The notes beneath the pieces are model-generated. The model made no database searches. It was not told where the DNA came from and saw only the letters and a program-made list of their open reading frames with translations. This document shows positions 1-64,000 of a stretch of DNA of 64,000 nucleotides, piece by piece. The position numbers and the translations under genes are program-made. This DNA comes from a virus: positions 1 to 64,000 of the IMG/VR virus record IMGVR_UViG_3300010373_001364; one strand, 5' to 3'. The stretch's first letter is position 1. Every line of letters starts with the position of its first letter.

Positions 1-402
1 ATGCCCCTAGTAGCAGCAATTTCAGGTGATGTACTATTGCTTGAGTACATGCTGAACGTCACAGCACAAGCAGATTGTGAAGTTCACCTGTACAACAATA
101 ACCACACACCAACGCCCACAGACTCACTCACTAACTACACCGAGTCCCAGGCGAACAACTATTCGGCGTTCCGCTTGTTTGGAGCGCAATGGACGGTTGC
201 TTCTGGTGTTAGTGCTGGTGCTACCGCAAATTATGCCACTCAGAACTTCAACTTCTCAACGGCTGATACGATTTATGGTTATTTCGTCACCAGCCCAAAC
301 AAGGCTGTTCTTCTCTGGGCAGAAATCTTCACAGGAGGTCCATTCGCACTTCCTGCAACAGGCGGCACCATCGCACTCACGCCAAAGATTTCCCTCACCT
401 AA
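1..402 (+). CDS. Putative virion structural protein (start may lie upstream)
   Basis: 133 residues, rich in Ala, Gly, Thr, Asn and aromatic residues, with a predicted beta-rich pattern typical of phage surface or decoration proteins. The first base of the window is the A of an ATG, so the true start could be this codon or one outside the window. I recognise no family. It is closed by TAA-TAG and a strong terminator, so it ends a transcription unit. A structural role is inferred from composition only. Confidence 0.5.
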   Translation: MPLVAAISGDVLLLEYMLNVTAQADCEVHLYNNNHTPTPTDSLTNYTESQANNYSAFRLFGAQWTVASGVSAGATANYATQNFNFSTADTIYGYFVTSPNKAVLLWAEIFTGGPFALPATGGTIALTPKISLT

Positions 403-411
403 TAGCAACCA

Positions 412-439
412 GGGCAGTGAAAGCTGCCCTTCTTTTTTT
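412..439 (+). terminator. Rho-independent terminator
   Basis: A 6-bp GGGCAG/CTGCCC stem with a TGAAAG-AAG loop region is followed by a T-rich tract (TTCTTTTTTT). It lies 10 nt after the preceding stop codon. Confidence 0.85.
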
Positions 440-489
440 GAAAGAAAACGGCTAAGCTTGGTGTGTCGTCCACTTCAGGAGATCACACT

Positions 490-1017
490 ATGTACACTTT
501 GCTTATGCTGGGTTTGTTCCATGCTCAAATCGAGCGTATGGACAGTGATGTTTGGAAGGAACGTGAAGACGCCCACAAGATTGTCAGAGAGATGGCTCTA
601 AAGAGCGACCTCTGTGCCATGCATCTCAGAGATGCTGCTAGAAAGCATCGGAGTTGTGAAGTTCGGCACCGTGCCCGCCGCATCATGAATGTGTATTGCA
701 ACAGTGTTCTTCCCTTCCCTAAAGATATCACCGAGATACCTTGCATTGATATGATTGCGGATCGAGATGTAAGGAAAGCAGCCATCACCAAGTATATCGG
801 CAAGGGGTTTAGGGGTCATTTTCCCGATTATAGTCCATTGCGACATGCTACCTACAACTACGCTTATGACAAGATCAGGGATGGTAGCTGGTCAAAGCAA
901 CAAGCGCAGCAATTTTTGAGAAGAACAAAGGATCATGAAATGGAGTTCTTCCACACCCGTCCTTGGCTAGGTTGTGGGTGTTATGGAGATAACTTTGAGG
1001 AACGTGAAGACCATTAA
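490..1017 (+). CDS. Unknown protein with HEAT-like helical segment
   Basis: 175 residues. The ATG at 490 is chosen over an upstream in-frame GTG (463) because AGGAG sits 8 nt before it. Residues about 15-60 form two amphipathic helices with an MDSD...RE.A...L..A....EVRHRAR pattern. This resembles the paired HEAT-like repeats common in planctomycete proteins (family resemblance only, not a search result). The rest is basic, with aromatic and Cys-rich patches near the C-terminus (GCGCYGD). Function is unknown. A terminator follows directly. Confidence 0.6.
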   Translation: MYTLLMLGLFHAQIERMDSDVWKEREDAHKIVREMALKSDLCAMHLRDAARKHRSCEVRHRARRIMNVYCNSVLPFPKDITEIPCIDMIADRDVRKAAITKYIGKGFRGHFPDYSPLRHATYNYAYDKIRDGSWSKQQAQQFLRRTKDHEMEFFHTRPWLGCGCYGDNFEEREDH

Positions 1018-1021
1018 CCGA

Positions 1022-1050
1022 AAATCCACGCCGCAAGGCGTGGATTTTTT
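1022..1050 (+). terminator. Rho-independent terminator
   Basis: An 11-bp stem (AAATCCACGCC / GGCGTGGATTT) with a GCAA tetraloop runs into a run of six T. It directly follows the stop codon of the gene ending at 1017. Confidence 0.9.
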
Positions 1051-1103
1051 CTGCTTTAACACTTCTTTACCATATCTCGGTTCACAAATCATAGGAGAAA
1101 GAA

Positions 1104-1559
1104 ATGGGAAAGAAGACAATCAATCCACACTTGCAGAACGTGGTGAAGAGGGCGGCGGACTTCTTAAACGCTGATGGTGCTGCACATCTCAGCGTAGCTA
1201 AGCCAAAGCAACCACCTGTCAGGGCTGTCAAGCCTCTGGGTGGGCAGATCCTTGTTGAGGTCTATAGCGAAGAGGAGCTTTCTGACTCACCCATTATCCT
1301 TCCAGATAACGCCAAGGGCAAGGCGAGTCTCGGCGTTGGTGGTGCCCCGCAGGGTCGCGTTCTAGACATTGGTCCTGGCTTGCCAGCAGAGTTTGGAATT
1401 AAAGTTGGCGACCGTGTATTGCTTCAGGGCAGCTTCGTGCCACTGCCGAAGTTGAGCGATCAGCGTGATGGCGACCGTGAGCGTGCCCTTGTTGAGCCGC
1501 ACACCATTAAGGCTCTCTTGATCGAGGACAAGCCTGAGACGTTGGTGGTCGGTGGTTGA
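1104..1559 (+). CDS. GroES-like cochaperonin (gp31-type)
   Basis: 151 residues. After a basic 40-residue N-terminal extension it carries the Cpn10 fold signature: KPLGGQILVEV, an IILPD turn in the mobile-loop region, GRVLDIGPG, then KVGDRVLL and a C-terminal HTIKALL strand. T4 gp31 replaces host GroES so that GroEL can fold the major capsid protein, and a similar role is inferred here. It has a good Shine-Dalgarno (AGGAGA). The insert SDQRDGDRE before the last strand is longer than in bacterial GroES (about 95 residues). Confidence 0.8.
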   Translation: MGKKTINPHLQNVVKRAADFLNADGAAHLSVAKPKQPPVRAVKPLGGQILVEVYSEEELSDSPIILPDNAKGKASLGVGGAPQGRVLDIGPGLPAEFGIKVGDRVLLQGSFVPLPKLSDQRDGDRERALVEPHTIKALLIEDKPETLVVGG

Positions 1560-1582
1560 GTTCGTTAATCATATCCGACCGA

Positions 1583-1598
1583 TGAGCAGGTCTGCTCA
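1583..1598 (+). promoter_or_regulatory. Small hairpin just upstream of a ribosome binding site
   Basis: A 7-bp inverted repeat TGAGCAG/CTGCTCA with a 2-base centre (GT) abuts the AGGAGAAGG ribosome binding site of the next gene. It could modulate translation or mark an mRNA processing site. There is no T-tract, so it is not a terminator. Confidence 0.35.
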
Positions 1599-1610
1599 AG
1601 GAGAAGGGCA

Positions 1611-2234
1611 ATGAAAGTCAATTACTCTAACCAGTCGCCTGTTAAAGATGTTTATTCCATCTTCCTTGCTGGTCCTACCCCAAGGAAAGAAGAAGTACCA
1701 TCTTGGCGTCCAGATGCTCTCAAGGTTCTTGAAAGTCTTGGCTTTCAGGGCACAGTGTATATTCCAGAACACGAAGGCAGGACCAAGGAGGGATACGACT
1801 ACCTCACTCAAGTGGAATGGGAATACGAGTGCCTGGAGGGGGCTGGCGTGATCTGTTTCTGGGTTCCCCGGAAGACGCCAGACATGCCAGCCTTCACCAC
1901 CAATGTCGAATTCGGCAGATATGTTGGGAGCGGTAGAGCCTTGTACGGGCGTCCTGATTGGGCTGAAAAGAAGGGCTATCTCGATTGGCTGTACAAGAAG
2001 ATCGCAAGAAGAGAGCCTGTCAATAACATGGATAGCCTTTTCAGGGAGGCGATCACTGAGTTAGAAATCCACGACCATATCAGGAGGGTAAAGAACCGAA
2101 TCGGTTCTTTACAGGCGGCTCTTATCTGGCTAAACACTATAGATCCCACCGCTGGCAAAACACCACTAGAATTGATTAAAGAAGGAAAAGGGCATGTTTA
2201 CACTGACCCCAACCTAGACTTTGTAGGAGGATGA
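1611..2234 (+). CDS. Nucleoside 2-deoxyribosyltransferase-like protein with ParS-like tail
   Basis: 207 residues. Residues 15-125 match the nucleoside 2-deoxyribosyltransferase-like fold: IFLAGPTPR start, SWRPDAL, YIPE, QVEWEYE, GVICFWVPR, then TTNVEFGRYV, the usual place of the catalytic Glu. Relatives exchange nucleobases on deoxyribose or cleave related N-glycosidic bonds. The C-terminal 45 residues (ALIWLNT...GKTPLELIKEG) resemble the toxin-binding tail of Xre/MbcA/ParS antitoxins, which would be an unusual fusion. The substrate is unknown. Its stop overlaps the next start. Confidence 0.7.
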   Translation: MKVNYSNQSPVKDVYSIFLAGPTPRKEEVPSWRPDALKVLESLGFQGTVYIPEHEGRTKEGYDYLTQVEWEYECLEGAGVICFWVPRKTPDMPAFTTNVEFGRYVGSGRALYGRPDWAEKKGYLDWLYKKIARREPVNNMDSLFREAITELEIHDHIRRVKNRIGSLQAALIWLNTIDPTAGKTPLELIKEGKGHVYTDPNLDFVGG

Positions 2235-2833
2235 TGCTTTGGTTAACGGCTGATTGGCACCTTGGGGAAGATCGTTTTGAGATCATGCAGCGACCGTTCA
2301 AAACGGTGGAAGATCACATCAGTACACTCATCGAACGACACAATTCTCTGGTCAAGCCAGACGATGACGTGATCGTCGCTGGAGACGCGGTTTATCAGAA
2401 AGCACCTCAATATGTTGATTGTATCCAGCACTTCAACGGCAGAAAGACGTTGATACGCGGCAACCATGATCGCCCCATTGACGACAATACCTACGCCAAA
2501 TACTTCGATATCATCATCGAAGAGGGAGGAGGTATCCCTCTGGAAGCTGGCAGTGTGCCCTGCTGGGTGACACACTACCCCTCACAAGGCAGACAGGATA
2601 TATTCAACCTTGTCGGGCACGTTCACGGTGCTTGGAAATACCAACTCAATATGTTCAACATCGGGGTTGATGCTAATCACTTCTTGCCCGTTGCAGCAGA
2701 TAGAGTTAAATTTCACTTCGACGCTGTATCCCAATACTACGATGGCGATATTTGGATCGCCTACTCACCACTCAATTCTTTTTACTGCGGTAGGCGCGGT
2801 AAGTCCTCCTATTACTACAACAAAACGGACTGA
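2234..2833 (+). CDS. Calcineurin-like metallophosphoesterase
   Basis: 199 residues with all five metal-binding blocks of the superfamily in order: DWHLG (7-11), GDAVY (about 50), GNHDRP (about 75), a THYPS block (about 113) and GHVHG (about 127). The enzyme should use two metal ions to hydrolyse phosphodiesters or phosphomonoesters. ATG codons at 2231 and 2234 are adjacent. AGGAGG ends at 2230, so 2234 has the better spacing. Coupled to the preceding gene by overlap. The physiological substrate cannot be told from sequence. Confidence 0.8.
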   Translation: MLWLTADWHLGEDRFEIMQRPFKTVEDHISTLIERHNSLVKPDDDVIVAGDAVYQKAPQYVDCIQHFNGRKTLIRGNHDRPIDDNTYAKYFDIIIEEGGGIPLEAGSVPCWVTHYPSQGRQDIFNLVGHVHGAWKYQLNMFNIGVDANHFLPVAADRVKFHFDAVSQYYDGDIWIAYSPLNSFYCGRRGKSSYYYNKTD

Positions 2834-2838
2834 TACTG

Positions 2839-2846
2839 CCTAGATA
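2839..2846 (+). promoter_or_regulatory. T4-like late promoter, leaderless type
   Basis: CCTAGATA lies 5 nt before ATG 2852, with no Shine-Dalgarno between. The same octamer precedes the genes at 21254 and 23150. In T4 the late octamer spans -13 to -6, so +1 would be the A of this ATG. Confidence 0.65.
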
Positions 2847-2851
2847 GCGGT

Positions 2852-3316
2852 ATGGGACAGTTCAAAGAATTCTACGAAGCTTCCGAAGTAGTTGACTCGC
2901 TCAGTAACGTACTTTGCGAACTAGGCGATGAGACAGATTTTGTTGACCGCTTTGGTGGTGGTCTTGGAGACATCGCCAAGGGCGTAGCTAAAGGCGTGGG
3001 TCAGGGTGTAGCATCTCCCTTCCTTGGTCTTTGGCAAGCAGCACGCCGCATGAGGCACGGAAGTAATAATCTGGAAAAGATCGATGCTGATAGGGCATTC
3101 AAGAAGTCCAAAGAAGACTTGCTCAGGTGGTTGATGACTATGGAACCTGATGTGAGAAGCCAGGAGATTAGTAAACTCATTCAGTCACTGGAATCAATCA
3201 AGACCATCAATAACGCCGATCCACAGGCTCGCGATAACTGGTTGAAGAAACTGCTTATGCACGGAACTTATCGTGGTTTTCCTAAGCCAAGCTACAGGAA
3301 ACTGGCAGGAATGTAA
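2852..3316 (+). CDS. Unknown protein
   Basis: 154 residues. The N-terminal half holds a Gly/Ala-rich stretch (FGGGLGDIAKGVAKGVGQGV) that could be flexible or membrane-active. The C-terminal half is helical and charged. No family is recognised. There is no ribosome binding site; a late-promoter octamer ends 5 nt before the ATG, so a leaderless late transcript is expected. A minor virion or late assembly role is inferred only from that promoter. Confidence 0.6.
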   Translation: MGQFKEFYEASEVVDSLSNVLCELGDETDFVDRFGGGLGDIAKGVAKGVGQGVASPFLGLWQAARRMRHGSNNLEKIDADRAFKKSKEDLLRWLMTMEPDVRSQEISKLIQSLESIKTINNADPQARDNWLKKLLMHGTYRGFPKPSYRKLAGM

Positions 3317-3325
3317 GGAGAACAA

Positions 3326-3550
3326 ATGCGTGGATTTTTCAAATGGTTAGAAGCAAAAAGCCAAGTTATGCCGCCGATTGACAAAGAAAGGTTCAGCGAA
3401 CTTGGAGGACTAGAAGGTCCATTCCGTTTCCGTAGTGGTAAGGTGCTGTATTATGACCCCAAGGAGGGTAAATACTATGATCGAGAAACTGATATGTACC
3501 TCGATAATGATGAAATGATGCACCATCTGTACCGTAACAATGGCTCATAA
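3326..3550 (+). CDS. Small unknown protein
   Basis: 74 residues, acidic at the C-terminus, with a Tyr-rich centre (VLYYDPKEGKYYDRETDMYLD). Translation is supported by AAGGAGAACAA before the ATG and tight spacing to both neighbours (9 nt and 2 nt). No family is recognised. It probably belongs to the same late transcript as the genes on either side. Confidence 0.6.
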   Translation: MRGFFKWLEAKSQVMPPIDKERFSELGGLEGPFRFRSGKVLYYDPKEGKYYDRETDMYLDNDEMMHHLYRNNGS

Positions 3551-3552
3551 CT

Positions 3553-4089
3553 ATGATTAGAAACCCAGACGGAAGTTGTTATCACCTAGTCGGCAGCATT
3601 CAGCAGTTCGACCCCGAAAATCAAGAGCATAACCTCTTCAACCTTTGGGATGAGGAGGTTATCCAGCAGGGCGGATCTCCCATTTTTTACTATGAGCTTC
3701 TGATCCAGCCTAACACGGTGGACCCGCTTTATGTCGAGGATCGTGGCAAGCTCTGGTCAACTAACGGCATCAAGCTGTGGGGCTTCTATGATCCACAACC
3801 TAACACCAACACGCAGGGTTTGTTTGGTATCGACGCTCCTGATGAGATGGTATTTGAATTCAATTACCGCAACGTATTGAATAAGATCGGTCATGTTCCC
3901 AAGGTGGGTTCTCGACTCTTTACGCCACACAAGGGTGAAAGCTGGGAAATCATTCAAAGGAACGACGGCGAATTCAAAATGTGGGGTCAGTTAAGACTTC
4001 AGTTGATTTGCAGGAAGTTCCAAGAGTCCACCACAACAACGGGCGTCAATCCCCAGCCGATGCCAGATTTCAAACTCAACCCACACTAA
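3553..4089 (+). CDS. Putative neck/head-completion structural protein
   Basis: 178 residues. The pattern Q.FD...HNLFNLWDEEV, YYELLIQPNT.D.LYVEDRGKLW, GLFGIDAPDE, GHVPK.GSRLFTPH and WEIIQRNDGE.KMWG is one I associate with conserved structural proteins of large T4-like phages, possibly of the neck (gp14-like) region. That assignment is from memory and uncertain. It ends a transcription unit: a strong terminator lies 5 nt after its stop. Confidence 0.5.
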   Translation: MIRNPDGSCYHLVGSIQQFDPENQEHNLFNLWDEEVIQQGGSPIFYYELLIQPNTVDPLYVEDRGKLWSTNGIKLWGFYDPQPNTNTQGLFGIDAPDEMVFEFNYRNVLNKIGHVPKVGSRLFTPHKGESWEIIQRNDGEFKMWGQLRLQLICRKFQESTTTTGVNPQPMPDFKLNPH

Positions 4090-4093
4090 AATC

Positions 4094-4119
4094 AGCCCCG
4101 CTTCTGGCGGGGCTTTTTT
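4094..4119 (+). terminator. Rho-independent terminator
   Basis: An 8-bp stem AGCCCCGC/GCGGGGCT with a 5-nt TTCTG loop runs into six T. It lies 5 nt after the stop at 4089. Confidence 0.9.
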
Positions 4120-4130
4120 GTTACCTGTCC

Positions 4131-4138
4131 TATAGATA
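4131..4138 (+). promoter_or_regulatory. T4-like late promoter, leaderless type
   Basis: TATAGATA lies 5 nt before ATG 4144, just downstream of a terminator. It matches the T4 late consensus TATAAATA at 7 of 8 positions. No good Shine-Dalgarno intervenes (only CCTCC, which is the complement). Confidence 0.65.
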
Positions 4139-4143
4139 CCTCC

Positions 4144-4725
4144 ATGCACGCACTCTGTTTTAGAGAATGGTTTTTGGAGGATGAGCAAGGTAATGACATC
4201 ATCCCGGTTGGCACGGAGTTCAGAATAGACGTTCCACCCAAATCCGTAATCAGCTTCGACTTTGACGGTACACTTACCAAGTGGAACAAGAAGGGACCGA
4301 ACAACTGGTATGAAGTCCCATTTATCGAAATCATCCGCCGTCTCAAGAAGTGGACGCAGATGGGACACCGTTGCATTATTACCACTCACCGCACCAAGTC
4401 ACTTGAAGGCAATCCCGCTTTCCTCGGTCACGGTAGGGACAAAATGAAAATCCTCGATTTGGTCAAGGATGATGTTCTGCCAGTTGATGCGGGTGGTATC
4501 ATTTATACACACATGGGCGACAAGGGTGAGGTCTTGGCTAATTTGCAGCAAAGAGGTTTGAACGTCGTCATGCACTATGATGACGAAATGAAAAACCTTA
4601 GTTCGGTTGCCAGAGTTGGAATAATTGGCGTCAAGGTAGATCCGGGTCCAGCACCACCTAAATACCATGTGGCGGGCGATGGTCAAACGCCATCTTCAGT
4701 GCAGACACCAGTAATGGCTCATTAA
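4144..4725 (+). CDS. HAD-superfamily phosphatase-like protein
   Basis: 193 residues. HAD motif I is DFDGTLT (about residues 39-45), with both Asp present. A motif-II-like ITTHR is at about 80 and a motif-IV-like HYDDE at about 141. The domain should hydrolyse a phosphomonoester via an aspartyl-phosphate. The small cap and short length resemble phage HAD proteins of unknown substrate. The last 30 residues are a Pro-rich tail. It precedes a dNMP kinase, so a nucleotide-phosphatase role is possible. Confidence 0.7.
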   Translation: MHALCFREWFLEDEQGNDIIPVGTEFRIDVPPKSVISFDFDGTLTKWNKKGPNNWYEVPFIEIIRRLKKWTQMGHRCIITTHRTKSLEGNPAFLGHGRDKMKILDLVKDDVLPVDAGGIIYTHMGDKGEVLANLQQRGLNVVMHYDDEMKNLSSVARVGIIGVKVDPGPAPPKYHVAGDGQTPSSVQTPVMAH

Positions 4726-4730
4726 GGAGA

Positions 4731-5909
4731 ATGATGAAGAGTTTTTATGAGCTTTACAACGAGAGTCGGAAGTATCGTGGCACCGCCTGGATTGCCGTGT
4801 TCCGCCGCACCCCCAAACTGGAAGTCCTTATTGGCTCTCGTAGAAATGATCCTACTGTAAGAGTCCTTCCAGGTGGAAGACTAGACAAGGGGGAGTCTGG
4901 CAAGGATGCCGCCCTCCGTGAATTGGAAGAGGAAACTGGCATCTCCTTGCGCGATCTAACCAAGATCGGTCATTGGGGAAAATGGGGATACCTCTATGCT
5001 CACATTCTTGATAAGGATGTGAGCCTTCGACCCTCTGACGATATCGGTAATCTGAAGTGGTACAGTATTGAAGAACTACCAGACATGGATGAGGAGCATA
5101 AGGAGATGTTGCTCCACGCCATTCAGAAACTATTCAAAGATCGAGTCGAGGAAGTCTACAGCATCATACCTGATGCCATCTTGAATGAGTCAGAGAAACT
5201 TGATTTGAAGGCGAAGCTCAGAGAAATTCTCAAAGAGAAGCCACGCAAGCAATCTGGTCTTCTTATTGTCATCGAAGGTATCGATGGTGCTGGTAAAAGC
5301 ACACAGATCGATGAGTTGGTCGATTGGCTTATGGGACTCAACTATGATGTGGTCCTAAGTAAATGGAACTCCTCAGAGATTATGAAAAAGGCGATCAAAA
5401 AAGGTAAAGAGAAGAGGATGTTGACACCTCTTGTCTACAGTCTCCTACACGTCTGTGATATGGTTGTCCGCTATGAACACGACATCCTACCGGCTTTGGA
5501 TAAAAATAAGATCGTCGTTTGCGACCGTTACATTTATACCTCAATGGCTCGCGATAAGGTGCGTGGTGTAGACATGGACATGCTCAAAGAGGTCTACAAG
5601 GGCTTCCGTGTTCCTGATGTTGTCTTTCGGCTGAAGGTGCCTATTGAAATTGCCTTCACTCGCGTAATTAGAGACAAGGGCTTGAACTACTACTCTGCTG
5701 GTATGGATCTGAACCTGTCTGACAACAAAGAAGAGAGTTGCATTAAGTATGAGGCAATGGTAGACAAGGTTTATGACGAAATCATGAAAGATGTGCCAAG
5801 CTGCGTGACCATTAGCGCCGACAAGTCCATCGAAGAAATCAAGAAGAAGATCAGAGGAGTTCTCGCCAAGAAGTTCGGAATTGGCAAGTGGAAAGATGTT
5901 AAGATATGA
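4731..5909 (+). CDS. Nudix hydrolase - thymidylate kinase fusion
   Basis: 392 residues in two enzymes. Residues 15-135 are a Nudix domain with a complete box (GG at 48-49, RELEEETG ending at 70). Residues 177-385 are a TMP kinase-type P-loop domain: GIDGAGKST at 183-191 and the CDRYIYTSMARD substrate-binding segment at about 258. The kinase would make dTDP from dTMP. The Nudix part could remove a toxic or non-canonical nucleotide or sense NTP pools. This pairing is unusual. ATG 4731 and 4734 are both possible behind AAGGAGA. ThyX is encoded at 42373, so both dTTP steps are present. Confidence 0.85.
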   Translation: MMKSFYELYNESRKYRGTAWIAVFRRTPKLEVLIGSRRNDPTVRVLPGGRLDKGESGKDAALRELEEETGISLRDLTKIGHWGKWGYLYAHILDKDVSLRPSDDIGNLKWYSIEELPDMDEEHKEMLLHAIQKLFKDRVEEVYSIIPDAILNESEKLDLKAKLREILKEKPRKQSGLLIVIEGIDGAGKSTQIDELVDWLMGLNYDVVLSKWNSSEIMKKAIKKGKEKRMLTPLVYSLLHVCDMVVRYEHDILPALDKNKIVVCDRYIYTSMARDKVRGVDMDMLKEVYKGFRVPDVVFRLKVPIEIAFTRVIRDKGLNYYSAGMDLNLSDNKEESCIKYEAMVDKVYDEIMKDVPSCVTISADKSIEEIKKKIRGVLAKKFGIGKWKDVKI

Positions 5910-7012
5910 TAGACATCGCTTACACCATTCTTGACGTTTTAGCGACAGACACTTATTTTTGGTTTCTGGCTAACCACAACGAGGAGAATGGCTTGGTCTT
6001 AGATCGCGCTTTCGCTGATGGACCCAAAGGAAGTGTGAAAAGCACTGCCTCCAAGATGTCGTCCATCGCTGCCTGCGGCTATTTCCTCAGTATTCTTCCA
6101 TCAGCACTCCAGCGCCGCAACCAGAGGTTCGGTAAGCAGAAGTGTGAGAGGCTTATTAGTTTTGTTCTGGGGGAAGTTCCCCATTACCTCGGATTGCTGC
6201 CGCACTTCCTACACATGGACACCGGAGAACCTTGGATAGATAGTGAGTTCTCCGTCTTGGATACAGCCATCTTTCTTAACGGCTGCATTGTGGCTGGTGA
6301 AGCCTACAACCTCAGACCACTGGTGAACCGGCTGCTCGACCGAGTAGAGTGGGATAAGCTGGTTATCAATGATCTCCTGTCTTTAGGAGCAAAGGATGGG
6401 CAGTTGCTTTTGGCTTTTCGGGACCATACTTCCGAATCACTAATGCCATATCTCCTGGCAGTAGGTTCCGAGAAGGTCAAACCTGAAATGTGGGAAAATG
6501 TCTCCAACGTAGAAGTACAGACCCTTCCCCTCTTCACCAGTTACTACGGCATGGGCTGGGCGGACCTGAGAAATAGAAAAGACCTCCTCGGTTTCGACTT
6601 CTGTGATAACGCCAAAGAGATGAGCCTCAAACAGAGGCGAGATGGAAGTTGGTGGGGGAGAAGTGCTGGGGATACCCCTCAAGGATATATGGCACAAGGG
6701 CTGACCAACCATGATGGTACAGTTATGCCAACGGCTGCTTTAGCGAGTATGCCCTGGATTCCTAATGAGATCAGAACCGATATCTTATCATGGCACGATG
6801 ATGCTAACTGGAACATGGTGCGCGGCTTGTATGGATTGAAAAACTTCAACCCTAACAAGGGATGGTTTGACGACGAGTTAGTAGCTATTGACCTTGGCAG
6901 TTTCTATCTCGGCTGGGTCAACTATTACTGTAATGGTATCTGGAATCTTTGGATGAGTCATCCCGTTTGTCGCCGAGGCGTAGAGTTACTCTTTCCGTTA
7001 AAGCCCCAATAA
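5906..7012 (+). CDS. Glucoamylase-like (alpha/alpha)6 glycoside hydrolase
   Basis: 368 residues. It matches the bacterial glucoamylase-like family in order: LPHFLHMDTGEPW, SVLDTAIFLNG (about 116), LLDRVEW, a Gly-Trp-rich SWWG stretch, GLTNHDG-T-MPTAALASMPW (about 270) and NPNKGWFDDELVAIDLGSFYLGW near the C-terminus. Relatives include GH144-type beta-1,2-glucanases. No signal peptide is seen, so it would act in the cytoplasm or in the virion. The gene overlaps the TMP kinase gene by 4 nt and the convergent gene by 95 nt. Confidence 0.75.
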   Translation: MIDIAYTILDVLATDTYFWFLANHNEENGLVLDRAFADGPKGSVKSTASKMSSIAACGYFLSILPSALQRRNQRFGKQKCERLISFVLGEVPHYLGLLPHFLHMDTGEPWIDSEFSVLDTAIFLNGCIVAGEAYNLRPLVNRLLDRVEWDKLVINDLLSLGAKDGQLLLAFRDHTSESLMPYLLAVGSEKVKPEMWENVSNVEVQTLPLFTSYYGMGWADLRNRKDLLGFDFCDNAKEMSLKQRRDGSWWGRSAGDTPQGYMAQGLTNHDGTVMPTAALASMPWIPNEIRTDILSWHDDANWNMVRGLYGLKNFNPNKGWFDDELVAIDLGSFYLGWVNYYCNGIWNLWMSHPVCRRGVELLFPLKPQ

Positions 7013-8291
7013 CGAAATCTTGAACAGAAGTCCAATCGCCCCTCTTCGGTTGACGGAAGATTCGCATGGAAGGATACCAGGGCGAGTCTTCCCGATCCGC
7101 CTGCCACCTCCACTCAGCATCATAAGGTAAAAGCAGCCAGGTCTTTTTACCCATAGCACCAGCCAGGTGAGCTACAGCAGTATCGATAGTTATGATCAGG
7201 TCCATCTGATCCACCAAATCCGCTAGATCGCCAAAATCGTTGATCTTCATCTCCACTGTGCCGTAATGTTCAGCATCTCTTTGAAGATTGTAGAGCCTGA
7301 TGTCACGTCGGTCAATAATGGGATCAAAGAAGTCATGCGGCAACGATCTCTTAAAGGTGGAGAGGTAGGCTAAGCTGGCGGGATGTTGTACAACATTGAT
7401 AGAGCCGTCACACCTTTTGATGACTTGGATGTTGTTATCAAAAGACTTTACGGCGCGAGCTACGACACCGATCTTCATGTGGTCGCCGGGAACTTGAATT
7501 TTCCCAGGAGCCTTGATGTAAGGCTCATTGGGTATCTCATCAAAGAGGGATGGAAGACTCATGATCCGAATCGAGAGGTCTGGATCTGGACAATAGTGGC
7601 AATCATAGAGTTTCTCCAGTGCCCGTGGACAGTTGATATACACGATGGCACCTGCTTTCTCCAAGAGCTTACAGTAGCGGGAGAACATGATGAAATCACC
7701 ATAACCTTGTTCTGCAATTACCCTTACCTTTTTGCCTTTGAGGTCTTGTGGGTAAACAGGTTTTGGAAGATCACAGTGCAGCGGGATTCGCCATTCATAC
7801 TCCCGCCAACCCTTCTTGAAGTCTCCCATAGCCAGAAGAAGCAGGGCGTAGTTGAAGTGGACAAAGGCATTGTCCGGCTCGCACTCCAAAGCAGCTTCGT
7901 AAACATCCTTGGCGCGGTCATATCTCCTCTCGTCGGCAAGGATCATAGCCGCATTGCTTAGGGTCATGGCATCTCTAGGCTTTAGCTCACAGGCGGTACG
8001 GATAGCGCTTACTGCCTCCTGGTAGTTCCCAAGGTTACGATAGATACTCGCTAGGGTGGTGTAGTAAGCGGCATTACAGCGGTAGTGAGTTATTGCTTTC
8101 TTGGCGAGGTCCAGGGCGGTTTTGTGCTTGCCTTGGAGGTTGAGAATAAAGGCTATGGAGTGTAAAGCAGAATCCTCGTTGGGGTCCAGTGTTAGAATCG
8201 CATGGTAGAAATCCAGAGCTATTTGAAACTGATTGTAACAAAGAGCAGTATAGGCATTTTCTGATAGCTGCTTGATCTGTGCCTTACTCAT
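6918..8291 (-). CDS. TPR - GT9-like glycosyltransferase
   Basis: 457 residues. Residues 1-175 hold about five tetratricopeptide repeats (LDPNEDSALHSIA, CEPDNAFVHFNYALLLLAMGDFKKGW). The C-terminal half is GT-B/GT9-like: VRVIAEQGYGDFIMFSRY, a DLADLVDQMDLIITIDTAVAHLAGAMGK active-site block and LLLPYDAEWRW. Families with this layout include heptosyltransferase-like enzymes, some acting on proteins. With HldE at 26708 it could use ADP-heptose; that is inference. Its start overlaps the small gene upstream by 4 nt, and its 3' end overlaps the glycoside hydrolase gene antisense. Confidence 0.8.
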   Translation of the reverse strand: MSKAQIKQLSENAYTALCYNQFQIALDFYHAILTLDPNEDSALHSIAFILNLQGKHKTALDLAKKAITHYRCNAAYYTTLASIYRNLGNYQEAVSAIRTACELKPRDAMTLSNAAMILADERRYDRAKDVYEAALECEPDNAFVHFNYALLLLAMGDFKKGWREYEWRIPLHCDLPKPVYPQDLKGKKVRVIAEQGYGDFIMFSRYCKLLEKAGAIVYINCPRALEKLYDCHYCPDPDLSIRIMSLPSLFDEIPNEPYIKAPGKIQVPGDHMKIGVVARAVKSFDNNIQVIKRCDGSINVVQHPASLAYLSTFKRSLPHDFFDPIIDRRDIRLYNLQRDAEHYGTVEMKINDFGDLADLVDQMDLIITIDTAVAHLAGAMGKKTWLLLPYDAEWRWQADREDSPWYPSMRIFRQPKRGDWTSVQDFVIGALTERVTLRLGDKRDDSSKDSRYHYSNS

Positions 8292-8461
8292 ATTTCTCTG
8301 ATCCTCACTTTGTCGGCAATGTGTTTATCCCTCGGCAAAGGATGACAACGAGTTATCAACTTCAGGGGAAGTTTGATGATCTTCTTTTGGGTTATCATCA
8401 CTTCCATAGTGATGTTACTCCAGAGAGATTTCTCTGGTCGCAAAATCTTGTAGGGTTTCAT
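8288..8461 (-). CDS. Small unknown basic protein
   Basis: 57 residues, Lys/Arg/Ile-rich, with no recognised family. It was found by reading the apparently empty stretch 8292-8518 on the minus strand. An ATG with GAGGA 8 nt upstream opens a frame that ends in TGA, overlapping the next ATG as ATGA. That layout implies translational coupling to the TPR-glycosyltransferase gene. Short length keeps confidence moderate. Confidence 0.5.
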   Translation of the reverse strand: MKPYKILRPEKSLWSNITMEVMITQKKIIKLPLKLITRCHPLPRDKHIADKVRIREI

Positions 8462-8482
8462 GGGAAAGTTCCTCGTTCTGTA

Positions 8483-8490
8483 CCTAAATA
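8483..8490 (+). promoter_or_regulatory. T4-like late promoter with leader
   Basis: CCTAAATA matches the late octamer and lies 28 nt before ATG 8519. Here the leader carries a Shine-Dalgarno (AAGGA at 8509-8513), unlike the leaderless cases. It would drive the tail module. Confidence 0.55.
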
Positions 8491-8518
8491 CTAAGAGTTT
8501 GTTTCCTTAAGGATTGAT

Positions 8519-9496
8519 ATGCCGAAACATAACCAAGACGAATGTCTGCCACCTCAAGAAAATCCTAACATCGGTCAGGATGCTACATCTGACCAGTGTT
8601 CCGGTGTTCTACCGCCATCTCTGAAGAACGTCGCGGCAGAAATGCATCCTAAACCAAACCAAAAGGTAGGTTACGGTCACTTCGCCGATTGTGACCCCAT
8701 GCAAACGGGTCAGATCACCGAGAACATGATGAAGGAGCCGGTGCGGACACACGATGGCACCGTTATCTATCGCTACTCCAAGGCAATTCGCGGCGCGGAT
8801 GAAGCCGTCAAAGAGATGTTTAATAACTTGGTCTGCATTGATGAAATGGGCGATGTGGTTCCGGTGCCTATCATTTGGGGCACTCAGGAAAGAGCCGTAG
8901 CTCACGTTTTGCAGAACAACATTCGTCAAGACAGCAGCCTTGTGGTCGTCCGGTTGAAACTGCCCATGTTGTCAATCTACAACAGCGGCATCAGCTTCAA
9001 CCAAGACAGGTACATTTACCACCAGGCTATTGATTACTTCCGAAATATCCGCCCAGACAAAAAACCTGGCTTCACCACAATGGAAAATCGCCATGAACGT
9101 GACACGGTTTTTGGTGTTGCCAGGGGCATACCTATCGACATCAATTACCAGTTGACGGCGTGGACACTTTACGTCGAGGATATGAATCAAATCGTGGAGC
9201 AGGTACTTCTGAAATTCTCCCCTGTTGCATATATACAGGTGCAAGGTGTCCATAATTGGGAAGTCATAGCAAAGCTAGACTCCATTGGCAACAACCTTGA
9301 GACAGAGCCAGGCGACCAACAGTTGAGGTTGGTGAAGTTTCAGTTCGGTATTACCGTTGAGTCCTTCATCCCACAGCCGATTGTTAGGAAGAAGGCTGTG
9401 CTAGACCAGAGGATTGATATCGTCAATGGTCTGAGCGAGGAAGAGATCACGGAAGTGCTGGGCAGATTGGAAAAAACGGTCAGTGACAAAAGTTGA
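8519..9496 (+). CDS. gp15-like tail completion / sheath stabiliser protein
   Basis: 325 residues. After a 75-residue polar extension, the core has IYRYSKAIRGADEAVKEMFNNL, then VPIIWGTQERA, RLKLPMLSIYN and VEDMNQIVEQVLLKFSP. T4 gp15 shows the same order of features (R.P........ED.FQIVEQILPYF). In T4, gp15 caps the tail and links it to the neck. A shorter paralogue lies at 20730. The position just before sheath and tube genes fits. The start follows AAGGA. Confidence 0.7.
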   Translation: MPKHNQDECLPPQENPNIGQDATSDQCSGVLPPSLKNVAAEMHPKPNQKVGYGHFADCDPMQTGQITENMMKEPVRTHDGTVIYRYSKAIRGADEAVKEMFNNLVCIDEMGDVVPVPIIWGTQERAVAHVLQNNIRQDSSLVVVRLKLPMLSIYNSGISFNQDRYIYHQAIDYFRNIRPDKKPGFTTMENRHERDTVFGVARGIPIDINYQLTAWTLYVEDMNQIVEQVLLKFSPVAYIQVQGVHNWEVIAKLDSIGNNLETEPGDQQLRLVKFQFGITVESFIPQPIVRKKAVLDQRIDIVNGLSEEEITEVLGRLEKTVSDKS

Positions 9497-9502
9497 GGTC
9501 AG

Positions 9503-9712
9503 ATGATTCGCATTGAAAATAGAGGAAGAGGTCCAGTGCAGCTTGTGGTTCGCTCAAAGGTTCACAATGGTGGGTTCACCACACTAAACATCCCTGGAGT
9601 GGGTGCTGGTAAAAACTTCTACGATCTTGAGGACGAACTCATGACGGAATATGTGGAGAGATCCGAGAAAAAGGGCGAGATCACCACTAAGTATGTAAAC
9701 ACTGTTAATTGA
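9503..9712 (+). CDS. Small tail-module protein
   Basis: 69 residues, beta-rich, with an LEDELMTEYVERSEKKGEI segment. It sits 6 nt after the gp15-like gene and 13 nt before the sheath gene. No family is recognised. By position a small tail or sheath-associated protein is likely. Confidence 0.55.
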   Translation: MIRIENRGRGPVQLVVRSKVHNGGFTTLNIPGVGAGKNFYDLEDELMTEYVERSEKKGEITTKYVNTVN

Positions 9713-9725
9713 GGGAGAGTAACAC

Positions 9726-12125
9726 ATGGCGATTCTCTTGGGATTCCCACCAACTAATACGATCAGTCCAAGTGTTCGTATTACCGAACTTGACCTTAGC
9801 TTCGTGGCTTCTACCCCTGCTCCGAATATCGCGGGCTTGGTAGGTTTTGCTACGAAGGGTCCGATCAATGTGCCGACCTTGATTACTTCTACTCGACAGT
9901 TGCACAAGGTCTTCGGCTACCCGTTGACGACTTTGACTGCTCCATATCTGATTTATGCAGCGGAGCAGTACCTGTCTGTTTCCACTCAGCTTTATATTGT
10001 CCGTTGCGGCGCAACTGATCCGCTGAGTGGTGACTTGGCGCTAACTGCCGGTATCGAGGTTCCAAGTGCCGGTGGTCCTGTGACCATCGTGTCAAATGCG
10101 GCTTACCCCTATGCACCAAATAACGACAGCTTCTTCCGTTGGAGGTTGAACGGCGCTCTCTCCCAGAAGTTGCTAGTCGTCCTGTCACCAGCCGACCGCC
10201 CCGCTCCGAACACGGGCGTATCTTATGATACTGCTGGCTTGGTAAGTGCCCTGAATGCTCAATTGGTGCCGCAGGATGGTATCACTTTCTACGCCGATCC
10301 AACAACGGGTAACATCGCAGTCAAGACCACTTTCAGCTATGGTCCTACTGCCACGCTTGAATTGGTGTCTGTAAAGAACGCCATGTATGGTCCGACCGTA
10401 ACGGTAAACTCCGGTACTGGTGCTATCACCTTGACCAACAGCGTCTTTGGTTTGGGTTTGGGCATGTTGCCAGCCCAGAACGTCGGTACTTTGAGTAAAT
10501 ACCCGAATAATAGCTACCAGACGGCGGGCACCTACGATCTATCTGGTGTAACGAACCCGAACTTGCAGGTTGTTGTTGATGGAACTGGTTCCAGTGCAAT
10601 TGACCTTGTGGTTCAGACCGTGACTTTGACCGCCAAGTCGTATACGGCAATTACCCTGGCAGCGGCTATCAACAACTATGTGAGTGCCAACCTCCCAGGT
10701 GGCTTCCAGGCATACGTCGTGGGCAACAACGTCGCCTTGACGACGAACAGCAGTGGAAATGATGCCCGCATTTTGGTGAAGTCTTCTAGCACCATCGCCG
10801 CTCTGCTTGGTCTATCCACTGCCACCGTGCTTGGTAGCAGCCCGCAGGGTGCAGCGAGCGATACGACCACCTACAACGATGGTATTGTCACCGGCTCTAC
10901 CAACACGACGAGTGCCGATGTATTCAACTTGACCGCCGAATCTCCTGGTACGACTGGTAACTTAACCCAGGTTGTTATTACCAACAACGTCGCTGCCGGT
11001 AGCTTCAACATTCAGGTTTACTCCAACGGTGCTAACGTCGAGTCTTGGGGCAACTTGGTATTGAACGACCCGACGAGCAGGCTGTACGCCGACGCTTTCT
11101 TGGCTTTGGTTTCCAGCTACGTCCGCACCGTAACCAACACGACTGTGACCGGCTTGCCGGCACCGGGAACTTATTCCCTAAGCGGTGGTACAGACGGTAT
11201 TCCAAGTGATCCAGACTCTCAGGATCAGTTGATCATCGGTAGTGATATCTCTATGACTGGTATGCAGGCTTTCAGCGACCCTGAGCAGGTTGACATCGAC
11301 TTGGTTGCTGTTCCGGGTCATAGCAGCACAGCAGTCGTAACCTCCTTGATCAACCTCTGTGCCCAGAGTCGCCAAGACTGCATGGCAATCATTGATCCCC
11401 CATTCGCCTTCACGGTTGACGAAATTGTTGCATGGCAGAACGGTACTCACCCGTTGAACAATGTTCAATTTGATAGCAGCTATGCAGCACTGTATTGGCC
11501 TTGGGTTAAGGTTCAGGACACCTACAATCAGATCAGTGTCTGGGTGCCACCATCCGGCTCCGTGATTGCAACCTATGTGTTGAACGACCTCCTCGGCGCA
11601 CCTTGGATGGCTCCAGCAGGTTTGAATCGTGGTGCTGTACCTAACGTCGAGGCTGTGTATTCCGCGCCTACCGGCGAGCAGCGTGATGAGATGTACGGTG
11701 GTGTCAACGCCATCAACCCGATCATTCAGTTCCCAGGTACTGTAGGCTTCTACATCTGGGGTCAGAAGACATTGCAGCGTAAGCAGTCGGCTCTGAACCG
11801 CGTCAATGTCCGTCGCTGTATGTTGTACATCGAGAAGACGATCAAGGAACAATCTCGTTTCTTGTTGTTTGAACCAAATGACAGCACCCTTCAGGGTCAG
11901 TTCACAAGGATTGCTGGTCAGGTCTTGGACAATGTTAAGACCCAGCGTGGCTTGTACGACTTCTTCATCAAGTGCGATGCCGAATTGAACACGCCTGATG
12001 TGATTGAACAGAACCAGTTGAGAGCGCAAATTGGTGTACAACCAGTTTACGCCGCAGAATTTATCTTGATTGAGTTCACGGTTAATGCACCGGGAAGCTT
12101 CACTGCACCAGCTAATACCTTCTAA
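9726..12125 (+). CDS. Contractile tail sheath protein (gp18-like)
   Basis: 799 residues. The N-terminus has the sheath pattern SPSVRITELDLSF...NIAGLVGFATKGPINVPTLITS...FGYP. The C-terminal conserved domain shows YAALYWPWVKV, VWVPPSG, GLNRGAV, NAINPI, GFYIWGQKTL, VNVRRCMLYIEKTI and LQGQFTRIAGQVLDNVKTQRGLYDFFIKCD. About 350 residues between are Ser/Thr/Gly-rich inserted domains on the sheath surface. The protein polymerises around the tube and contracts at injection. The Shine-Dalgarno is GAGGGAGA. Confidence 0.93.
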   Translation: MAILLGFPPTNTISPSVRITELDLSFVASTPAPNIAGLVGFATKGPINVPTLITSTRQLHKVFGYPLTTLTAPYLIYAAEQYLSVSTQLYIVRCGATDPLSGDLALTAGIEVPSAGGPVTIVSNAAYPYAPNNDSFFRWRLNGALSQKLLVVLSPADRPAPNTGVSYDTAGLVSALNAQLVPQDGITFYADPTTGNIAVKTTFSYGPTATLELVSVKNAMYGPTVTVNSGTGAITLTNSVFGLGLGMLPAQNVGTLSKYPNNSYQTAGTYDLSGVTNPNLQVVVDGTGSSAIDLVVQTVTLTAKSYTAITLAAAINNYVSANLPGGFQAYVVGNNVALTTNSSGNDARILVKSSSTIAALLGLSTATVLGSSPQGAASDTTTYNDGIVTGSTNTTSADVFNLTAESPGTTGNLTQVVITNNVAAGSFNIQVYSNGANVESWGNLVLNDPTSRLYADAFLALVSSYVRTVTNTTVTGLPAPGTYSLSGGTDGIPSDPDSQDQLIIGSDISMTGMQAFSDPEQVDIDLVAVPGHSSTAVVTSLINLCAQSRQDCMAIIDPPFAFTVDEIVAWQNGTHPLNNVQFDSSYAALYWPWVKVQDTYNQISVWVPPSGSVIATYVLNDLLGAPWMAPAGLNRGAVPNVEAVYSAPTGEQRDEMYGGVNAINPIIQFPGTVGFYIWGQKTLQRKQSALNRVNVRRCMLYIEKTIKEQSRFLLFEPNDSTLQGQFTRIAGQVLDNVKTQRGLYDFFIKCDAELNTPDVIEQNQLRAQIGVQPVYAAEFILIEFTVNAPGSFTAPANTF

Positions 12126-12136
12126 GGAGATGAAAT

Positions 12137-12790
12137 ATGGCAACTAACACTAGCCTTTTTGGTGCGCAACCCACCATTCAAGCGGGGCAAAAAAGGAACA
12201 TGGGTCTGGGTTCTTTGGGACTTGCGACCACCTCTATCAAGAGAAAGTTCCGTTGGACGTTGGTAATTTACCCTTACTGCAATGGTATCGGTCCAGTGGG
12301 TCCGAACTTCTGCAAGGTGGCTTCACGTCCCAACTATGACATTGAGGAGACGGAACTAAACTTCCTTAATGCAAAGACATGGATCGCCGGTAAGTTGACC
12401 TGGCAGTCCATCACGGCGACATTCATTGACGCCGGTGCTGTTGAAATTCAGAACCTGTATATGTGGATTGGAACGAACGCCCGCTTGGATAACAACCAGG
12501 CTTTCTTCCAGGGCACCACATTTCAGGATTACGCAGCCCAGGCAGAGTTGACCCTCTTCACAGGTTGCGGTATGCCGATGGAGTCTTGGCTGCTTGGAAA
12601 CGTATGGCCACAGGCTGTTAACTTCGGTGAATTGGATTACACCTCTTCCGAAGAGGCAACAATTGAATTGACCTTGCGTTACGATAGCGTGAAGTATTTC
12701 AGCTACTGCCCACAGGTCACTTTCGCGTCTTGCTGCAATCCATGCACAGTCGCTCCTGCTACAGGAAATTCCTTGGCTGCCGTTCAGTGA
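12137..12790 (+). CDS. Tail tube protein (gp19-like), copy 1
   Basis: 217 residues. Shared features with the next gene are KRKFRWTLVIYPYC, RPNYDIEE, WQSITATFID, a TLFTGCGMPMESW loop and WPQAVNFGELDYTSSEEATIELTLRYD. This is the gp19-type tube fold that polymerises inside the sheath. It is placed directly after the sheath gene as in T4. The Cys-rich end (CCNPC) is unusual for a tube protein. AAGGAG precedes the ATG. Confidence 0.85.
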   Translation: MATNTSLFGAQPTIQAGQKRNMGLGSLGLATTSIKRKFRWTLVIYPYCNGIGPVGPNFCKVASRPNYDIEETELNFLNAKTWIAGKLTWQSITATFIDAGAVEIQNLYMWIGTNARLDNNQAFFQGTTFQDYAAQAELTLFTGCGMPMESWLLGNVWPQAVNFGELDYTSSEEATIELTLRYDSVKYFSYCPQVTFASCCNPCTVAPATGNSLAAVQ

Positions 12791-12815
12791 TAGTCAAGAA
12801 ATTGAATACTGTAAT

Positions 12816-12848
12816 AAATACGGTAGGTGCCAAACACCTACCGTATTT
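12816..12848 (+). terminator. Hairpin terminator between the two tube genes
   Basis: A 14-bp perfect stem AAATACGGTAGGTG/CACCTACCGTATTT with loop CCAAA ends in TTTTC. The T-tract is short, so it may only partly terminate and thus set the ratio of the two tube proteins. The upstream arm includes AATAAATA, similar to a late promoter octamer. Confidence 0.65.
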
Positions 12849-12866
12849 TCATTTCTAGGGGAAACA

Positions 12867-13517
12867 ATGGGCGTAAACATGGGAATGCACCCCCTTCTTG
12901 TCAAGGGTGGCGATAAGAGAAAGTTCCGCTGGATGTTTAGTATTCAGCCGTATGTTGGGGATCAGGTTTCCATGTTGCCACCTCTTAAGAGCGCACGCCC
13001 CAACGTCTCCTTCAAGGAATACCAAGCCGAACACATTCACGAAACGATTTACTTCCCAGGAAAAGTGGAATGGCAGACGGTAGACTTGTCTTTGTACGAC
13101 ATCAAATGCAAAGAAAACCCCATCTATGAATGGATGAAGCTGATCTACAACCCGGACCCAGATGCACCTTCCGGGTTTGGGGCGACTGGAGGTTTTTATG
13201 GTCCGTCTCTATCTCAACAATCAGGCGGAACACAGTACAAGACCACGGCGCAGGTGACTATGTACAATGGCTGTGGCGATACTCTGGAGACGTGGATCTA
13301 CATGAACGCATACCCCGCTAAGATTGATTGGGGTGATTTGGATATGTCGTCCAACGACCTGACCACAGCAGATATCACTTTGCGTTTCGACAGGGCTTAC
13401 ATACTTCAGAGTACGCCATTCCAACAGCAGGGTGGAGGTGGCGGTGCATTTGGTGCTGCGCCGTCAATTCCCAAAAACTTGCTGTTAAACAACATAGGTG
13501 GAACGGGAGGGTTTTAA
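12867..13517 (+). CDS. Tail tube-like protein, copy 2
   Basis: 216 residues, clearly paralogous to the preceding gene: KRKFRWMFSIQPYV, RPNVSFKEY, WQTVDLSLYD, TMYNGCGDTLETW, YPAKIDWGDLDMSSNDLTTADITLRFD. It ends in a Gly-rich tail. It could be a second tube subunit or a tube-initiator or terminator analogue. A terminator-like hairpin separates it from copy 1. The 3' end overlaps the convergent gene by 4 nt. Confidence 0.8.
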   Translation: MGVNMGMHPLLVKGGDKRKFRWMFSIQPYVGDQVSMLPPLKSARPNVSFKEYQAEHIHETIYFPGKVEWQTVDLSLYDIKCKENPIYEWMKLIYNPDPDAPSGFGATGGFYGPSLSQQSGGTQYKTTAQVTMYNGCGDTLETWIYMNAYPAKIDWGDLDMSSNDLTTADITLRFDRAYILQSTPFQQQGGGGGAFGAAPSIPKNLLLNNIGGTGGF

Positions 13518-13756
13518 GTCTCCTCATCCTCCCAACCAAGGTCGCCCTGAAGGAGCATTTTGCACTCCTTCAGAGCGTCCTCAAGTTGCTTGGGTTTCCA
13601 TCCCAATTCTCTACAGGCTGCTGATTTGTTGAGCCTACCTTTTTTGGTGTAGCTGTCGTCCATTAAAAGGACATCAACAAGCTGACCATAGCCTCGATCT
13701 ATCAGCTTCTGAATTAGTTCCTGTCTTTCAAGTAGTTCGGTGAATGCTTTTTTCAT
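13514..13756 (-). CDS. Possible gp33-like late transcription co-activator
   Basis: 80 residues. It has a helical N-terminus (LLERQELIQKLIDRGYG) and a helix-turn-helix-like centre (KKGRLNKSAACRELGWKPKQLEDAL). T4-type gp33 is a small protein bridging the sliding clamp and RNA polymerase, and some relatives share a TKKGR.NKS motif as I recall it. Location next to the gp55-type sigma gene on the same strand supports this. It could equally be an unrelated DNA-binding protein. Confidence 0.45.
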   Translation of the reverse strand: MKKAFTELLERQELIQKLIDRGYGQLVDVLLMDDSYTKKGRLNKSAACRELGWKPKQLEDALKECKMLLQGDLGWEDEET

Positions 13757-13793
13757 ACTGATACATTAACTATAGATGCCATTTAGCATCTTG

Positions 13794-14273
13794 TCAATCG
13801 TCATGATCGTAGTTGTTGCCACCACGACGGACAGCTTCAGCTATAAGGCTGAAGATGCGATCCTGGTTTATCTTGCTGAGGAAGTCGTAGTAGCGTTCTT
13901 TGAGTTGTTTGTAGTTCTTGGCAGTGCGGTACAGTTGACGGAAGTGGTTTAGTGTGCAGGTAGTGAAATAGTTAAATGCTTTACTTTTGTTGCCAGATTC
14001 GGTAACGTAGTTAGGATCAAAGCAATTCAGCTTCTCAAAGCAAATCATGACGCCTTCTTGCATCATGTCATCGCGGTCGATCAATTGAAACTTGAATGCG
14101 CGGATTATGTTGTCGGCAAGGATATAAAAAGCCTCGGCAAGTTGGTGTTCTGCTTTGCCGAAATCGACTGGCTTTTTCTTGCGGACCCGGTGATACTTCT
14201 TGAAATTGGCAATCAACTCCTCGAAGACTTTGTTGTTGAGATACTCAATAGACATAGAGGTTCCATGTTGCAT
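13794..14273 (-). CDS. gp55-type late sigma factor
   Basis: 159 residues. IEYLNNKVFEELI near the start matches the YVNNKELL block of T4 gp55. Then RDDMMQEGVMICFEKLNCFDP and SKAFNYFTTCTLNHFRQLYR are the sigma region-2-like core that reads the late -10 octamer. It should direct host RNA polymerase to the CTANATA-type promoters found across this window. Starts at 14309, 14273 and 14255 are all possible with weak Shine-Dalgarno. A TATAGATA octamer on the same strand at 14379-14386 may drive it with a long leader. Confidence 0.8.
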   Translation of the reverse strand: MQHGTSMSIEYLNNKVFEELIANFKKYHRVRKKKPVDFGKAEHQLAEAFYILADNIIRAFKFQLIDRDDMMQEGVMICFEKLNCFDPNYVTESGNKSKAFNYFTTCTLNHFRQLYRTAKNYKQLKERYYDFLSKINQDRIFSLIAEAVRRGGNNYDHDD

Positions 14274-14423
14274 GGTGACTCGACTGTCTTTCGACGCCCT
14301 TTGAGACACATGCTCAGCGGCGTACTTTCATTCATGCAACACAGGATGGCTCTTGCTTTCGCACCGTGTATATTTCGGTATCTATATGTGTAGTACCCCA
14401 ACTTGAGAAAATGTGAGGGAAAA

Positions 14424-14612
14424 ATGGAACCCATACAAGTTTTCCTTGAGATGCTCCAGTATCCCAACTCTCCTAAAGTATACAGGTCGCTACGCGACCT
14501 GTATCATCAGATAGGAAAGTCTCATGAATCCAAAGCTTTTTCACATCTTTTGGAAGTGAAATTCAACGAGTTGCCAGATGATAACAACACTGATACTCAC
14601 CAAAGACCATGA
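14424..14612 (+). CDS. Small TPR-like protein
   Basis: 62 residues with one TPR-like helix pair (YRSLRDLYHQIGKSHESKAFSHLLE). GAGGGAAAA precedes the ATG, favouring 14424 over an upstream TTG. It overlaps the next gene by 35 nt in another frame. No family is recognised. It may assist the glycosyltransferase that follows. Confidence 0.5.
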   Translation: MEPIQVFLEMLQYPNSPKVYRSLRDLYHQIGKSHESKAFSHLLEVKFNELPDDNNTDTHQRP

Positions 14613-15543
14613 AGACATCATTCTCTCCACATTAGAAAGTGTCAAAAACCTTGGTCCTATCTTAATTGCCGATCTCGGCAGCAAGGATGAAACACGATCC
14701 GTTTGTGAAAGTACGGGTGCCAAAGTATACAACACACCTTTCAACTACAACTATAGTGCCATCCGCAACAATCTAGCAGCAAAAGCCACTACAGAGTGGT
14801 TGTTTTGGCTTAATCCCGGCGAGCTTCTTGCTTCCGGTCATGAGTATTTCGAGATCGAAAAGCCCGATCCCATGTATAGGGTAATGGTCCTCAAAGACGA
14901 TCTCCTCATGAAACAATCTCGTCTTTTTAGAAAAGGTGTAACAAAGTTTGTAAAGCCGGTCTTTGAGGAAATGGAGCCAGACCTTTCTGAGCAGACACTT
15001 CCCATTGTGATAACAGGGGAAGAGAAGTCTGATCACAAAACAATCACTGACTGCATTTTAAGATGGAGAGATAAAGAACCACTATCACCAGAACCCCTCT
15101 ACTACACCGCCTGTTTACAACTCATGTCCAGGCAGTATGAGCAGTTCCTTGGTACGGCTGAGCAGTTCTTGTTCTTGAAAAGAGGGATTGACGCAAGTGT
15201 AGTATTGACAAAGTATTACATAGCGTCCCTGGTGAGGAAAAGAAATGTGGGCAAGGCACTCCAGTTGACCTTGGAGTGCCTTGCCGCCTACCCTCTGATG
15301 GCAGAATTCTGGTGTATGTTAGGCGATTTATACCTGTTCTTCATCAAGGAGTATGACAGGGCGTACCAGTTTTACGAGAACGCAGTGATCCTTGGCAGTC
15401 AACGTCTGGCTGAGGACACGATGCCGATGGAAATAAGCAAGTACGATGAGTATCCGAAGCGGATGATGGCGGCGATTCAGCAGGTGATCCGCAAGGTCGT
15501 CCAAGTAGATAAAGATTCCTTAAGTGAAGACATAGAAACGTGA
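14578..15543 (+). CDS. GT2-family glycosyltransferase with C-terminal TPR-like region
   Basis: 321 residues. The N-terminal 130 residues are GT-A: MITTLILTKDHEDIILSTL, ILIADLGSKDETRSVCE, YSAIRNNLAA and EWLFWLNPGE, the last being the DxD-like metal site region (here NPGE). The C-terminal 150 residues are helical repeats (ALQLTLECLAAYPLMAEFWCMLGDLYLF). This layout resembles SunS-type enzymes that glycosylate peptides or proteins. The acceptor and sugar are unknown. The 3' end is overlapped antisense by the next gene. Confidence 0.7.
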   Translation: MITTLILTKDHEDIILSTLESVKNLGPILIADLGSKDETRSVCESTGAKVYNTPFNYNYSAIRNNLAAKATTEWLFWLNPGELLASGHEYFEIEKPDPMYRVMVLKDDLLMKQSRLFRKGVTKFVKPVFEEMEPDLSEQTLPIVITGEEKSDHKTITDCILRWRDKEPLSPEPLYYTACLQLMSRQYEQFLGTAEQFLFLKRGIDASVVLTKYYIASLVRKRNVGKALQLTLECLAAYPLMAEFWCMLGDLYLFFIKEYDRAYQFYENAVILGSQRLAEDTMPMEISKYDEYPKRMMAAIQQVIRKVVQVDKDSLSEDIET

Positions 15544-15727
15544 TGTTTGCCACCACGCCGCCACAACTCTGCACCCAGGTATTGAAGACAATACCAAAAC
15601 AAGAAGCAACAGCCCCACAGCAGTAAGAGATTTTCTTATGTTTGCTGCTGAGGAGCCACAGGTTTGTCACCACCAGCAGGAAGATCGCCCAATCCAGACC
15701 CCAATACCTGAAAATGATCTCTATCAT
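15344..15727 (-). CDS. Small membrane protein, PnuC-like
   Basis: 127 residues. The first 80 form about three hydrophobic helices (GLDWAIFLLVVTNLWLL, CCGAVASCFGIVFNTWV, GVVANITFLCLHLRNLYLL). The spacing and the closing N..F...LN/HLR.LY pattern resemble small PnuC-like phage membrane proteins. The last 45 residues are polar, have no membrane character, and lie antisense to the glycosyltransferase 3' end; they may be recent extension. It overlaps the CoaD-like gene by 4 nt. A link to NAD or coenzyme supply is speculative. Confidence 0.55.
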   Translation of the reverse strand: MIEIIFRYWGLDWAIFLLVVTNLWLLSSKHKKISYCCGAVASCFGIVFNTWVQSCGGVVANITFLCLHLRNLYLLGRPCGSPAESPPSSASDTHRTCLFPSASCPQPDVDCQGSLRSRKTGTPCHTP

Positions 15728-17163
15728 TCCTTGAAATGCTCCAACACCTTGTCACCTACCCAGGCAAGGATGGTTTTGTCTCCGCGAGCTTTGGCGTCTA
15801 GCCAGCGGTGTTTACCTTCGATCACAATCACCTTACCGAAACCCTGGTAGTAGGGCGGTAATTCATTTTGGTCAATCACAATGGGACCAAGAGAGCGACT
15901 ATGGGGTAGGTGGCGTTTGCCAATGGTTCCTACCCCATCACTGATCGGAATCTCCTTGAGATGATACTTCTCGGACACCGCGACCTTGTGAGGGAAGGGA
16001 TCAAGGAGAGCTTCCACCTGCTCTTTGGTGATGACCTCGCTCCAATTGATTAAGCCGGTGAGCTTCAGCTTGTTCTGGAATTTCATCACCTCCTCATAGA
16101 AAGACTCCTCCAAAATGTCATTGAGCTTGCCCCAGGACGGATCAAAAGGACCGGCATCTGGATCAGCAATCTGTCCAAGAGAGCAATCAAGGTCCGTCCA
16201 CTTAGGGAGGTGACTAGAGGCAGATTTATTCAATCTGCCCTTGGGGGGAGTGGTGCCCTCGTAGATATTCAGGTTGGCATCACCGGATGCTTGTTGCTGA
16301 AGGGTGGTGCCATAGTCGTCGGGGAAGTCTTGGCTGGAGTAGCCCCAACCAACCGGACGAATGTTTTCAGGAAAACCAAGACCAATGGCGGGGTCATGGA
16401 TGTCAGCAACCTTGGGGTGGCATACCAGCCAGTCCTTGCCACTCTTCTCATCCTTCATCTCCACCTTATGACCATTGACGGAAAGGGCAACAATGTCGCG
16501 ATGCTTTTGTATCTCTTCCCTCTGTTTATCGATAGCCTTGTTGAAGCCGACCGGAGCGAAGCCCGCTGTAGTCGTTTCAAAAATGGACACCAGTTCCTTG
16601 TGCTTGACCCAATCCTTACCCTTGTAATGCTGAAGAAGAACCTCAGTCTGGCATCGTCCACACCACTCAAGCACCAAATCCCAGAAGTCCATCTGACAGG
16701 CTTTCTTGACGTTGGTGGAAGATATCTCCTGACGATCAGGAGGAGACATCAAATACATGAACTTGATGCTACCTGATTGGTTCTTCTTGCTCATGCAACG
16801 GTATATCTCCTGTTCATAATTCCAGTCGATATCATTTCTGATACCACGAACAATGAACACGGAGGGCACGTTACTCCAAAAATCAGTTTTCTTGTCGGCG
16901 GCTTTATAAAGACTATTAAGAAGCAGTCTGGAATACTCAACGATGTTGGGTGCATCCAGTTTCTTGATTTTCACCTTGGGCTTCCAATGATAATGCTCAG
17001 TAAGCATGTTCAGACGAACATCTTCTGAGAACACCGGGGTCTTACTATGGTTGGGACCAAGGACAACATGGACCTCATCGAAGATGGACTCCATCTGGTC
17101 AATGATCCAGAAGTGACCGAAATGTGGGGGGTCAAAGTGACCAGAATAGATGCCGATTTTCAT
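15724..17163 (-). CDS. CoaD-like nucleotidyltransferase fused to ParB-like domain
   Basis: 479 residues. Residues 1-155 have adenylyltransferase motifs: GHFDPPHFGH (8-17, the HxGH-type site), IVRGIRNDIDWNYE (about 103) and SSTNVKKA (about 148), close to phosphopantetheine adenylyltransferase (CoaD). Residues 390-479 look like a ParB/sulfiredoxin fold: KVAVSEKYHLKEIPIS, PIVID, then EGKHRWLDAKARG. ParB-like domains bind or hydrolyse CTP or cleave DNA. The 230-residue centre is unassigned. The fusion is unusual and its product unclear. Confidence 0.65.
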   Translation of the reverse strand: MKIGIYSGHFDPPHFGHFWIIDQMESIFDEVHVVLGPNHSKTPVFSEDVRLNMLTEHYHWKPKVKIKKLDAPNIVEYSRLLLNSLYKAADKKTDFWSNVPSVFIVRGIRNDIDWNYEQEIYRCMSKKNQSGSIKFMYLMSPPDRQEISSTNVKKACQMDFWDLVLEWCGRCQTEVLLQHYKGKDWVKHKELVSIFETTTAGFAPVGFNKAIDKQREEIQKHRDIVALSVNGHKVEMKDEKSGKDWLVCHPKVADIHDPAIGLGFPENIRPVGWGYSSQDFPDDYGTTLQQQASGDANLNIYEGTTPPKGRLNKSASSHLPKWTDLDCSLGQIADPDAGPFDPSWGKLNDILEESFYEEVMKFQNKLKLTGLINWSEVITKEQVEALLDPFPHKVAVSEKYHLKEIPISDGVGTIGKRHLPHSRSLGPIVIDQNELPPYYQGFGKVIVIEGKHRWLDAKARGDKTILAWVGDKVLEHFKE

Positions 17164-17546
17164 CAGTAAAGAATGTCCAAGTGGTTGACGATCACCGTGA
17201 CCTGATCTTCATAGCGTGCCACGGCGATTTGTTTTCTTCCTCTAGGGAGCTTACGGAGTCTGCTCTCCAGTTCGCTGATGGGGCAGTTTATCACAATCCA
17301 GTGATTCTCGGCAAGTCGCTCCTTCTCCTGCTCAACAGACTCGACTTCACGATTGGGAAAAAACTGTTCCAGCCTGTCCCTGTACTGAAAGAACTTAAGA
17401 TAGATGGCTCGGTTACATGCGCAGGTCGGATCTTTGACGACCTTCTCAATGTCCTCCCTTAATTCAGGAAAGAGCTTTTGGAAGCGTTCATCAAAGATCG
17501 CCTGCTTCACATCAAGGATACCGAGTTTACGCCTTACCTGTGCCAT
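17163..17546 (-). CDS. Conserved-looking unknown protein
   Basis: 127 residues. The start at 17546 is set by GAGAAGGACA before the ATG. It has a helical N-terminus, a CACN motif (about 50), then RDRLEQFFPNRE and a basic segment LRKLPRGRKQIAVARYEDQVTVIVNHLD. The compact, motif-dense sequence suggests a constrained function, but I recognise no family. It overlaps both neighbours (20 nt and 1 nt). Confidence 0.6.
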   Translation of the reverse strand: MAQVRRKLGILDVKQAIFDERFQKLFPELREDIEKVVKDPTCACNRAIYLKFFQYRDRLEQFFPNREVESVEQEKERLAENHWIVINCPISELESRLRKLPRGRKQIAVARYEDQVTVIVNHLDILY

Positions 17547-17946
17547 TGTCCTTCTCATTCTTCTTGGCGGCAGCAGCCATCGCTGGCGCATCAAGCCAGT
17601 TGAGCAGGGCGGCAGCAGCCATCGAAACATAGCTGGTGGCAGCACCAGTAATGACTGGTGTCCATAACAGATAGAACGGGATACTCAACACCAAAGCAAA
17701 CCATCCCCAGAGTACATGGGAAAAAGTGTGATACCAGTAAATAGGCTGAAGAAGCAAGCCCATTACAGCACCAGCCCAGAAACCAGTACATTGATAACAG
17801 GTGATGAGTTCAATGACCCACGGCTGTGTGTCCCTGTACTTCTTGACGAGATCACCGCGCAGCTTTGCAAAGATGTTGCCGTCAACGATTAGGTGAGACA
17901 GCCCAATGCCGGCAACCAAAGCGATCAGAAAAAGTTCTAGTACCAT
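17527..17946 (-). CDS. DUF1360-like membrane protein
   Basis: 139 residues. It has an N-terminal signal-anchor-like helix (FLIALVAGIGLSHLIV), then a C-x2-C motif in ELITCYQCTGFWAG, typical of DUF1360 membrane proteins. Two further hydrophobic helices (FALVLSIPFYLLW, GAATSYVSMAAAALL) follow, with an Ala/Lys tail. AGGAGGTAAT sets the start at 17946. Likely an inner-membrane protein; function unknown. Confidence 0.65.
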   Translation of the reverse strand: MVLELFLIALVAGIGLSHLIVDGNIFAKLRGDLVKKYRDTQPWVIELITCYQCTGFWAGAVMGLLLQPIYWYHTFSHVLWGWFALVLSIPFYLLWTPVITGAATSYVSMAAAALLNWLDAPAMAAAAKKNEKDNGTGKA

Positions 17947-18001
17947 ATTACCTCCTATAAACAACTTAATCGAATGTTGGAGAAAAATCAACTTTCAAAT
18001 T

Positions 18002-18367
18002 TCACCTCCAAGTGCCTATATACAGATGATTCGCATCTCGGTGTAGGAACATCTCTCCTTCAATACCCAAACATTCAATCTGTTTTTGTGCTTCTGAAAT
18101 GGACACCTTATAGCTCTTGATGAGGGTATAGTCTAGTTTCTCAACTTTAACAGTTGTTCCAAAATGCTTTTCCAGGGTGCGAATGTGTTCGTCACCTAGC
18201 TGGTTCAGAAGGTCGAGTAGGGCTTTTTGCGCCATCGGACGTAACGATGGTGCAATTAGCCCTAACTTCCACTGCTGAAACAGGTCTTTGAATTCCGAGA
18301 GCTTCTTCTGCAACTCAAGGTCTTGGAAGATAAGTTTTTCTACGTTGGAAAAGTCAATGGTGATCAT
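18002..18367 (-). CDS. Unknown protein
   Basis: 121 residues starting MITIDFSNVEKL. It is helical with a DLFQQWKLGLIAPSLRPMAQKALLDLLNQL segment in two parts and ends in an LYIGTWR strand. No family is recognised. Starts at 18388 (longer) and 18367 are both possible; none has a clear Shine-Dalgarno. It is the first gene of the leftward group 15344-18367. Confidence 0.5.
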   Translation of the reverse strand: MITIDFSNVEKLIFQDLELQKKLSEFKDLFQQWKLGLIAPSLRPMAQKALLDLLNQLGDEHIRTLEKHFGTTVKVEKLDYTLIKSYKVSISEAQKQIECLGIEGEMFLHRDANHLYIGTWR

Positions 18368-18430
18368 AATCAAAATCAGCGAACACACACTACGCTTATA
18401 TCATAGTCCTAGTCTTTAAGGAGAACAAGT

Positions 18431-19732
18431 ATGACCGACGACATCTTCCAGCAGCGTCCGGCTATCAACCCACATGAGTTCGACGGGGGTGGCACTGACG
18501 ACGAGGGCAGTGTTGATGCAATGAAGGCTCACCTGCAAGCTGGTATGCAAGCAGCGACGCCAACTCCCTCTACACCACCGCCACCTGTGCAAATGACCGG
18601 AAAGATTCCACCGCAGGTCCAGGCAGCAATGAATCAGCCACAGTTTGCCAATCATCCATTAAACCAGCCACAGACTTTCCAGCAGCAGCAACCACAGCAG
18701 CAGCAACCACAGCAGCAGCAACCACAGCAGCAGCCAATGCAATTTAGACAGGACGATGTTCAGTTGCCACAAGCCATGTCAGACGCCCAGGCAATGTATC
18801 AAAACGCCCGTAAGTTGATGGCTCAACAACAGGATCAGCAGCAGCAACCACAGCAGTTTAACCCTGCCTCCTTCAATCCTCAACAAATAGTGCAGCAGAA
18901 CAAGTACAGCGAGTTCAAAGACCCGCGTTTTGAAGAGGTCATGGACAGGTTGACTCGAAGGGCTGGAAACTTCAGCGAGATCGAGCTTCCATCCAAGGGC
19001 AAGTTCTATCTACGGGGCGAAGGTCCGTCCAATGGCATATTGCACATCCGCCCAATGACAGGTAATGAGGAGCAGATTCTCACCACGCCGCGTTATGTCA
19101 AGAAAAACCAGTCTTTGAACATGATTTTCAAGGAGTGCATTGGCGAACAGATCAACCCAGACCTGTTGTTGTCTGAGGACCGCACCTATCTGTTGATCTT
19201 CCTGCGTGGTATCAGTTACTCACCGCTTTATGATGTGGAAATCAAGTGCCCAGAGTGTACCAAGACCTTCCAGAATCAGATTCACCTGGGCGGCTTGGAC
19301 GTAAATTACTGTCCAGATGACTTCGGACCAAGTGATCTTGTGGACACCTTGCCGAACTCTGGCTTAAAGGTCCAGTATCGGCTCTCTACGGGTCGTGATG
19401 AAACCGTAATTCAAGAACACAGGGAAGACAGAATCAACAAGTGGGGTGCGGATGTTACTGATGACACCACCTTGTTCCGTTCTGCGTTGTTGATTGAAGA
19501 AATTGAGGGCATCACCAACAAGCTTATGATCCAACAGATCGTTAGCCGATTGCCAATTGGCGACATGGCTTACCTTCGTGAGCTTCTGAATGAACCGCCG
19601 TTTGGTGTCGATACGAAGATTGGTATCATTTGCCCCCATTGTTCCCATGAGTTCAAGGTTGATATGCCTATGGAACTCAGTTTTTTCTTCCCCAAGCCGA
19701 ACTTACAGAAGAAGAAAAAGCAGCAGGCGTAA
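18431..19732 (+). CDS. Baseplate hub subunit, gp26-type (T4_baseplate family)
   Basis: 433 residues. The first 150 are disordered and Gln/Pro-rich with a tandem QQQQP repeat. From about 165: EIELPSKGKFYL, LHIRPMTGNEEQILTTPRYVK, LLLSEDRTYLLIFLRGISY, and two zinc-ribbon CxxC pairs (CPECTKTF at about 277, CPHCSHEF at about 398). These match the T4-type baseplate hub family that includes gp26. The gene ends in a slippery T-TTT-TTC site (19681-19687), allowing a longer fusion product. AAGGAG precedes the ATG. Confidence 0.8.
   Translation: MTDDIFQQRPAINPHEFDGGGTDDEGSVDAMKAHLQAGMQAATPTPSTPPPPVQMTGKIPPQVQAAMNQPQFANHPLNQPQTFQQQQPQQQQPQQQQPQQQPMQFRQDDVQLPQAMSDAQAMYQNARKLMAQQQDQQQQPQQFNPASFNPQQIVQQNKYSEFKDPRFEEVMDRLTRRAGNFSEIELPSKGKFYLRGEGPSNGILHIRPMTGNEEQILTTPRYVKKNQSLNMIFKECIGEQINPDLLLSEDRTYLLIFLRGISYSPLYDVEIKCPECTKTFQNQIHLGGLDVNYCPDDFGPSDLVDTLPNSGLKVQYRLSTGRDETVIQEHREDRINKWGADVTDDTTLFRSALLIEEIEGITNKLMIQQIVSRLPIGDMAYLRELLNEPPFGVDTKIGIICPHCSHEFKVDMPMELSFFFPKPNLQKKKKQQA
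18680..18735 (+). repeat. Tandem 15-bp repeat coding for QQQQP
   Basis: The unit CAGCAGCAGCAACCA is repeated 3.7 times inside the disordered N-terminus of the hub gene. It is likely to vary in copy number by slippage. Confidence 0.85.
19681..19687 (+). other. Programmed -1 frameshift site (candidate)
   Basis: T-TTT-TTC lies exactly in the X-XXY-YYZ phase of the hub reading frame. The -1 frame is open from a TGA at 19660-19662 to a TAA at 19948-19950, so the shift must occur between 19663 and the zero-frame stop at 19730. A second weaker site, G-AAA-AAG, is at 19714-19720. Confidence 0.65.
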
Positions 19733-19950
19733 TACCAGAAGAGAAGGCTGCGTTTGTTGCTGGAGAGAATCTCAGAGAGGAGATATTTTTCTTCATGTAT
19801 CACATGAATATCCCGAAGAGGGATGTCATGGAGTTGGAACCGGAGGAGAGGAAGTGGATGATCCACCGTTTCGTGGAACAGAAACGCAAAGAGAACGAGG
19901 AAATCGAAAGAGCTAAGGCGAAAGCCAAGTCGCAATCCAAACACAAGTAA
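19687..19950 (+). CDS. Frameshift extension of the hub protein (tail-assembly chaperone-like)
   Basis: The -1 frame encodes 87 residues beginning LPQAELTEEEKAAGV and including NLREEIFFFMYHM and ERKWMIHRFVEQKRKE. The only ATG is at 19795, inside the segment that aligns with the small protein at 20192 (DLEDVFFLQYHL...ERRWIIDRFIEEKK). The homologous part therefore starts upstream of any start codon. This supports synthesis as a hub-chaperone fusion of about 506 residues by -1 frameshifting; an internal start at 19795 (51 residues) is the alternative. The start coordinate given is the shift point, not an initiation codon. Confidence 0.65.
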   Translation, partial: LPQAELTEEEKAAGVIPEEKAAFVAGENLREEIFFFMYHMNIPKRDVMELEPEERKWMIHRFVEQKRKENEEIERAKAKAKSQSKHK

Positions 19951-19959
19951 GGAGAAGAA

Positions 19960-20190
19960 ATGTCAAAGGAAAAGAAGAAGTTGAAAGGCGTGGTGGTGTT
20001 TTACATCGACGTGGGGCAGTTACCACCCAAGAAGGCTCAAGAGTTTGTTGATAAACTCCGAGAGCAGAACAAGGAGTTCCTTGATTCTCTGCCAGAAGAT
20101 GTTGGTGAATTGTGGTTGCCTGTGCGCAATGGCAACACCAGGGTAGAGTCACTATCTTTATGTGGTTGGGGATGTCCAGAAAGCAACTAA
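19960..20190 (+). CDS. Small conserved-looking phage protein
   Basis: 76 residues: a basic start, then VVVFYIDVGQLPPKKAQEF, a helix, and ELWLPVRNGNTRVESL. The VFYIDVGQLPP..A motif is one I associate with small proteins of large phages, without known function. AAGGAGAAGAA precedes the ATG. It sits within the baseplate module. Confidence 0.6.
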   Translation: MSKEKKKLKGVVVFYIDVGQLPPKKAQEFVDKLREQNKEFLDSLPEDVGELWLPVRNGNTRVESLSLCGWGCPESN

Positions 20191-20191
20191 C

Positions 20192-20350
20192 ATGACAAAC
20201 GAAAAAGACCTGGAAGACGTATTCTTCCTGCAATACCACCTTGGCTGGAGTCTTCAATCTATCAAGGCTATGAAGCCTTGGGAGAGAAGGTGGATAATCG
20301 ACAGATTCATCGAGGAAAAGAAAAGGCAAAGAGGTAAAGATGGGGAGTAA
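20192..20350 (+). CDS. Small protein paralogous to the hub frameshift extension
   Basis: 52 residues: MTNEKDLEDVFFLQYHLGW, then ERRWIIDRFIEEKKRQ. It aligns with the -1 extension of the hub gene at the FF.YH and ER.W.I.RF.E.K blocks. Likely a baseplate assembly chaperone. It starts 1 nt after the preceding stop and overlaps the next gene by 11 nt. Confidence 0.6.
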   Translation: MTNEKDLEDVFFLQYHLGWSLQSIKAMKPWERRWIIDRFIEEKKRQRGKDGE

Positions 20351-20720
20351 TGTTGTTCCAGCAAGGTCGCGGTGGCGGCTTGAGTCTAAGACGTTTCCAG
20401 AGCTTAGTGGATATGTCGTAACTGTTCAAGAAGATTTCTTCTCCAAGACCATTGGTCTTGTGGCACTGGACGCTATTGTCAACGGAAAGCCGGTGGTACA
20501 TGAGTGGATCGTTAAAACGCTCAATAATCCAGGCGAAGAGGTTTTTAACCTCTACCACCATGACGGCAACGGCAATCTCCTTTACAGGAAGATACTGAAG
20601 GGGCTGAAGTTAATTGGTCACAAGTGTAACCACAACTACGAGTGCGAAGGTGATGATTTGCAAGATCATGAACTGTTTTTCACCTTCGAGGAACTCCAGA
20701 CCATCGACAACATTAACTGA
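20340..20720 (+). CDS. Probable tail/baseplate protein
   Basis: 126 residues, beta-rich: WIVKTLNNPGEEVFNLYHHDGNGNLLYRK, then a KLIGHKCNHNYECEGDDLQDHELFFTFE ending. This layout (L.G...H...Y.....HEL.F.F) is reminiscent of small tail proteins built on the tube fold. That is inference from pattern and position among baseplate genes. Confidence 0.5.
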   Translation: MGSNVVPARSRWRLESKTFPELSGYVVTVQEDFFSKTIGLVALDAIVNGKPVVHEWIVKTLNNPGEEVFNLYHHDGNGNLLYRKILKGLKLIGHKCNHNYECEGDDLQDHELFFTFEELQTIDNIN

Positions 20721-20729
20721 AAGGCAAGG

Positions 20730-21239
20730 ATGGGTGATTTCCACGAAGAAGGCAAGGTCTATAAGTATTGTAAGTTACTCCGCAAGACAGACGAGGCGGT
20801 CAAGAGCCTATTCAGCGATCTTGTAGTGGTAAATGAAGAAGGTGATGCACATAAGGTTCCCTGCATATGGGCTGATTATGAGAAGACGAGAGCGTACCTT
20901 GAACAAGGGTCAAATGAATTGAATCTGGATGGCACTCTCAAAATCACCGATAAAATCAAAGCCAGGTTGCCACTAATAAGTGTTTACAGCACTGATATTA
21001 CCATGCCGGCTTCTTTGCCGGTGGTTGGCTACACTGTAAACATCAAAACCCTGTTCCAAGAGGACATGAACCAAATTCTTGAACAGATAATCTTGAAGTT
21101 TGACAACAAGAAGAACTGTAAATTGGCTGGTGTTGCCCGCAATTACAGCGATGGCGAAGTATCTCAACTCAGGGTGCTACAGTCCACATTCGGCATTACC
21201 GTGGAAGGAATTGGCGTGCCGGTGGAAACCCATGAATAA
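20730..21239 (+). CDS. gp15-like protein, short paralogue
   Basis: 169 residues. It shares with the gene at 8519 the blocks YKYCKLLRKTDEAVKSLFSDLVVVNEEGDAHKVPCIWAD, KARLPLISVYST and EDMNQILEQIILKF. It lacks the N-terminal extension. It may be the true tail terminator, with the longer copy having another role, or the reverse. It lies in the baseplate block and is followed directly by a late promoter octamer. Confidence 0.7.
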   Translation: MGDFHEEGKVYKYCKLLRKTDEAVKSLFSDLVVVNEEGDAHKVPCIWADYEKTRAYLEQGSNELNLDGTLKITDKIKARLPLISVYSTDITMPASLPVVGYTVNIKTLFQEDMNQILEQIILKFDNKKNCKLAGVARNYSDGEVSQLRVLQSTFGITVEGIGVPVETHE

Positions 21240-21241
21240 GT

Positions 21242-21249
21242 CCTAGATA
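21242..21249 (+). promoter_or_regulatory. T4-like late promoter, leaderless type
   Basis: CCTAGATA lies 4 nt before ATG 21254, immediately after the stop codon of the upstream gene. No Shine-Dalgarno. Confidence 0.65.
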
Positions 21250-21253
21250 GAGT

Positions 21254-21997
21254 ATGGGCAACTTAGTACAGAGATACCAGAATCCAGCGGTCAATGACAC
21301 GGTTCGATTGAGGCTTCTCGTCTTCAACTCCAACCAACAACAGAACTTACTTGCCATTAACACGGTAAGTATTTATTACTTTGATCCCACTTCAGTAACA
21401 GAAGATAATCCTCATGGTGCGCTTTTGGTGCAGACGGTGCCGGGCAGCAGTGTTGTGAACGATGCCCCCGGCTCCTACTATTTGGACCTACCTCTTCCGG
21501 GTCCACAATATGTCATTGGCAAGTACAAGGATGTATGGAACGTCGTCTATGAGCCTAATGCACAGGCTACCGACGTAACAAAGCGTTTCGAGATTTATCC
21601 GTCTCTCTGGTACACATCGGAAATACCGATTGTTTACGACTTCAACTTTTGTTATCAGCCATCGAGGATCGTCCAGGGTTCCCAGAAATGGCTCGTCATT
21701 GAGATCATTCCAAAGGTGCCAACTGCCTCTGCCCTGGAGTCTTACTACTACAACCTAGCCATCTCTTCCACATTGTATGTCACCATCGCCAAGAAATGCG
21801 ATCCGTGCTTGCCCCAAGAGCAAGACCTAAGAGTTGTCGTAGATCAAGCGCCGGTAGAACAAAGAGAGAAAGTTTTTGGCTATTATTGGCTTGACACTAC
21901 CGAGATGGATGGGGGTCTATACGACATTTGGTTCACGCTCTATTTCGGGGGCAACACTTACGTTTCCGAAAGGCAACAGCTTCTTCTTTGGTGTTAA
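21254..21997 (+). CDS. Putative virion structural protein
   Basis: 247 residues, beta-rich, aromatic and Pro-rich (SYYLDLPLPGPQYVIGKYKDVWNVVYEP; FGYYWLDTTEMDGGLYDIWFTLYFGG). It reads like a two-domain immunoglobulin or jelly-roll type structural protein. Family not recognised. A late octamer positioned for leaderless expression supports a virion role. Confidence 0.55.
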   Translation: MGNLVQRYQNPAVNDTVRLRLLVFNSNQQQNLLAINTVSIYYFDPTSVTEDNPHGALLVQTVPGSSVVNDAPGSYYLDLPLPGPQYVIGKYKDVWNVVYEPNAQATDVTKRFEIYPSLWYTSEIPIVYDFNFCYQPSRIVQGSQKWLVIEIIPKVPTASALESYYYNLAISSTLYVTIAKKCDPCLPQEQDLRVVVDQAPVEQREKVFGYYWLDTTEMDGGLYDIWFTLYFGGNTYVSERQQLLLWC

Positions 21998-22033
21998 TTT
22001 TCGCATAAAACCACTGGAGAAAGCAGCGTATTA

Positions 22034-22042
22034 TGGTATCAT
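22034..22042 (+). promoter_or_regulatory. Extended -10 sigma70-like promoter
   Basis: TGG-TATCAT, followed by AGGGG as in the promoters at 49148 and (minus strand) 23098. No clear -35 is seen. It would drive the gene starting at 22091. Confidence 0.4.
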
Positions 22043-22090
22043 AGGGGTGATCTCAACTTGCCCGAAGTGGCGGCTCTGAGGTATCATGCC

Positions 22091-22582
22091 ATGATGCAAG
22101 TCATCTTTGAATTAGAGAACGATATCAATGACGTTCTCATTGAATTCGGGATGCCCGAATTCTCCCTGCTGCCCGATATTGAAGATGCCGAGGACATGGT
22201 AGACAGGGTGATTGAAGGATATCACAAGGAAGTCCGCATCCAGTCAATCTGGGGTGGCATCCGCAATCCAGCGGCGGTCTTGCAAAACAAGATTCGCCAC
22301 GAATTGACCAACTACGACAACGTAAGGGATGCACTAACAAAAGCCTTAAACCTTGGTTTAGATGAGACGATGTTTGTCGATATCCGTGAAGAGTTGGTAA
22401 ATATGTCTTATCAAATGTGCGCTGCAATCATCGAGATGCTACCAGACGTAATCACCGTGACCGATAAGGAAAGAGGTTTGATTGACATCACTAACAAGCA
22501 GCTTCACAAAGCAAACGATGGTTATTGGTACAGGGAGTTCAAGCAAGTCTCCTACGAGAAGAAGCGAATCAATGCCGCTTAG
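22091..22582 (+). CDS. Unknown helical protein
   Basis: 163 residues, mostly alpha-helical and acidic (VIFELENDINDVLIEFGMPEFSLLPDIEDAEDMVDRVIEGYHKEV). GAGG 9 nt upstream favours ATG 22091. It ends in two consecutive TAG codons, followed five sense codons later by TGA, which matters given the UAG-decoding tRNAs. No family is recognised. Confidence 0.55.
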   Translation: MMQVIFELENDINDVLIEFGMPEFSLLPDIEDAEDMVDRVIEGYHKEVRIQSIWGGIRNPAAVLQNKIRHELTNYDNVRDALTKALNLGLDETMFVDIREELVNMSYQMCAAIIEMLPDVITVTDKERGLIDITNKQLHKANDGYWYREFKQVSYEKKRINAA

Positions 22583-22839
22583 TAGCGATCATCCTCATTG
22601 TGAAACCCGTCGTCTGGGGTGGCATCTTCTTCGTCATCCCGGCGGCGGGTTGCGTCGTTGTCCATTCCATTGAACTGCTTAGAGCTTAGCCCGCCAAAAT
22701 CGAAGTCATCACACCAGTGGGCTTCTTCTGGGTTGTCCGTCAAGTTCTGTTTGTAGTAGGCGCGGCGTCTCTTGCCGCCCTCTTTCTTTATACCGCGCTT
22801 CAGTTCGCGGTAGAACTTCTTGTCTTTGCGCTCAGCCAT
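22579..22839 (-). CDS. Small basic/acidic protein
   Basis: 86 residues. A strongly basic N-terminal half (FYRELKRGIKKEGGKRRRAYYKQNLTDNPEEAH) is followed by DFGGLSSKQFNGMDNDATRRR. This order is one I associate with a small protein family frequent in planctomycete genomes, though I cannot verify it. It overlaps the upstream gene by 8 nt and converges on the gene ending at 22582. Confidence 0.55.
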   Translation of the reverse strand: MAERKDKKFYRELKRGIKKEGGKRRRAYYKQNLTDNPEEAHWCDDFDFGGLSSKQFNGMDNDATRRRDDEEDATPDDGFHNEDDRY

Positions 22840-23086
22840 TGTACTTCTCTAAAGCGCCAAAAGGACCACAATGGTTACACCATTCCCCAGCCATGTTGGG
22901 GTGGTCAGGGTCTTCTCCCCAATGGTGGTTCGTAACCCTGCCGCCGCAAATATCGCAGATCAAGTGACAAATACAGGTCGGCTGGCTCTTGCCAGGTCGC
23001 ACTAGCTCCCACGGCGTACCACAAGTGGGGCAGTAGGACTCCTCTTCGTATTCCATCCAGGGGGTGTCGTCTAGTTCTTTAGCCAT
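22832..23086 (-). CDS. Cys-rich zinc-binding small protein
   Basis: 84 residues with four Cys pairs or near pairs: CPTCG (19-23), CIC (38-40), CDICGG (44-49), CNHCG (70-74), plus NHHWGEDPDHPNM. It probably binds zinc as a ribbon or treble-clef. The start is set by ATG 23086, only 6 nt after a TATAAT on the same strand, so its mRNA could be leaderless. Confidence 0.6.
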   Translation of the reverse strand: MAKELDDTPWMEYEEESYCPTCGTPWELVRPGKSQPTCICHLICDICGGRVTNHHWGEDPDHPNMAGEWCNHCGPFGALEKYNG

Positions 23087-23092
23087 ACCCCT

Positions 23093-23121
23093 ATTATACC
23101 ATTCGTACTGAGAATTTCCAA
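23093..23121 (-). promoter_or_regulatory. sigma70-like promoter, possibly leaderless
   Basis: Minus strand TTGGAA, 17-nt spacer, TGG-TATAAT, then AGGGGT and ATG. The expected start of transcription falls on or beside the ATG at 23086. Confidence 0.55.
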
Positions 23122-23137
23122 CAAAAAAGGAGATGTG

Positions 23138-23145
23138 CCTAGATA
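23138..23145 (+). promoter_or_regulatory. T4-like late promoter, leaderless type
   Basis: CCTAGATA lies 4 nt before ATG 23150 (followed by a second ATG). AGGAG at 23129 is too far upstream to serve this start. Confidence 0.65.
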
Positions 23146-23149
23146 TTAC

Positions 23150-23728
23150 ATGATGAGCTTCCATAAGTGGTTGGTACTCCGCGAGGGCGTCATTAAGACC
23201 CCCGTCCCACCAAAACCACAGGAACTGAGCTTCTCCTGTGGGGCTGGGGCGTTGAGGTCGGTACTCCACTATTTCAACATAAAGAAAACCGAAGAAGAAG
23301 TCAGGAAGGTAGCCAAGACCAACGAAGATGATGGCACCCGCACTCAAAACCTCATCAAGGCAGCACGGCACTTCGGCTTGGAAACCAAGGCGAAGTACAA
23401 CATGGATGAGCAAAACCTTAAGGACTGGCTAGACGAAAAGAAGCCTGTCATCATATGCTTTCAGGCGTGGGGCAACAAGAAGCAATACAAAGATAAAAAA
23501 TCAGGTCACTATGCCGTGGTAATCGGCTATGATGAAGAAAACGTCTACCTCCAAGACCCAGCTATTCACACCAAGCATCGCGGGCACATCCCCTGGAAGG
23601 AATTCATCAAGAGATGGCATGATGTGGATGCTGGCGGCGATGAACGTGACCGCTATGGAATAGCCATGTGGAAGAAGGGCGGGCGCAAGAAGAAGGAGGT
23701 CGTGAAGAGGAGCCAGAAGATCAAATAA
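23150..23728 (+). CDS. C39-family cysteine peptidase-like protein
   Basis: 192 residues. Papain-like C39 features: catalytic block ELSFSCGAGALRSVLHYF (Cys at about 32), NLIKAARHFGLETKAKYN, WLDEKKPVIICFQAWG, then GHYAVVIGYDEENVYLQDP (His and Asp). C39 enzymes cut after double-Gly leaders or process structural and toxin precursors; phage versions may process virion proteins or act on the host envelope. The C-terminus is Lys-rich. No signal peptide is seen. The start is set by the adjoining late promoter. Confidence 0.75.
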   Translation: MMSFHKWLVLREGVIKTPVPPKPQELSFSCGAGALRSVLHYFNIKKTEEEVRKVAKTNEDDGTRTQNLIKAARHFGLETKAKYNMDEQNLKDWLDEKKPVIICFQAWGNKKQYKDKKSGHYAVVIGYDEENVYLQDPAIHTKHRGHIPWKEFIKRWHDVDAGGDERDRYGIAMWKKGGRKKKEVVKRSQKIK

Positions 23729-23927
23729 GCGACTCTCCGTCGATCTGGCTCATGTTGATCTCCATGATGGTAAGCTTATCAGCAAGCTCAGGAACACCGA
23801 TGGCTTTTACATATTCTTGGGCAGACTCAAGCAATACCTGAGCATCCTCTAGGTCTTCAGAAGCCCAAACACCATCTTTAGGGTGCCTCAAAAATCGGTT
23901 GATCTCTTTGTTGTAAAGCGTGTACAT
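23721..23927 (-). CDS. Small unknown protein
   Basis: 68 residues: MYTLYNKEINRFLRHPKDGVWASEDLEDAQVLL..., helical with an acidic C-terminus. It overlaps the convergent peptidase gene by 8 nt. It is separated from the upstream gene by one base, so it is probably co-translated. No family is recognised. Confidence 0.5.
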   Translation of the reverse strand: MYTLYNKEINRFLRHPKDGVWASEDLEDAQVLLESAQEYVKAIGVPELADKLTIMEINMSQIDGESLI

Positions 23928-23928
23928 A

Positions 23929-24282
23929 TCACTGTTTCAAGAAGAACTTGCTAACGTCCTGCTGGACCGTAGGGTCAGCCTTTGCCAGCATAGGGTCGTT
24001 TGTTGCTAAATTGGCAACAGTCTTAGGATCAGTTCCCCCTGGAACCAGTTGGGGGTTTTTCTTCATCATAGTGGAGGTCAGGTCATTTACTGCTTTCCTT
24101 TGGGCAATCACCTTTGGATCAGTTGGAGCCATGACCTTGCTAGGTTGATTGGCGTTGCTTTGTCCTGGGGGAGTTGGAGCAGTTGCCATTTCAGTGACCC
24201 GTCTTCTCAACCACTCACGGAACATTTTCCCGCCCGGTGTCAAAGCCTCGCCCTGTAGTTCTTTTTCCCACTCTTGGTTCAT
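23929..24282 (-). CDS. Unknown protein
   Basis: 117 residues, with a helical start (GGKMFREWLRRRVTEMA), a Pro/Ala/Asn-rich centre and a helical end. AGGAGGCACT precedes the ATG. It follows the small gene at 24295-24474 by 12 nt. No family is recognised. Confidence 0.55.
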   Translation of the reverse strand: MNQEWEKELQGEALTPGGKMFREWLRRRVTEMATAPTPPGQSNANQPSKVMAPTDPKVIAQRKAVNDLTSTMMKKNPQLVPGGTDPKTVANLATNDPMLAKADPTVQQDVSKFFLKQ

Positions 24283-24294
24283 AGTGCCTCCTCC

Positions 24295-24474
24295 TTATTT
24301 AGTTAACTTCTTCTTTCTTTTCGGCGACTCTGGCACTATAGCTACGCACTTGTGTTCTTCGTCACCTTGAAGAATCTCCTTGAGATTGATTTTGATCTCA
24401 ATAGGCGGTCCTTTGTAACCACTGCCATTTCTGATAGCATCCCAATCTACGACAATCTTATCCGGCAAATTCAC
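24295..24474 (-). CDS. Small unknown protein (GTG start)
   Basis: 59 residues: starts MNLPDKIVVDWDAIRNGSGY, then KINLKEILQGDEEHKCVAIV and a Lys-rich tail. It was read directly from the gap between two genes. AGGAGG precedes the GTG, which overlaps the upstream stop as GTGA. It is beta-rich and acidic except for the tail. No family is recognised. Confidence 0.6.
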   Translation of the reverse strand: MNLPDKIVVDWDAIRNGSGYKGPPIEIKINLKEILQGDEEHKCVAIVPESPKRKKKLTK

Positions 24475-25220
24475 TTGTTCTCCTCCTGATCGAAGAAGTC
24501 GAGGGGCAGTTGTGGCGTTCTAGCATTATCCACCATCAAGCTAACCTCCAACCTAACCTTGGTCTTCAACTCCCTGATCTCATTCTCACCAATGACCTTG
24601 AACTTCCAGCCGCGCGACTCGCAATGACCTTCACAGGCAACCCACTTTGCCTTGTTCATCTCTAGTTGCTTCTGGTTGTCCGGTTTAACTTCCCAAACCT
24701 CATAACGACCGTCTTTGAAGGAGACAAGGAGATCAGGGAAATACCTCTTGCGGCGACCCTTCCAGTAGTATTCTACAGGGAAGCTTTCGACTTTATAGCC
24801 AGTAACTTCAGACCAGTTCTCCAGACAAATGTAAACATCGCGTTCCCAAGAGGAGCGGTAGTGCATTTGTTGATTGCCATTCTTGAGGGAATTGATGTAA
24901 CCTTCGTGGAACTTGGGCTTTTTCTTTTTGCGGCTCGGCGGCTTATGGTCGGACCAAATCAAAGCCCTCATCTGTCCAGAAGTAGGGCATTTCTCCGTTG
25001 GGTGCTTAACTTTGTAGTGGAGTTTGACATCACGAACGGGCGCTTGACATCTGGCGAGAGGGCACTTGACGTATTCCCTACCTTCTTCATGTGTGGCGAT
25101 AATGTGTTCTTTGTACTCGTAATAGGTGTCGAAAGGTACGCCGCAGACAAAGCAGACGTATTTCCTACTCCCGGCGTTTGGGTTTTCATGTACAGCCTTT
25201 GGCTCAATATCTTCGGTCAT
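24471..25220 (-). CDS. Head-completion nuclease (gp4/gp50-type) with N-terminal zinc fingers
   Basis: 249 residues. The N-terminus carries two C2H2 zinc-finger-like units: CFVCG...HIIATH (about 23-44) and CPLARC...HYKVKH (about 53-73). The C-terminal half has YRSSWERDVYICLENW, a VESFPVEYYW strand and a PD-(D/E)XK core: RYFPDLLV, then EVWEVKP. T4 gp4 completes DNA-filled heads and has this nuclease fold. The finger fusion is unusual and may guide the enzyme to DNA ends. Confidence 0.75.
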   Translation of the reverse strand: MTEDIEPKAVHENPNAGSRKYVCFVCGVPFDTYYEYKEHIIATHEEGREYVKCPLARCQAPVRDVKLHYKVKHPTEKCPTSGQMRALIWSDHKPPSRKKKKPKFHEGYINSLKNGNQQMHYRSSWERDVYICLENWSEVTGYKVESFPVEYYWKGRRKRYFPDLLVSFKDGRYEVWEVKPDNQKQLEMNKAKWVACEGHCESRGWKFKVIGENEIRELKTKVRLEVSLMVDNARTPQLPLDFFDQEENK

Positions 25221-25729
25221 CTCAATTCCTCAAAATCCTTGTTCAGCTTATGCCGTCCGTCTTTGGTTCTTTGATCTCGGATGCGACGGTGGGCATCAAT
25301 GTCTCTCATCTTCTGCTCAGTTTCAGAGCCTGTTCCCTTTTTGTGGTGCCCGTGACGCTTCATTAGCAGGTGACGAGCGACATCTTTATTGACCACCTTG
25401 ATGTCATGAATGTCCTTGTAAATGAAAATCTCCTCTTTGGGTTCACCTTTCATAGCGGCACTAAGGTTGGTAGCCGAGAAGCTCATGTCCTCGTACCCAG
25501 GCTCATCCATAGGGTGCTTCATAACAGAGAAGACGGAGCGGGCGTTTTCATTTGCACCATAGATGTTGCCTCGACACATGAAGAAAAATATGAAGTCATG
25601 ACCGTCAACTAGCATCTTGGCTTTAACGAAACGGTCATCCTCTTCCTTCATCACCATCTGGGTGTTCTCCCAGGACAGGATCATCTTCAAGAAGTCGTTA
25701 CCGTCGTGTGACATCACGAAATTGGGCAT
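25217..25729 (-). CDS. Unknown protein
   Basis: 170 residues from MPNFVMSHDGNDFLK. The ATG at 25729 is preferred because CGGAGAAG precedes it and a promoter octamer lies upstream. It has a hydrophobic centre (DFIFFFMCRGNIYGANENAR) and a basic helical tail (ARHLLMKRHGHHKKG...KMRDIDAHRRIRDQR). It overlaps the nuclease gene by 4 nt, suggesting a linked role in head assembly or DNA handling. No family is recognised. Confidence 0.55.
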   Translation of the reverse strand: MPNFVMSHDGNDFLKMILSWENTQMVMKEEDDRFVKAKMLVDGHDFIFFFMCRGNIYGANENARSVFSVMKHPMDEPGYEDMSFSATNLSAAMKGEPKEEIFIYKDIHDIKVVNKDVARHLLMKRHGHHKKGTGSETEQKMRDIDAHRRIRDQRTKDGRHKLNKDFEELR

Positions 25730-25759
25730 AGCATCTTCTCCGAGTAAAAACCACGCAAG

Positions 25760-25767
25760 TATATAGT
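25760..25767 (-). promoter_or_regulatory. T4-like late promoter with leader (minus strand)
   Basis: ACTATATA on the minus strand is followed by a leader of about 25 nt that carries CGGAGAAG before ATG 25729. It forms a divergent pair with the octamer at 25775-25782. Confidence 0.5.
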
Positions 25768-25774
25768 TGTTGCG

Positions 25775-25782
25775 CATAGATA
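25775..25782 (+). promoter_or_regulatory. T4-like late promoter, leaderless type
   Basis: CATAGATA lies 5 nt before ATG 25788. No Shine-Dalgarno. Confidence 0.6.
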
Positions 25783-25787
25783 TCATC

Positions 25788-26429
25788 ATGAGGCAGATGC
25801 GCTTTACCGGCTTTAGACGTTTGTGTGAGCAGGACGGATCGGTGCCCCCTGCGCCGGAACAGGAGCCGGGGAAGAGTAAGCCGAAGCACCATCGCGACTT
25901 TGAGAAGTCCAACGTGACTGGTGTTTTGGCACGCGACTTAAATATCGTGCCAGGTTCTAACGACGAGGCTATGGATATGCCATCGCCGGGCGGTGCTATT
26001 CAGTTTACGACCAATAAAGACCCCAAGAAGAACACGCTCCTAAAGCTCAACAAGCTTTTAGGAATCGAGGGCGAGGATGTTGCAATGAAGTCTATACGCA
26101 TCATTCGCCGTAATAAATATGGTGTTCAAATACAAGATGTAACAGGAAGTTGTGATAAAGATGGCTTGAACCAAGGCAGGGGTCTTGGTCCTTATTCTGA
26201 CCGTCCTTTCCCACACATGCCGTGTAGTCCTACCAGCGGTCGAACGTGGTGGATTAGCGCTGCGGATTGGGACAATATCTGGATGCCGCTACCTCCGGGT
26301 CAAGGAGGAGCGGGAGGCGCTGGAGGTGGAATGGGCGGTCCCGGTGGAGGACTTGGTGGTCCTGCCGGCGGGGGTGCTGCACCCCCTCCACCACCAGGGG
26401 GTGCAGGGGCAGGTGCCCCTCCAGCATAA
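25788..26429 (+). CDS. Unknown protein with Gly/Pro-rich tail
   Basis: 213 residues. It has an N-terminal basic region, a central LLKLNKLLGIEGEDVAMKSIRIIRRNKYGVQIQDV block, then WWISAADWDNIWMPLP and a final 50 residues almost entirely Gly, Pro and Ala. Some phage structural proteins have similar low-complexity tails. The leaderless late promoter supports a late role. No family is recognised. Confidence 0.55.
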   Translation: MRQMRFTGFRRLCEQDGSVPPAPEQEPGKSKPKHHRDFEKSNVTGVLARDLNIVPGSNDEAMDMPSPGGAIQFTTNKDPKKNTLLKLNKLLGIEGEDVAMKSIRIIRRNKYGVQIQDVTGSCDKDGLNQGRGLGPYSDRPFPHMPCSPTSGRTWWISAADWDNIWMPLPPGQGGAGGAGGGMGGPGGGLGGPAGGGAAPPPPPGGAGAGAPPA

Positions 26430-26438
26430 GGGGGAAAT

Positions 26439-26645
26439 ATGATACCAAAACTAGATTTCGCAGAGTGGCTTAAACAAGAGATGACTTCCACAACCAGCAT
26501 CGGTAGTTCAACCTCTACCGCAGACATTGCCAACTTCGCACGACCTCTCTTTTCAGGAGGAGACGTGATCAAGAGGCAGTGGGCTAATACCATCTGTGGG
26601 GATGACGAAGACGAGAGGAAGTGTAAAAAACACAAGAAAGACTAA
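26439..26645 (+). CDS. Small unknown protein
   Basis: 68 residues with a Ser/Thr-rich centre (SIGSSTSTADIANFARPLFSGGD) and a Lys/Asp-rich end. AGGGGGAAAT precedes the ATG, and it lies 9 nt after the previous gene. No family is recognised. Confidence 0.5.
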   Translation: MIPKLDFAEWLKQEMTSTTSIGSSTSTADIANFARPLFSGGDVIKRQWANTICGDDEDERKCKKHKKD

Positions 26646-26689
26646 GTTATGTGCGGTGGTGGCGTTTCCAATAAAATTGTCACCCATCG

Positions 26690-26697
26690 TATATATA
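26690..26697 (+). promoter_or_regulatory. Late-type octamer within a palindrome
   Basis: TATATATA sits inside the perfect 12-bp palindrome CGTATATATACG. Five bases later transcription would start, about 3-6 nt before the TTG/GTG start of the HldE gene. Confidence 0.45.
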
Positions 26698-26707
26698 CGG
26701 GGTTTTG

Positions 26708-28198
26708 GTGTACACAAACATACTTAGTCAATTTCTTGAACGATCAGAGTCCAACCGCGTAAAGATTGCAGTAGTTGGCGACTCGATGATTGATGAATAC
26801 TACGCCGTCAGGGTGAACAGAGTGTCTCCTGAGTTCCCAATACCCGTCCTCCTTTCAGAGGATGACAAGCCCATCAGTACCGTCCCAGGAGGTGCTGCCA
26901 ACGTCTGTTATCAAATGAAATACTGGAACGCAGACGTACACCTCCTGAGCGTCCTGACCGACACAGGCTCTCCTACCATTACGTCCCACAACTTCAACTG
27001 CGATTATTCCGTGACGCTGAAGGATGGCTGGAAGATGCCGAGGAAGAAGCGATTCTATGACGGCGACTTTCCACTAGACCGTTGGGATGTGGAAGCCAAA
27101 GGCTCATTCAGAACAAATACTCCAGAATGGTCTGAGGTTCGGCGTAAACTACTTAACAACTTCACCCAGATGGTGAAGAATGTGAAGCCCGATATCGTAA
27201 TTCTTAGCGACTACGGCAAGGGCGTTTTTGTGAGCGGTTCAGAGAACATTTCACGGATGCTTATTGAGTTTTGTGCCAGGAAAGACATTCCCGTTATTGT
27301 GGACCCCAAGTCAATTAGTACCGAGTTGTGGTCCGGTTGCACTGTGATCAAGCCAAATGCTGATTGGGCAAAGGCTTTCTGTAACAAATATGCCGAACAC
27401 CTTGATACCTTAGAAGATTACATGGAGTACATCTCCCAAGCACTCTTTGCCCAGGAGGTTGTCCTCACTCGCAGTGGCGATGGCGTAGGCATTCACGACC
27501 GATACAAAGAGGAGACAGATTTTTACCCTTCTGCTTTCCTCTCCAAAAAGCGACCCATCATCCGTAGCGTCATAGGCGCTGGAGATTGTTTCTGTGCCTT
27601 CTTCGCTATGGCGAAAGCCCTTGGTATCCCTCTGAAAGGAGCCGTATCGGTAGCCTTCAATGGCTCCAGTGCTTACATCGAGGACAAGCACAATTCCCCG
27701 GTGACTCCCTATCGATTCCAAAAGTGGTTCGACCCCATTGGTGCCAAGAGGGTGTCCTTGGAAAAGCTCTTGGCGATTAAGAAGCAAACACCAAACCAGA
27801 CTTGGGTATGGACAAACGGCTGCTTTGATATCATGCACGCTGGTCATTTGAAGACCTTTGAAGAAGCCAAGAAGTTAGGTGACAAGTTGATTGTTGGCAT
27901 CAACACTGATGAAAGCGTAAAGATGCTGAAAGGTGACAATAGACCGATTTTACCCTATAATCAAAGAGAAGCACTGATATCTAGTCTAGAGCATGTTGAC
28001 TTCGTAGTACCCATCAGCGACAAGAAGCCGGGAGGCATTATTAGACAATTGATGCCCAACATGATTGTGAAGGGTGGTGACTACAAGGTGGAGGAGATCG
28101 ACGGTTGGGAAGTGGTAGGCAAAGACAACGTGTACACCGTATCTTTGCTGCCCGGCGTGTCTACCAGTAAGATCATCGAGAGGATTAAAAATGGATGA
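26708..28198 (+). CDS. hldE: HldE-like bifunctional heptose kinase/adenylyltransferase
   Basis: 496 residues. Domain 1 is a PfkB/ribokinase-type sugar kinase (KIAVVGDSMIDEYY, PGGAANV, VILSDYGKGV, GAGDCFCAFFAMA at about 294). Domain 2 is a nucleotidyltransferase with TNGCFDIMHAGHL (about 370) and GDNRPILP...R. HldE makes D-glycero-beta-D-manno-heptose-1-phosphate and then the ADP-heptose precursor used in LPS core. A phage copy suggests modification of virion or host glycans. TTG at 26705 or GTG at 26708 may start it. Confidence 0.85.
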   Translation: MYTNILSQFLERSESNRVKIAVVGDSMIDEYYAVRVNRVSPEFPIPVLLSEDDKPISTVPGGAANVCYQMKYWNADVHLLSVLTDTGSPTITSHNFNCDYSVTLKDGWKMPRKKRFYDGDFPLDRWDVEAKGSFRTNTPEWSEVRRKLLNNFTQMVKNVKPDIVILSDYGKGVFVSGSENISRMLIEFCARKDIPVIVDPKSISTELWSGCTVIKPNADWAKAFCNKYAEHLDTLEDYMEYISQALFAQEVVLTRSGDGVGIHDRYKEETDFYPSAFLSKKRPIIRSVIGAGDCFCAFFAMAKALGIPLKGAVSVAFNGSSAYIEDKHNSPVTPYRFQKWFDPIGAKRVSLEKLLAIKKQTPNQTWVWTNGCFDIMHAGHLKTFEEAKKLGDKLIVGINTDESVKMLKGDNRPILPYNQREALISSLEHVDFVVPISDKKPGGIIRQLMPNMIVKGGDYKVEEIDGWEVVGKDNVYTVSLLPGVSTSKIIERIKNG

Positions 28199-28775
28199 CA
28201 ATTACGAGGACTACGACACTGACAATGTTCTGGACAACTTCAACAACAAGAAGAAAAAGAAGAACTCTGGTCGCAAGGGCAAACGCGGTGAGCGAAGTTT
28301 AATCGAAGAACTGGAAGAGAGGTTTCCTGGCAAACCTTTTTCGCGCACCATTGGCAGTGGTAATCGCTGGTCCCAGGCTAGGTTGACGGAAGCCGCCAAG
28401 AAGGTTTTCACCGGGGATATTGTGACCCCGGAGGATTTTCTTTTTGCTCTGGAGTGCAAACACGGATATAATCATATCAGTCTGGAGCGTGCAGTCAAGC
28501 GAGTAGTCGAAGGCAAAAGTGGTAACAAACAGCTTGATGGGTTTCTGGAGCAAGCCAATAAGGATGGTGAGCGGGTCAGCAAAATGCCCATGATGTGCTG
28601 GAAGAAGGATTACAAGCCCTGGCTTGCCTTCTTGAAGACAGAACATCTTCCACGCGAGCTTCAGGATCTACCGGAACTAATTATATACCATGAGTGGAGT
28701 GTCCTCCCTCTGGTGAAGGTTCTGGAAAGACCTGATGGCTTCTTTTTCAAGGTGGTGGAAGATGGAGATGCTTAG
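28191..28775 (+). CDS. PD-(D/E)XK nuclease-like protein
   Basis: 194 residues. It has a basic N-terminal tail (KKKKKNSGRKGKRGER), then FSRTIGSGNRWSQA, GDIVTPEDFLFALECKHGYN, where D...ECK is the likely catalytic motif, and a conserved C-terminal half ending LPLVKVLERPDGFFF. This matches phage Holliday-junction-resolvase-like or putative PDDEXK endonucleases. It overlaps hldE by 8 nt. The stop is TAG with an in-frame TAA eight codons on. Confidence 0.65.
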   Translation: MDDNYEDYDTDNVLDNFNNKKKKKNSGRKGKRGERSLIEELEERFPGKPFSRTIGSGNRWSQARLTEAAKKVFTGDIVTPEDFLFALECKHGYNHISLERAVKRVVEGKSGNKQLDGFLEQANKDGERVSKMPMMCWKKDYKPWLAFLKTEHLPRELQDLPELIIYHEWSVLPLVKVLERPDGFFFKVVEDGDA

Positions 28776-29331
28776 TTTTTACGAGTGGATGACGAGGAAT
28801 AACTTGAATACAAAGCAAGCGAGAAGAAAGTTGTTGGAGTCTGTACCGGCGCTCACAGAGAAGCCAAAGTCTTCTGAGATTCTTTATGTTGCGGCTATCT
28901 TGACGAGAGATGCCCAGGAATCACTTTGGAAATCCATTACCAGCCGGGTCGCCATTCCTACCGATTGGAAGGCGTACTGTCATCATATGACAATTCGCTT
29001 CAAGCCAACTGACGATAGTCAATTGCCGATCCTTGGTGAGGATATTACCCTTATCGTAACCAACATCTTCGCTGACGATAAGGGCGTGGCGGTTAGTGTA
29101 GAGCCAAACACCAACAGACGTGAACTTCACATGCCGGCTGAACAGAAGCCTCACATCACAGTGGCTACCGCCCCAGGCACGCCTCCTGTTTATAGTAATG
29201 AGTTGTTACGCAAGGGCGAAAGCATGAAGATGCCCCAGGCACTGCCGCTGGAAGCGTTCATTGGAGCCAAGCTTCTGTATGGTCCCATCATGCCCGAACG
29301 AGGTGATGCTGCAAGAGAGAGCTTCACTTAA
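28762..29331 (+). CDS. 2H phosphoesterase-like protein (possible anti-CBASS)
   Basis: 189 residues. Two H-x-T motifs at the expected spacing: CHHMTIRF (about 74) and KPHITVATAPG (about 131). These form the paired His/Thr active site of 2H phosphoesterases. The family includes 2'-5' RNA ligase-like enzymes, RNA repair phosphodiesterases and the phage cyclic-oligonucleotide hydrolase Acb1. Sequence alone does not decide. The Shine-Dalgarno is GGTGGAAG. It overlaps both neighbours. Confidence 0.65.
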   Translation: MEMLSFYEWMTRNNLNTKQARRKLLESVPALTEKPKSSEILYVAAILTRDAQESLWKSITSRVAIPTDWKAYCHHMTIRFKPTDDSQLPILGEDITLIVTNIFADDKGVAVSVEPNTNRRELHMPAEQKPHITVATAPGTPPVYSNELLRKGESMKMPQALPLEAFIGAKLLYGPIMPERGDAARESFT

Positions 29332-30601
29332 TTAGGTACTTAGTATTCTCTATATCCGACACTATGTTCGTTAGGGAGTCAATAATGTCATTAACTTCCG
29401 AAGACCACATGCTGCCCTCGGTTACAGAATTCTGAGCTTTTGTAGAAATCTCACGAAGCAGTTCAGCCCCCTTGTCACACAAAGTTGTGATACCGTCTGC
29501 GTCCTGGGCAATAGTTTTGTTTTGGTCTTCCTCTTCTTCGTAAAAGATGTTGTTGCCTTGAAAGGAAGTCTTCATTTTCGTCTTCACGTTCAAGGAACCC
29601 ATTTCACAAACCACACCACTCTTTAAGCGGCTGCTTCGGTCATTAACTACTTCCTCATCCTCGTCAAGGCGCGTGACAACCTCTACAGGAGATCGCGTCA
29701 GCCTATCTCCTTTTGGGGCAGTTGACTCCTCCTCTTGAGACTCACCCCAATATCCATACTTCCTTGTTCGATTTACTTTGATCTTCTCCCACTCGATCTC
29801 GCCGCTGTCATTCATACGAAAGTGATACACCCAATCAGCCGGCAGTTTAATAACTCCCTGGTTCATGGGGATCAGCTTTTGGCTGATCTTTGCCTCATCT
29901 ACAGCGGCACGGAACAACTCCTGGGTAGAGCAGAAGAAGAACTGTCCCATCGTTTCGCGGAGATCAACAAGGCAAAGGGGTCGGAATTCGTTATGGAACA
30001 GCCATAACGCACGACCACTGTCAAGATGTTCGCCCAAGGCAACAGCCATAGCACCGTAGTTTACCTCAGAGAATATCTTTTTCAAACCGTAAACACGGTA
30101 GAGGCTTGAGATGCTGGTGTCAGCCTTCTGAAGTTGAGACTTCAGGAACTCCTCTTGCTCATGGAAATCTTCACCGGATTCAAAGATCCTAAGAAGGACT
30201 TCACTATCGCAGTCGGTGCTAACCGGGTACTGTTTCTTGAGGTAGGGGTACTCCGGTATCCTACCGTTGTGGACAAGCGCCACCCGGAAGTCCTTGCTGA
30301 CATGGGGATGATTGTTCTTGTTAAACTTTTCATCACCGCTGCCGGAACTGGTATACCGACAATGACCAAGCATCAGGTCAATCTTGTGTTTCGCCGTATC
30401 CTTCCAGATTTCTCTGGTGATGAACTCACTCGCCTTGACCGGCTCTTTGTGGTAGAAAATCTTGTTCTTATCGTTAACACAAGCCCAGAAGCCAGTTGCG
30501 TCTATGCCGCGAATTTCTGTCTTGTCCATCAAGGCGTTGGTTAGATCGAATGTTGCCTTGTGGTCTTTCGGCTTACCAATGTAACCAAGCAGTCCACACA
30601 T
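29324..30601 (-). CDS. Class II glutamine amidotransferase-like protein
   Basis: 425 residues starting MCGLLGYIGKP, so Cys2 would become the N-terminal nucleophile. RGIDATGFW, GHCRYTSSGSG, NNHPHVS, LVHNGRI and TDCDSEVLLRIF follow, as in GlmS/PurF-type glutaminase domains. No synthetase partner domain is present; the last 150 residues are acidic and apparently disordered or helical. It could supply ammonia to another enzyme such as the amidoligase at 45771, or hydrolyse amides. Confidence 0.75.
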   Translation of the reverse strand: MCGLLGYIGKPKDHKATFDLTNALMDKTEIRGIDATGFWACVNDKNKIFYHKEPVKASEFITREIWKDTAKHKIDLMLGHCRYTSSGSGDEKFNKNNHPHVSKDFRVALVHNGRIPEYPYLKKQYPVSTDCDSEVLLRIFESGEDFHEQEEFLKSQLQKADTSISSLYRVYGLKKIFSEVNYGAMAVALGEHLDSGRALWLFHNEFRPLCLVDLRETMGQFFFCSTQELFRAAVDEAKISQKLIPMNQGVIKLPADWVYHFRMNDSGEIEWEKIKVNRTRKYGYWGESQEEESTAPKGDRLTRSPVEVVTRLDEDEEVVNDRSSRLKSGVVCEMGSLNVKTKMKTSFQGNNIFYEEEEDQNKTIAQDADGITTLCDKGAELLREISTKAQNSVTEGSMWSSEVNDIIDSLTNIVSDIENTKYLIK

Positions 30602-30611
30602 TGTTCTCCTT

Positions 30612-30650
30612 CTAGAAACAGCCCCAGATACAACCTAGCGTATCTGGGGC
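30612..30650 (-). terminator. Hairpin terminator (minus strand)
   Basis: An 11-bp perfect stem GCCCCAGATAC/GTATCTGGGGC with an 8-nt loop, between the genes starting at 30941 and 30601. The T-tract is weak (GTTTC). Confidence 0.6.
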
Positions 30651-30656
30651 TTAATG

Positions 30657-30941
30657 TCAATCAGGGAAGGGTTTATCTTCGTTGAGTTCCTGACCAGACA
30701 TCCTGTAGTACCAGTCTTTGTAGCTTTCGTGAGGTTTCCCTAGAAGGTATTTGGTATTAAGGGTAATCACCTCCCTCCCTTCCGCGTGCATGACCATCGA
30801 GGTAAGCACATCTTCCCCATCTTCATAACGGGGGTGGTTGTAGACCCTACCCATCAAATGAATAACCTTTTGTTCAGGTGGCTTGTAAGGATTTACACTC
30901 AAGCCGATAACCGACCAATCCTCTAGATTTGCATGATTCAT
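30657..30941 (-). CDS. Small unknown protein
   Basis: 94 residues, beta-rich: NLEDWSVIGLSVNPYKPPEQKVIHLMGRVYNHPRYEDGE, then REVITLNTKYLLGKPHESYKDWY. It resembles small phage proteins of the V.G.V..HP....G....T.....LG.P...Y type, function unknown. It is 1 nt after the stop of the glycosyltransferase gene. Confidence 0.55.
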   Translation of the reverse strand: MNHANLEDWSVIGLSVNPYKPPEQKVIHLMGRVYNHPRYEDGEDVLTSMVMHAEGREVITLNTKYLLGKPHESYKDWYYRMSGQELNEDKPFPD

Positions 30942-30942
30942 A

Positions 30943-31992
30943 TCACCTCGCTAAACGCTTAAAGGCGTCAAGCCAGATTTGCTTCCTACTCTGGCTTTGC
31001 CAGGAGTATTGTTCGTAAACCTTTTGTCTGGCGTTGGACGCCATCACCATACGAAGGTTCTCGTCTTCAATTAACGTCTTCATTGCCTTATACCAACCTT
31101 CATCATCATACGGCTCGATAAGTAATCCATCAACTCCATCTTCAATACACTCATAAGGCGGCAACTTGGTAGCAATGGTTGCCGCACCTGCCATCGTGTA
31201 TTCAAGAAACTTAAGGTTGCTCTTGCTGTCGTTGAACTTGCAGTCATAGAGGGGAGCCAATCCAATGTAAGGACCGATCTTAACGAGACGGTCAAAGTAA
31301 AGCTTAAAGGGCAGACCTTCAAGAAATAGAATTCTTTGTTTGAAGTTTTTTTGGGTGAGTACCGCCAAGTTCTGACCGGGAACCCTTTGGAAGTCCGCAA
31401 AGGCGGTGGGAAGACACCCCCAGAAGAGGAATTGCACCTTCTCGCCGTACTCCTCCACAATTCTCAAAACGGGGTTGACCAGTTGTTCTAAGTCCTTGTC
31501 GTGCCATTGTGAACCCATCCACAAAATACGAATCGGTTGTGTAGGTGCCACCACTGGATCAAGGAAGGTGTTGAAGTCCACAAGGTTAGGTAGGACGTGG
31601 GTTTTTTCAGGCAAGTTCAGAGAGTCGGCAAGGGGTTTGGTAGAAACCCAAACCTCATCTGCCATTTCAAGTCCTTTTTTAAGGGACCACTTGGAGTTTT
31701 TGAACTCCTCAGATGGCATCCACTCTGGAATGTTGAAAAGATCATCGTCCATCTCCAAGACTAACTTGGCACCCTTCTCCTTCATGTTCTGCATCATGAA
31801 GATCGAATTGTCGAACGGTATGCGATGGAGGATGTAAGCGTCATAGTAAATTTCATCGGAAGTGAGTCCCTTGTCAAGGTGAAGATAAACCCCCTCCTTG
31901 CACAGATCGGAGTAGCACTGATACACCGGCATCTTGGCACGGTAATAGCCACAGCCCCAATCATCGAAACTGTTCACATAGATCCTTGACAT
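30943..31992 (-). CDS. Glycosyltransferase, group 1 (GT4-like)
   Basis: 349 residues. GT-B architecture: N-terminal DDWGCGYYRAKMPVYQC, EMDDDLFNIP (about 90), ADEVWVSTKPLADSL, HVLPNLVD, IRILWMGSQWHDKDLEQL (about 160), then the C-terminal donor-binding block YIGLAPLYDCKFNDSKSNLKFLEYTMAGAATIATKLPPY.E.I.DG..GLL. Donor and acceptor are unknown. GGAGGA precedes two ATGs (31995, 31992). Together with hldE and two other glycosyltransferases it suggests a glycan-modification capacity. Confidence 0.8.
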   Translation of the reverse strand: MSRIYVNSFDDWGCGYYRAKMPVYQCYSDLCKEGVYLHLDKGLTSDEIYYDAYILHRIPFDNSIFMMQNMKEKGAKLVLEMDDDLFNIPEWMPSEEFKNSKWSLKKGLEMADEVWVSTKPLADSLNLPEKTHVLPNLVDFNTFLDPVVAPTQPIRILWMGSQWHDKDLEQLVNPVLRIVEEYGEKVQFLFWGCLPTAFADFQRVPGQNLAVLTQKNFKQRILFLEGLPFKLYFDRLVKIGPYIGLAPLYDCKFNDSKSNLKFLEYTMAGAATIATKLPPYECIEDGVDGLLIEPYDDEGWYKAMKTLIEDENLRMVMASNARQKVYEQYSWQSQSRKQIWLDAFKRLAR

Positions 31993-32019
31993 CATTCCTC
32001 CAGGGTAAGTTGTTCTCAT

Positions 32020-32057
32020 AAAAAAGTAAACCCCAGGCGTTTTGGTGCGCCTGGGGT
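32020..32057 (-). terminator. Rho-independent terminator (minus strand)
   Basis: A 10-bp stem ACCCCAGGCG/CGCCTGGGGT with an 8-nt loop, followed on the minus strand by TTTACTTTTTT. It ends the unit containing 32080-32601. Confidence 0.85.
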
Positions 32058-32079
32058 CATGGTGTTTAGATGAGGTGGA

Positions 32080-32601
32080 TTAGATGGTATCGAGGATATT
32101 GGCGAGTTCACGGTTCGCCACCTTTTCGGCTTCCTGAGAAGCAATCTGCTGCTTAGCCTGAACCTTTGCTTTTTCTTTACGCAGACGCTTATTGAAAGCC
32201 TCTAGAAGAAGACCCTGGTCTAGTTCAGGCTCTTGACTGTTATTGGCGAGGCTGATGGTGGTGTTCTTGTGGCACACGGTAACAGTATCAGCCCACTTGC
32301 TAAAGCTCAAGTTGCTATAGTGCAAGACGGGGTTGTTGAGGTCAAATCCATAGCCCATCGCCCAACCACTGTCCTGCTCATTCAACAGCTTGAGCAACTT
32401 GAGAACAGTTTCGCTCGGTACATACGGTACGGTAATAGGACTGATGACTTCCTGAACCGCAGCGCTCTTGAACATCCGGCGGATAACAAGCGCCATGTTG
32501 ACGATCATCAGAATGCCGGAAAGAATCCAGCCGCCGACCGTGGCTTCGGGGCAATTATTTGCCCAGCGAGTAGCCTCAATACACATCTCATGAAAAGTCA
32601 T
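32080..32601 (-). CDS. Single-pass membrane protein
   Basis: 173 residues with one hydrophobic helix near the N-terminus (VGGWILSGILMIVNMALVI), a soluble centre and a charged coiled-coil-like C-terminus (AFNKRLRKEKAKVQAKQQIASQEAEKVANREL). GGAGGTCATAGA precedes the ATG. No lysis-gene motifs are clear, though spanin- or holin-like roles cannot be excluded. Confidence 0.55.
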   Translation of the reverse strand: MTFHEMCIEATRWANNCPEATVGGWILSGILMIVNMALVIRRMFKSAAVQEVISPITVPYVPSETVLKLLKLLNEQDSGWAMGYGFDLNNPVLHYSNLSFSKWADTVTVCHKNTTISLANNSQEPELDQGLLLEAFNKRLRKEKAKVQAKQQIASQEAEKVANRELANILDTI

Positions 32602-32671
32602 TCTATGACCTCCAAGCAGCCAATGTTGGGGCGATAGCCCAATCTAGCGTGGCTCTAGAATAAAGGCAAAC

Positions 32672-32700
32672 AAAAAACCCCAAGCCAAGAAGCCTGGGGT
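32672..32700 (-). terminator. Rho-independent terminator (minus strand)
   Basis: A 9-bp stem ACCCCAGGC/GCTTGGGGT (one G-T pair) with a 6-nt loop, then T-rich TTTTTG on the minus strand. It ends the unit containing 32731-33135. Confidence 0.8.
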
Positions 32701-32730
32701 TTTTGGGTGGAAATCAGGGTGTCAGGATTA

Positions 32731-33135
32731 TTAGCCCTCAGCACCAACGCCACCAGAGACGCCAGTCTGACCGCCAGCAACGGCAGCGCCGTCAGGGCTG
32801 TAGACCAAGAACCAGTTGAAAGTTTGGGTGGAAGTGTTCGGACCAGTGACAGTGAAGCCAGTGGTGGAAACCTGAGAAACAGCCAAACCAACAGCACCAG
32901 CACCAGAAGTAGTGCCAACTGCGTTTACGTCAGCATAGTAGCCAACGGCGGAAGCCAGTGGCTGAGTGAACGGTACGTTCACCTGGGACGGGGTGCCGGA
33001 AACCAAAGATGCCTGACCAGCATCAACAAGGCGAGGACCGATCAAATGATCTACACCAAGGTGCATGTGCTGACTGCCCTTGTTAACGCGATCCGCAGAT
33101 CCTTGACCAATTCCAGTAACAGAACTTGCTGCCAT
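32731..33135 (-). CDS. Putative virion decoration/structural protein
   Basis: 134 residues, Gly/Ala/Ser/Thr/Val-rich. SSVTGIGQGSADRVNKG, HLGVDHLIGPRLVDAGQASLVSGTPSQV and a beta-rich C-terminal domain ending in FLVYSPDG suggest a small surface protein of the capsid or tail. It stands alone between terminators with AGGAGAATAAC before the ATG, as expected for an abundant structural gene. Family not recognised. Confidence 0.55.
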   Translation of the reverse strand: MAASSVTGIGQGSADRVNKGSQHMHLGVDHLIGPRLVDAGQASLVSGTPSQVNVPFTQPLASAVGYYADVNAVGTTSGAGAVGLAVSQVSTTGFTVTGPNTSTQTFNWFLVYSPDGAAVAGGQTGVSGGVGAEG

Positions 33136-33238
33136 GTTATTCTCCTATGTTAAGGACAAAGTTGAAGTTATCTATTCATTGGTAGGGGAAAACATGGTGG
33201 CAAAGTTCACTTTTTGTACTGAAAATTCGTACTGAATC

Positions 33239-33246
33239 ACTACATA
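33239..33246 (+). promoter_or_regulatory. T4-like late promoter, leaderless type
   Basis: ACTACATA lies 5 nt before ATG 33252. No Shine-Dalgarno. Confidence 0.55.
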
Positions 33247-33251
33247 GCTGT

Positions 33252-33935
33252 ATGAAGAAAGAACAGAAGAGAAAACTACGGGCGATATGCCTGGACGATT
33301 GGGAAAGGCAGATCATTTATGGTGCATTGCTTGGCAATGCTTTCATAGTAGATCCCCCAAAGGGACTACACTGCTACCTAGTGATGCGCCAAAGCAAAAA
33401 ACAAGACTACAACTCTTTCTTATACAAGACGAGTGAGTTGCGTGCATTTGCACGTCAATCTGCGGTTTATTCCGATACACATGATTATCGTTGGACATCA
33501 ATATCCCATCAGGATTTCGATCTGATACGGGACTTCTGTTACAAGGAAAGAAAAAAACACGTCACAATGGAGTGGCTAGATACGCTAAGAGATGTGTCGT
33601 TGATGGTTTGGTATCTCGACCGGGGCTTCTATAAAGGCGGCAAACTTGGCATCAATACAGTGAATCTCAAGGGAGCGCAGGACGTGATCCACCAGTATTT
33701 CAACGAAGTGGGTATGCCATGTCGTTTAGATGGATGCAAGGTCGTCTTCGATGACAAAGGGAAGGATGAGTTCCTTAGAGTAATCGCTCACCGTGTACCA
33801 CCCTCACTCTATTACAGACTGACGGAAGTACGCGACATTAAGATGTCAAAGTCCTTGGTCTACAACATAGAATCGGATGCCGAAGAGGTAGATAATAATC
33901 ATGAAGAACCATTTCAGAATGTTTCTCCTAACTGA
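33252..33935 (+). CDS. LAGLIDADG-type homing endonuclease-like protein
   Basis: 227 residues. QIIYGALLGNAFI (first LAGLIDADG-like helix), MRQSKKQDYNSFLYKTSELR, then LMVWYLDRGFYKGG (second helix region) and INTVNLKGAQDVIHQYFNE follow the LAGLIDADG_2/3 layout. The usual DDG or D-G end of the active-site helices is NAF and DRG here, so catalysis may be lost or altered. It is free-standing, not inside an intron that I can see. The 3' end overlaps the next gene by 35 nt. Confidence 0.6.
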   Translation: MKKEQKRKLRAICLDDWERQIIYGALLGNAFIVDPPKGLHCYLVMRQSKKQDYNSFLYKTSELRAFARQSAVYSDTHDYRWTSISHQDFDLIRDFCYKERKKHVTMEWLDTLRDVSLMVWYLDRGFYKGGKLGINTVNLKGAQDVIHQYFNEVGMPCRLDGCKVVFDDKGKDEFLRVIAHRVPPSLYYRLTEVRDIKMSKSLVYNIESDAEEVDNNHEEPFQNVSPN

Positions 33936-34299
33936 GGAGCGTGTCTACCTGGGCACGAAGGTCGGCGATATCTTAACTTCACTACAGGAACTCAACAAGG
34001 ATGCTCCCAACATGGGTAAGCGCCACTTGATGAGACTCATCAAAAACATTGTTCGTCAAATCCGCCGCATACTGCACAGCAGTTGGACATTCGAGGAAGA
34101 GGACTACCTAAAGGTGCTACAAAAGGTTGGTGTAGCCCTAATGAAAGGGCTAGACACCAACGAAGATTTGCCAACACTTATTAGCAGTGCGACCACTGAA
34201 GTCGAGAGTCTGAGCGAGAAGATTGATGAACCTATCAACAATCTAGCCGCGCCTGCTGTTGACAGAGATAGTGGTGGTGCCGACGAAGATAACGATTAA
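33901..34299 (+). CDS. Unknown helical protein
   Basis: 132 residues: basic helical core (KRHLMRLIKNIVRQIRRILHSSWTFEEEDYLKVLQKVGVALMKG) and an acidic, disordered tail. GAGG is 12 nt before the ATG. GGTAGATA, a late-octamer look-alike, is 6 nt before it. No family is recognised. It converges on the leftward group. Confidence 0.5.
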   Translation: MKNHFRMFLLTEERVYLGTKVGDILTSLQELNKDAPNMGKRHLMRLIKNIVRQIRRILHSSWTFEEEDYLKVLQKVGVALMKGLDTNEDLPTLISSATTEVESLSEKIDEPINNLAAPAVDRDSGGADEDND

Positions 34300-34505
34300 G
34301 CGCTATGGGTCAAGCACGACAGGACTGTCTTGAGTTCTGGATTATCACCACAAGTCTCGATTAGGGTTTTGACGCCCTTCAACAGGTAGTCATCAAGCTG
34401 GAATCTGTCTCTGAGTTGTGCCCAATCCTGCTCACGCAGCGTTGGATTCGCAAGGGCTACAGCAAGTCTTACTGCCTGCTGGACGTTCTTTGGGTTAAAT
34501 GCCAT
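34296..34505 (-). CDS. Small unknown protein
   Basis: 69 residues, helical: FNPKNVQQAVRLAVALANPTLREQDWAQLRDRFQLDDYLLKGVKTLIE. AAGGAGAAGA precedes the ATG at 34505. It overlaps the neighbour by 11 nt. No family is recognised. Confidence 0.5.
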   Translation of the reverse strand: MAFNPKNVQQAVRLAVALANPTLREQDWAQLRDRFQLDDYLLKGVKTLIETCGDNPELKTVLSCLTHSA

Positions 34506-34704
34506 TCTTCTCCTTCTTGATATTCGTATCTTCGATATATACCACGCACTCACTAAATTCGTGGTATTCATAGGTTTGTGGATAATCGCCGCCCCGTTTG
34601 CCTACCTCAAAGGAACAACTGGTGACGGTTTCCCCATTCTTAGAGAAGTAATCCTTGATCATTTCTCTCAGGTCATCAGGCGAAAGATGATAGCTCTTTC
34701 TCAT
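34495..34704 (-). CDS. Small unknown protein
   Basis: 69 residues: starts MRKSYHLSPDDLREMIKDYF, then a beta-rich half (TVTSCSFEVGKRGGDYPQTYEYHEFSECVVYI). CGGAGA lies upstream of the ATG. It overlaps both neighbours (4 and 11 nt), consistent with an operon. No family is recognised. Confidence 0.5.
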   Translation of the reverse strand: MRKSYHLSPDDLREMIKDYFSKNGETVTSCSFEVGKRGGDYPQTYEYHEFSECVVYIEDTNIKKEKNGI

Positions 34705-34961
34705 GCTGGTGTCTCCGGTGCATCTTTGGTGTGCTTGTCCCAATCCTTAAGAACCGTCTCAAAGAAGTTCGCACACGCTTTGAGGTTTTCAATGTGCATG
34801 TAGATGCACTTCAACTGACGCAAGCACTCATAAGGTGACATATTTAGGTTGGGTGACTTTCTCATCACCACTTCGTTTTTGTCACTGAAGAATACCTGTG
34901 CGCCAGCTTGGTATGTGATCTCACGCCTTTTGATCAGGCTGTCACCCAAGATGTCGGACAT
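34701..34961 (-). CDS. Small unknown protein
   Basis: 86 residues. The start at 34961 follows GAGGG. Beta-rich N-terminus (REITYQAGAQVFFSDKNEVVMRK), then helices (YECLRQLKCIYMHIENLKACANFFETVLKDW). No family is recognised. Confidence 0.5.
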   Translation of the reverse strand: MSDILGDSLIKRREITYQAGAQVFFSDKNEVVMRKSPNLNMSPYECLRQLKCIYMHIENLKACANFFETVLKDWDKHTKDAPETPA

Positions 34962-34971
34962 GCGATTGCCC

Positions 34972-35208
34972 TCATAATACCTTTGGTTGCAAGCCTGGGA
35001 CGAACGGGCGGGAGTAGGAGTGGCCACTCCAGATGGCTTTCCCTTCTGGATTTTTAAGGCTCCGCATCCTAATCCTGCCGTTCTCTTCGAGGCTTCGGAA
35101 GTAAGAGATTGCTTCCTTATCGGAGGGGTGGAGCGAACTTCCGAGGTAGCCGACACCCCTGCCGTCGATGTACTCGTATTGGTAGTTCCTGTGGTGCTGC
35201 TCATTCAT
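34972..35208 (-). CDS. Small unknown protein
   Basis: 78 residues: YQYEYIDGRGVGYLGSSLHPSDKEAISYFRSLEENGRIRMRSL. This frame is preferred over an overlapping Ser/Thr-rich frame starting 4 nt later because of its balanced composition, although AGAGG sits closer to the ideal distance for the latter. No family is recognised. Confidence 0.45.
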   Translation of the reverse strand: MNEQHHRNYQYEYIDGRGVGYLGSSLHPSDKEAISYFRSLEENGRIRMRSLKNPEGKAIWSGHSYSRPFVPGLQPKVL

Positions 35209-35224
35209 CCTCTTAGTCCTCTTG

Positions 35225-35707
35225 TTACGAATCTTGGGCTATGGCGGCAGCAACTCTTTCATTCGGGTCATCATCCAAACTGTCGCCCCGAATGTCATGG
35301 TTCAGTTTGTCCATTTCCTTACGTTTATTATAACCATAATTCATTGCTGCTTGGAAGGCTTTGTCGATGGATTTCAAAAAGCCGCCAATCAAATCCTTGT
35401 TGAGTCGCGCAGCCAGCATCTTGCTGTGAGCTTCAACAACTTCCGGGTCAGACTTGGTAGCTGCTTCAGCGAGGGGAATAGAGATGCCGCTCCCCGAACC
35501 CTTCAACTCGCGGAATCTTTTGCCATAAACCTCATCGTACTTCTGTTCGTACAAACCGAGAATCCATACGGAGTCGGCGTGTTTTTCTGCAAAGTAGGCA
35601 TGATGACCGCCTACTTTTTGCAGAAACTCATTGAGGTTGGTTTCCCCGAAATCAAGGATTGAAGGGTCCATCGTTACATCTTCTTCACCGATCTTGACTA
35701 CTCGCAT
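35225..35707 (-). CDS. Replication/recombination-linked unknown protein (possible UvsY-like mediator)
   Basis: 160 residues, strongly helical: NLNEFLQKVGGHHAYFAEKHADSVWILGLYEQKYDEVYGKRFRELKG, later ARLNKDLIGGFLKSIDKAFQAAMNYGYNKRKEM. The long helical hairpin ending in a basic segment is the general pattern of UvsY recombination mediators, but no specific motif proves it. It overlaps the helicase start by 1 nt. Confidence 0.5.
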   Translation of the reverse strand: MRVVKIGEEDVTMDPSILDFGETNLNEFLQKVGGHHAYFAEKHADSVWILGLYEQKYDEVYGKRFRELKGSGSGISIPLAEAATKSDPEVVEAHSKMLAARLNKDLIGGFLKSIDKAFQAAMNYGYNKRKEMDKLNHDIRGDSLDDDPNERVAAAIAQDS

Positions 35708-37263
35708 TAAGCCTCCTCGCCGCCGTGGTTTGGTACAAATTTATCTGCCGATTCAATTTCAAGGGCTTCCATAGGGCTTTCGTTGTCCTTCAGTTCCTTG
35801 ACTGCACTTACCTTGTCCTTCCACTCGTCCTCAGTGATAGCTCTGATAGCGAGTGTAACAGGATCTTGAGAATAACAAAAGTGGTATCTGCTCTTTCCAT
35901 TACGATTCTTTACGATGAAGATGCGTCCGACGTTTGCCATCTTCTCTTTTTTGGTTTGGTTGATTGACCAGCAAGCATCCATGTTACGAATCTGACCATA
36001 GCTGTCACCAATCTCAGAGTCATCAATAAAACCGCCATCTTGGGCAAAGCGACCGGATCGATTCGCCTGCAAAGCAGTGATGGTGCAGTGGTCTTCATCC
36101 TCGCCGAAGGCACGAAGGTCGCGCATCAACCGCTGGCGACTTTCGTATGTCTTTAGTCCTGGGAAGTCCCTAAACTCGCCAATGTAGTCAACGATTAGCA
36201 GGTCGGGTTTGAAACCATGTAGAGCCAGTTGGGAGTAGTAGGCACGGATAGTGTTGACATCCGCACTTCCAGCAGAGAAGTGCTTGATCATCAGGCGGCG
36301 CTTGTCGTTTCCAACCAGGGCTTCAAGGTGCGCGAGAGCGGCTTTGATCTCGGCATCCAGCTTCCGCTTAACATACTTCTCTTCCTTGAGAAGGTTATCC
36401 ATATTGATGCCGGTAAACAAAGTGTCAAAGCGTTCTGCCGTCTTATCCTGATTCATTTCCAGGGTGACAAGGAGAATGCGATGACCGATTCGCACGTTCT
36501 CGATGGCACACTTGCAAAGCATCCATGATTTACCAGCACCAGACATGGCTTCATAGCCGGCAATTTCACCACGACTCAAACCCTTACCAACGATACCTTC
36601 GTCAATTTGCGAGAAGCCAGAACTAAAGCGATCTTTGCCACTACGATCCTCTGCCATGCGTCTGTAGCGTTCTTCGATATCTTCAAAGTAATTCAAGCCC
36701 AGGTCCATCTGAGGTCCAACCAGTAAAGCTTTGTCCCAGCGGTGTTTGATCTTATCGTACTTATTCTCCTCGCCACGCTTCTGCAACAAATCAACAGTAT
36801 CAGCGATGGCTAATCTGATCTCTTGATCCCTGGCGAAGTTAACCACCTTCTCCAAGCAATAAGAACGGCTAGTCAATCCCTGAACATAGCAGTCAAGAAT
36901 AGTTTGTAGCTCAGCGGTGTAATAGAGCCTGGCGGGGTTGTCCTTGAGTTGCTCATTCAACTGATCGCGGACGTACTTCTCCTGAACCCACTTTTCACTT
37001 TCGCCAGTGATGTGTTTGATATGCTTCTCAAACCACTGTAACAAGATGCTACAAATCTCTCTGTGTGCTTTGTCCACAAAGTAGTGAGGTTTGATCAAGT
37101 GCATAGCTTGCACCATGAAGGAGCGTTCGTGTAGCATCAAGGACAAAATGTCCTGCTGAACACTTTTGTCGAACTCGTAGTGAACCTGCTTGGGGGCGGC
37201 GTCGGGATCTCTCAGTTTCCCAAGGCTCGCCTGTTCTTCAGGTGATAGATCAAAGTCTTCCAT
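35707..37263 (-). CDS. DnaB-type replicative helicase (gp41-like)
   Basis: 518 residues. N-terminal DnaB-like helical domain (QQDILSLMLHERSFMVQAMHLIKPHYFVDKAHREI) and a RecA-like motor: Walker A GAGKSW (about 243-248), LLVTLEMNQDKTAERF, Walker B LLIVDYIGEF (about 355) and TALQANRSGR. It should unwind DNA at the fork as a hexamer. AGGAGG precedes the ATG. It is upstream of the possible UvsY-like gene and downstream of the polymerase gene in the same leftward operon. Confidence 0.88.
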   Translation of the reverse strand: MEDFDLSPEEQASLGKLRDPDAAPKQVHYEFDKSVQQDILSLMLHERSFMVQAMHLIKPHYFVDKAHREICSILLQWFEKHIKHITGESEKWVQEKYVRDQLNEQLKDNPARLYYTAELQTILDCYVQGLTSRSYCLEKVVNFARDQEIRLAIADTVDLLQKRGEENKYDKIKHRWDKALLVGPQMDLGLNYFEDIEERYRRMAEDRSGKDRFSSGFSQIDEGIVGKGLSRGEIAGYEAMSGAGKSWMLCKCAIENVRIGHRILLVTLEMNQDKTAERFDTLFTGINMDNLLKEEKYVKRKLDAEIKAALAHLEALVGNDKRRLMIKHFSAGSADVNTIRAYYSQLALHGFKPDLLIVDYIGEFRDFPGLKTYESRQRLMRDLRAFGEDEDHCTITALQANRSGRFAQDGGFIDDSEIGDSYGQIRNMDACWSINQTKKEKMANVGRIFIVKNRNGKSRYHFCYSQDPVTLAIRAITEDEWKDKVSAVKELKDNESPMEALEIESADKFVPNHGGEEA

Positions 37264-37311
37264 CCAGCCTCCTATGTTGTTTCTCCCAACTATAGGCTGG
37301 GGAATCTAATT

Positions 37312-37962
37312 TCACAACCCTGGAAAGCCTTCACTTCCGACTAAGTACGAATGTTCCGATAAGGATACCAGTCCAGAACGGATGCTTCGCTCTCTGGTGA
37401 TTTTTTTGCCCAAATTTTTACCGCAGTTCCAGATGATTGCCTTGCAGTAGACGGAGAATCTCTTGTCGATCTCCAGTTTGGATTGCTTGTTAGGTCGTTT
37501 GTCTTCTGGCACATATGTCTTGAGAAGTGTGTCAAGAATCTGCTCCTGATATGCACCAAACTTCTGTTTGTTTGCACCGTGACGGGTTCGGTTATCCCAG
37601 AGGTCAAGTAATTGTTCTAGCACCAGTGCGACGAAAACGTACTTTGGATTATTTGTTTTAACGAACCACTCATCGTCCGGTTCTTCTCCTTCTCGATTGA
37701 CGGTGATGTCACAGTGAGACGCAACCGCAGCCATTGAAGCCTCTATGTACCTCTGTCTTTTTGTGTAGATGCAAGCCCGGCTCATCGACCACCTGAGATC
37801 CTGTACGATATCTTCGATCTCGTCGGTGTAATTGTTCCTGAAGTTTTTCTTCTTCAGTTCCCATGCTGCCTTATAACACAAATTGCCAAACTCCTTGTCT
37901 AGCTCCTCATACTCCTCCTCTGTGATTCTAAACTCGTCAAAAATGTAATCAACCGTTACCAT
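37312..37962 (-). CDS. Unknown replication-operon protein
   Basis: 216 residues, helical and charged: EEEYEELDKEFGNLCYKAAWELKKKNF, DIVQDLRWSMSRACIYTKRQRYIEASMAAVASH, then FSVYCKAIIWNCGKNLGKKI. The DIVQDLRWSM segment is faintly reminiscent of sigma region 2, but this is not enough for a call. It lies between the polymerase and helicase genes and overlaps the polymerase gene by 14 nt. Confidence 0.5.
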   Translation of the reverse strand: MVTVDYIFDEFRITEEEYEELDKEFGNLCYKAAWELKKKNFRNNYTDEIEDIVQDLRWSMSRACIYTKRQRYIEASMAAVASHCDITVNREGEEPDDEWFVKTNNPKYVFVALVLEQLLDLWDNRTRHGANKQKFGAYQEQILDTLLKTYVPEDKRPNKQSKLEIDKRFSVYCKAIIWNCGKNLGKKITRERSIRSGLVSLSEHSYLVGSEGFPGL

Positions 37963-39286
37963 TCCTCTCCTTGCTTGTCGGGATCTGTTTCAGGTGGGAA
38001 AGGCGGACACCAATAGAACATGCCACTTTGATACTAAGTCCATTGCACATTTTGCTTTCACTTTGGAGTGCCTTTAACCCACTAACTACAACTCTATTCA
38101 GATTTTCTTGATTTGCAACTAGCACATAGCCATCATGGATACTATAAAGCAGGTTGCCATAACCAGATATAGAGTTGTGAAGCTCAATTAACTTCTCCTG
38201 ACAGAAGACCGCTGATGCTGCTTGCACCATAAAGCCACGCACACTAAGGGGTTTTTCGGCAAATGATCTAATACGACCGAAGTAATCCTTCGTGGTTGGG
38301 GCAGATTTCACCCCTTCGTAGTGATCCTCCATATACTTCCAGGCGGTCGGGAATCTTTCCTTGATCAACCAGTGAATTTGATTTGCCGCGTGACTAGAAA
38401 CACCATACTCCTTCTCAAGCCCATGTGGAGTTTGACCAAACATGATGGGGAGAAAGAGGTTTTTGATCACTTCACGTTTGGTGTCGGTATCACACGGTTC
38501 GCCGAATACCACTTGGTAGATACCACGGTACAGGTCGGTGCCCATACCCATCGCTTTCTTGAGAGTTTCATCTCCCGTAAGCCACTGCAACATGGACACT
38601 TCCATGTGCTTAAAGTCGAAGTGGATGAAGAAGTCTTTTTCCCCACTTAGTCTGAGAACTTCTTTTCTTTCATCGCCGATGCTGTGTGGTGTGATGCAGT
38701 TCTCAAACTCCTTGTGGCAGTTCAAGCGACCGAACGTCTGTCCTTCGATCTCGTAGCTGGGATAGACGTACTTGTTCATCTCCGTATCAATGACACCCTG
38801 GTACGTCTCCATGCAGGGGATGACTTGGAGCGCAAGGGGTTTGTGGATTTTGTTGTGGATGGTCTTGGCTTCTTCACTGTTGACATAGGGACTTAATCTA
38901 TGCAAGGTTTCACCAAGAGAAGCGGGTGCGCCCTGTTTCACTCCTAAAAATGCTTCCACCAGATTCAGATCAATCACCTTAGAACCAAGGGGCGTCATCT
39001 TAGGGCAGCGGAATTTGAGAAAACTGATCAGGTTCTTCACATTCCAAAAGATTGTCGTCATCCCCTCTGCGAAAACGGAGTCTCGCAACTGGTTGTAGAT
39101 GTTTATGGTGTCTTCGATTCGAGGAGGGAATTTGACGGTGAGTCGTCTTTTTCCTCCGTAAATTAGGAGGTTGCCGTCGAAGGGACGGGTAAAGTTGGTG
39201 ATCTCCGGTTCTGTTTTGAGAAAGAGGATCTTATCATGGTTGCATAGCCCACCCAACTCTTCGGCAGTCTTGATTAGATCAACCAC
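37949..39286 (-). CDS. Family A DNA polymerase (short, motif C variant)
   Basis: 445 residues. Palm motifs of the PolA family: motif A FIHFDFKHMEVSMLQWL, motif B KREVIKNLFLPIMFGQTPHGL split over the O helix, motif C YSIHDGYVLV, where the usual Glu after HD is Gly. The first 170 residues replace the exonuclease domain and show no clear DEDD motifs. It should be the replicative polymerase. GTG 39286 follows AGGG at good spacing; a TTG at 39319 would overlap the divergent gene. Confidence 0.8.
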   Translation of the reverse strand: MVDLIKTAEELGGLCNHDKILFLKTEPEITNFTRPFDGNLLIYGGKRRLTVKFPPRIEDTINIYNQLRDSVFAEGMTTIFWNVKNLISFLKFRCPKMTPLGSKVIDLNLVEAFLGVKQGAPASLGETLHRLSPYVNSEEAKTIHNKIHKPLALQVIPCMETYQGVIDTEMNKYVYPSYEIEGQTFGRLNCHKEFENCITPHSIGDERKEVLRLSGEKDFFIHFDFKHMEVSMLQWLTGDETLKKAMGMGTDLYRGIYQVVFGEPCDTDTKREVIKNLFLPIMFGQTPHGLEKEYGVSSHAANQIHWLIKERFPTAWKYMEDHYEGVKSAPTTKDYFGRIRSFAEKPLSVRGFMVQAASAVFCQEKLIELHNSISGYGNLLYSIHDGYVLVANQENLNRVVVSGLKALQSESKMCNGLSIKVACSIGVRLSHLKQIPTSKERNGNG

Positions 39287-39293
39287 ACGGCAC

Positions 39294-39301
39294 CCTAGAT
39301 A
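39294..39301 (+). promoter_or_regulatory. T4-like late promoter, near-leaderless
   Basis: CCTAGATA lies 8 nt before ATG 39310, predicting a 3-nt leader. It sits beside the divergent polymerase start. Confidence 0.5.
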
Positions 39302-39309
39302 CAAAGACC

Positions 39310-40038
39310 ATGATTCCAAGCGAAGAAGACAAAGCCCTGGAACTCATTCTGCAATACAGCATGGATGAAATCGAGACGAAGGCGTTCAAAATCGCCTGCG
39401 TCTACCTGGCGAAGGCGAAGAAGTTCTTTCCCGACTACAAGCACTACCGCCTCCCCAAGGGTGATCCTCGTAAAAGTGACCTCTTCCGTCACTGCTATAA
39501 GTTACTGCGAGAGAAAGGGGATAAAATTGCAGACGAAGATTATACACTCTATGTCCACGCTCAGATGGATATCCTAAGAGGCATCAAGAAGGGTGATCTT
39601 CACCCCTTCATTACGCCTGCCTGCATTTCGGGCGAGAAGGCTTGGAAGAGGTGGCTCCTCTGGAAGGGGAAGTATGACAAGCTCATCGATTCCAAGATGT
39701 CAGCTAACGTCGCCAGTAAGGTCAATGTCCATTCTCCTGAAAAGATCAAGAAGGATCTATGGAAGACCAAACAGTTCTTCATTGCCTGGTTTGACCGCCT
39801 TGATCCATCCGATGTATTAGAATCTCTTAATGATTCAAACATCTTTCGTTGGTATCAGACAGGCAACATCTGCGGTTATTACTTTATCCTCTCATCTCTT
39901 GTGCAAAACTGGCTAAAGAAAAATCCCATTGATCTAAAAAAGGAGTTCAATCTCGACCTCGCTCTATATATGGAAGCCAATCAAAAGGAAGTCATCGATT
40001 ACTTCTACCTAGAGTTCCCCTATGAAAAAGGCACTTAA
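39310..40038 (+). CDS. Unknown helical protein
   Basis: 242 residues, all-helical, Lys-rich: EETKAFKIACVYLAKAKKFFPDYKHYRLPKGDPRKSDLF..., later WKTKQFFIAWFDRLDPSDVLESLNDSNIFRWYQ. No Shine-Dalgarno; expression is expected from the adjoining late octamer. It overlaps the esterase gene by 17 nt. No family is recognised. Confidence 0.55.
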   Translation: MIPSEEDKALELILQYSMDEIETKAFKIACVYLAKAKKFFPDYKHYRLPKGDPRKSDLFRHCYKLLREKGDKIADEDYTLYVHAQMDILRGIKKGDLHPFITPACISGEKAWKRWLLWKGKYDKLIDSKMSANVASKVNVHSPEKIKKDLWKTKQFFIAWFDRLDPSDVLESLNDSNIFRWYQTGNICGYYFILSSLVQNWLKKNPIDLKKEFNLDLALYMEANQKEVIDYFYLEFPYEKGT

Positions 40039-40897
40039 CCTTCTTACCACCATTGTTCTTATCATCTCTTGTCTTGGCATAGGATATCTACTAAGCCCCC
40101 ATGAGGAGGTGCGACCCGACGTACAGATGATTCAAATGCCACTAGCGAGAGAAGACCACAACACAGTCAGGGTTTTGTCCAGCATACCATACGGAAATGA
40201 CAAGCGGCAATCCCTGGACGTTTACCTACCGCGAGGTAAAGACAACTTTCCGGTGATGTTTTTCATTTACGGAGGTGCCTGGTCTGCCGGCAACAAGGAG
40301 ATGTATGGTAGCGTAGGGTATTTTTACGCCAAAAATGGATATGCCACCGTCATTGCGGATCACAGATTGTCGCCAGAAGTAATCCACCCCGCACACATCG
40401 AAGACGTGGCAAGAGCGTTCGCGTGGACGAAGAATAACATCGCCGTTCACGGCGGAAACCCTGGCAAGATATATGTTTGTGGTCATTCCTCTGGTGCCCA
40501 TTTGGTGTCATTACTCGCCACCAACACCAAATATCTAACCAAAGAAGGGGCTGATCGAACCGACATTAAGGGCGTTGTCGCCATCAGTGGCATCTACAGT
40601 TTGGGAGCCAACATCAACTTTGCCGGTTATGGTCATATCTTTCCGACCAAGGAAGACAAATACGACGCCTCCCCCATTAACTTTCTTGAAAAAGGCGTGC
40701 CGCCTTTTGTGGTATTATACGCTGACAACGACATGAAGACCTTGGGTAGTCAAGCGACAAGGTTTCATAGAGCGCTTCAGGTACAAGGAATAACATCTTC
40801 CCTTCACTGCGTCAAGGAAAAAGATCACACCACCATTCTCCTTGATTGCGTCACACCTGACCACTCCAGTAAGATTGTCCTCGACTTTATGAAGTAA
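40022..40897 (+). CDS. Exported alpha/beta hydrolase (esterase-like)
   Basis: 291 residues. An N-terminal hydrophobic segment (LLTTIVLIISCLGIGYLL) acts as signal peptide or anchor; no lipobox is certain. The catalytic domain has FFIYGGAWSAGNK (oxyanion block), DHRLSPE, GHSSGAHLVSLLA (nucleophile Ser in G-H-S-S-G), an Asp in YADNDMK and a His in EKDHTTIL. This fits the BD-FAE/carboxylesterase group. It may remove acyl groups from host surface glycans. Rare in phages as an exported enzyme. Confidence 0.78.
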   Translation: MKKALNLLTTIVLIISCLGIGYLLSPHEEVRPDVQMIQMPLAREDHNTVRVLSSIPYGNDKRQSLDVYLPRGKDNFPVMFFIYGGAWSAGNKEMYGSVGYFYAKNGYATVIADHRLSPEVIHPAHIEDVARAFAWTKNNIAVHGGNPGKIYVCGHSSGAHLVSLLATNTKYLTKEGADRTDIKGVVAISGIYSLGANINFAGYGHIFPTKEDKYDASPINFLEKGVPPFVVLYADNDMKTLGSQATRFHRALQVQGITSSLHCVKEKDHTTILLDCVTPDHSSKIVLDFMK

Positions 40898-40915
40898 GTG
40901 CTTTAGACTCTGATC

Positions 40916-41305
40916 ATGGATAGCGACTTCAAGCGTCTTGGAAACATTAACAAGACAGCCTTTCAACGTGTTATTGACACCCTCGATGGGTGCATCAACG
41001 CACAAGGCATTAAGGTGAAGTTCCCTGCCTGGATGGTAATGGGGTCGAAGGAGTGGGATGCCACTCCCGACCAGATCAAAGCATATGCTTATCAAGCTGC
41101 TTTGGTGACGGGTTGGACGGATAAATCCCTCATTCAAGCGGTTTGTAGCGTTTATGAATTCATAGACGCTCATGCAGCAAGCTTTACCATTAGGTTGTTG
41201 GAAGACCTTGCAAAACAGTATCCATTGGAGGTTAAGGAGAAAAAGAAAGAGCTACCAAAAGTAACTCTTTCTGATGGCGACGGGGCGAGGGAGTTGGTGA
41301 TATGA
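40916..41305 (+). CDS. Unknown protein
   Basis: 129 residues: KTAFQRVIDTLDGCINAQGIKVKFPAWMVMGSKEWDATPDQIKAYAYQAALVTGWTD..., helical. No Shine-Dalgarno is clear. It overlaps the amidotransferase gene by 4 nt (ATGA), so the two are coupled. No family is recognised. Confidence 0.5.
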   Translation: MDSDFKRLGNINKTAFQRVIDTLDGCINAQGIKVKFPAWMVMGSKEWDATPDQIKAYAYQAALVTGWTDKSLIQAVCSVYEFIDAHAASFTIRLLEDLAKQYPLEVKEKKKELPKVTLSDGDGARELVI

Positions 41306-42075
41306 GGAAGTTGATTGGTCTAACGGGACCAAGCGCCTTCAGCGATGAGTGCAAGATCGTGATTGAGAAATACCTAAAACAAAACTTCGTATTCCTCTCT
41401 CACGACGACATGGAAAACCTTGAGGGTTGGCTGGAGAAGTGTGATGCCTTCTTGGTTTCTGGTGGTGTGGATGTCCATCCCTCGCTTTATGAGCGAGATA
41501 TACCCAATCACCAAAACATGAGTAAGTTTGATTTCCAGAGGGACTTACGGGAAACCGTAGTTATTGATCACGCCATCACCCAGAAGAAGCCGATGCTGGG
41601 TATCTGTCGCGGGCATCAGATGATAGGACTCTATCATGGTGTTAAAGCTGACTTCTGTCTGGACCTCAGCAGCAGCCACACTGTACATCAACCTACCAAA
41701 TCCAACGTCAGTATCAGCAAGGGAGAGCCGGTTCACTATGTTGAACTACTAGACCCCAAAGCCTTTCCTGTGGATGCTCCACAGGAGCGCGAGATACTGA
41801 AGAGAATTATGGAGGAGGATCAGCAAAAGCGATTGTGGGTCAATAGCTTCCATCATCAAGGAATCTATTACAACCCACAGGGCTTCGATTACATGGGCAG
41901 GGGTATTGAAGTTCTTGGTATTTCCCCCGCTGATCAAAACAACAAACAGTTCAAAATCATTGAGCTTATGCGTGGTGAGACTTGGATCTCGGCGCAGTGG
42001 CATCCTGAGTGGGACTATGAATCTAACACCCCATCCAGGGCAGTGATCGATTACTTTAAGAGGATGGTTCAATGA
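41302..42075 (+). CDS. Class I amidotransferase-like, peptidase C26 (gamma-glutamyl hydrolase-like)
   Basis: 257 residues. SGGVDVHPSLY, then PMLGICRGHQM with the nucleophile Cys (about 97), HTVHQP, VNSFHHQGI and SAQWHPEW (His-x-Glu). The layout matches PuuD-type gamma-glutamyl-GABA hydrolases and related free-standing glutaminase folds. In phages such enzymes occur with amidoligases and may remove gamma-glutamyl groups. It overlaps the genes on both sides by 4 nt. Confidence 0.8.
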   Translation: MRKLIGLTGPSAFSDECKIVIEKYLKQNFVFLSHDDMENLEGWLEKCDAFLVSGGVDVHPSLYERDIPNHQNMSKFDFQRDLRETVVIDHAITQKKPMLGICRGHQMIGLYHGVKADFCLDLSSSHTVHQPTKSNVSISKGEPVHYVELLDPKAFPVDAPQEREILKRIMEEDQQKRLWVNSFHHQGIYYNPQGFDYMGRGIEVLGISPADQNNKQFKIIELMRGETWISAQWHPEWDYESNTPSRAVIDYFKRMVQ

Positions 42076-42359
42076 TTTTTGTCATGTTGCTTTGTTTGGG
42101 CTTGTCATTGTGGTGGGCATATTATGGCGTTGAATGCTTCATCAACGGAGCATTCGGCGGCGTTTGGATGCCATTTCGGTGTTGGTGGGAGGAGTTCACT
42201 TGGAACATTCCCATTATCGGTAAATACTACCGACTAAAGTTCACCCAAGGAGACAAGGAGTGGGCGAAGATGTTACCTGGACCAATTCACTTTGGACTCG
42301 TCTGCGTTGTTTTACCCCTTCTTCCGCTACTTGTGTATTATGTAGTACGACAACTGTAA
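42072..42359 (+). CDS. Small membrane protein
   Basis: 95 residues with hydrophobic helices at both ends (IFVMLLCLGLSLWWAYYGVE and FGLVCVVLPLLPLLVYYVV) and a Trp-rich loop between. It overlaps the preceding gene by 4 nt. Function unknown. Confidence 0.6.
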   Translation: MIFVMLLCLGLSLWWAYYGVECFINGAFGGVWMPFRCWWEEFTWNIPIIGKYYRLKFTQGDKEWAKMLPGPIHFGLVCVVLPLLPLLVYYVVRQL

Positions 42360-42372
42360 GGAGCAAAAAGTA

Positions 42373-43509
42373 ATGAAGTATGCAAAGATCGTCTGGGACG
42401 GCAAGAAGTTGGAGGTTCCCTCCGACATGGGCTGTCCCAAGGAAAACCAGTTGAAGGGTTCTGATCTCGACAACCTCACCGAACTTGCTGGGCGTGTTTG
42501 TTATGACTCGCTTGGTAGTGGTAGGGATTCCGTTGAGTACCACAAGCACATCATTGAAGTTGGTCACGGTAGTGTTCAAGAGCATCCCAACCTGACGTTT
42601 GCGGTTGCTCTTGATGTACCTACCTACCTGGGCACCATTGAAGCACTCATCAATCGCCCCGGTTTGTGGATTTGCAAGGAAGTACCCACTATCATCACCA
42701 CCAATACTTCTGCCGCCTTCAACCTACGCATCACGGCGAACATGCGTACCATCCGTGAATGGTTTGAGTTCCCGCCGCTGAATAAGCTCAGCATCATCCT
42801 TGGTCAGCAAATCCAGTATCTTGCCAAACAGAAGGCTCCCTTGCTGTTCCAAGACCTGTCGCCCGCTGATACCGGAATGCCTTTGCAAGTTGTGGAACCG
42901 AAGTACGAAGACGAGATGTGGGTGAGCGTGTTCTTCACCAACGTCAGTCGTGGCTTCAGCCATGAACTCGTCCGTCACAAGTTCCGCACCGCCGTCAGCC
43001 AGCGCTCTACCCGCTATGTTGATGAAGGCGAGTCTCCCTGGTGCTGGCATCCGCTGATCCTCAATAACATCGATCTGGATGCACCCATTCAAGTTGATGA
43101 AGAGGGTGTAGAAAACTGGTGCAACTACAGCCTCAATGAGCTTCGCGAACTCTGCCAGGACGGTTACAGGGCTTTGGTTGACAAGCTCCAGGCGAAATTG
43201 ATCTCTGAGGGCAGCGACAAGTTCACTGCCAGAAAACAAGCTCGCGGTGCTGCCCGTGGTCTTCTGGGCAATGCTTTGAACACCGAGTTGATCTTCAGTG
43301 CCAGTCTTGCACAGTGGAAGTGGATATTCCATCTCCGCGCCGCTGCGCCGGCTGACGCTGAGATCCGCGTCGTCATGAACGAGGTCTACGAGCAGTTTCT
43401 TGAAAGATTCCCCAATCACTTCAAGGGCTATGAAAAAGTTGAGTGTCCCGACAAGATTGGTTACGGCTTGAAGGAGCCTGAGATCATGACCGGGGATTCT
43501 CAGGGTTAG
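42373..43509 (+). CDS. thyX: Flavin-dependent thymidylate synthase
   Basis: 378 residues. The ThyX motif appears as RHKFRTAVSQRSTRY (about 198-212), with the Ser and Arg of the RHRxxSxxxxSxR-type site mostly kept. HGSVQEHPNLTF (about 69) and the C-terminal WKWIFHLRAAAPADAEIR are also typical. It methylates dUMP to dTMP using FAD and methylene-folate. It is about 120 residues longer than bacterial ThyX. AAGGAGCAAAAAGTA precedes the ATG. The stop is TAG with a TAA seven codons later. Confidence 0.9.
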   Translation: MKYAKIVWDGKKLEVPSDMGCPKENQLKGSDLDNLTELAGRVCYDSLGSGRDSVEYHKHIIEVGHGSVQEHPNLTFAVALDVPTYLGTIEALINRPGLWICKEVPTIITTNTSAAFNLRITANMRTIREWFEFPPLNKLSIILGQQIQYLAKQKAPLLFQDLSPADTGMPLQVVEPKYEDEMWVSVFFTNVSRGFSHELVRHKFRTAVSQRSTRYVDEGESPWCWHPLILNNIDLDAPIQVDEEGVENWCNYSLNELRELCQDGYRALVDKLQAKLISEGSDKFTARKQARGAARGLLGNALNTELIFSASLAQWKWIFHLRAAAPADAEIRVVMNEVYEQFLERFPNHFKGYEKVECPDKIGYGLKEPEIMTGDSQG

Positions 43510-43777
43510 TGTACTTGTTCCAGTCACTAATGACTTTATGCTCCTTGGAAGGCGTGGTGAGCAACTTGCTTGCCACGCCTCTTCCACATCCAGGGCACTT
43601 GAACATCCTCCTGCGTGCCTGCATAGGCGGCATCTTCACCTTGCCATCTTCTTTATCAACGTAGGGAATACCGCCTGGCACGTCGTTCAGTTTAATCTCA
43701 ATAATGTTCTCATCTAGTAGAGACTTGCGACCGCACGCCTGACAGTACAAGAATGTAGGTTCTGGTTGTTTCTTCAT
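43484..43777 (-). CDS. Zinc-ribbon small protein
   Basis: 97 residues with CQACG (about 12-16) and CPGCGRG (about 64-70) forming a probable zinc ribbon. TAGGAGTGTT before the ATG sets the start at 43777. It overlaps thyX convergently by 26 nt. Role unknown, perhaps nucleic-acid binding. Confidence 0.6.
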   Translation of the reverse strand: MKKQPEPTFLYCQACGRKSLLDENIIEIKLNDVPGGIPYVDKEDGKVKMPPMQARRRMFKCPGCGRGVASKLLTTPSKEHKVISDWNKYTNPENPRS

Positions 43778-43783
43778 AACACT

Positions 43784-43791
43784 CCTATATA
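43784..43791 (+). promoter_or_regulatory. T4-like late promoter, leaderless type
   Basis: CCTATATA lies 5 nt before ATG 43797. The AT-rich core is almost palindromic and could also serve the divergent gene starting at 43777. Confidence 0.6.
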
Positions 43792-43796
43792 TCGCT

Positions 43797-44078
43797 ATGA
43801 GCAAAAAGAAAGCCAAGAAGAAAATATCTCTGAAGCAGATCAAGGAAATGAGAAAAAAGAAGCCTCTGGTCTGCAAGAATTGTAAACTCTACAATGCCAA
43901 GCAGGGTATCTGCTCTGTTGTGGTCCTTGATAAGGGCGAGAAGTTTGAATTGATGACAAAACCCAACGACCGCTGTAAGTGGGAACAAATGGGTGTACCA
44001 GTTCAACGTATCCGAGCCTGGTCAGACGGCGAGAATGGTTATGTTGAATGGACGGAAGAGAAGAAGTCAGATGAATAA
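43797..44078 (+). CDS. Small Lys-rich Cys-containing protein
   Basis: 93 residues: a Lys-rich start, then CKNCKLYNAKQGICSVVV and NDRCKWEQMGVPV. Four Cys (C-x2-C-x8-C, C) could bind a metal. No Shine-Dalgarno; leaderless late promoter. It converges on the next gene with a 12-nt overlap. No family is recognised. Confidence 0.55.
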   Translation: MSKKKAKKKISLKQIKEMRKKKPLVCKNCKLYNAKQGICSVVVLDKGEKFELMTKPNDRCKWEQMGVPVQRIRAWSDGENGYVEWTEEKKSDE

Positions 44079-44306
44079 GGGGTATCGAGTGTCAATGTAC
44101 CTCTTCTCGTCACCCTGCACTGTTAGCTTGTAATTGGGTCTGCTTATCTTGGAAACGAAGTTATCAGTCAGGGTGGCAGTTAATGGCGTACCACCTGAAC
44201 CCGAAGTGTAAGTTTGGGTAACAGAAATGCTGAGACTACCCTTGCACCCTGTCGGGGAGGTAGTACATGGGCAACAGGAACCTTTAACTGTGCAACTACA
44301 CGCCAT
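44067..44306 (-). CDS. Small Cys-rich protein
   Basis: 79 residues. The first 21 hold six Cys (MACSCTVKGSCCPCTT...GC); the rest is beta-rich with SVTQTYTSGSGGTPLTATLTDNF. No Shine-Dalgarno; a CGTAAATA octamer ends 4 nt before the ATG. The Cys cluster could bind metal or form disulfides in a virion protein. No family is recognised. Confidence 0.5.
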   Translation of the reverse strand: MACSCTVKGSCCPCTTSPTGCKGSLSISVTQTYTSGSGGTPLTATLTDNFVSKISRPNYKLTVQGDEKRYIDTRYPLFI

Positions 44307-44310
44307 ACCC

Positions 44311-44318
44311 TATTTACG
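44311..44318 (-). promoter_or_regulatory. T4-like late promoter, leaderless type (minus strand)
   Basis: CGTAAATA on the minus strand lies 4 nt before the ATG at 44306. It is back-to-back with the plus-strand octamer at 44327. Confidence 0.5.
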
Positions 44319-44326
44319 GTCCTGGG

Positions 44327-44334
44327 GCTATATA
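44327..44334 (+). promoter_or_regulatory. T4-like late promoter, leaderless type
   Basis: GCTATATA lies 5 nt before ATG 44340. No Shine-Dalgarno. Confidence 0.6.
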
Positions 44335-44339
44335 TTCAC

Positions 44340-44555
44340 ATGAAAAGGTTCAGTGAGTGGTTTAATGATGCCGAGAAGGAACGAAAAGGTAAATTGATAG
44401 CCATGCGCAGATGGCTTTGGAATCAAGAACACGGTAGCGAGCAACAAAAGAAAGCTCCTCCGCCAATTTCTGAAGGAGATCCTGATTTCGAGTGGATCAG
44501 AAGGAAAGCCGCCCGGCTAGGCGCTCTTGACCCCAATAAGCAAGTGAATGCCTAA
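44340..44555 (+). CDS. Small unknown protein
   Basis: 71 residues, basic and Trp-containing: MKRFSEWFNDAEKERKGKLIAMRRWLWNQEHG, later DPDFEWIRRKAARLGALDP. The start is chosen from the late octamer position. No family is recognised. Confidence 0.5.
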   Translation: MKRFSEWFNDAEKERKGKLIAMRRWLWNQEHGSEQQKKAPPPISEGDPDFEWIRRKAARLGALDPNKQVNA

Positions 44556-44570
44556 ACGAGCGGCTTGACC

Positions 44571-44873
44571 TTAGTTGTCCTTTACCTCCTTCTTGTCACC
44601 TTTCGATGGACGACCCCTCTTCTTAGCTTCTTCTTGGATATGCTTGTCGATGATGTCGGCGATCTCATAAACAGCATCGGCGTTAGGGGTATTAGCGAGG
44701 ACGCGGTTCAGGTCGTTGTAGTGGTCTTGAATCAAAAGCAAAGCTTCTGCAAGATCACTACCGACACGCTCTCTGAACCTGATGGAAAGCCAGCGCAGAT
44801 CCTCGTCAGAGATTTTCTTAACGCACTCCTTTACCTGATGATCAACGGACTTCACCGTACTACGAACAGCCAT
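44571..44873 (-). CDS. Small helical protein
   Basis: 100 residues: HQVKECVKKISDEDLRWLSIRFRERVGSDLAEALLLIQDHYNDLNRVL, then a Lys-rich end with KKRGRPSKGDKK, an AT-hook-like GRP motif. GGTGG precedes the ATG. Its start shares the CATATG hexamer with the divergent gene at 44874. No family is recognised. Confidence 0.55.
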   Translation of the reverse strand: MAVRSTVKSVDHQVKECVKKISDEDLRWLSIRFRERVGSDLAEALLLIQDHYNDLNRVLANTPNADAVYEIADIIDKHIQEEAKKRGRPSKGDKKEVKDN

Positions 44874-45230
44874 ATGTCACCACCTGCTCAAATGGTTAAC
44901 CTTGATGAGTTCGAGCGGCTCTTGCTGACCCACTGGACCTCATTTATCAACCCGCAAAGATTGATTGCATTTGTCCTAGCCAACGTGAGAGACGCCGAAT
45001 TAACAGCCCAGAAGGGAACTCTCCCTTCACAAAATAAATCCCTAAAGATCACGATTTCTCACTTCCGTGCTACCCATGACCGTACCTTTATCGTCTGGGT
45101 CGAATTCGTGATACCCAGGCTCACAGGACTTGCGGTCGGAACCTGTGAACTGAGATTCGATCCGTTGACCGGAGCCATAGAGCATCTACAGACTCTGGGC
45201 AACTTGTTATCAATTGATTCTACCAGCTAG
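44874..45230 (+). CDS. Unknown protein
   Basis: 118 residues: FERLLLTHWTSFINPQRLIAFVLANVRDAELTAQKGTLPSQNKSLKITISHF..., then a beta-rich end. The ATG abuts the divergent ATG with no spacer; no Shine-Dalgarno is present, and a second ATG at 44892 is possible. The stop is TAG with TGA eight codons later. No family is recognised. Confidence 0.45.
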   Translation: MSPPAQMVNLDEFERLLLTHWTSFINPQRLIAFVLANVRDAELTAQKGTLPSQNKSLKITISHFRATHDRTFIVWVEFVIPRLTGLAVGTCELRFDPLTGAIEHLQTLGNLLSIDSTS

Positions 45231-45237
45231 GTTAACA

Positions 45238-45702
45238 TCACTCAACTTCAGATGTGACTTCCTGCTCGCTGCTTGTATCACCACGGAAGAAGTCAAAGCC
45301 ATTATAGTTCTCTTTCTTGGCTCTGTCGGTATGATGGTTCCCCACTGGTTTATCTCTGTTGAACAAAACCATCCAACTGTAAATCTTTGATCCGCCTTTC
45401 GTGTATTCAAACAACGTCAGATTCTCAGTTCCCAGGAACATCCTGGCAACCTTGCAAACGACTGTGAATGGAATGAATGGTGCGTTTTTACATCCTATGG
45501 TCAAGACGGCGGGCTTGAGATCGCCGTGGTCTGACTCTGAGTAGTGGACGATCATAGGAATGCCATCGACAATGATCTCCCTGCTCTTTAGCCAAGAAAT
45601 GTCATCATCTTTCGGAAGCTTTGGAGGAGAGTAGGGCTGAAGAACTCTAGCCGCTGCCTTCATCTCCCGTACATGGTCTTTTGGTTTCGTAATGTAAAGC
45701 AT
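45238..45702 (-). CDS. Unknown protein
   Basis: 154 residues, mixed alpha/beta: SREIIVDGIPMIVHYSESDHGDLKPAVLTIGCKNAPFIPFTVVCKVARMFLG..., with an acidic tail. AAGGTGG precedes the ATG. It converges on the gene ending at 45230. No family is recognised. Confidence 0.5.
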   Translation of the reverse strand: MLYITKPKDHVREMKAAARVLQPYSPPKLPKDDDISWLKSREIIVDGIPMIVHYSESDHGDLKPAVLTIGCKNAPFIPFTVVCKVARMFLGTENLTLFEYTKGGSKIYSWMVLFNRDKPVGNHHTDRAKKENYNGFDFFRGDTSSEQEVTSEVE

Positions 45703-45729
45703 CTAACCACCTTCATTCCACTGCTGTAT

Positions 45730-45737
45730 TATATAGA
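45730..45737 (-). promoter_or_regulatory. Late-type octamer with leader (minus strand)
   Basis: TCTATATA on the minus strand, overlapping a TATAAT. A leader of about 25 nt with AAGGTGG leads to ATG 45702. Confidence 0.4.
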
Positions 45738-45770
45738 ATGATGCCGAGGTTTTTGCCTTACGTCCTAAAA

Positions 45771-46826
45771 TCAGAAGCGGTAGTTGTCATTGTACAAAGC
45801 CTCATTGAGGTCAGTGGGTGACAAATGTTCTCTCGGATCGACAATGACACCGCTCTTTTGAAACGTCTCCATGACATCCCTTAATTCAAGGTAGGACCGC
45901 CAGCGAGGACCGTAGTCTGTGTCGGGCGTCATGTACTTATACAATCTAGCGAGCATCCAGTTGCGAGTTTGGGTCAGACCATTGCTCAACTCATACTGTC
46001 CAGGGTAGAAGCCCAGCACCCGAAGAACATCAGCCGTGTCTAGCATACAAACCCAGGACCATTGATTTCCAGGCTGGTAAGGATTGGGCAAAGGACTATT
46101 CGCCGTCATCTCGATAAAGTGAAGAATCAGACGTAACCAGTTTTTCATTAGGTAGGGGTCTTTACACCCCTCGCCCTCGATGATGCGGAACTCCAGAGTC
46201 TTCCTCTTGCCCTCCGTCCTCCTCCATTGGTCAGCATTGGCTGTGTAATACTTTACGTCACCAATCGCAGAGATGATCTCCTCTGGCTTCAGGTAAACCT
46301 CCGTGTCAAAGTTATCCCTTACGCACATAAACTGGCAGTAGCGGTTAGATTTACGCCAGGGCGGAACCATGTCGAGGAAGACTGCTTCACATTTTACCCA
46401 ATAAACAATTATGGATGCAACCTGTTCTGGCGACAAGTCTGATACGTCTACATGAACGTGAACGGAACAGCGCTGGTCCACCTGTACCTTGGGGTCTTTG
46501 CCAAAGGCGTCAACCACCTGACACACCTTGCGAATACCTCGCCAGTTGCGGTAGACTGGTGTGCAGATTTCAAGACCGCAACTGGAGTCCGGTTTTACCA
46601 CCCACCAATCGTTGTTATGGGTGTGTTCATAGACTCGCCACTCTACGTTTTCGTCCGTATGACCCTTAACCAAAGTGACAATATAGTCTGTACCCGCCGG
46701 CTTCTCCTTCTCCCCCCCTGCGGGGCGATTCTTGCCGTCGAACGCCAAAATCTCAAGCTCAACACCAAAGCGGCGGTCGGATTTGAAACTCAACGAAGGT
46801 ATTCTGTCAGTAAACGGTTCTCCCAT
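45771..46826 (-). CDS. Amidoligase-family enzyme
   Basis: 351 residues. It fits the putative amidoligase family (COOH-NH2 ligases of the glutamine synthetase/GCS fold): RRFGVELEILAFDG at the start, KPDSSCGLEICTPVYR (about 76), RCSVHVHVDVSDLS (about 118) and KTLEFRIIEGEG (about 207). Members join carboxyl and amino groups using ATP and often occur with class I or II amidotransferases, both present in this window (41302, 29324). The substrate is unknown; peptidoglycan or protein tags are possible. GGGGGCG precedes the ATG. Confidence 0.75.
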   Translation of the reverse strand: MGEPFTDRIPSLSFKSDRRFGVELEILAFDGKNRPAGGEKEKPAGTDYIVTLVKGHTDENVEWRVYEHTHNNDWWVVKPDSSCGLEICTPVYRNWRGIRKVCQVVDAFGKDPKVQVDQRCSVHVHVDVSDLSPEQVASIIVYWVKCEAVFLDMVPPWRKSNRYCQFMCVRDNFDTEVYLKPEEIISAIGDVKYYTANADQWRRTEGKRKTLEFRIIEGEGCKDPYLMKNWLRLILHFIEMTANSPLPNPYQPGNQWSWVCMLDTADVLRVLGFYPGQYELSNGLTQTRNWMLARLYKYMTPDTDYGPRWRSYLELRDVMETFQKSGVIVDPREHLSPTDLNEALYNDNYRF

Positions 46827-46840
46827 ATCGCCCCCAAGGG

Positions 46841-46869
46841 TTGCCTTAGTCTCAATACGATACTAGAAT
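46841..46869 (+). promoter_or_regulatory. sigma70-like promoter
   Basis: TTGCCT, 17-nt spacer, TAGAAT. It lies 31 nt upstream of ATG 46900. Confidence 0.5.
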
Positions 46870-46899
46870 ATGTAAAGTAACAAATCAACCGGAGTTACC

Positions 46900-47400
46900 A
46901 TGCCAAAAAGATGTCTTCTGCTTAGGTTGCCTGATAGTAGAGAAGTTTTTACTCATGAAAAACACCATCACACACTTCTCGAATTTGCCAAATCTCTTGG
47001 GGTCAAGATTCTGACCGTGGAGGCGGATTACCCCACGTTGCTCACTCCCAAGGAGATAGCCAGGACTTTCTGTGACCAAAGCCGAGAAGATTTCAACACC
47101 TGTAGCTATCGCATCATCAATCCGCAGACATCGGGTAGGATGTTGAACCAACATACTTCTTTCAGTAGTTCAGGTGCTAGGGAAAAGATGCTACAAAAGG
47201 TTTCTGATGTACGCTCGTATATAGAATCACAGTTTTTAGACGGGAACATCGTTAGGATAAAAGAATTACATCACCGCTTTCAGAAGCACAACATTGCGGT
47301 CAGTACCCTTTACCGACACCTGGCTTATGTCAAGGAGAACCTGAAAAACGAGGGTAAGCAGGTGGTCAAGGTGGCGGCGGGATGCTATCGACTTGCTTGA
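46900..47400 (+). CDS. Possible winged-helix regulator
   Basis: 166 residues. The N-terminal half (CLLLRLPDSREVFTHEKHHHTLLEFAKSLGVKILTVEADYPTLLT) is a small alpha/beta region. The C-terminal 65 residues (VRSYIESQFLDGNIVRIKELHHRFQKHNIAVSTLYRHLAYVKENLKNEG) read as a helix-turn-helix with wing. ACCGGAG precedes the ATG and a sigma70 promoter lies upstream, so it is probably early. It could regulate the phage early region or the host. Confidence 0.6.
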   Translation: MPKRCLLLRLPDSREVFTHEKHHHTLLEFAKSLGVKILTVEADYPTLLTPKEIARTFCDQSREDFNTCSYRIINPQTSGRMLNQHTSFSSSGAREKMLQKVSDVRSYIESQFLDGNIVRIKELHHRFQKHNIAVSTLYRHLAYVKENLKNEGKQVVKVAAGCYRLA

Positions 47401-53495: not shown

Positions 53496-54740
53496 TTATC
53501 CAGCCAAATCTATGTCCAACTCCTCACCATCTTTGATCTCTTGTTCTTGGAACTCTTGATCGGAGCCACTAAGAACACCAAAACTACTCAGGTATTCAAC
53601 CACCTGCTCAGAGCTTTCGGCGTCAATCAACTTCGGGCACTTGATCAGCACCTCAACCGGAACAAGGTTCTTTTCCATAGAACCCTGGAAGGATATCTCT
53701 TCTCCGTTGGCATATTCTGGTCGTACCGTCCACCAGCCAGCCTTGGGCTTGCCATCTTCCTTCTTTGCCTTGTCGATACGGTACTGCTTGTAAAGGCAAT
53801 CCAATAAGCCGCCAACAGGATTGATACCGGCGTCGAATAGCAAAGTAGCGTTCTCAGGTGCTTCCACAAAAGGACGGAAACACTTGTTCTTGGTATTCTC
53901 AACGCTTACCAAGATGCCTTTTATATTCTCGCGATCATCCTTCAATTTCTTGGAAGCTCTGGTCTTCATCGACAGAGAGCAGTAAAACTGCAACGCACAT
54001 CCACCTGCTGCTTGCTTGTTGGGATCTCCATACATAACCCCAATCTTTTGACGGATCTGATTGATGATAACAACAGAGGCATTGTCGCGGTTCAGAACCG
54101 GATTCAACTTACGAAGCTCTTTACCAATGATCTTGGCATGTTCGCCGGGCTTATCAGCACCTGCACCAGCCTCTTTCTTGGCTTCCTTAGTGGTGTTAAA
54201 CATATCAATCGTTGTCTCGGCAAACTCGCGCTCGGAAGCAGAAGCTGCGATGGAGTCGTACACAATGACAACAGGACGCTCGCTTCCGTATGCCTTGCCG
54301 ATCTCGCGGAGAACAACGTGGATCTGGTTAAAGGCTTTTTCAAGAGAATCAGCCTTCTCGACAGGGATCACGATGACATTGCTGGCATCGACGTGCGCAG
54401 CCTTCTCAGCAAATGTTTTGTTAAGAGTGTTCTCGACATCAAGAAAGACAGCTATACCACCCATCCTCTGAACGCCGCGAATAAAGTTGAGGGCGAACAA
54501 TGTCTTACAAGATGAACTATTGCCCCAGATTTCAATGATCTTACCGATGGGGATGCCGCCGCCAAAGAACTTACCAGAGCAGGCATAGTTCAAAGCAAGG
54601 TTGCCGGTGTCAACCCAATACCTCACGCTATCCATGCGGTCAAGAACCTCGCCGCCGCACAACTTGGCAAGTTTACCAAGATCAAAGTCCTTCCCCGATC
54701 CGTTTTCAGATACTTCTTTTGTTGTCTTTTTCTTAGGCAT
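53496..54740 (-). CDS. RecA/UvsX-type recombinase
   Basis: 414 residues. GIPIGKIIEIWGNSSSCKTLFAL carries a Walker A variant (GNSSSCKT); IAVFLDVENTL, VIVYDSIAAS (Walker B) and NASVVIINQIRQKIG (L2-type region), followed by GG-ALQFYCSLSMKTR. It should form filaments on ssDNA for strand exchange and replication restart. AAGAGGAACA precedes the ATG. The C-terminus is acidic, as in RecA. Confidence 0.88.
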   Translation of the reverse strand: MPKKKTTKEVSENGSGKDFDLGKLAKLCGGEVLDRMDSVRYWVDTGNLALNYACSGKFFGGGIPIGKIIEIWGNSSSCKTLFALNFIRGVQRMGGIAVFLDVENTLNKTFAEKAAHVDASNVIVIPVEKADSLEKAFNQIHVVLREIGKAYGSERPVVIVYDSIAASASEREFAETTIDMFNTTKEAKKEAGAGADKPGEHAKIIGKELRKLNPVLNRDNASVVIINQIRQKIGVMYGDPNKQAAGGCALQFYCSLSMKTRASKKLKDDRENIKGILVSVENTKNKCFRPFVEAPENATLLFDAGINPVGGLLDCLYKQYRIDKAKKEDGKPKAGWWTVRPEYANGEEISFQGSMEKNLVPVEVLIKCPKLIDAESSEQVVEYLSSFGVLSGSDQEFQEQEIKDGEELDIDLAG

Positions 54741-54765
54741 TGTTCCTCTTAAGTTTCAGATGTTG

Positions 54766-55335
54766 TTAAAGGTATTTTATTTTGTCACAGAGTCCGTACC
54801 TCAGTGCTTCCTCTGCGCTGAGCCAGACATCGCTCTCTGGCAGCAGGTACTTTCGTATGTCTTTTTCTTTCTTTAGTTTCGTGTATCTCTTGTAGTGACG
54901 CATCACCATGTCAGAGATCAAGTCATTGCACTTTCTTGCCGCAATCAATTCATGCTCTTTACCGAAATTGAGTGACCACCATTGATGAGACATGATCATC
55001 GTATTGGGAGTGAGGATTCGATGTCCTCTTTCACCACCAATGAAGATGAGCAAGCCCATTGAGGCAAGGATGCCAATCCCGGCTGTCCACACTGGCAATC
55101 TACTGCCAGCCATAACATCAAGGAGAGCAAAGCCGTCCACAACACTGCCGCCGTGCGAGTTGACAATCAACGTCAAATGATCATACGTCGGGTTGACGGC
55201 TAGGTTAGCCTCCAAAATAAACTCAATCGCGTCTGCACACGATTCTTCATCAACACCGTAAGGGAATAGGAAGATGCCATTATTGCGCAAGTCGGACGGT
55301 GCCGACGAAACATTGTTTTTTTCGTCAGATGCCAT
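54766..55335 (-). CDS. ClpP-like serine protease
   Basis: 189 residues. IVNSHGGSVVDGFALLDVM, GIGILASMGLLIFIGGERGHR (nucleophile Ser in ASMG), TMIMSHQWW (His) and SAEEALRYGLCDKI (Asp region) follow ClpP. Phage ClpP-like enzymes may mature capsid proteins or act with host ClpX/A. No prohead scaffold gene is in view. The upstream gene is separated by a terminator. Confidence 0.8.
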   Translation of the reverse strand: MASDEKNNVSSAPSDLRNNGIFLFPYGVDEESCADAIEFILEANLAVNPTYDHLTLIVNSHGGSVVDGFALLDVMAGSRLPVWTAGIGILASMGLLIFIGGERGHRILTPNTMIMSHQWWSLNFGKEHELIAARKCNDLISDMVMRHYKRYTKLKKEKDIRKYLLPESDVWLSAEEALRYGLCDKIKYL

Positions 55336-55355
55336 TGAACACCTTATGTTATGTT

Positions 55356-55403
55356 GAAAAAATGGGGCACCCCCACAGAAAGGAGTAAAGGTGGGAGTGC
55401 CCC
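55356..55403 (-). terminator. Rho-independent terminator (minus strand)
   Basis: A 13-bp stem (GGGGCACTCCCAC / GTGGGGGTGCCCC on the minus strand, one G-T pair) followed by a T6 run. It ends the ssDNA-binding protein unit. Confidence 0.85.
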
Positions 55404-55420
55404 TGCGACGGACAGTCGGG

Positions 55421-56449
55421 TTATTCTATGCCGCCCAAGGCAGCACGAACATTGTTGGCGAACTCATCATCCACCAGAGGATCATCCTCTACATTCACAT
55501 CCGGCAGCGCGGAAGTGACGGTCTGCGCCTTCGGGGCGTGGTGGGTCTGAGCAGGAGCAGAAGGCACATTAGCAGGGACGCTAACGCTAACACCATTACT
55601 GCTCTCTTCGGTCAAGAAAGAATCATCAAAGCTCTTGCGGGGGTCAACTTCATAACCCTCAAAGACACGGATGTGACGCTTCATCTCCTCGACAGCCAGG
55701 ACAGTGCGGAGAGCATGAACATCATTCAGGCTACCTAACCACTTCTGGATCAAGGCATCATCCTCGCTCACCGGACAAGGATCTTCCCATTCAGAGCCGC
55801 CGTACTCAGGGAACTGACCGCCCGGCTTCATCTCCTTAACAACCTTGAGGTTGCGACCGTTGATAGGGTGGAAGACGTTGCCTTTTGGTTTCTTGTTCAT
55901 TTCCTTGTTACCTAGGACGGCTTCAAGGATACGGGTGTGAATCTGGACACCACAAGAGTAGATCAGCGGACCATCTTCAGGAGACTGACCCGTATGCGGG
56001 TGGCTATCAAGCACGATGGCGTTGTAGTAATACTTCTCCTGGGGCTTGATAGCCTGAGCCTTCGCCTTCAACTGCTTGGCGAGATCCTCATTGCCCTCGG
56101 CGACCGCCTTATCCATCAGGCGATACAGGTGATTGTAGTAGTCGCAGAAGAAGCAATCTCCGACGAACTTGCGACCCTGCAAAGTACGACCACAGTAAAG
56201 GTTGTTAGCCTTCTTCTGCTCACGATCTTCCATCGTTGCAAGGTTGTGAACACGGCAAGCTGCGTAGGGTAGCTTATGTCCAGAAAGAGGGGGGAGCAAG
56301 CGAAGAGTTACATAGCCGCTGGCTTTTGGCATCTTCACGAACTTGTCGAGAAAGCCGCCAGTCTTCTTTACAGCACCGGGCTTCTTGTCCACTGTAACGC
56401 GGGTGAACTCCTCTTGAAGCGCAGACATATCGAAATCGAAGTTGTTCAT
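55421..56449 (-). CDS. Single-stranded DNA-binding protein (gp32-like)
   Basis: 342 residues. FLDKFVKMPKASGYVTLRLLPPL opens the core; LYCGRTLQG...DCFFCDYYNHL supplies the zinc-site Cys as in T4 gp32; KYYYNAIVLDS and VGIQIH-type strands complete the OB fold. The C-terminus is acidic with a conserved-looking NNVRAALGG end, the protein-interaction tail. GGAGGAAAC sets the start at 56449. Its leader has five AGTTA/TAACT repeats that may be an autoregulatory site. Confidence 0.85.
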   Translation of the reverse strand: MNNFDFDMSALQEEFTRVTVDKKPGAVKKTGGFLDKFVKMPKASGYVTLRLLPPLSGHKLPYAACRVHNLATMEDREQKKANNLYCGRTLQGRKFVGDCFFCDYYNHLYRLMDKAVAEGNEDLAKQLKAKAQAIKPQEKYYYNAIVLDSHPHTGQSPEDGPLIYSCGVQIHTRILEAVLGNKEMNKKPKGNVFHPINGRNLKVVKEMKPGGQFPEYGGSEWEDPCPVSEDDALIQKWLGSLNDVHALRTVLAVEEMKRHIRVFEGYEVDPRKSFDDSFLTEESSNGVSVSVPANVPSAPAQTHHAPKAQTVTSALPDVNVEDDPLVDDEFANNVRAALGGIE

Positions 56450-56468
56450 GTTTCCTCCAGTAATCAAA

Positions 56469-56527
56469 AGTTAGTCAAAAGTTACGCTGGTAGTTAACGG
56501 TTGTTGGCAACAGTTAGCATTCAGTTA
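56469..56527 (-). promoter_or_regulatory. TAACT repeat cluster in the SSB leader
   Basis: Minus-strand TAACT occurs at 56469, 56480, 56492, 56512 and 56523 (left ends), mostly 11-12 nt apart, between the promoter and the SSB ribosome binding site. T4 gp32 represses its own mRNA by cooperative binding to a repeat-rich leader, so a similar operator is plausible. Confidence 0.5.
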
Positions 56528-56533
56528 CACAAG

Positions 56534-56561
56534 TATATATGCGCTGTCACCTGTTTTGCAA
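56534..56561 (-). promoter_or_regulatory. sigma70-like promoter of the SSB gene (minus strand)
   Basis: TTGCAA, 16-nt spacer, TATATA. The predicted leader is about 78 nt. Confidence 0.6.
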
Positions 56562-56581
56562 CTCGTACCTCGAAAAAATCT

Positions 56582-56926
56582 TCAAGGTGTTTTTGGGATA
56601 AAAGCAACATCGGCGCACGCCTTCAGCCCATGTGCCATCAAGTTGCCCCTGCCCGCCAGAACGCCTTTCAATCTTTCGAGTTCAGCCTTCACAGCGGCGT
56701 AGTCATCTTGCTTTCTCTCGGCAAGTTCTGCTTCTGTGGCGGCTAGTTTCCTCTTGGTTTCCTCCAGTTCCTTCTGAAGCTCTTGGTGTTGCTTATACAA
56801 CACCCACTGACCTTGCTTGCCCCAGATAGGAACATTTGGGTCGGTGAAATCAACAATTGGATTGACTTCACCGTCCTTCACCATACATGCTGGGGGAAAC
56901 TTCTCGCGGACATCACTGCTGCTCAT
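56582..56926 (-). CDS. Coiled-coil protein with ADVAFIP tail
   Basis: 114 residues. A coiled coil at about 45-90 (LQKELEETKRKLAATEAELAERKQDDYAAVKAELERL). The C-terminus KACADVAFIPKTP resembles that of the next gene (GASADVVFIPNPAS). GGAGGCGAAGG precedes ATG 56926. Function unknown; the shared tail suggests a common partner. Confidence 0.55.
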   Translation of the reverse strand: MSSSDVREKFPPACMVKDGEVNPIVDFTDPNVPIWGKQGQWVLYKQHQELQKELEETKRKLAATEAELAERKQDDYAAVKAELERLKGVLAGRGNLMAHGLKACADVAFIPKTP

Positions 56927-57338
56927 CCTTCGCCTCCTTCTTCTGTTCTTCATTAGACGCTGGGTTCGGGATAAAAACAACATCTGCTGATGCACCAAGC
57001 TTGCCGCCGCTGTCCTCTGGACTTTCTTCAGGAACGCCCATCATATTCATCATCGGAGCATTTTTCTGCGCTTCCTCTAGCATCTCCTGTTCTTTCTGGA
57101 GCGCCTCTAGGATTTGATAGTTGTGTTCCAACTGGTTGATCACGTCCTGCTCGTCAACCTTCTGGTTTCGGATCGTCCTGCCCTCAAGCTTATTAGTCAC
57201 ACGCTGAATCTCCCGCTGTTCCTTTTCTTTGTCACGCTCCTCCTTGACCTTAGCGCGGAGCGCTGTGCGGCGGACCTCCAGCTTCTTTTTAACTTCCTTT
57301 TCTCGCTTTTTCTTCTTTTCAAATGACTTGGTACTCAT
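56913..57338 (-). CDS. Coiled-coil protein with ADVVFIP motif
   Basis: 141 residues. A very basic N-terminal coiled coil (EKKKKREKEVKKKLEVRRTALRAKVKEERDKEKEQRE) followed by an acidic one (NQLEHNYQILEALQKEQEMLEEA) and a tail GASADVVFIPNPAS. It overlaps the preceding gene in the list by 14 nt. No family is recognised. Confidence 0.55.
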   Translation of the reverse strand: MSTKSFEKKKKREKEVKKKLEVRRTALRAKVKEERDKEKEQREIQRVTNKLEGRTIRNQKVDEQDVINQLEHNYQILEALQKEQEMLEEAQKNAPMMNMMGVPEESPEDSGGKLGASADVVFIPNPASNEEQKKEAKDEQQ

Positions 57339-57339
57339 G

Positions 57340-57549
57340 TTACCTCGCTACAATCGGGAACGTATCTTGCTCATTAAAGACAACTCGATTCACAGTGAAA
57401 GTTTCCCCTGGTACGCCCAACCACTCAGGGGCAATTTGTCTCTTGACCTTGAGAACGGCGTCAGAGTTGTCAAAAGCATCCTTCACTAGGAAGTCCCTTT
57501 TTCCGGTCTGAAGCTTACTGCTTTTCCAAGTTACGACGTACAGTTCCAT
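57340..57549 (-). CDS. Small unknown protein
   Basis: 69 residues, beta-rich: YVVTWKSSKLQTGKRDFLVKDAFDNSDAVLKVKRQIAPEWLGVPGETFTV. GGAGAAGGTA precedes the ATG. It touches the neighbouring genes with 1 nt on either side. No family is recognised. Confidence 0.5.
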   Translation of the reverse strand: MELYVVTWKSSKLQTGKRDFLVKDAFDNSDAVLKVKRQIAPEWLGVPGETFTVNRVVFNEQDTFPIVAR

Positions 57550-58490
57550 TACCTTCTCCTACCAAGGGTGTAGATGTCTGGGAGGTTCATAATCTTACCA
57601 TTGACCTGAACCTGATTGTCCTCAACCGCAACGCGGGTGATGTGATTCGGGCGAGCATCAGCATCGAAGTTGTTAGTCAGATTCTGAACTGGTACAAAGT
57701 GCTTGTCATTCAAAGCACGACGGTTGCCTTGGTCATCTTCGGTGACATAAATCATACCAAAGACAACACCACGTCTGTCCGGTTTTTCTTCGTAAATCGG
57801 ATACCTCTTGCCAATGGTAAACGGCAATCTCTTCTGGGCAGCAACTCTTGCCAGGTCTGGGTGTGGATCGTATGACTCCCAACGCAGCGGTGTACCTGCC
57901 GGTGGCAGGATGGGGCGCATACGTTCGCTTGGGTTAACAGGACGCTGTTGTTGTGCCTGAACCATGTGATGTTGACGAAGCTCTGCTTGAACCTCTGGAG
58001 GCAAGTGGGACAAATCCTGTTGCGGTTGTTGTTGAATAGGCTGCGGCATTGGTTGTACAGCCTGGAGCGCACGCTGTTGTTGCTGGAGCAATTCGTGAGG
58101 CTCCAAAACATGACCACCCTGGCTGATGACAGGTTGGGTAGGCAAAACCATTTGCTGCTGAGGCATCATCACTGGAATTTCAAATGCTTCATCGGAAGAC
58201 TTAATAGCACCAGTAATATCATAGCTGAACTTCCTGTTCTTGATAGAAATACCATCATCCTTCATCTTGAAGGACACCTTTTTCTTGGTGTATTCGTAGA
58301 TTTCAGCATCTACGATTAAGATATTTCTCTTAGCCATCTGACCGAAGACCGACTTGGCAACCTCGTCAAGGTCTACGTCGTCCCATTGCTTGCCGACAGC
58401 AACCTTCATCACTTCCGGCTCGCCCTCGGTATCGTAACCGAAACCTTCAGTTTTCTTCTTGTAATACTTGAAATGAACTTCAAATCCCAT
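57549..58490 (-). CDS. Unknown protein with Gln/Pro-rich linker
   Basis: 313 residues in three parts. N-terminal alpha/beta domain (VHFKYYKKKTEGFGYDTEG...ILIVDAEIYEYTKKKVSF), a Gln/Pro-rich linker (about 110-185) and a C-terminal SH3-like region (LPFTIGKRYPIYEEKPDRRGVVFGMIYVTEDDQGN...HFVPVQNL). The linker resembles that of the hub protein at 18431 in composition. No family is recognised. Confidence 0.5.
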   Translation of the reverse strand: MGFEVHFKYYKKKTEGFGYDTEGEPEVMKVAVGKQWDDVDLDEVAKSVFGQMAKRNILIVDAEIYEYTKKKVSFKMKDDGISIKNRKFSYDITGAIKSSDEAFEIPVMMPQQQMVLPTQPVISQGGHVLEPHELLQQQQRALQAVQPMPQPIQQQPQQDLSHLPPEVQAELRQHHMVQAQQQRPVNPSERMRPILPPAGTPLRWESYDPHPDLARVAAQKRLPFTIGKRYPIYEEKPDRRGVVFGMIYVTEDDQGNRRALNDKHFVPVQNLTNNFDADARPNHITRVAVEDNQVQVNGKIMNLPDIYTLGRRR

Positions 58491-58512
58491 AATCGCCTCT
58501 GATCTAATCTAG

Positions 58513-59127
58513 TTATCTTTGTAAGATTCCCGTCCCTCTGTAAGTATCAAATACAAAGGGTTCTCGGCTTTGCAACTTACAGAACAACTCATAAGCTGCC
58601 TTGGCGGGTGTTTCGCTCAAGTGATCTATGATAATCAATCCGCCGTGCATCATCTGATTCCACACTAAGTCTAGGTATGCACGGTAGGTCTGCTCTTTCT
58701 TGCCGCCATCGCAAATGATCACACAGTCCCATTTGCGTAGAAGCACCATCTTGACGAACTCTGGGTCCGTTTCATCTCCGACCCACAGGTCGAATTTCTT
58801 GCGGAGGATGTTATGGATGTTAGAGACTCCCAGCCGTTTCGTGTAGTATTGGTTGTCTTTTTTACGGAACGCTAGAAGTGACTCGATCCCGCCACACCCG
58901 TCGATGAAACATCCACTAGGCATACCAAGATCAAAACCGAACTCGATTAGGTTCTTTGCTCCTTTAAGGAGTCTACCAAGCTGGTAGTAAAAGGGCATGT
59001 AGGTGGGATCGCCGTGAACTGAGGATGGCAACCCCACCTTAAACTTGCTTTGCAATACTTTCGCAGGTAATGCACCTATTTCAAGCTTTCTATTGATCCT
59101 TCTTCTCAGGTCTTGCAATGCTATCAT
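58513..59127 (-). CDS. SAM-dependent methyltransferase-like protein
   Basis: 204 residues. NLIEFGFDLGMPSGCFIDGCG fits the nucleotide-binding first strand-loop of class I methyltransferases, and WDCVIICDGGKKEQTYRAYLDLVWNQMMHGGLIIIDHL fits the later D-x-x and GG strands of Methyltransf_24-like families. The substrate is unknown, possibly a glycan or small molecule. ATG 59127 has no clear Shine-Dalgarno; it overlaps the pyrG end by 38 nt. Confidence 0.6.
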   Translation of the reverse strand: MIALQDLRRRINRKLEIGALPAKVLQSKFKVGLPSSVHGDPTYMPFYYQLGRLLKGAKNLIEFGFDLGMPSGCFIDGCGGIESLLAFRKKDNQYYTKRLGVSNIHNILRKKFDLWVGDETDPEFVKMVLLRKWDCVIICDGGKKEQTYRAYLDLVWNQMMHGGLIIIDHLSETPAKAAYELFCKLQSREPFVFDTYRGTGILQR

Positions 59128-60799
59128 GGTTCGCAACTGGTTCAATTGTCATCGTGTCTTGATTCTTGTACTCAATCGCCTCGGCAATCAAGTTTTCAAA
59201 GAGCGGATGGGGAATATCCAGCCGACTCTTGAATTCAGGATGAAACTGGCAACCGATAAAGAAAGGATGGATCTTACGATCCAGTTCCATGATCTCGATG
59301 AGATCACTACCGGGGTTGGTGCCGGAAACCAGCAGACCCCGGTCAGAAAAGGCGGACGCATACTTTCCATTCACTTCGTATCGGTGCCGGTGACGTTCAC
59401 TTACGGACTTCTTCTTGTAGATATTGTGGGCAATACTATTTTTCACAAGTGAACATTCATAAGCACCAAGTCGAAGAGTCCCGCCTTTCCTGCGCACGTC
59501 CTTCTGACCTTCGACGTAGTGAACTACCATGTCGCCAAAGTCCCGGTCGCCAGCGTTAGTAACAAACTCTTCACTATTTGCCTTGGTGATGTCACATACG
59601 TTCCTGGCGAACTCAATGACAGCACACTGAAGTCCAAGACAGATACCCAGGAAGGGTATTTTTTTCTCGCGGACATACTGGATCGCTTTGATCTTCCCTT
59701 CGATACCGCGATTGTCAAATCCGCCAGGAACGATCACGCAATGTATGTTCTCAAAATACTTATTTAAGCCACGAAGGGTAGTGTATTCCTCCAGTTTCTC
59801 GGCTTCAATCCAGTGGATATTAACCTTGCTGGAATTGGCGACTCCAGCATGGTAGATCGCCTCTTTAAGACTCATGTAAGCATCTGGCATCTTAGCATAT
59901 TTGCCAATAATACCGATGTTGACCTCTGGCATATCCATGCCATCAACATATCTCTCCACCAACTCACGCCACTTGTGGATGCGGACACCGTTTCTCTTTA
60001 GTTTGAAGCGGTCAGCAATAAAGTCATCAATGTGTCGTTCAAAGAAGCACAACGGCACTTGATAGACGGATTGAACATCAGGAGCATCGAAGATGGCGTC
60101 CATAGAGACGCTGGTGAGATGACTTATTTTCTCCAGCATCTTCTTGGGGATTTCTCTATCGTTGTCGATGCGGCAGAGTAGCATGTCGGGCTGAAGCCCG
60201 AAACGCTGAAGCTCACGAATACTATTTTGCAGGGGCTTGGTCTTCAATTCTTTGATCGTATCCATCCACAATACCGGGGCGACGTGGACGAGGAGAAAAT
60301 TACTCTCACCAAGCTTCTGCTTGTATTGGCGAATTGCCTCATAGAAGTGACCGGACTCAAAGTCGCCCACCGTACCGCCGATCTCGGCGATCACGACATC
60401 GGCACTTTCGCCAAGTTCTGTTAGGCGATCTTGGATCTTATCGGTGACGTGTGGCACAATCTGGACGGTCTGCCCCATGAACTTGCCCTCAACTTCGTCG
60501 TTAAAGATGCCAGAGAAGAGAGAGCCGTTGGTGCAAATGTTTTTGTGAGAGACTTCAATACCAGTGATGCGTTCATAGTGTCCCAGGTCCAAATCAGTTT
60601 CACTCCCATCGTCACACAGGAACACCTCACCGTGTTGAAATGGGGATAGAAGCGAAGCAGAAAGGTTGAGATAAGGGTCAAACTTGATGACCTGTACCTT
60701 CTCTCCTCTCATCCTCATGAGAAGACCAATCGATGCCGCGCTGATGCCCTTCCCGATACCACTCACTACCCCGCCGCTCACAACAATATATTTGCACAT
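59090..60799 (-). CDS. pyrG: CTP synthase
   Basis: 569 residues, full length. The N-terminal synthetase has GGVVSGIGKGISAASIG, KFDPYLN, HGEVFLCDDGSETDLDLGHYERI and EIGGTVGDFE; the C-terminal glutaminase has PGGFDNRGIEGK, FLGICLGLQ (nucleophile Cys) and QFHPEF. It converts UTP to CTP, adding to dCTP supply through NrdAB. The stop is TAG with a TGA two codons later. Normal bacterial length. Confidence 0.95.
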   Translation of the reverse strand: MCKYIVVSGGVVSGIGKGISAASIGLLMRMRGEKVQVIKFDPYLNLSASLLSPFQHGEVFLCDDGSETDLDLGHYERITGIEVSHKNICTNGSLFSGIFNDEVEGKFMGQTVQIVPHVTDKIQDRLTELGESADVVIAEIGGTVGDFESGHFYEAIRQYKQKLGESNFLLVHVAPVLWMDTIKELKTKPLQNSIRELQRFGLQPDMLLCRIDNDREIPKKMLEKISHLTSVSMDAIFDAPDVQSVYQVPLCFFERHIDDFIADRFKLKRNGVRIHKWRELVERYVDGMDMPEVNIGIIGKYAKMPDAYMSLKEAIYHAGVANSSKVNIHWIEAEKLEEYTTLRGLNKYFENIHCVIVPGGFDNRGIEGKIKAIQYVREKKIPFLGICLGLQCAVIEFARNVCDITKANSEEFVTNAGDRDFGDMVVHYVEGQKDVRRKGGTLRLGAYECSLVKNSIAHNIYKKKSVSERHRHRYEVNGKYASAFSDRGLLVSGTNPGSDLIEIMELDRKIHPFFIGCQFHPEFKSRLDIPHPLFENLIAEAIEYKNQDTMTIEPVANHDSIARPEKKDQ

Positions 60800-60819
60800 C
60801 TACTCTTACCCTTGTAAAC

Positions 60820-60849
60820 AAAGGGGGCGGCAGTTATGCCGCCACCCAC
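60820..60849 (-). terminator. Hairpin terminator (minus strand)
   Basis: A GC-rich stem (GGTGGCGGCA / TGCCGCCCCC with one mismatch) with a short loop, then CTTTGTTT on the minus strand. It lies between the DUF2934-like gene and pyrG. Confidence 0.6.
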
Positions 60850-60853
60850 CATC

Positions 60854-61141
60854 TCACAAACGATCCATGTTAATTCCGACGCTTGCAGCCATATTTCTTA
60901 TGGTGGTGCTATTCCATGCCTCTGATCCAGCAGAGCGGATCAAGTCCATGACCCTGCTGTACTCTTTTGGATCTACCTCTTCTTTAGCACCACTACCGCT
61001 GCTCAACTTCCTCTTGGCTCTGTTCCAAAAGAAGTCAGACCTCTCATTGGGTTTACCGGCTTCTTCCCACATGAGGTACGCCTCTAACTGGATATCCTCA
61101 TCGGCGGGTTCATGTGGTCGCTTCTTGTAGTATCTAAACAT
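60854..61141 (-). CDS. DUF2934-like small protein
   Basis: 95 residues. QLEAYLMWEEAGKPNERSDFFWNRAKRKL matches the DUF2934 pattern (AY..WE.AG.P......FW..AE..L). The C-terminal half is helical. DUF2934 domains occur in many proteobacteria and planctomycetes; function unknown. It is 9 nt downstream of nrdB. Confidence 0.65.
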   Translation of the reverse strand: MFRYYKKRPHEPADEDIQLEAYLMWEEAGKPNERSDFFWNRAKRKLSSGSGAKEEVDPKEYSRVMDLIRSAGSEAWNSTTIRNMAASVGINMDRL

Positions 61142-61150
61142 TGCTCCTCC

Positions 61151-62161
61151 TTAATCCCAATTCAAACCGCCAACTTGATACTCAGTGACCCGCGTTTCAA
61201 AGAAGTTCTTTTCCTTGATCAGGTCCACTGATTGACTCATCCAGGGGAAAGGGTTTTGTACGCCATAGTGCTTTGGCATACCAAGTCGCTCCAACCTCCT
61301 ATCGGTGATGTATTCAACATAAGCGCAAAACTGTTCAGCATTGATGCCAAGAAGACCTTGAGGGCAAGCATCGTGGGCGTACTCACACTCTAAACAAACT
61401 GCATGAGAGATTAAGGTAGCAATCTCCTTCTCCAGTTCGGGAGTCCAAGCGCCCGGCTCCTCTTGGCGGATGGTGTTAATCAACTCCACACCAAAAGCAA
61501 GATGGATTGATTCGTCCCTCATGATGAACTCAAACTGTTCACCGGCACCAATCATCTTTTTCTGACGCTTAAGGGCAAGCATCATGGCAAATCCCGCATA
61601 GAAGAAGATGCCTTCCATGATAACGTAGTAACCAATCAAGTCTTTCAGGAATGAACGGACCTGTTCAGTACGCGCCTTGAAGCCTTCCGGTTGAATGCAA
61701 AAAGTGTGATCGAAGATGGTCTTCGTAATATCAACCACAAAATCGTCTTTCGTCTTGATGGACGGGATGGTTTGATACATGGCATAAACACCATCAGGGT
61801 CCAAACCAAGGGTATCACAGCAGTAGATGAAAGTGTCTGTGTGAATCGCCTCTTCATAAGCCTGCCGTAGCAAATACTGTCGGCAAGCAGGATCGGTGAT
61901 GTGCCGGTAAATAGCCAACACAATGTTATTGGCAGTCAAGCTCTCAGCCGTGGAAAAGAAACCCAGATTCCATATAATGAGGCGGCGTTCTTCCTCTGTT
62001 AGGGCGTCGGGCGATTTCCACATCTCCACGTCATCCTGCATGGCTACCTCTTCAGGCACCCAATTATTTGCAACACCAGCCTTGTAATACTCGCGTGCCC
62101 AAGGGTACTTGATCGGTAGAATCTTGTTGGGGTCAGTCTTACCCCCGCTCAGTAATCCCAT
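61151..62161 (-). CDS. nrdB: Class I ribonucleotide reductase small subunit (class Ic-like)
   Basis: 336 residues. Metal ligands are in place: E73 (STAES), E104 and H107 (EEAIH), and the second pair in RDESIHLAFG. The residue four after the first ligand His, where class Ia enzymes carry the radical Tyr, is Phe111 (HTDTF). That is the hallmark of class Ic enzymes such as that of Chlamydia, which use a Mn/Fe cofactor instead of a tyrosyl radical. It works with NrdA, encoded just upstream on the same strand. Confidence 0.88.
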   Translation of the reverse strand: MGLLSGGKTDPNKILPIKYPWAREYYKAGVANNWVPEEVAMQDDVEMWKSPDALTEEERRLIIWNLGFFSTAESLTANNIVLAIYRHITDPACRQYLLRQAYEEAIHTDTFIYCCDTLGLDPDGVYAMYQTIPSIKTKDDFVVDITKTIFDHTFCIQPEGFKARTEQVRSFLKDLIGYYVIMEGIFFYAGFAMMLALKRQKKMIGAGEQFEFIMRDESIHLAFGVELINTIRQEEPGAWTPELEKEIATLISHAVCLECEYAHDACPQGLLGINAEQFCAYVEYITDRRLERLGMPKHYGVQNPFPWMSQSVDLIKEKNFFETRVTEYQVGGLNWD

Positions 62162-62185
62162 TCCTCTCCTCCATTTGTTATAAAC

Positions 62186-62524
62186 TTACTCGCTCTGCTG
62201 CTCTGGTTGACGCCATACATCCGAGTCCACCCGACGAGCCACCCTCATTGCTAACTTCTGCTGTGCCATGTGGATCGCATAATTGAACTCCGTCAGATCG
62301 TGGGGGATATGATTTTCCAACGCCACGAACTTCGCCCAAGCTTCCTTCAGATGATTAAGCACTTCTTTCTCCTCATCTGTCAAGCCCCGGTGCGGACCAG
62401 GGGCGTAGTAGTTGAAAGAAGACGGTAGGTGGGACGATATGTTTTCTAATGTCAATGGTGGACTTGGAAAGTTCCAATTAGGTTGCACATTGCAACCCAT
62501 GCACGTTGGCTGTTCAGAACCCAT
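62186..62524 (-). CDS. Acb2/Tad1-hairpin-like small protein (candidate anti-CBASS sponge)
   Basis: 112 residues. LTDEEKEVLNHLKEAWAKFVALENHIPHDLTEFNYAIHMAQQKLAMRVARR is a two-helix hairpin of the type seen in phage Acb2/Tad1 hairpin-domain proteins (L..aw..F..L...HP.D..eF..aIH.AQ..l..R...R). Those bind and sequester cyclic nucleotide signals of CBASS or Thoeris. The first 45 residues are Pro-rich with C-x2-C. The similarity is from pattern memory and needs structural comparison. It overlaps the small membrane gene by 11 nt. Confidence 0.55.
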   Translation of the reverse strand: MGSEQPTCMGCNVQPNWNFPSPPLTLENISSHLPSSFNYYAPGPHRGLTDEEKEVLNHLKEAWAKFVALENHIPHDLTEFNYAIHMAQQKLAMRVARRVDSDVWRQPEQQSE

Positions 62525-62639
62525 AATAGATCAACCTCATGATTACAAAATAGGCGATAACCAAAGCACCAACCGGAACTCCGAGTATGATAAAACACAC
62601 TAGGAATTCCAGGGTACTTACATCATTTTTGTCTTTCAC
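62514..62639 (-). CDS. Small single-pass membrane protein (GTG start)
   Basis: 41 residues: MKDKNDVSTL, then a hydrophobic helix EFLVCFIILGVPVGALVIAY continuing FVIMRL. It was read directly from the gap after nrdA. The GTG overlaps the nrdA stop (GTGA) with GAGG 7 nt upstream, and its end overlaps the next ATG. Function unknown. Confidence 0.6.
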   Translation of the reverse strand: MKDKNDVSTLEFLVCFIILGVPVGALVIAYFVIMRLIYYGF

Positions 62640-64000
62640 TGACAAGCCTCACAGTGAGGATCATCAATCCGGCACACCTTGACCGCAGGAATATCTTCTT
62701 CACGTTTCTGCGTCAAGCCGTACTTAGTGTCCAAGGTGGCTTTCTCAACACCAGATACACCCAGAGTACGCAAGTAGTAGGTAGTCTTTAGACCCTTCCT
62801 CCAAGCGTGCATATAAATCTCAGACAAAAGCTTGCCGCTGTTGTGGGCTACGAAGACGTTGTGAGACTGACTCTGGTCAATCCATTTGCTGCGCAGAGCC
62901 GTCAGGTCGATGGCACGTTTCTGATCAATCTCCCAAACTTCCTTGTACTTGGCACGCAAGCGCAGCGGAATCTTATCGATCTTCTGGATGCTACCATTGT
63001 GGTACTTGATCAGGTCCAGCATTTCCTTGTTCCAAAGACCCTCTTTTTTCAAGTCTTCAACTAAGAACTCATTAACTACCGTGAATTCACCAGACATATT
63101 TGCCTTGGTGAAAAGATTCTTGAAGGTGGCTTCACCATTAGGACCAAGAACGCAGGCGATGTTGCCAATGGTAGCGGTAGGCGCTACAGCCATTACGTTA
63201 GAGTTACGCATACCGTGAAGACTTACATGCGACTTTAGAAAATCCCAATCAAGGCGGCTTCTGCGATCAACCTCAACAGGAATGCCACGCTCCTTTTCCA
63301 GAAGATCAATTGTATCTAACGGGAAAATGCCACGATCCCATTTAGATCCCTTGTAAGTCTCATAGCAACCACGTTCCTGAGCCAAAATAGATGAGGACCA
63401 GATAGCGTGGTAGGCGATGAACTCCTGAAGCTCGTCTACGAAGTCATCAGCCTCTTCATAGCGAATATCAGCAAGGAAGAGTGCATCTTGAAGACCCATA
63501 AAACCAAGACCCACAGGGCGATGGCGTAGATTAGAAGCTTTGGCTTCAGGAACCGGATAGAAGTTGATATCGATTACATTATCGAGCATCCTCATCGCCG
63601 TCTCGATGGTGGTCTTCAGCAAATCCCAATTCACTTCCCAGGTCCAATCGTCGGCATGGATACTGTGTTCCTTCATGAACATATGGCGATAGATGTTTAA
63701 GCTGCCCAAATTGCACACTGCAATCTCGCCCAACTCTTTGACCGTCCGATCCTCATTCAGCTTCGTCGGGGTCGTATTAAGGGTGATCTCTGTGCAGAGA
63801 TTGCTGTTATGGACAACACCAACATGGTCTTGTGGGCTGCGGATATTGCAAGAGTCTTTGAAAGTCAACCACGGATGACCCGTCTCAAAAAGCATGGTCA
63901 ACATCTTGCGCCACAATTTCACCGCCTCCACAACCTTGTAACGGCGGATGTTGCCCGACTTCACCTGCTTCTCATAGTAGGTGTAGCGCTCCTCAAATTT
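62636..64000 (-). CDS. nrdA: Class I ribonucleotide reductase large subunit (partial, N-terminus outside)
   Basis: The frame runs off the right edge; about 454 residues of the C-terminal part are visible. NLCTEITLNT (active-site Cys region), VCNLGSLNIYRH, FYPVPEAKASNLRHRPVGLGFMG, MAVAPTATIGNI and the C-terminal redox pair in DPHCEACQ are typical. It reduces NDPs with NrdB. Note that a leftward nrdA-(small membrane gene)-(Acb2-like)-nrdB order separates the two subunits. Confidence 0.93.
   Translation of the reverse strand, partial: KFEERYTYYEKQVKSGNIRRYKVVEAVKLWRKMLTMLFETGHPWLTFKDSCNIRSPQDHVGVVHNSNLCTEITLNTTPTKLNEDRTVKELGEIAVCNLGSLNIYRHMFMKEHSIHADDWTWEVNWDLLKTTIETAMRMLDNVIDINFYPVPEAKASNLRHRPVGLGFMGLQDALFLADIRYEEADDFVDELQEFIAYHAIWSSSILAQERGCYETYKGSKWDRGIFPLDTIDLLEKERGIPVEVDRRSRLDWDFLKSHVSLHGMRNSNVMAVAPTATIGNIACVLGPNGEATFKNLFTKANMSGEFTVVNEFLVEDLKKEGLWNKEMLDLIKYHNGSIQKIDKIPLRLRAKYKEVWEIDQKRAIDLTALRSKWIDQSQSHNVFVAHNSGKLLSEIYMHAWRKGLKTTYYLRTLGVSGVEKATLDTKYGLTQKREEDIPAVKVCRIDDPHCEACQ

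Follow-up and report, generated by a model that had tools for sequence, protein, structure and literature searches.

The T4 gp26-like gene at positions 18431..19732 raises two linked questions: whether a ribosomal slip near its 3' end adds a second, longer protein to the one that the reading frame predicts, and whether such a gene belongs to the baseplate hub, as its database name has it. The window, i.e., the whole stretch of DNA that was analysed, comprises 64,000 nt of the 176,115-base IMG/VR virus record IMGVR_UViG_3300010373_001364. The comparisons described below indicate that the gene very probably encodes a tail assembly chaperone (TAC) of the lambda G/GT type, of which a long form is made by -1 ribosomal frameshifting.

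The frame-0 gene and its slip site

The frame-0 gene (18431..19732, plus strand) begins at ATG 18431, ends with the TAA stop at 19730..19732 (plus strand) and encodes a short form of 433 aa, which is T4 gp26-like and is the proposed TAC-N. It matches PF12322 (E 5.7e-15) and phrog_150, annotated as "baseplate hub" (E 1.5e-16). A long Q/P-rich N-terminus lies ahead of the PF12322 domain, which spans residues 186-419 (18986..19687, plus strand) and ends exactly at the slippery heptamer T_TTT_TTC (19681..19687, plus strand). Checked against the frame of the 18431-19732 gene, the heptamer is in phase, the sequence reading AGT TTT TTC TTC CCC; the frame-0 protein continues for 14 codons beyond it, the site being located 46 nt before the stop. 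Among the ATG-started ORFs of at least 150 codons on both strands of the window, T_TTT_TTY was found at one of 40 Phe-Phe pairs, namely the 19681 site.

Conservation of the heptamer among related phages

When viral sequences were scanned with the window protein by itself, no relative came up, and ten distant members, once aligned, had diverged too far to serve as a scan query. The query used was an alignment of the window protein with its relative in the 595-kb phage record LR756511, which gave 204 finds, with 80 loci in the window group; identity to the window protein is 48-57% for the 20 close relatives that entered the structure alignment. The in-phase T_TTT_TTY is present at the same codons in 159 of 159 distinct sequences from three groups (65/65 in the window group, 78/78 in the cyanophage-type group and 16/16 in the jumbo/KVP40-like/CC2-like group), these sequences being related and not independent trials, with unconstrained synonymous sites well mixed at such divergence. 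The first Phe codon is always TTT and the second is TTC in 157/159 sequences and TTT in two, while the residue preceding the pair can be N, S, G, D, A, H, Y or R, its third base always being T. Elsewhere in the window-group genes both Phe codons are common (330 TTC vs 308 TTT).

Comparison of the site in relatives had been proposed as a check of the original prediction of a frameshift at 19681-19687, and it bears the prediction out: with the window included and duplicates removed, TTTTTTC is in phase at the same codons in all 64 distinct close relatives, and no close relative lacks the heptamer. In these sequences, 31-76 nt separate the first T of the heptamer from the frame-0 stop, and in 33 of the 64 the open stretch of the -1 frame starts just 6 nt upstream of the site.

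TTTTTTC was likewise detected in eleven jumbo phages, Phosso, Vibrio 2.275, PA5oct, Munch, CBB, GAP32, 121Q, RaK2, SCTP-2, RAS14 (here TTTTTTT) and XaC1, in all of which the -1 frame opens at the heptamer or shortly before it. The heptamer is also present in XacN1 (TTTTTTT), Atu_ph07 and LR756511, as well as in cyanophage S-SSM7, Aeromonas phage Asswx_1 and Vibrio phage PC-Liy1, and scans with cyanophage and Vibrio genes recovered it in 79/79 distinct loci. A genome scan with A2 found it in one contig of a Neisseriaceae MAG, probably phage sequence; a genome scan with the SP-15 gene found nothing. Judged from these alignments, the slip site is fixed across several lineages of large phages. Sequencing error as the cause of the frame change is ruled out, since the layout recurs in more than 150 distinct sequences.

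The -1 frame extension and a second copy of its domain

The -1 extension (19687..19950, plus strand; CTT at 19687 to TAA at 19948-19950) encodes a gp51-like C-domain and would give the long form, TAC-NC, with the junction MELSFFLPQAEL; the predicted junction peptide of the long form in the window is MELSFFLPQAELTEEEK. Reading in the -1 frame is uninterrupted between 19663 and the stop at 19948-19950, with no ATG/GTG/TTG ahead of the ATG at 19795, which is within the conserved domain; all of this agrees with the coordinates originally given for a frame open only from 19663 and free of start codons before 19795. Beyond the frame-0 stop, the median pN/pS of the -1 frame is 0.11 in the window group and 0.22 in the cyanophage-type group, and the other two frames carry stops over the extension in nearly all sequences. 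The extension is coding and under purifying selection in the -1 frame. The consensus of the domain in the window group is like EEIFFFQYHM...RKWMIERFIEQKEKEN.

Regarding translation starts, the suggestion that relatives might have a separate start codon for the extension, named at the outset as a finding that would speak against a frameshift, holds for some of them: among the 64 close relatives, 34 have at least one ATG, GTG or TTG between the site and the domain, 28 have none and two were not scored. In most cyanophage-type phages a possible start codon follows soon after the site.

The C-domain occurs a second time as a stand-alone protein of 52 aa, encoded from ATG 20192 at 20192..20350 (plus strand). 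The protein matches an HMM of the extensions (E 1.3e-10), aligns with them in hhalign (98.4% probability, E 1e-14) and matches phrog_634 (E 4.5e-4). The HMM and hhalign results confirm that the likeness of the extension to this small protein begins before 19795, as had been noticed from the sequence. With the 52-aa copy as query, a viral scan returned no relative, and within the window group, with flanks of up to ~3 kb, a stand-alone C-domain near the gene was present in 1/82 loci, that of the window alone. The copy has its own ATG and lies directly after the ORF at 19960-20190. A weak, below-cut-off match of the 20192 protein to DUF6760 (PF20546, E 5e-5) hints at a counterpart outside phages.

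The C-domain would be made twice, as the extension and as the free protein at 20192-20350, and two tail tube paralogs are encoded; the free copy might be a third chaperone product of a three-component system, either setting the ratio of long to short form or serving the second tube protein. Such a role appears doubtful, and the arrangement was not seen near the gene in any relative examined.

Family identity: chaperone or hub

T4 gp26 matches PF12322 over residues 1-206 of 208 (E 8.8e-64) and T4 gp51 over residues 1-201 of 249 (E 3.9e-52); as both are PF12322 proteins, gp51 consists of a gp26-type domain plus ~48 residues and the two are paralogs. The window gene is thus homologous to gp26 and to the PF12322 part of gp51. 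The C-terminal residues of gp51 are homologous to the cyanophage -1 extension (hhalign, 97% probability, E 2.2e-11), and phrog_634 matches the cyanophage extension (E 2.5e-26) as well as residues 147-246 of T4 gp51 (E 1.2e-23). For the window-group extension, divergence is too great for a direct match to gp51 (hhalign E 0.09), and only the 20192 copy bridges the two.

An AlphaFold model of the window PF12322 domain had a pLDDT of 84.7. Foldseek gave no significant match for this model or for that of a T4-type gp51. In a second structure comparison, the window-domain model aligned with YqbN (Z 6.0, rmsd 3.9, 83 aligned residues), the HK97 tail assembly chaperone (Z 5.3, rmsd 5.3, 90 aligned) and 5ir0, a protein of a Vibrio cholerae PICI-like element (Z 4.9), all other matches having Z of 3.1 or less; for the T4-type gp51 model, the HK97 TAC ranked fourth (Z 3.7). 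The YqbN entry is titled merely "protein yqbn" and is presumably a prophage tail chaperone homologue. With Z below 8, the modelled likeness to YqbN and the HK97 TAC is supportive of a chaperone fold and does not amount to proof.

In the phages SP-15, LIS04 and Flavobacterium immuto the gene is located between the tail tube gene, annotated in immuto as a tail completion protein, and the tape measure gene, which is the position of a chaperone. In the literature, gp26 and gp51 have been tabulated as hub assembly chaperones in a paper that also cites genetic work placing gp26 in the hub (PMC3004832). A structural role of gp26 in the baseplate hub, with the long form as a minor variant of the hub protein, is suggested by this older genetics, by the database name and by the annotation of the CBB gene as a structural protein; it nevertheless appears unlikely in view of the same paper's table, the fold likeness, the tube and tape measure neighbours in the three phages above, and the TAC assignment published for T4-like phages, as it is cited in PMC10885494 and PMC12846349. 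Most likely, the family of gp26 and gp51 is none other than that of the tail assembly chaperones, and the label "baseplate hub" is probably wrong. If so, the locus would represent a G/GT-type system and not a frameshift in a structural hub gene. The original prediction had read the locus as a gp26-type gene with a -1 frameshift recalling gpG/GT but set in a hub gene. The invariant heptamer, the selected -1 frame and the PF12322 match support the frameshift and the gp26-like identity, and the likeness to gpG/GT stands, whereas the hub part is made improbable by the paralogy of gp26 and gp51, the PMC3004832 table, the fold and the gene order in SP-15, LIS04 and immuto.

Phages with other layouts

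Phages T4, 44RR, the RB49-like G5211 and the pseudo-T-even EC-F2 encode the short and the long protein in two distinct genes (26 and 51, respectively) and do not have the heptamer. A third layout was detected in SP-15, LIS04, GXN1, Mel-JY01, Flavobacterium immuto, LR756508 and RM378, in which a frame shifted by +1 (or -2) stays open through the end of the gp26-like gene and encodes a similar small domain (C-domains of loci L002 at 3757, L003 at 3721, L004 at 3733, L005 at 3775, L006 at 3697, L008 at 3706 and L116 at 3173). By inspection, YTT_TGG is found just before the stop in Mel-JY01, immuto and RM378, and NCC_CGA just before the stop in SP-15, LIS04 and GXN1. These two motifs are possible +1 frameshift sites and would cover six of the seven loci of this layout.

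Proposed mechanism and alternative routes to the long protein

In the proposed mechanism, translation of the 18431-19732 gene would yield the short chaperone TAC-N, in the role of gp26/gpG, while a minority of ribosomes would slip back by one base on U_UUU_UUC (19681-19687) and read on to 19950. The slip would be a tandem one of two tRNA-Phe, from UUU/UUC to UUU/UUU, giving MELSFFLPQAEL and hence the long form TAC-NC with its added C-domain, in the role of gp51/gpGT. By analogy with lambda, the short form may coat the tape measure protein and the added domain may recruit tail tube subunits.

Regarding stimulators of the slip, RNAalifold on 18 close relatives detected only weak long-range pairing downstream of the site (-3.6 kcal/mol, 1/11 pairs compensatory) and no conserved structure, and the 73 nt following the site in the window fold at a z of -1.6; no downstream stimulatory structure is claimed. 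A Shine-Dalgarno (SD)-like stimulator was looked for in the window and none was found. In 77/78 cyanophage-type phages a GAGGG-like element is located ~9 nt upstream of the slip site (locus L117 at 3150-3190; L120-L199), in which the Glu codon is GAG in 70/78 vs ~30% background, so that the element is kept by codon choice. It recalls the stimulator of this kind in dnaX.

The main alternative route to the long protein is transcriptional slippage, whereby RNA polymerase adds or drops a U on the T6 run and the same protein results without a ribosomal slip. The run of six T, extended to seven in XacN1 and RAS14, would allow for this, but polymerase slippage has no need of the exact X_XXY_YYZ phase with TTC as second codon in 157/159 sequences, six T is a short run for it, and the process is considered very improbable here. 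Slightly lower still is the standing of a scheme without any frameshift, in which the C-domain is a separate protein made from an internal or coupled start, the assumption behind the annotated gp51 genes of cyanophages: many relatives have an ATG or TTG soon after the site, S-SSM7 is annotated with a separate gp51, and the window has its stand-alone copy at 20192. Against this, the window and the 28 close relatives mentioned above have no start codon ahead of the domain, the invariant heptamer would serve no purpose, and the T4 long form is a true fusion. Next to no probability is given to chance or to a constraint on the protein alone, by which the heptamer would merely follow a conserved Phe-Phe; although the two Phe residues form a motif that is conserved across the family, both the codon choice and the preceding third base are fixed while synonyms are common elsewhere in the same genes, none of ~77 other FF pairs in the cyanophage-type group is T_TTT_TTC, and phages of the +1 and two-gene layouts mostly do not have the heptamer. 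This explanation is rejected by the FF counts in the window (1/40) and in the cyanophage-type group. Ribosomal -1 frameshifting on the heptamer is thus the preferred reading.

Comparison with known systems

The slip sequence of lambda is G_GGA_AAG and differs from that of the window, whose phage, unlike lambda, is of the contractile-tail kind; the two systems are likened by layout. What they have in common is a -1 frameshift near the 3' end that joins a short chaperone to a C-domain in an overlapping frame (PMC5009743). The gpE/E' of P2, also named in the original prediction, is, like the proposed window product, a frameshifted chaperone in a contractile-tail phage, with a higher frameshift efficiency reported (PMC5009743), and is likened by layout. 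The TAC locus of Pakpunavirus Adele/Andersonviridae, also that of a myovirus, has a T-rich -1 motif near the TAC-N end (PMC12846349), reported as GTTTTT vs T_TTT_TTC in the window, and here too the likeness is one of layout; the -1 shift in Adele was argued from a -1 frame open in all genomes (PMC12846349).

Closest to the window are the T4-like gp26 and gp51, with which it shares the PF12322 family, short and long forms and the poly-T -1 signal reported for TAC-N; T4 and other T-evens, however, use two genes where the window has one gene with a slip site, plus an extra stand-alone C-domain. The tail assembly chaperone genes of T4-like phages were identified by Vladimirov, Gautam and Davidson (2022; Virology 566:9-15, PMID 34826709), as cited in PMC10885494 and PMC12846349. 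According to the respective passages of these papers, frameshifting is replaced in some T4-like phages by a pair of genes, a short one and a long fusion (the PRFect paper, PMC10885494), and the TAC-N genes of T4-like phages are known to carry poly-T signals for a -1 shift (the Adele paper, PMC12846349). By these statements, the principle is already published, and apparently so is T4's solution with two genes. Since gp26 and gp51 are both PF12322 proteins and have the two-gene layout, they would be the published TAC genes. In the open literature searched, no description was found of the uncultivated large-phage clade, the breadth of U_UUU_UUC, the SD-like element, the +1 variants or the extra copy, some of which Vladimirov et al. 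(2022) may cover.

These comparisons point to a widespread mis-annotation, in that the PF12322 genes named "baseplate hub" in jumbo phages, cyanophages and uncultivated large phages are most likely genes for tail assembly chaperones, most likely with an unannotated frameshift product whose C-terminus is the next "hypothetical" or "gp51" ORF. With three layouts in one family (one gene with a slip, two genes, and the +1 frame), these phages would provide a tractable case of recoding gained, lost or replaced. A review of recoding from 2016 described G-T frameshifting as conserved in long-tailed phages "except T4" (PMC5009743).

Neighbouring genes in the window

Profile matches show T4-like tail genes in the window. 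These include a sheath gene (9726-12125), two adjacent tail tube paralogs (12137-12790 and 12867-13517; phrog_4542) and two sheath-stabiliser-like genes (8519-9496 and 20730-21239; phrog_227/T4 gp15). The tube genes are ~5 kb upstream of the 18431-19732 gene and separated from it by genes on the reverse strand; no tape measure gene was recognised beside that gene within the window. Among the other genes, a single ORF at 4731-5909 has a NUDIX-like N-terminus fused to a thymidylate-kinase-like C-terminus (phrog_1198 and phrog_761). Genes possibly involved in sugar metabolism were detected at 4144-4725 (phosphoheptose isomerase or polynucleotide kinase-like), at 14578-15543 (glycosyltransferase-like) and at 26705-28198, the last of these with a heptose kinase/adenylyltransferase-like C-terminus.
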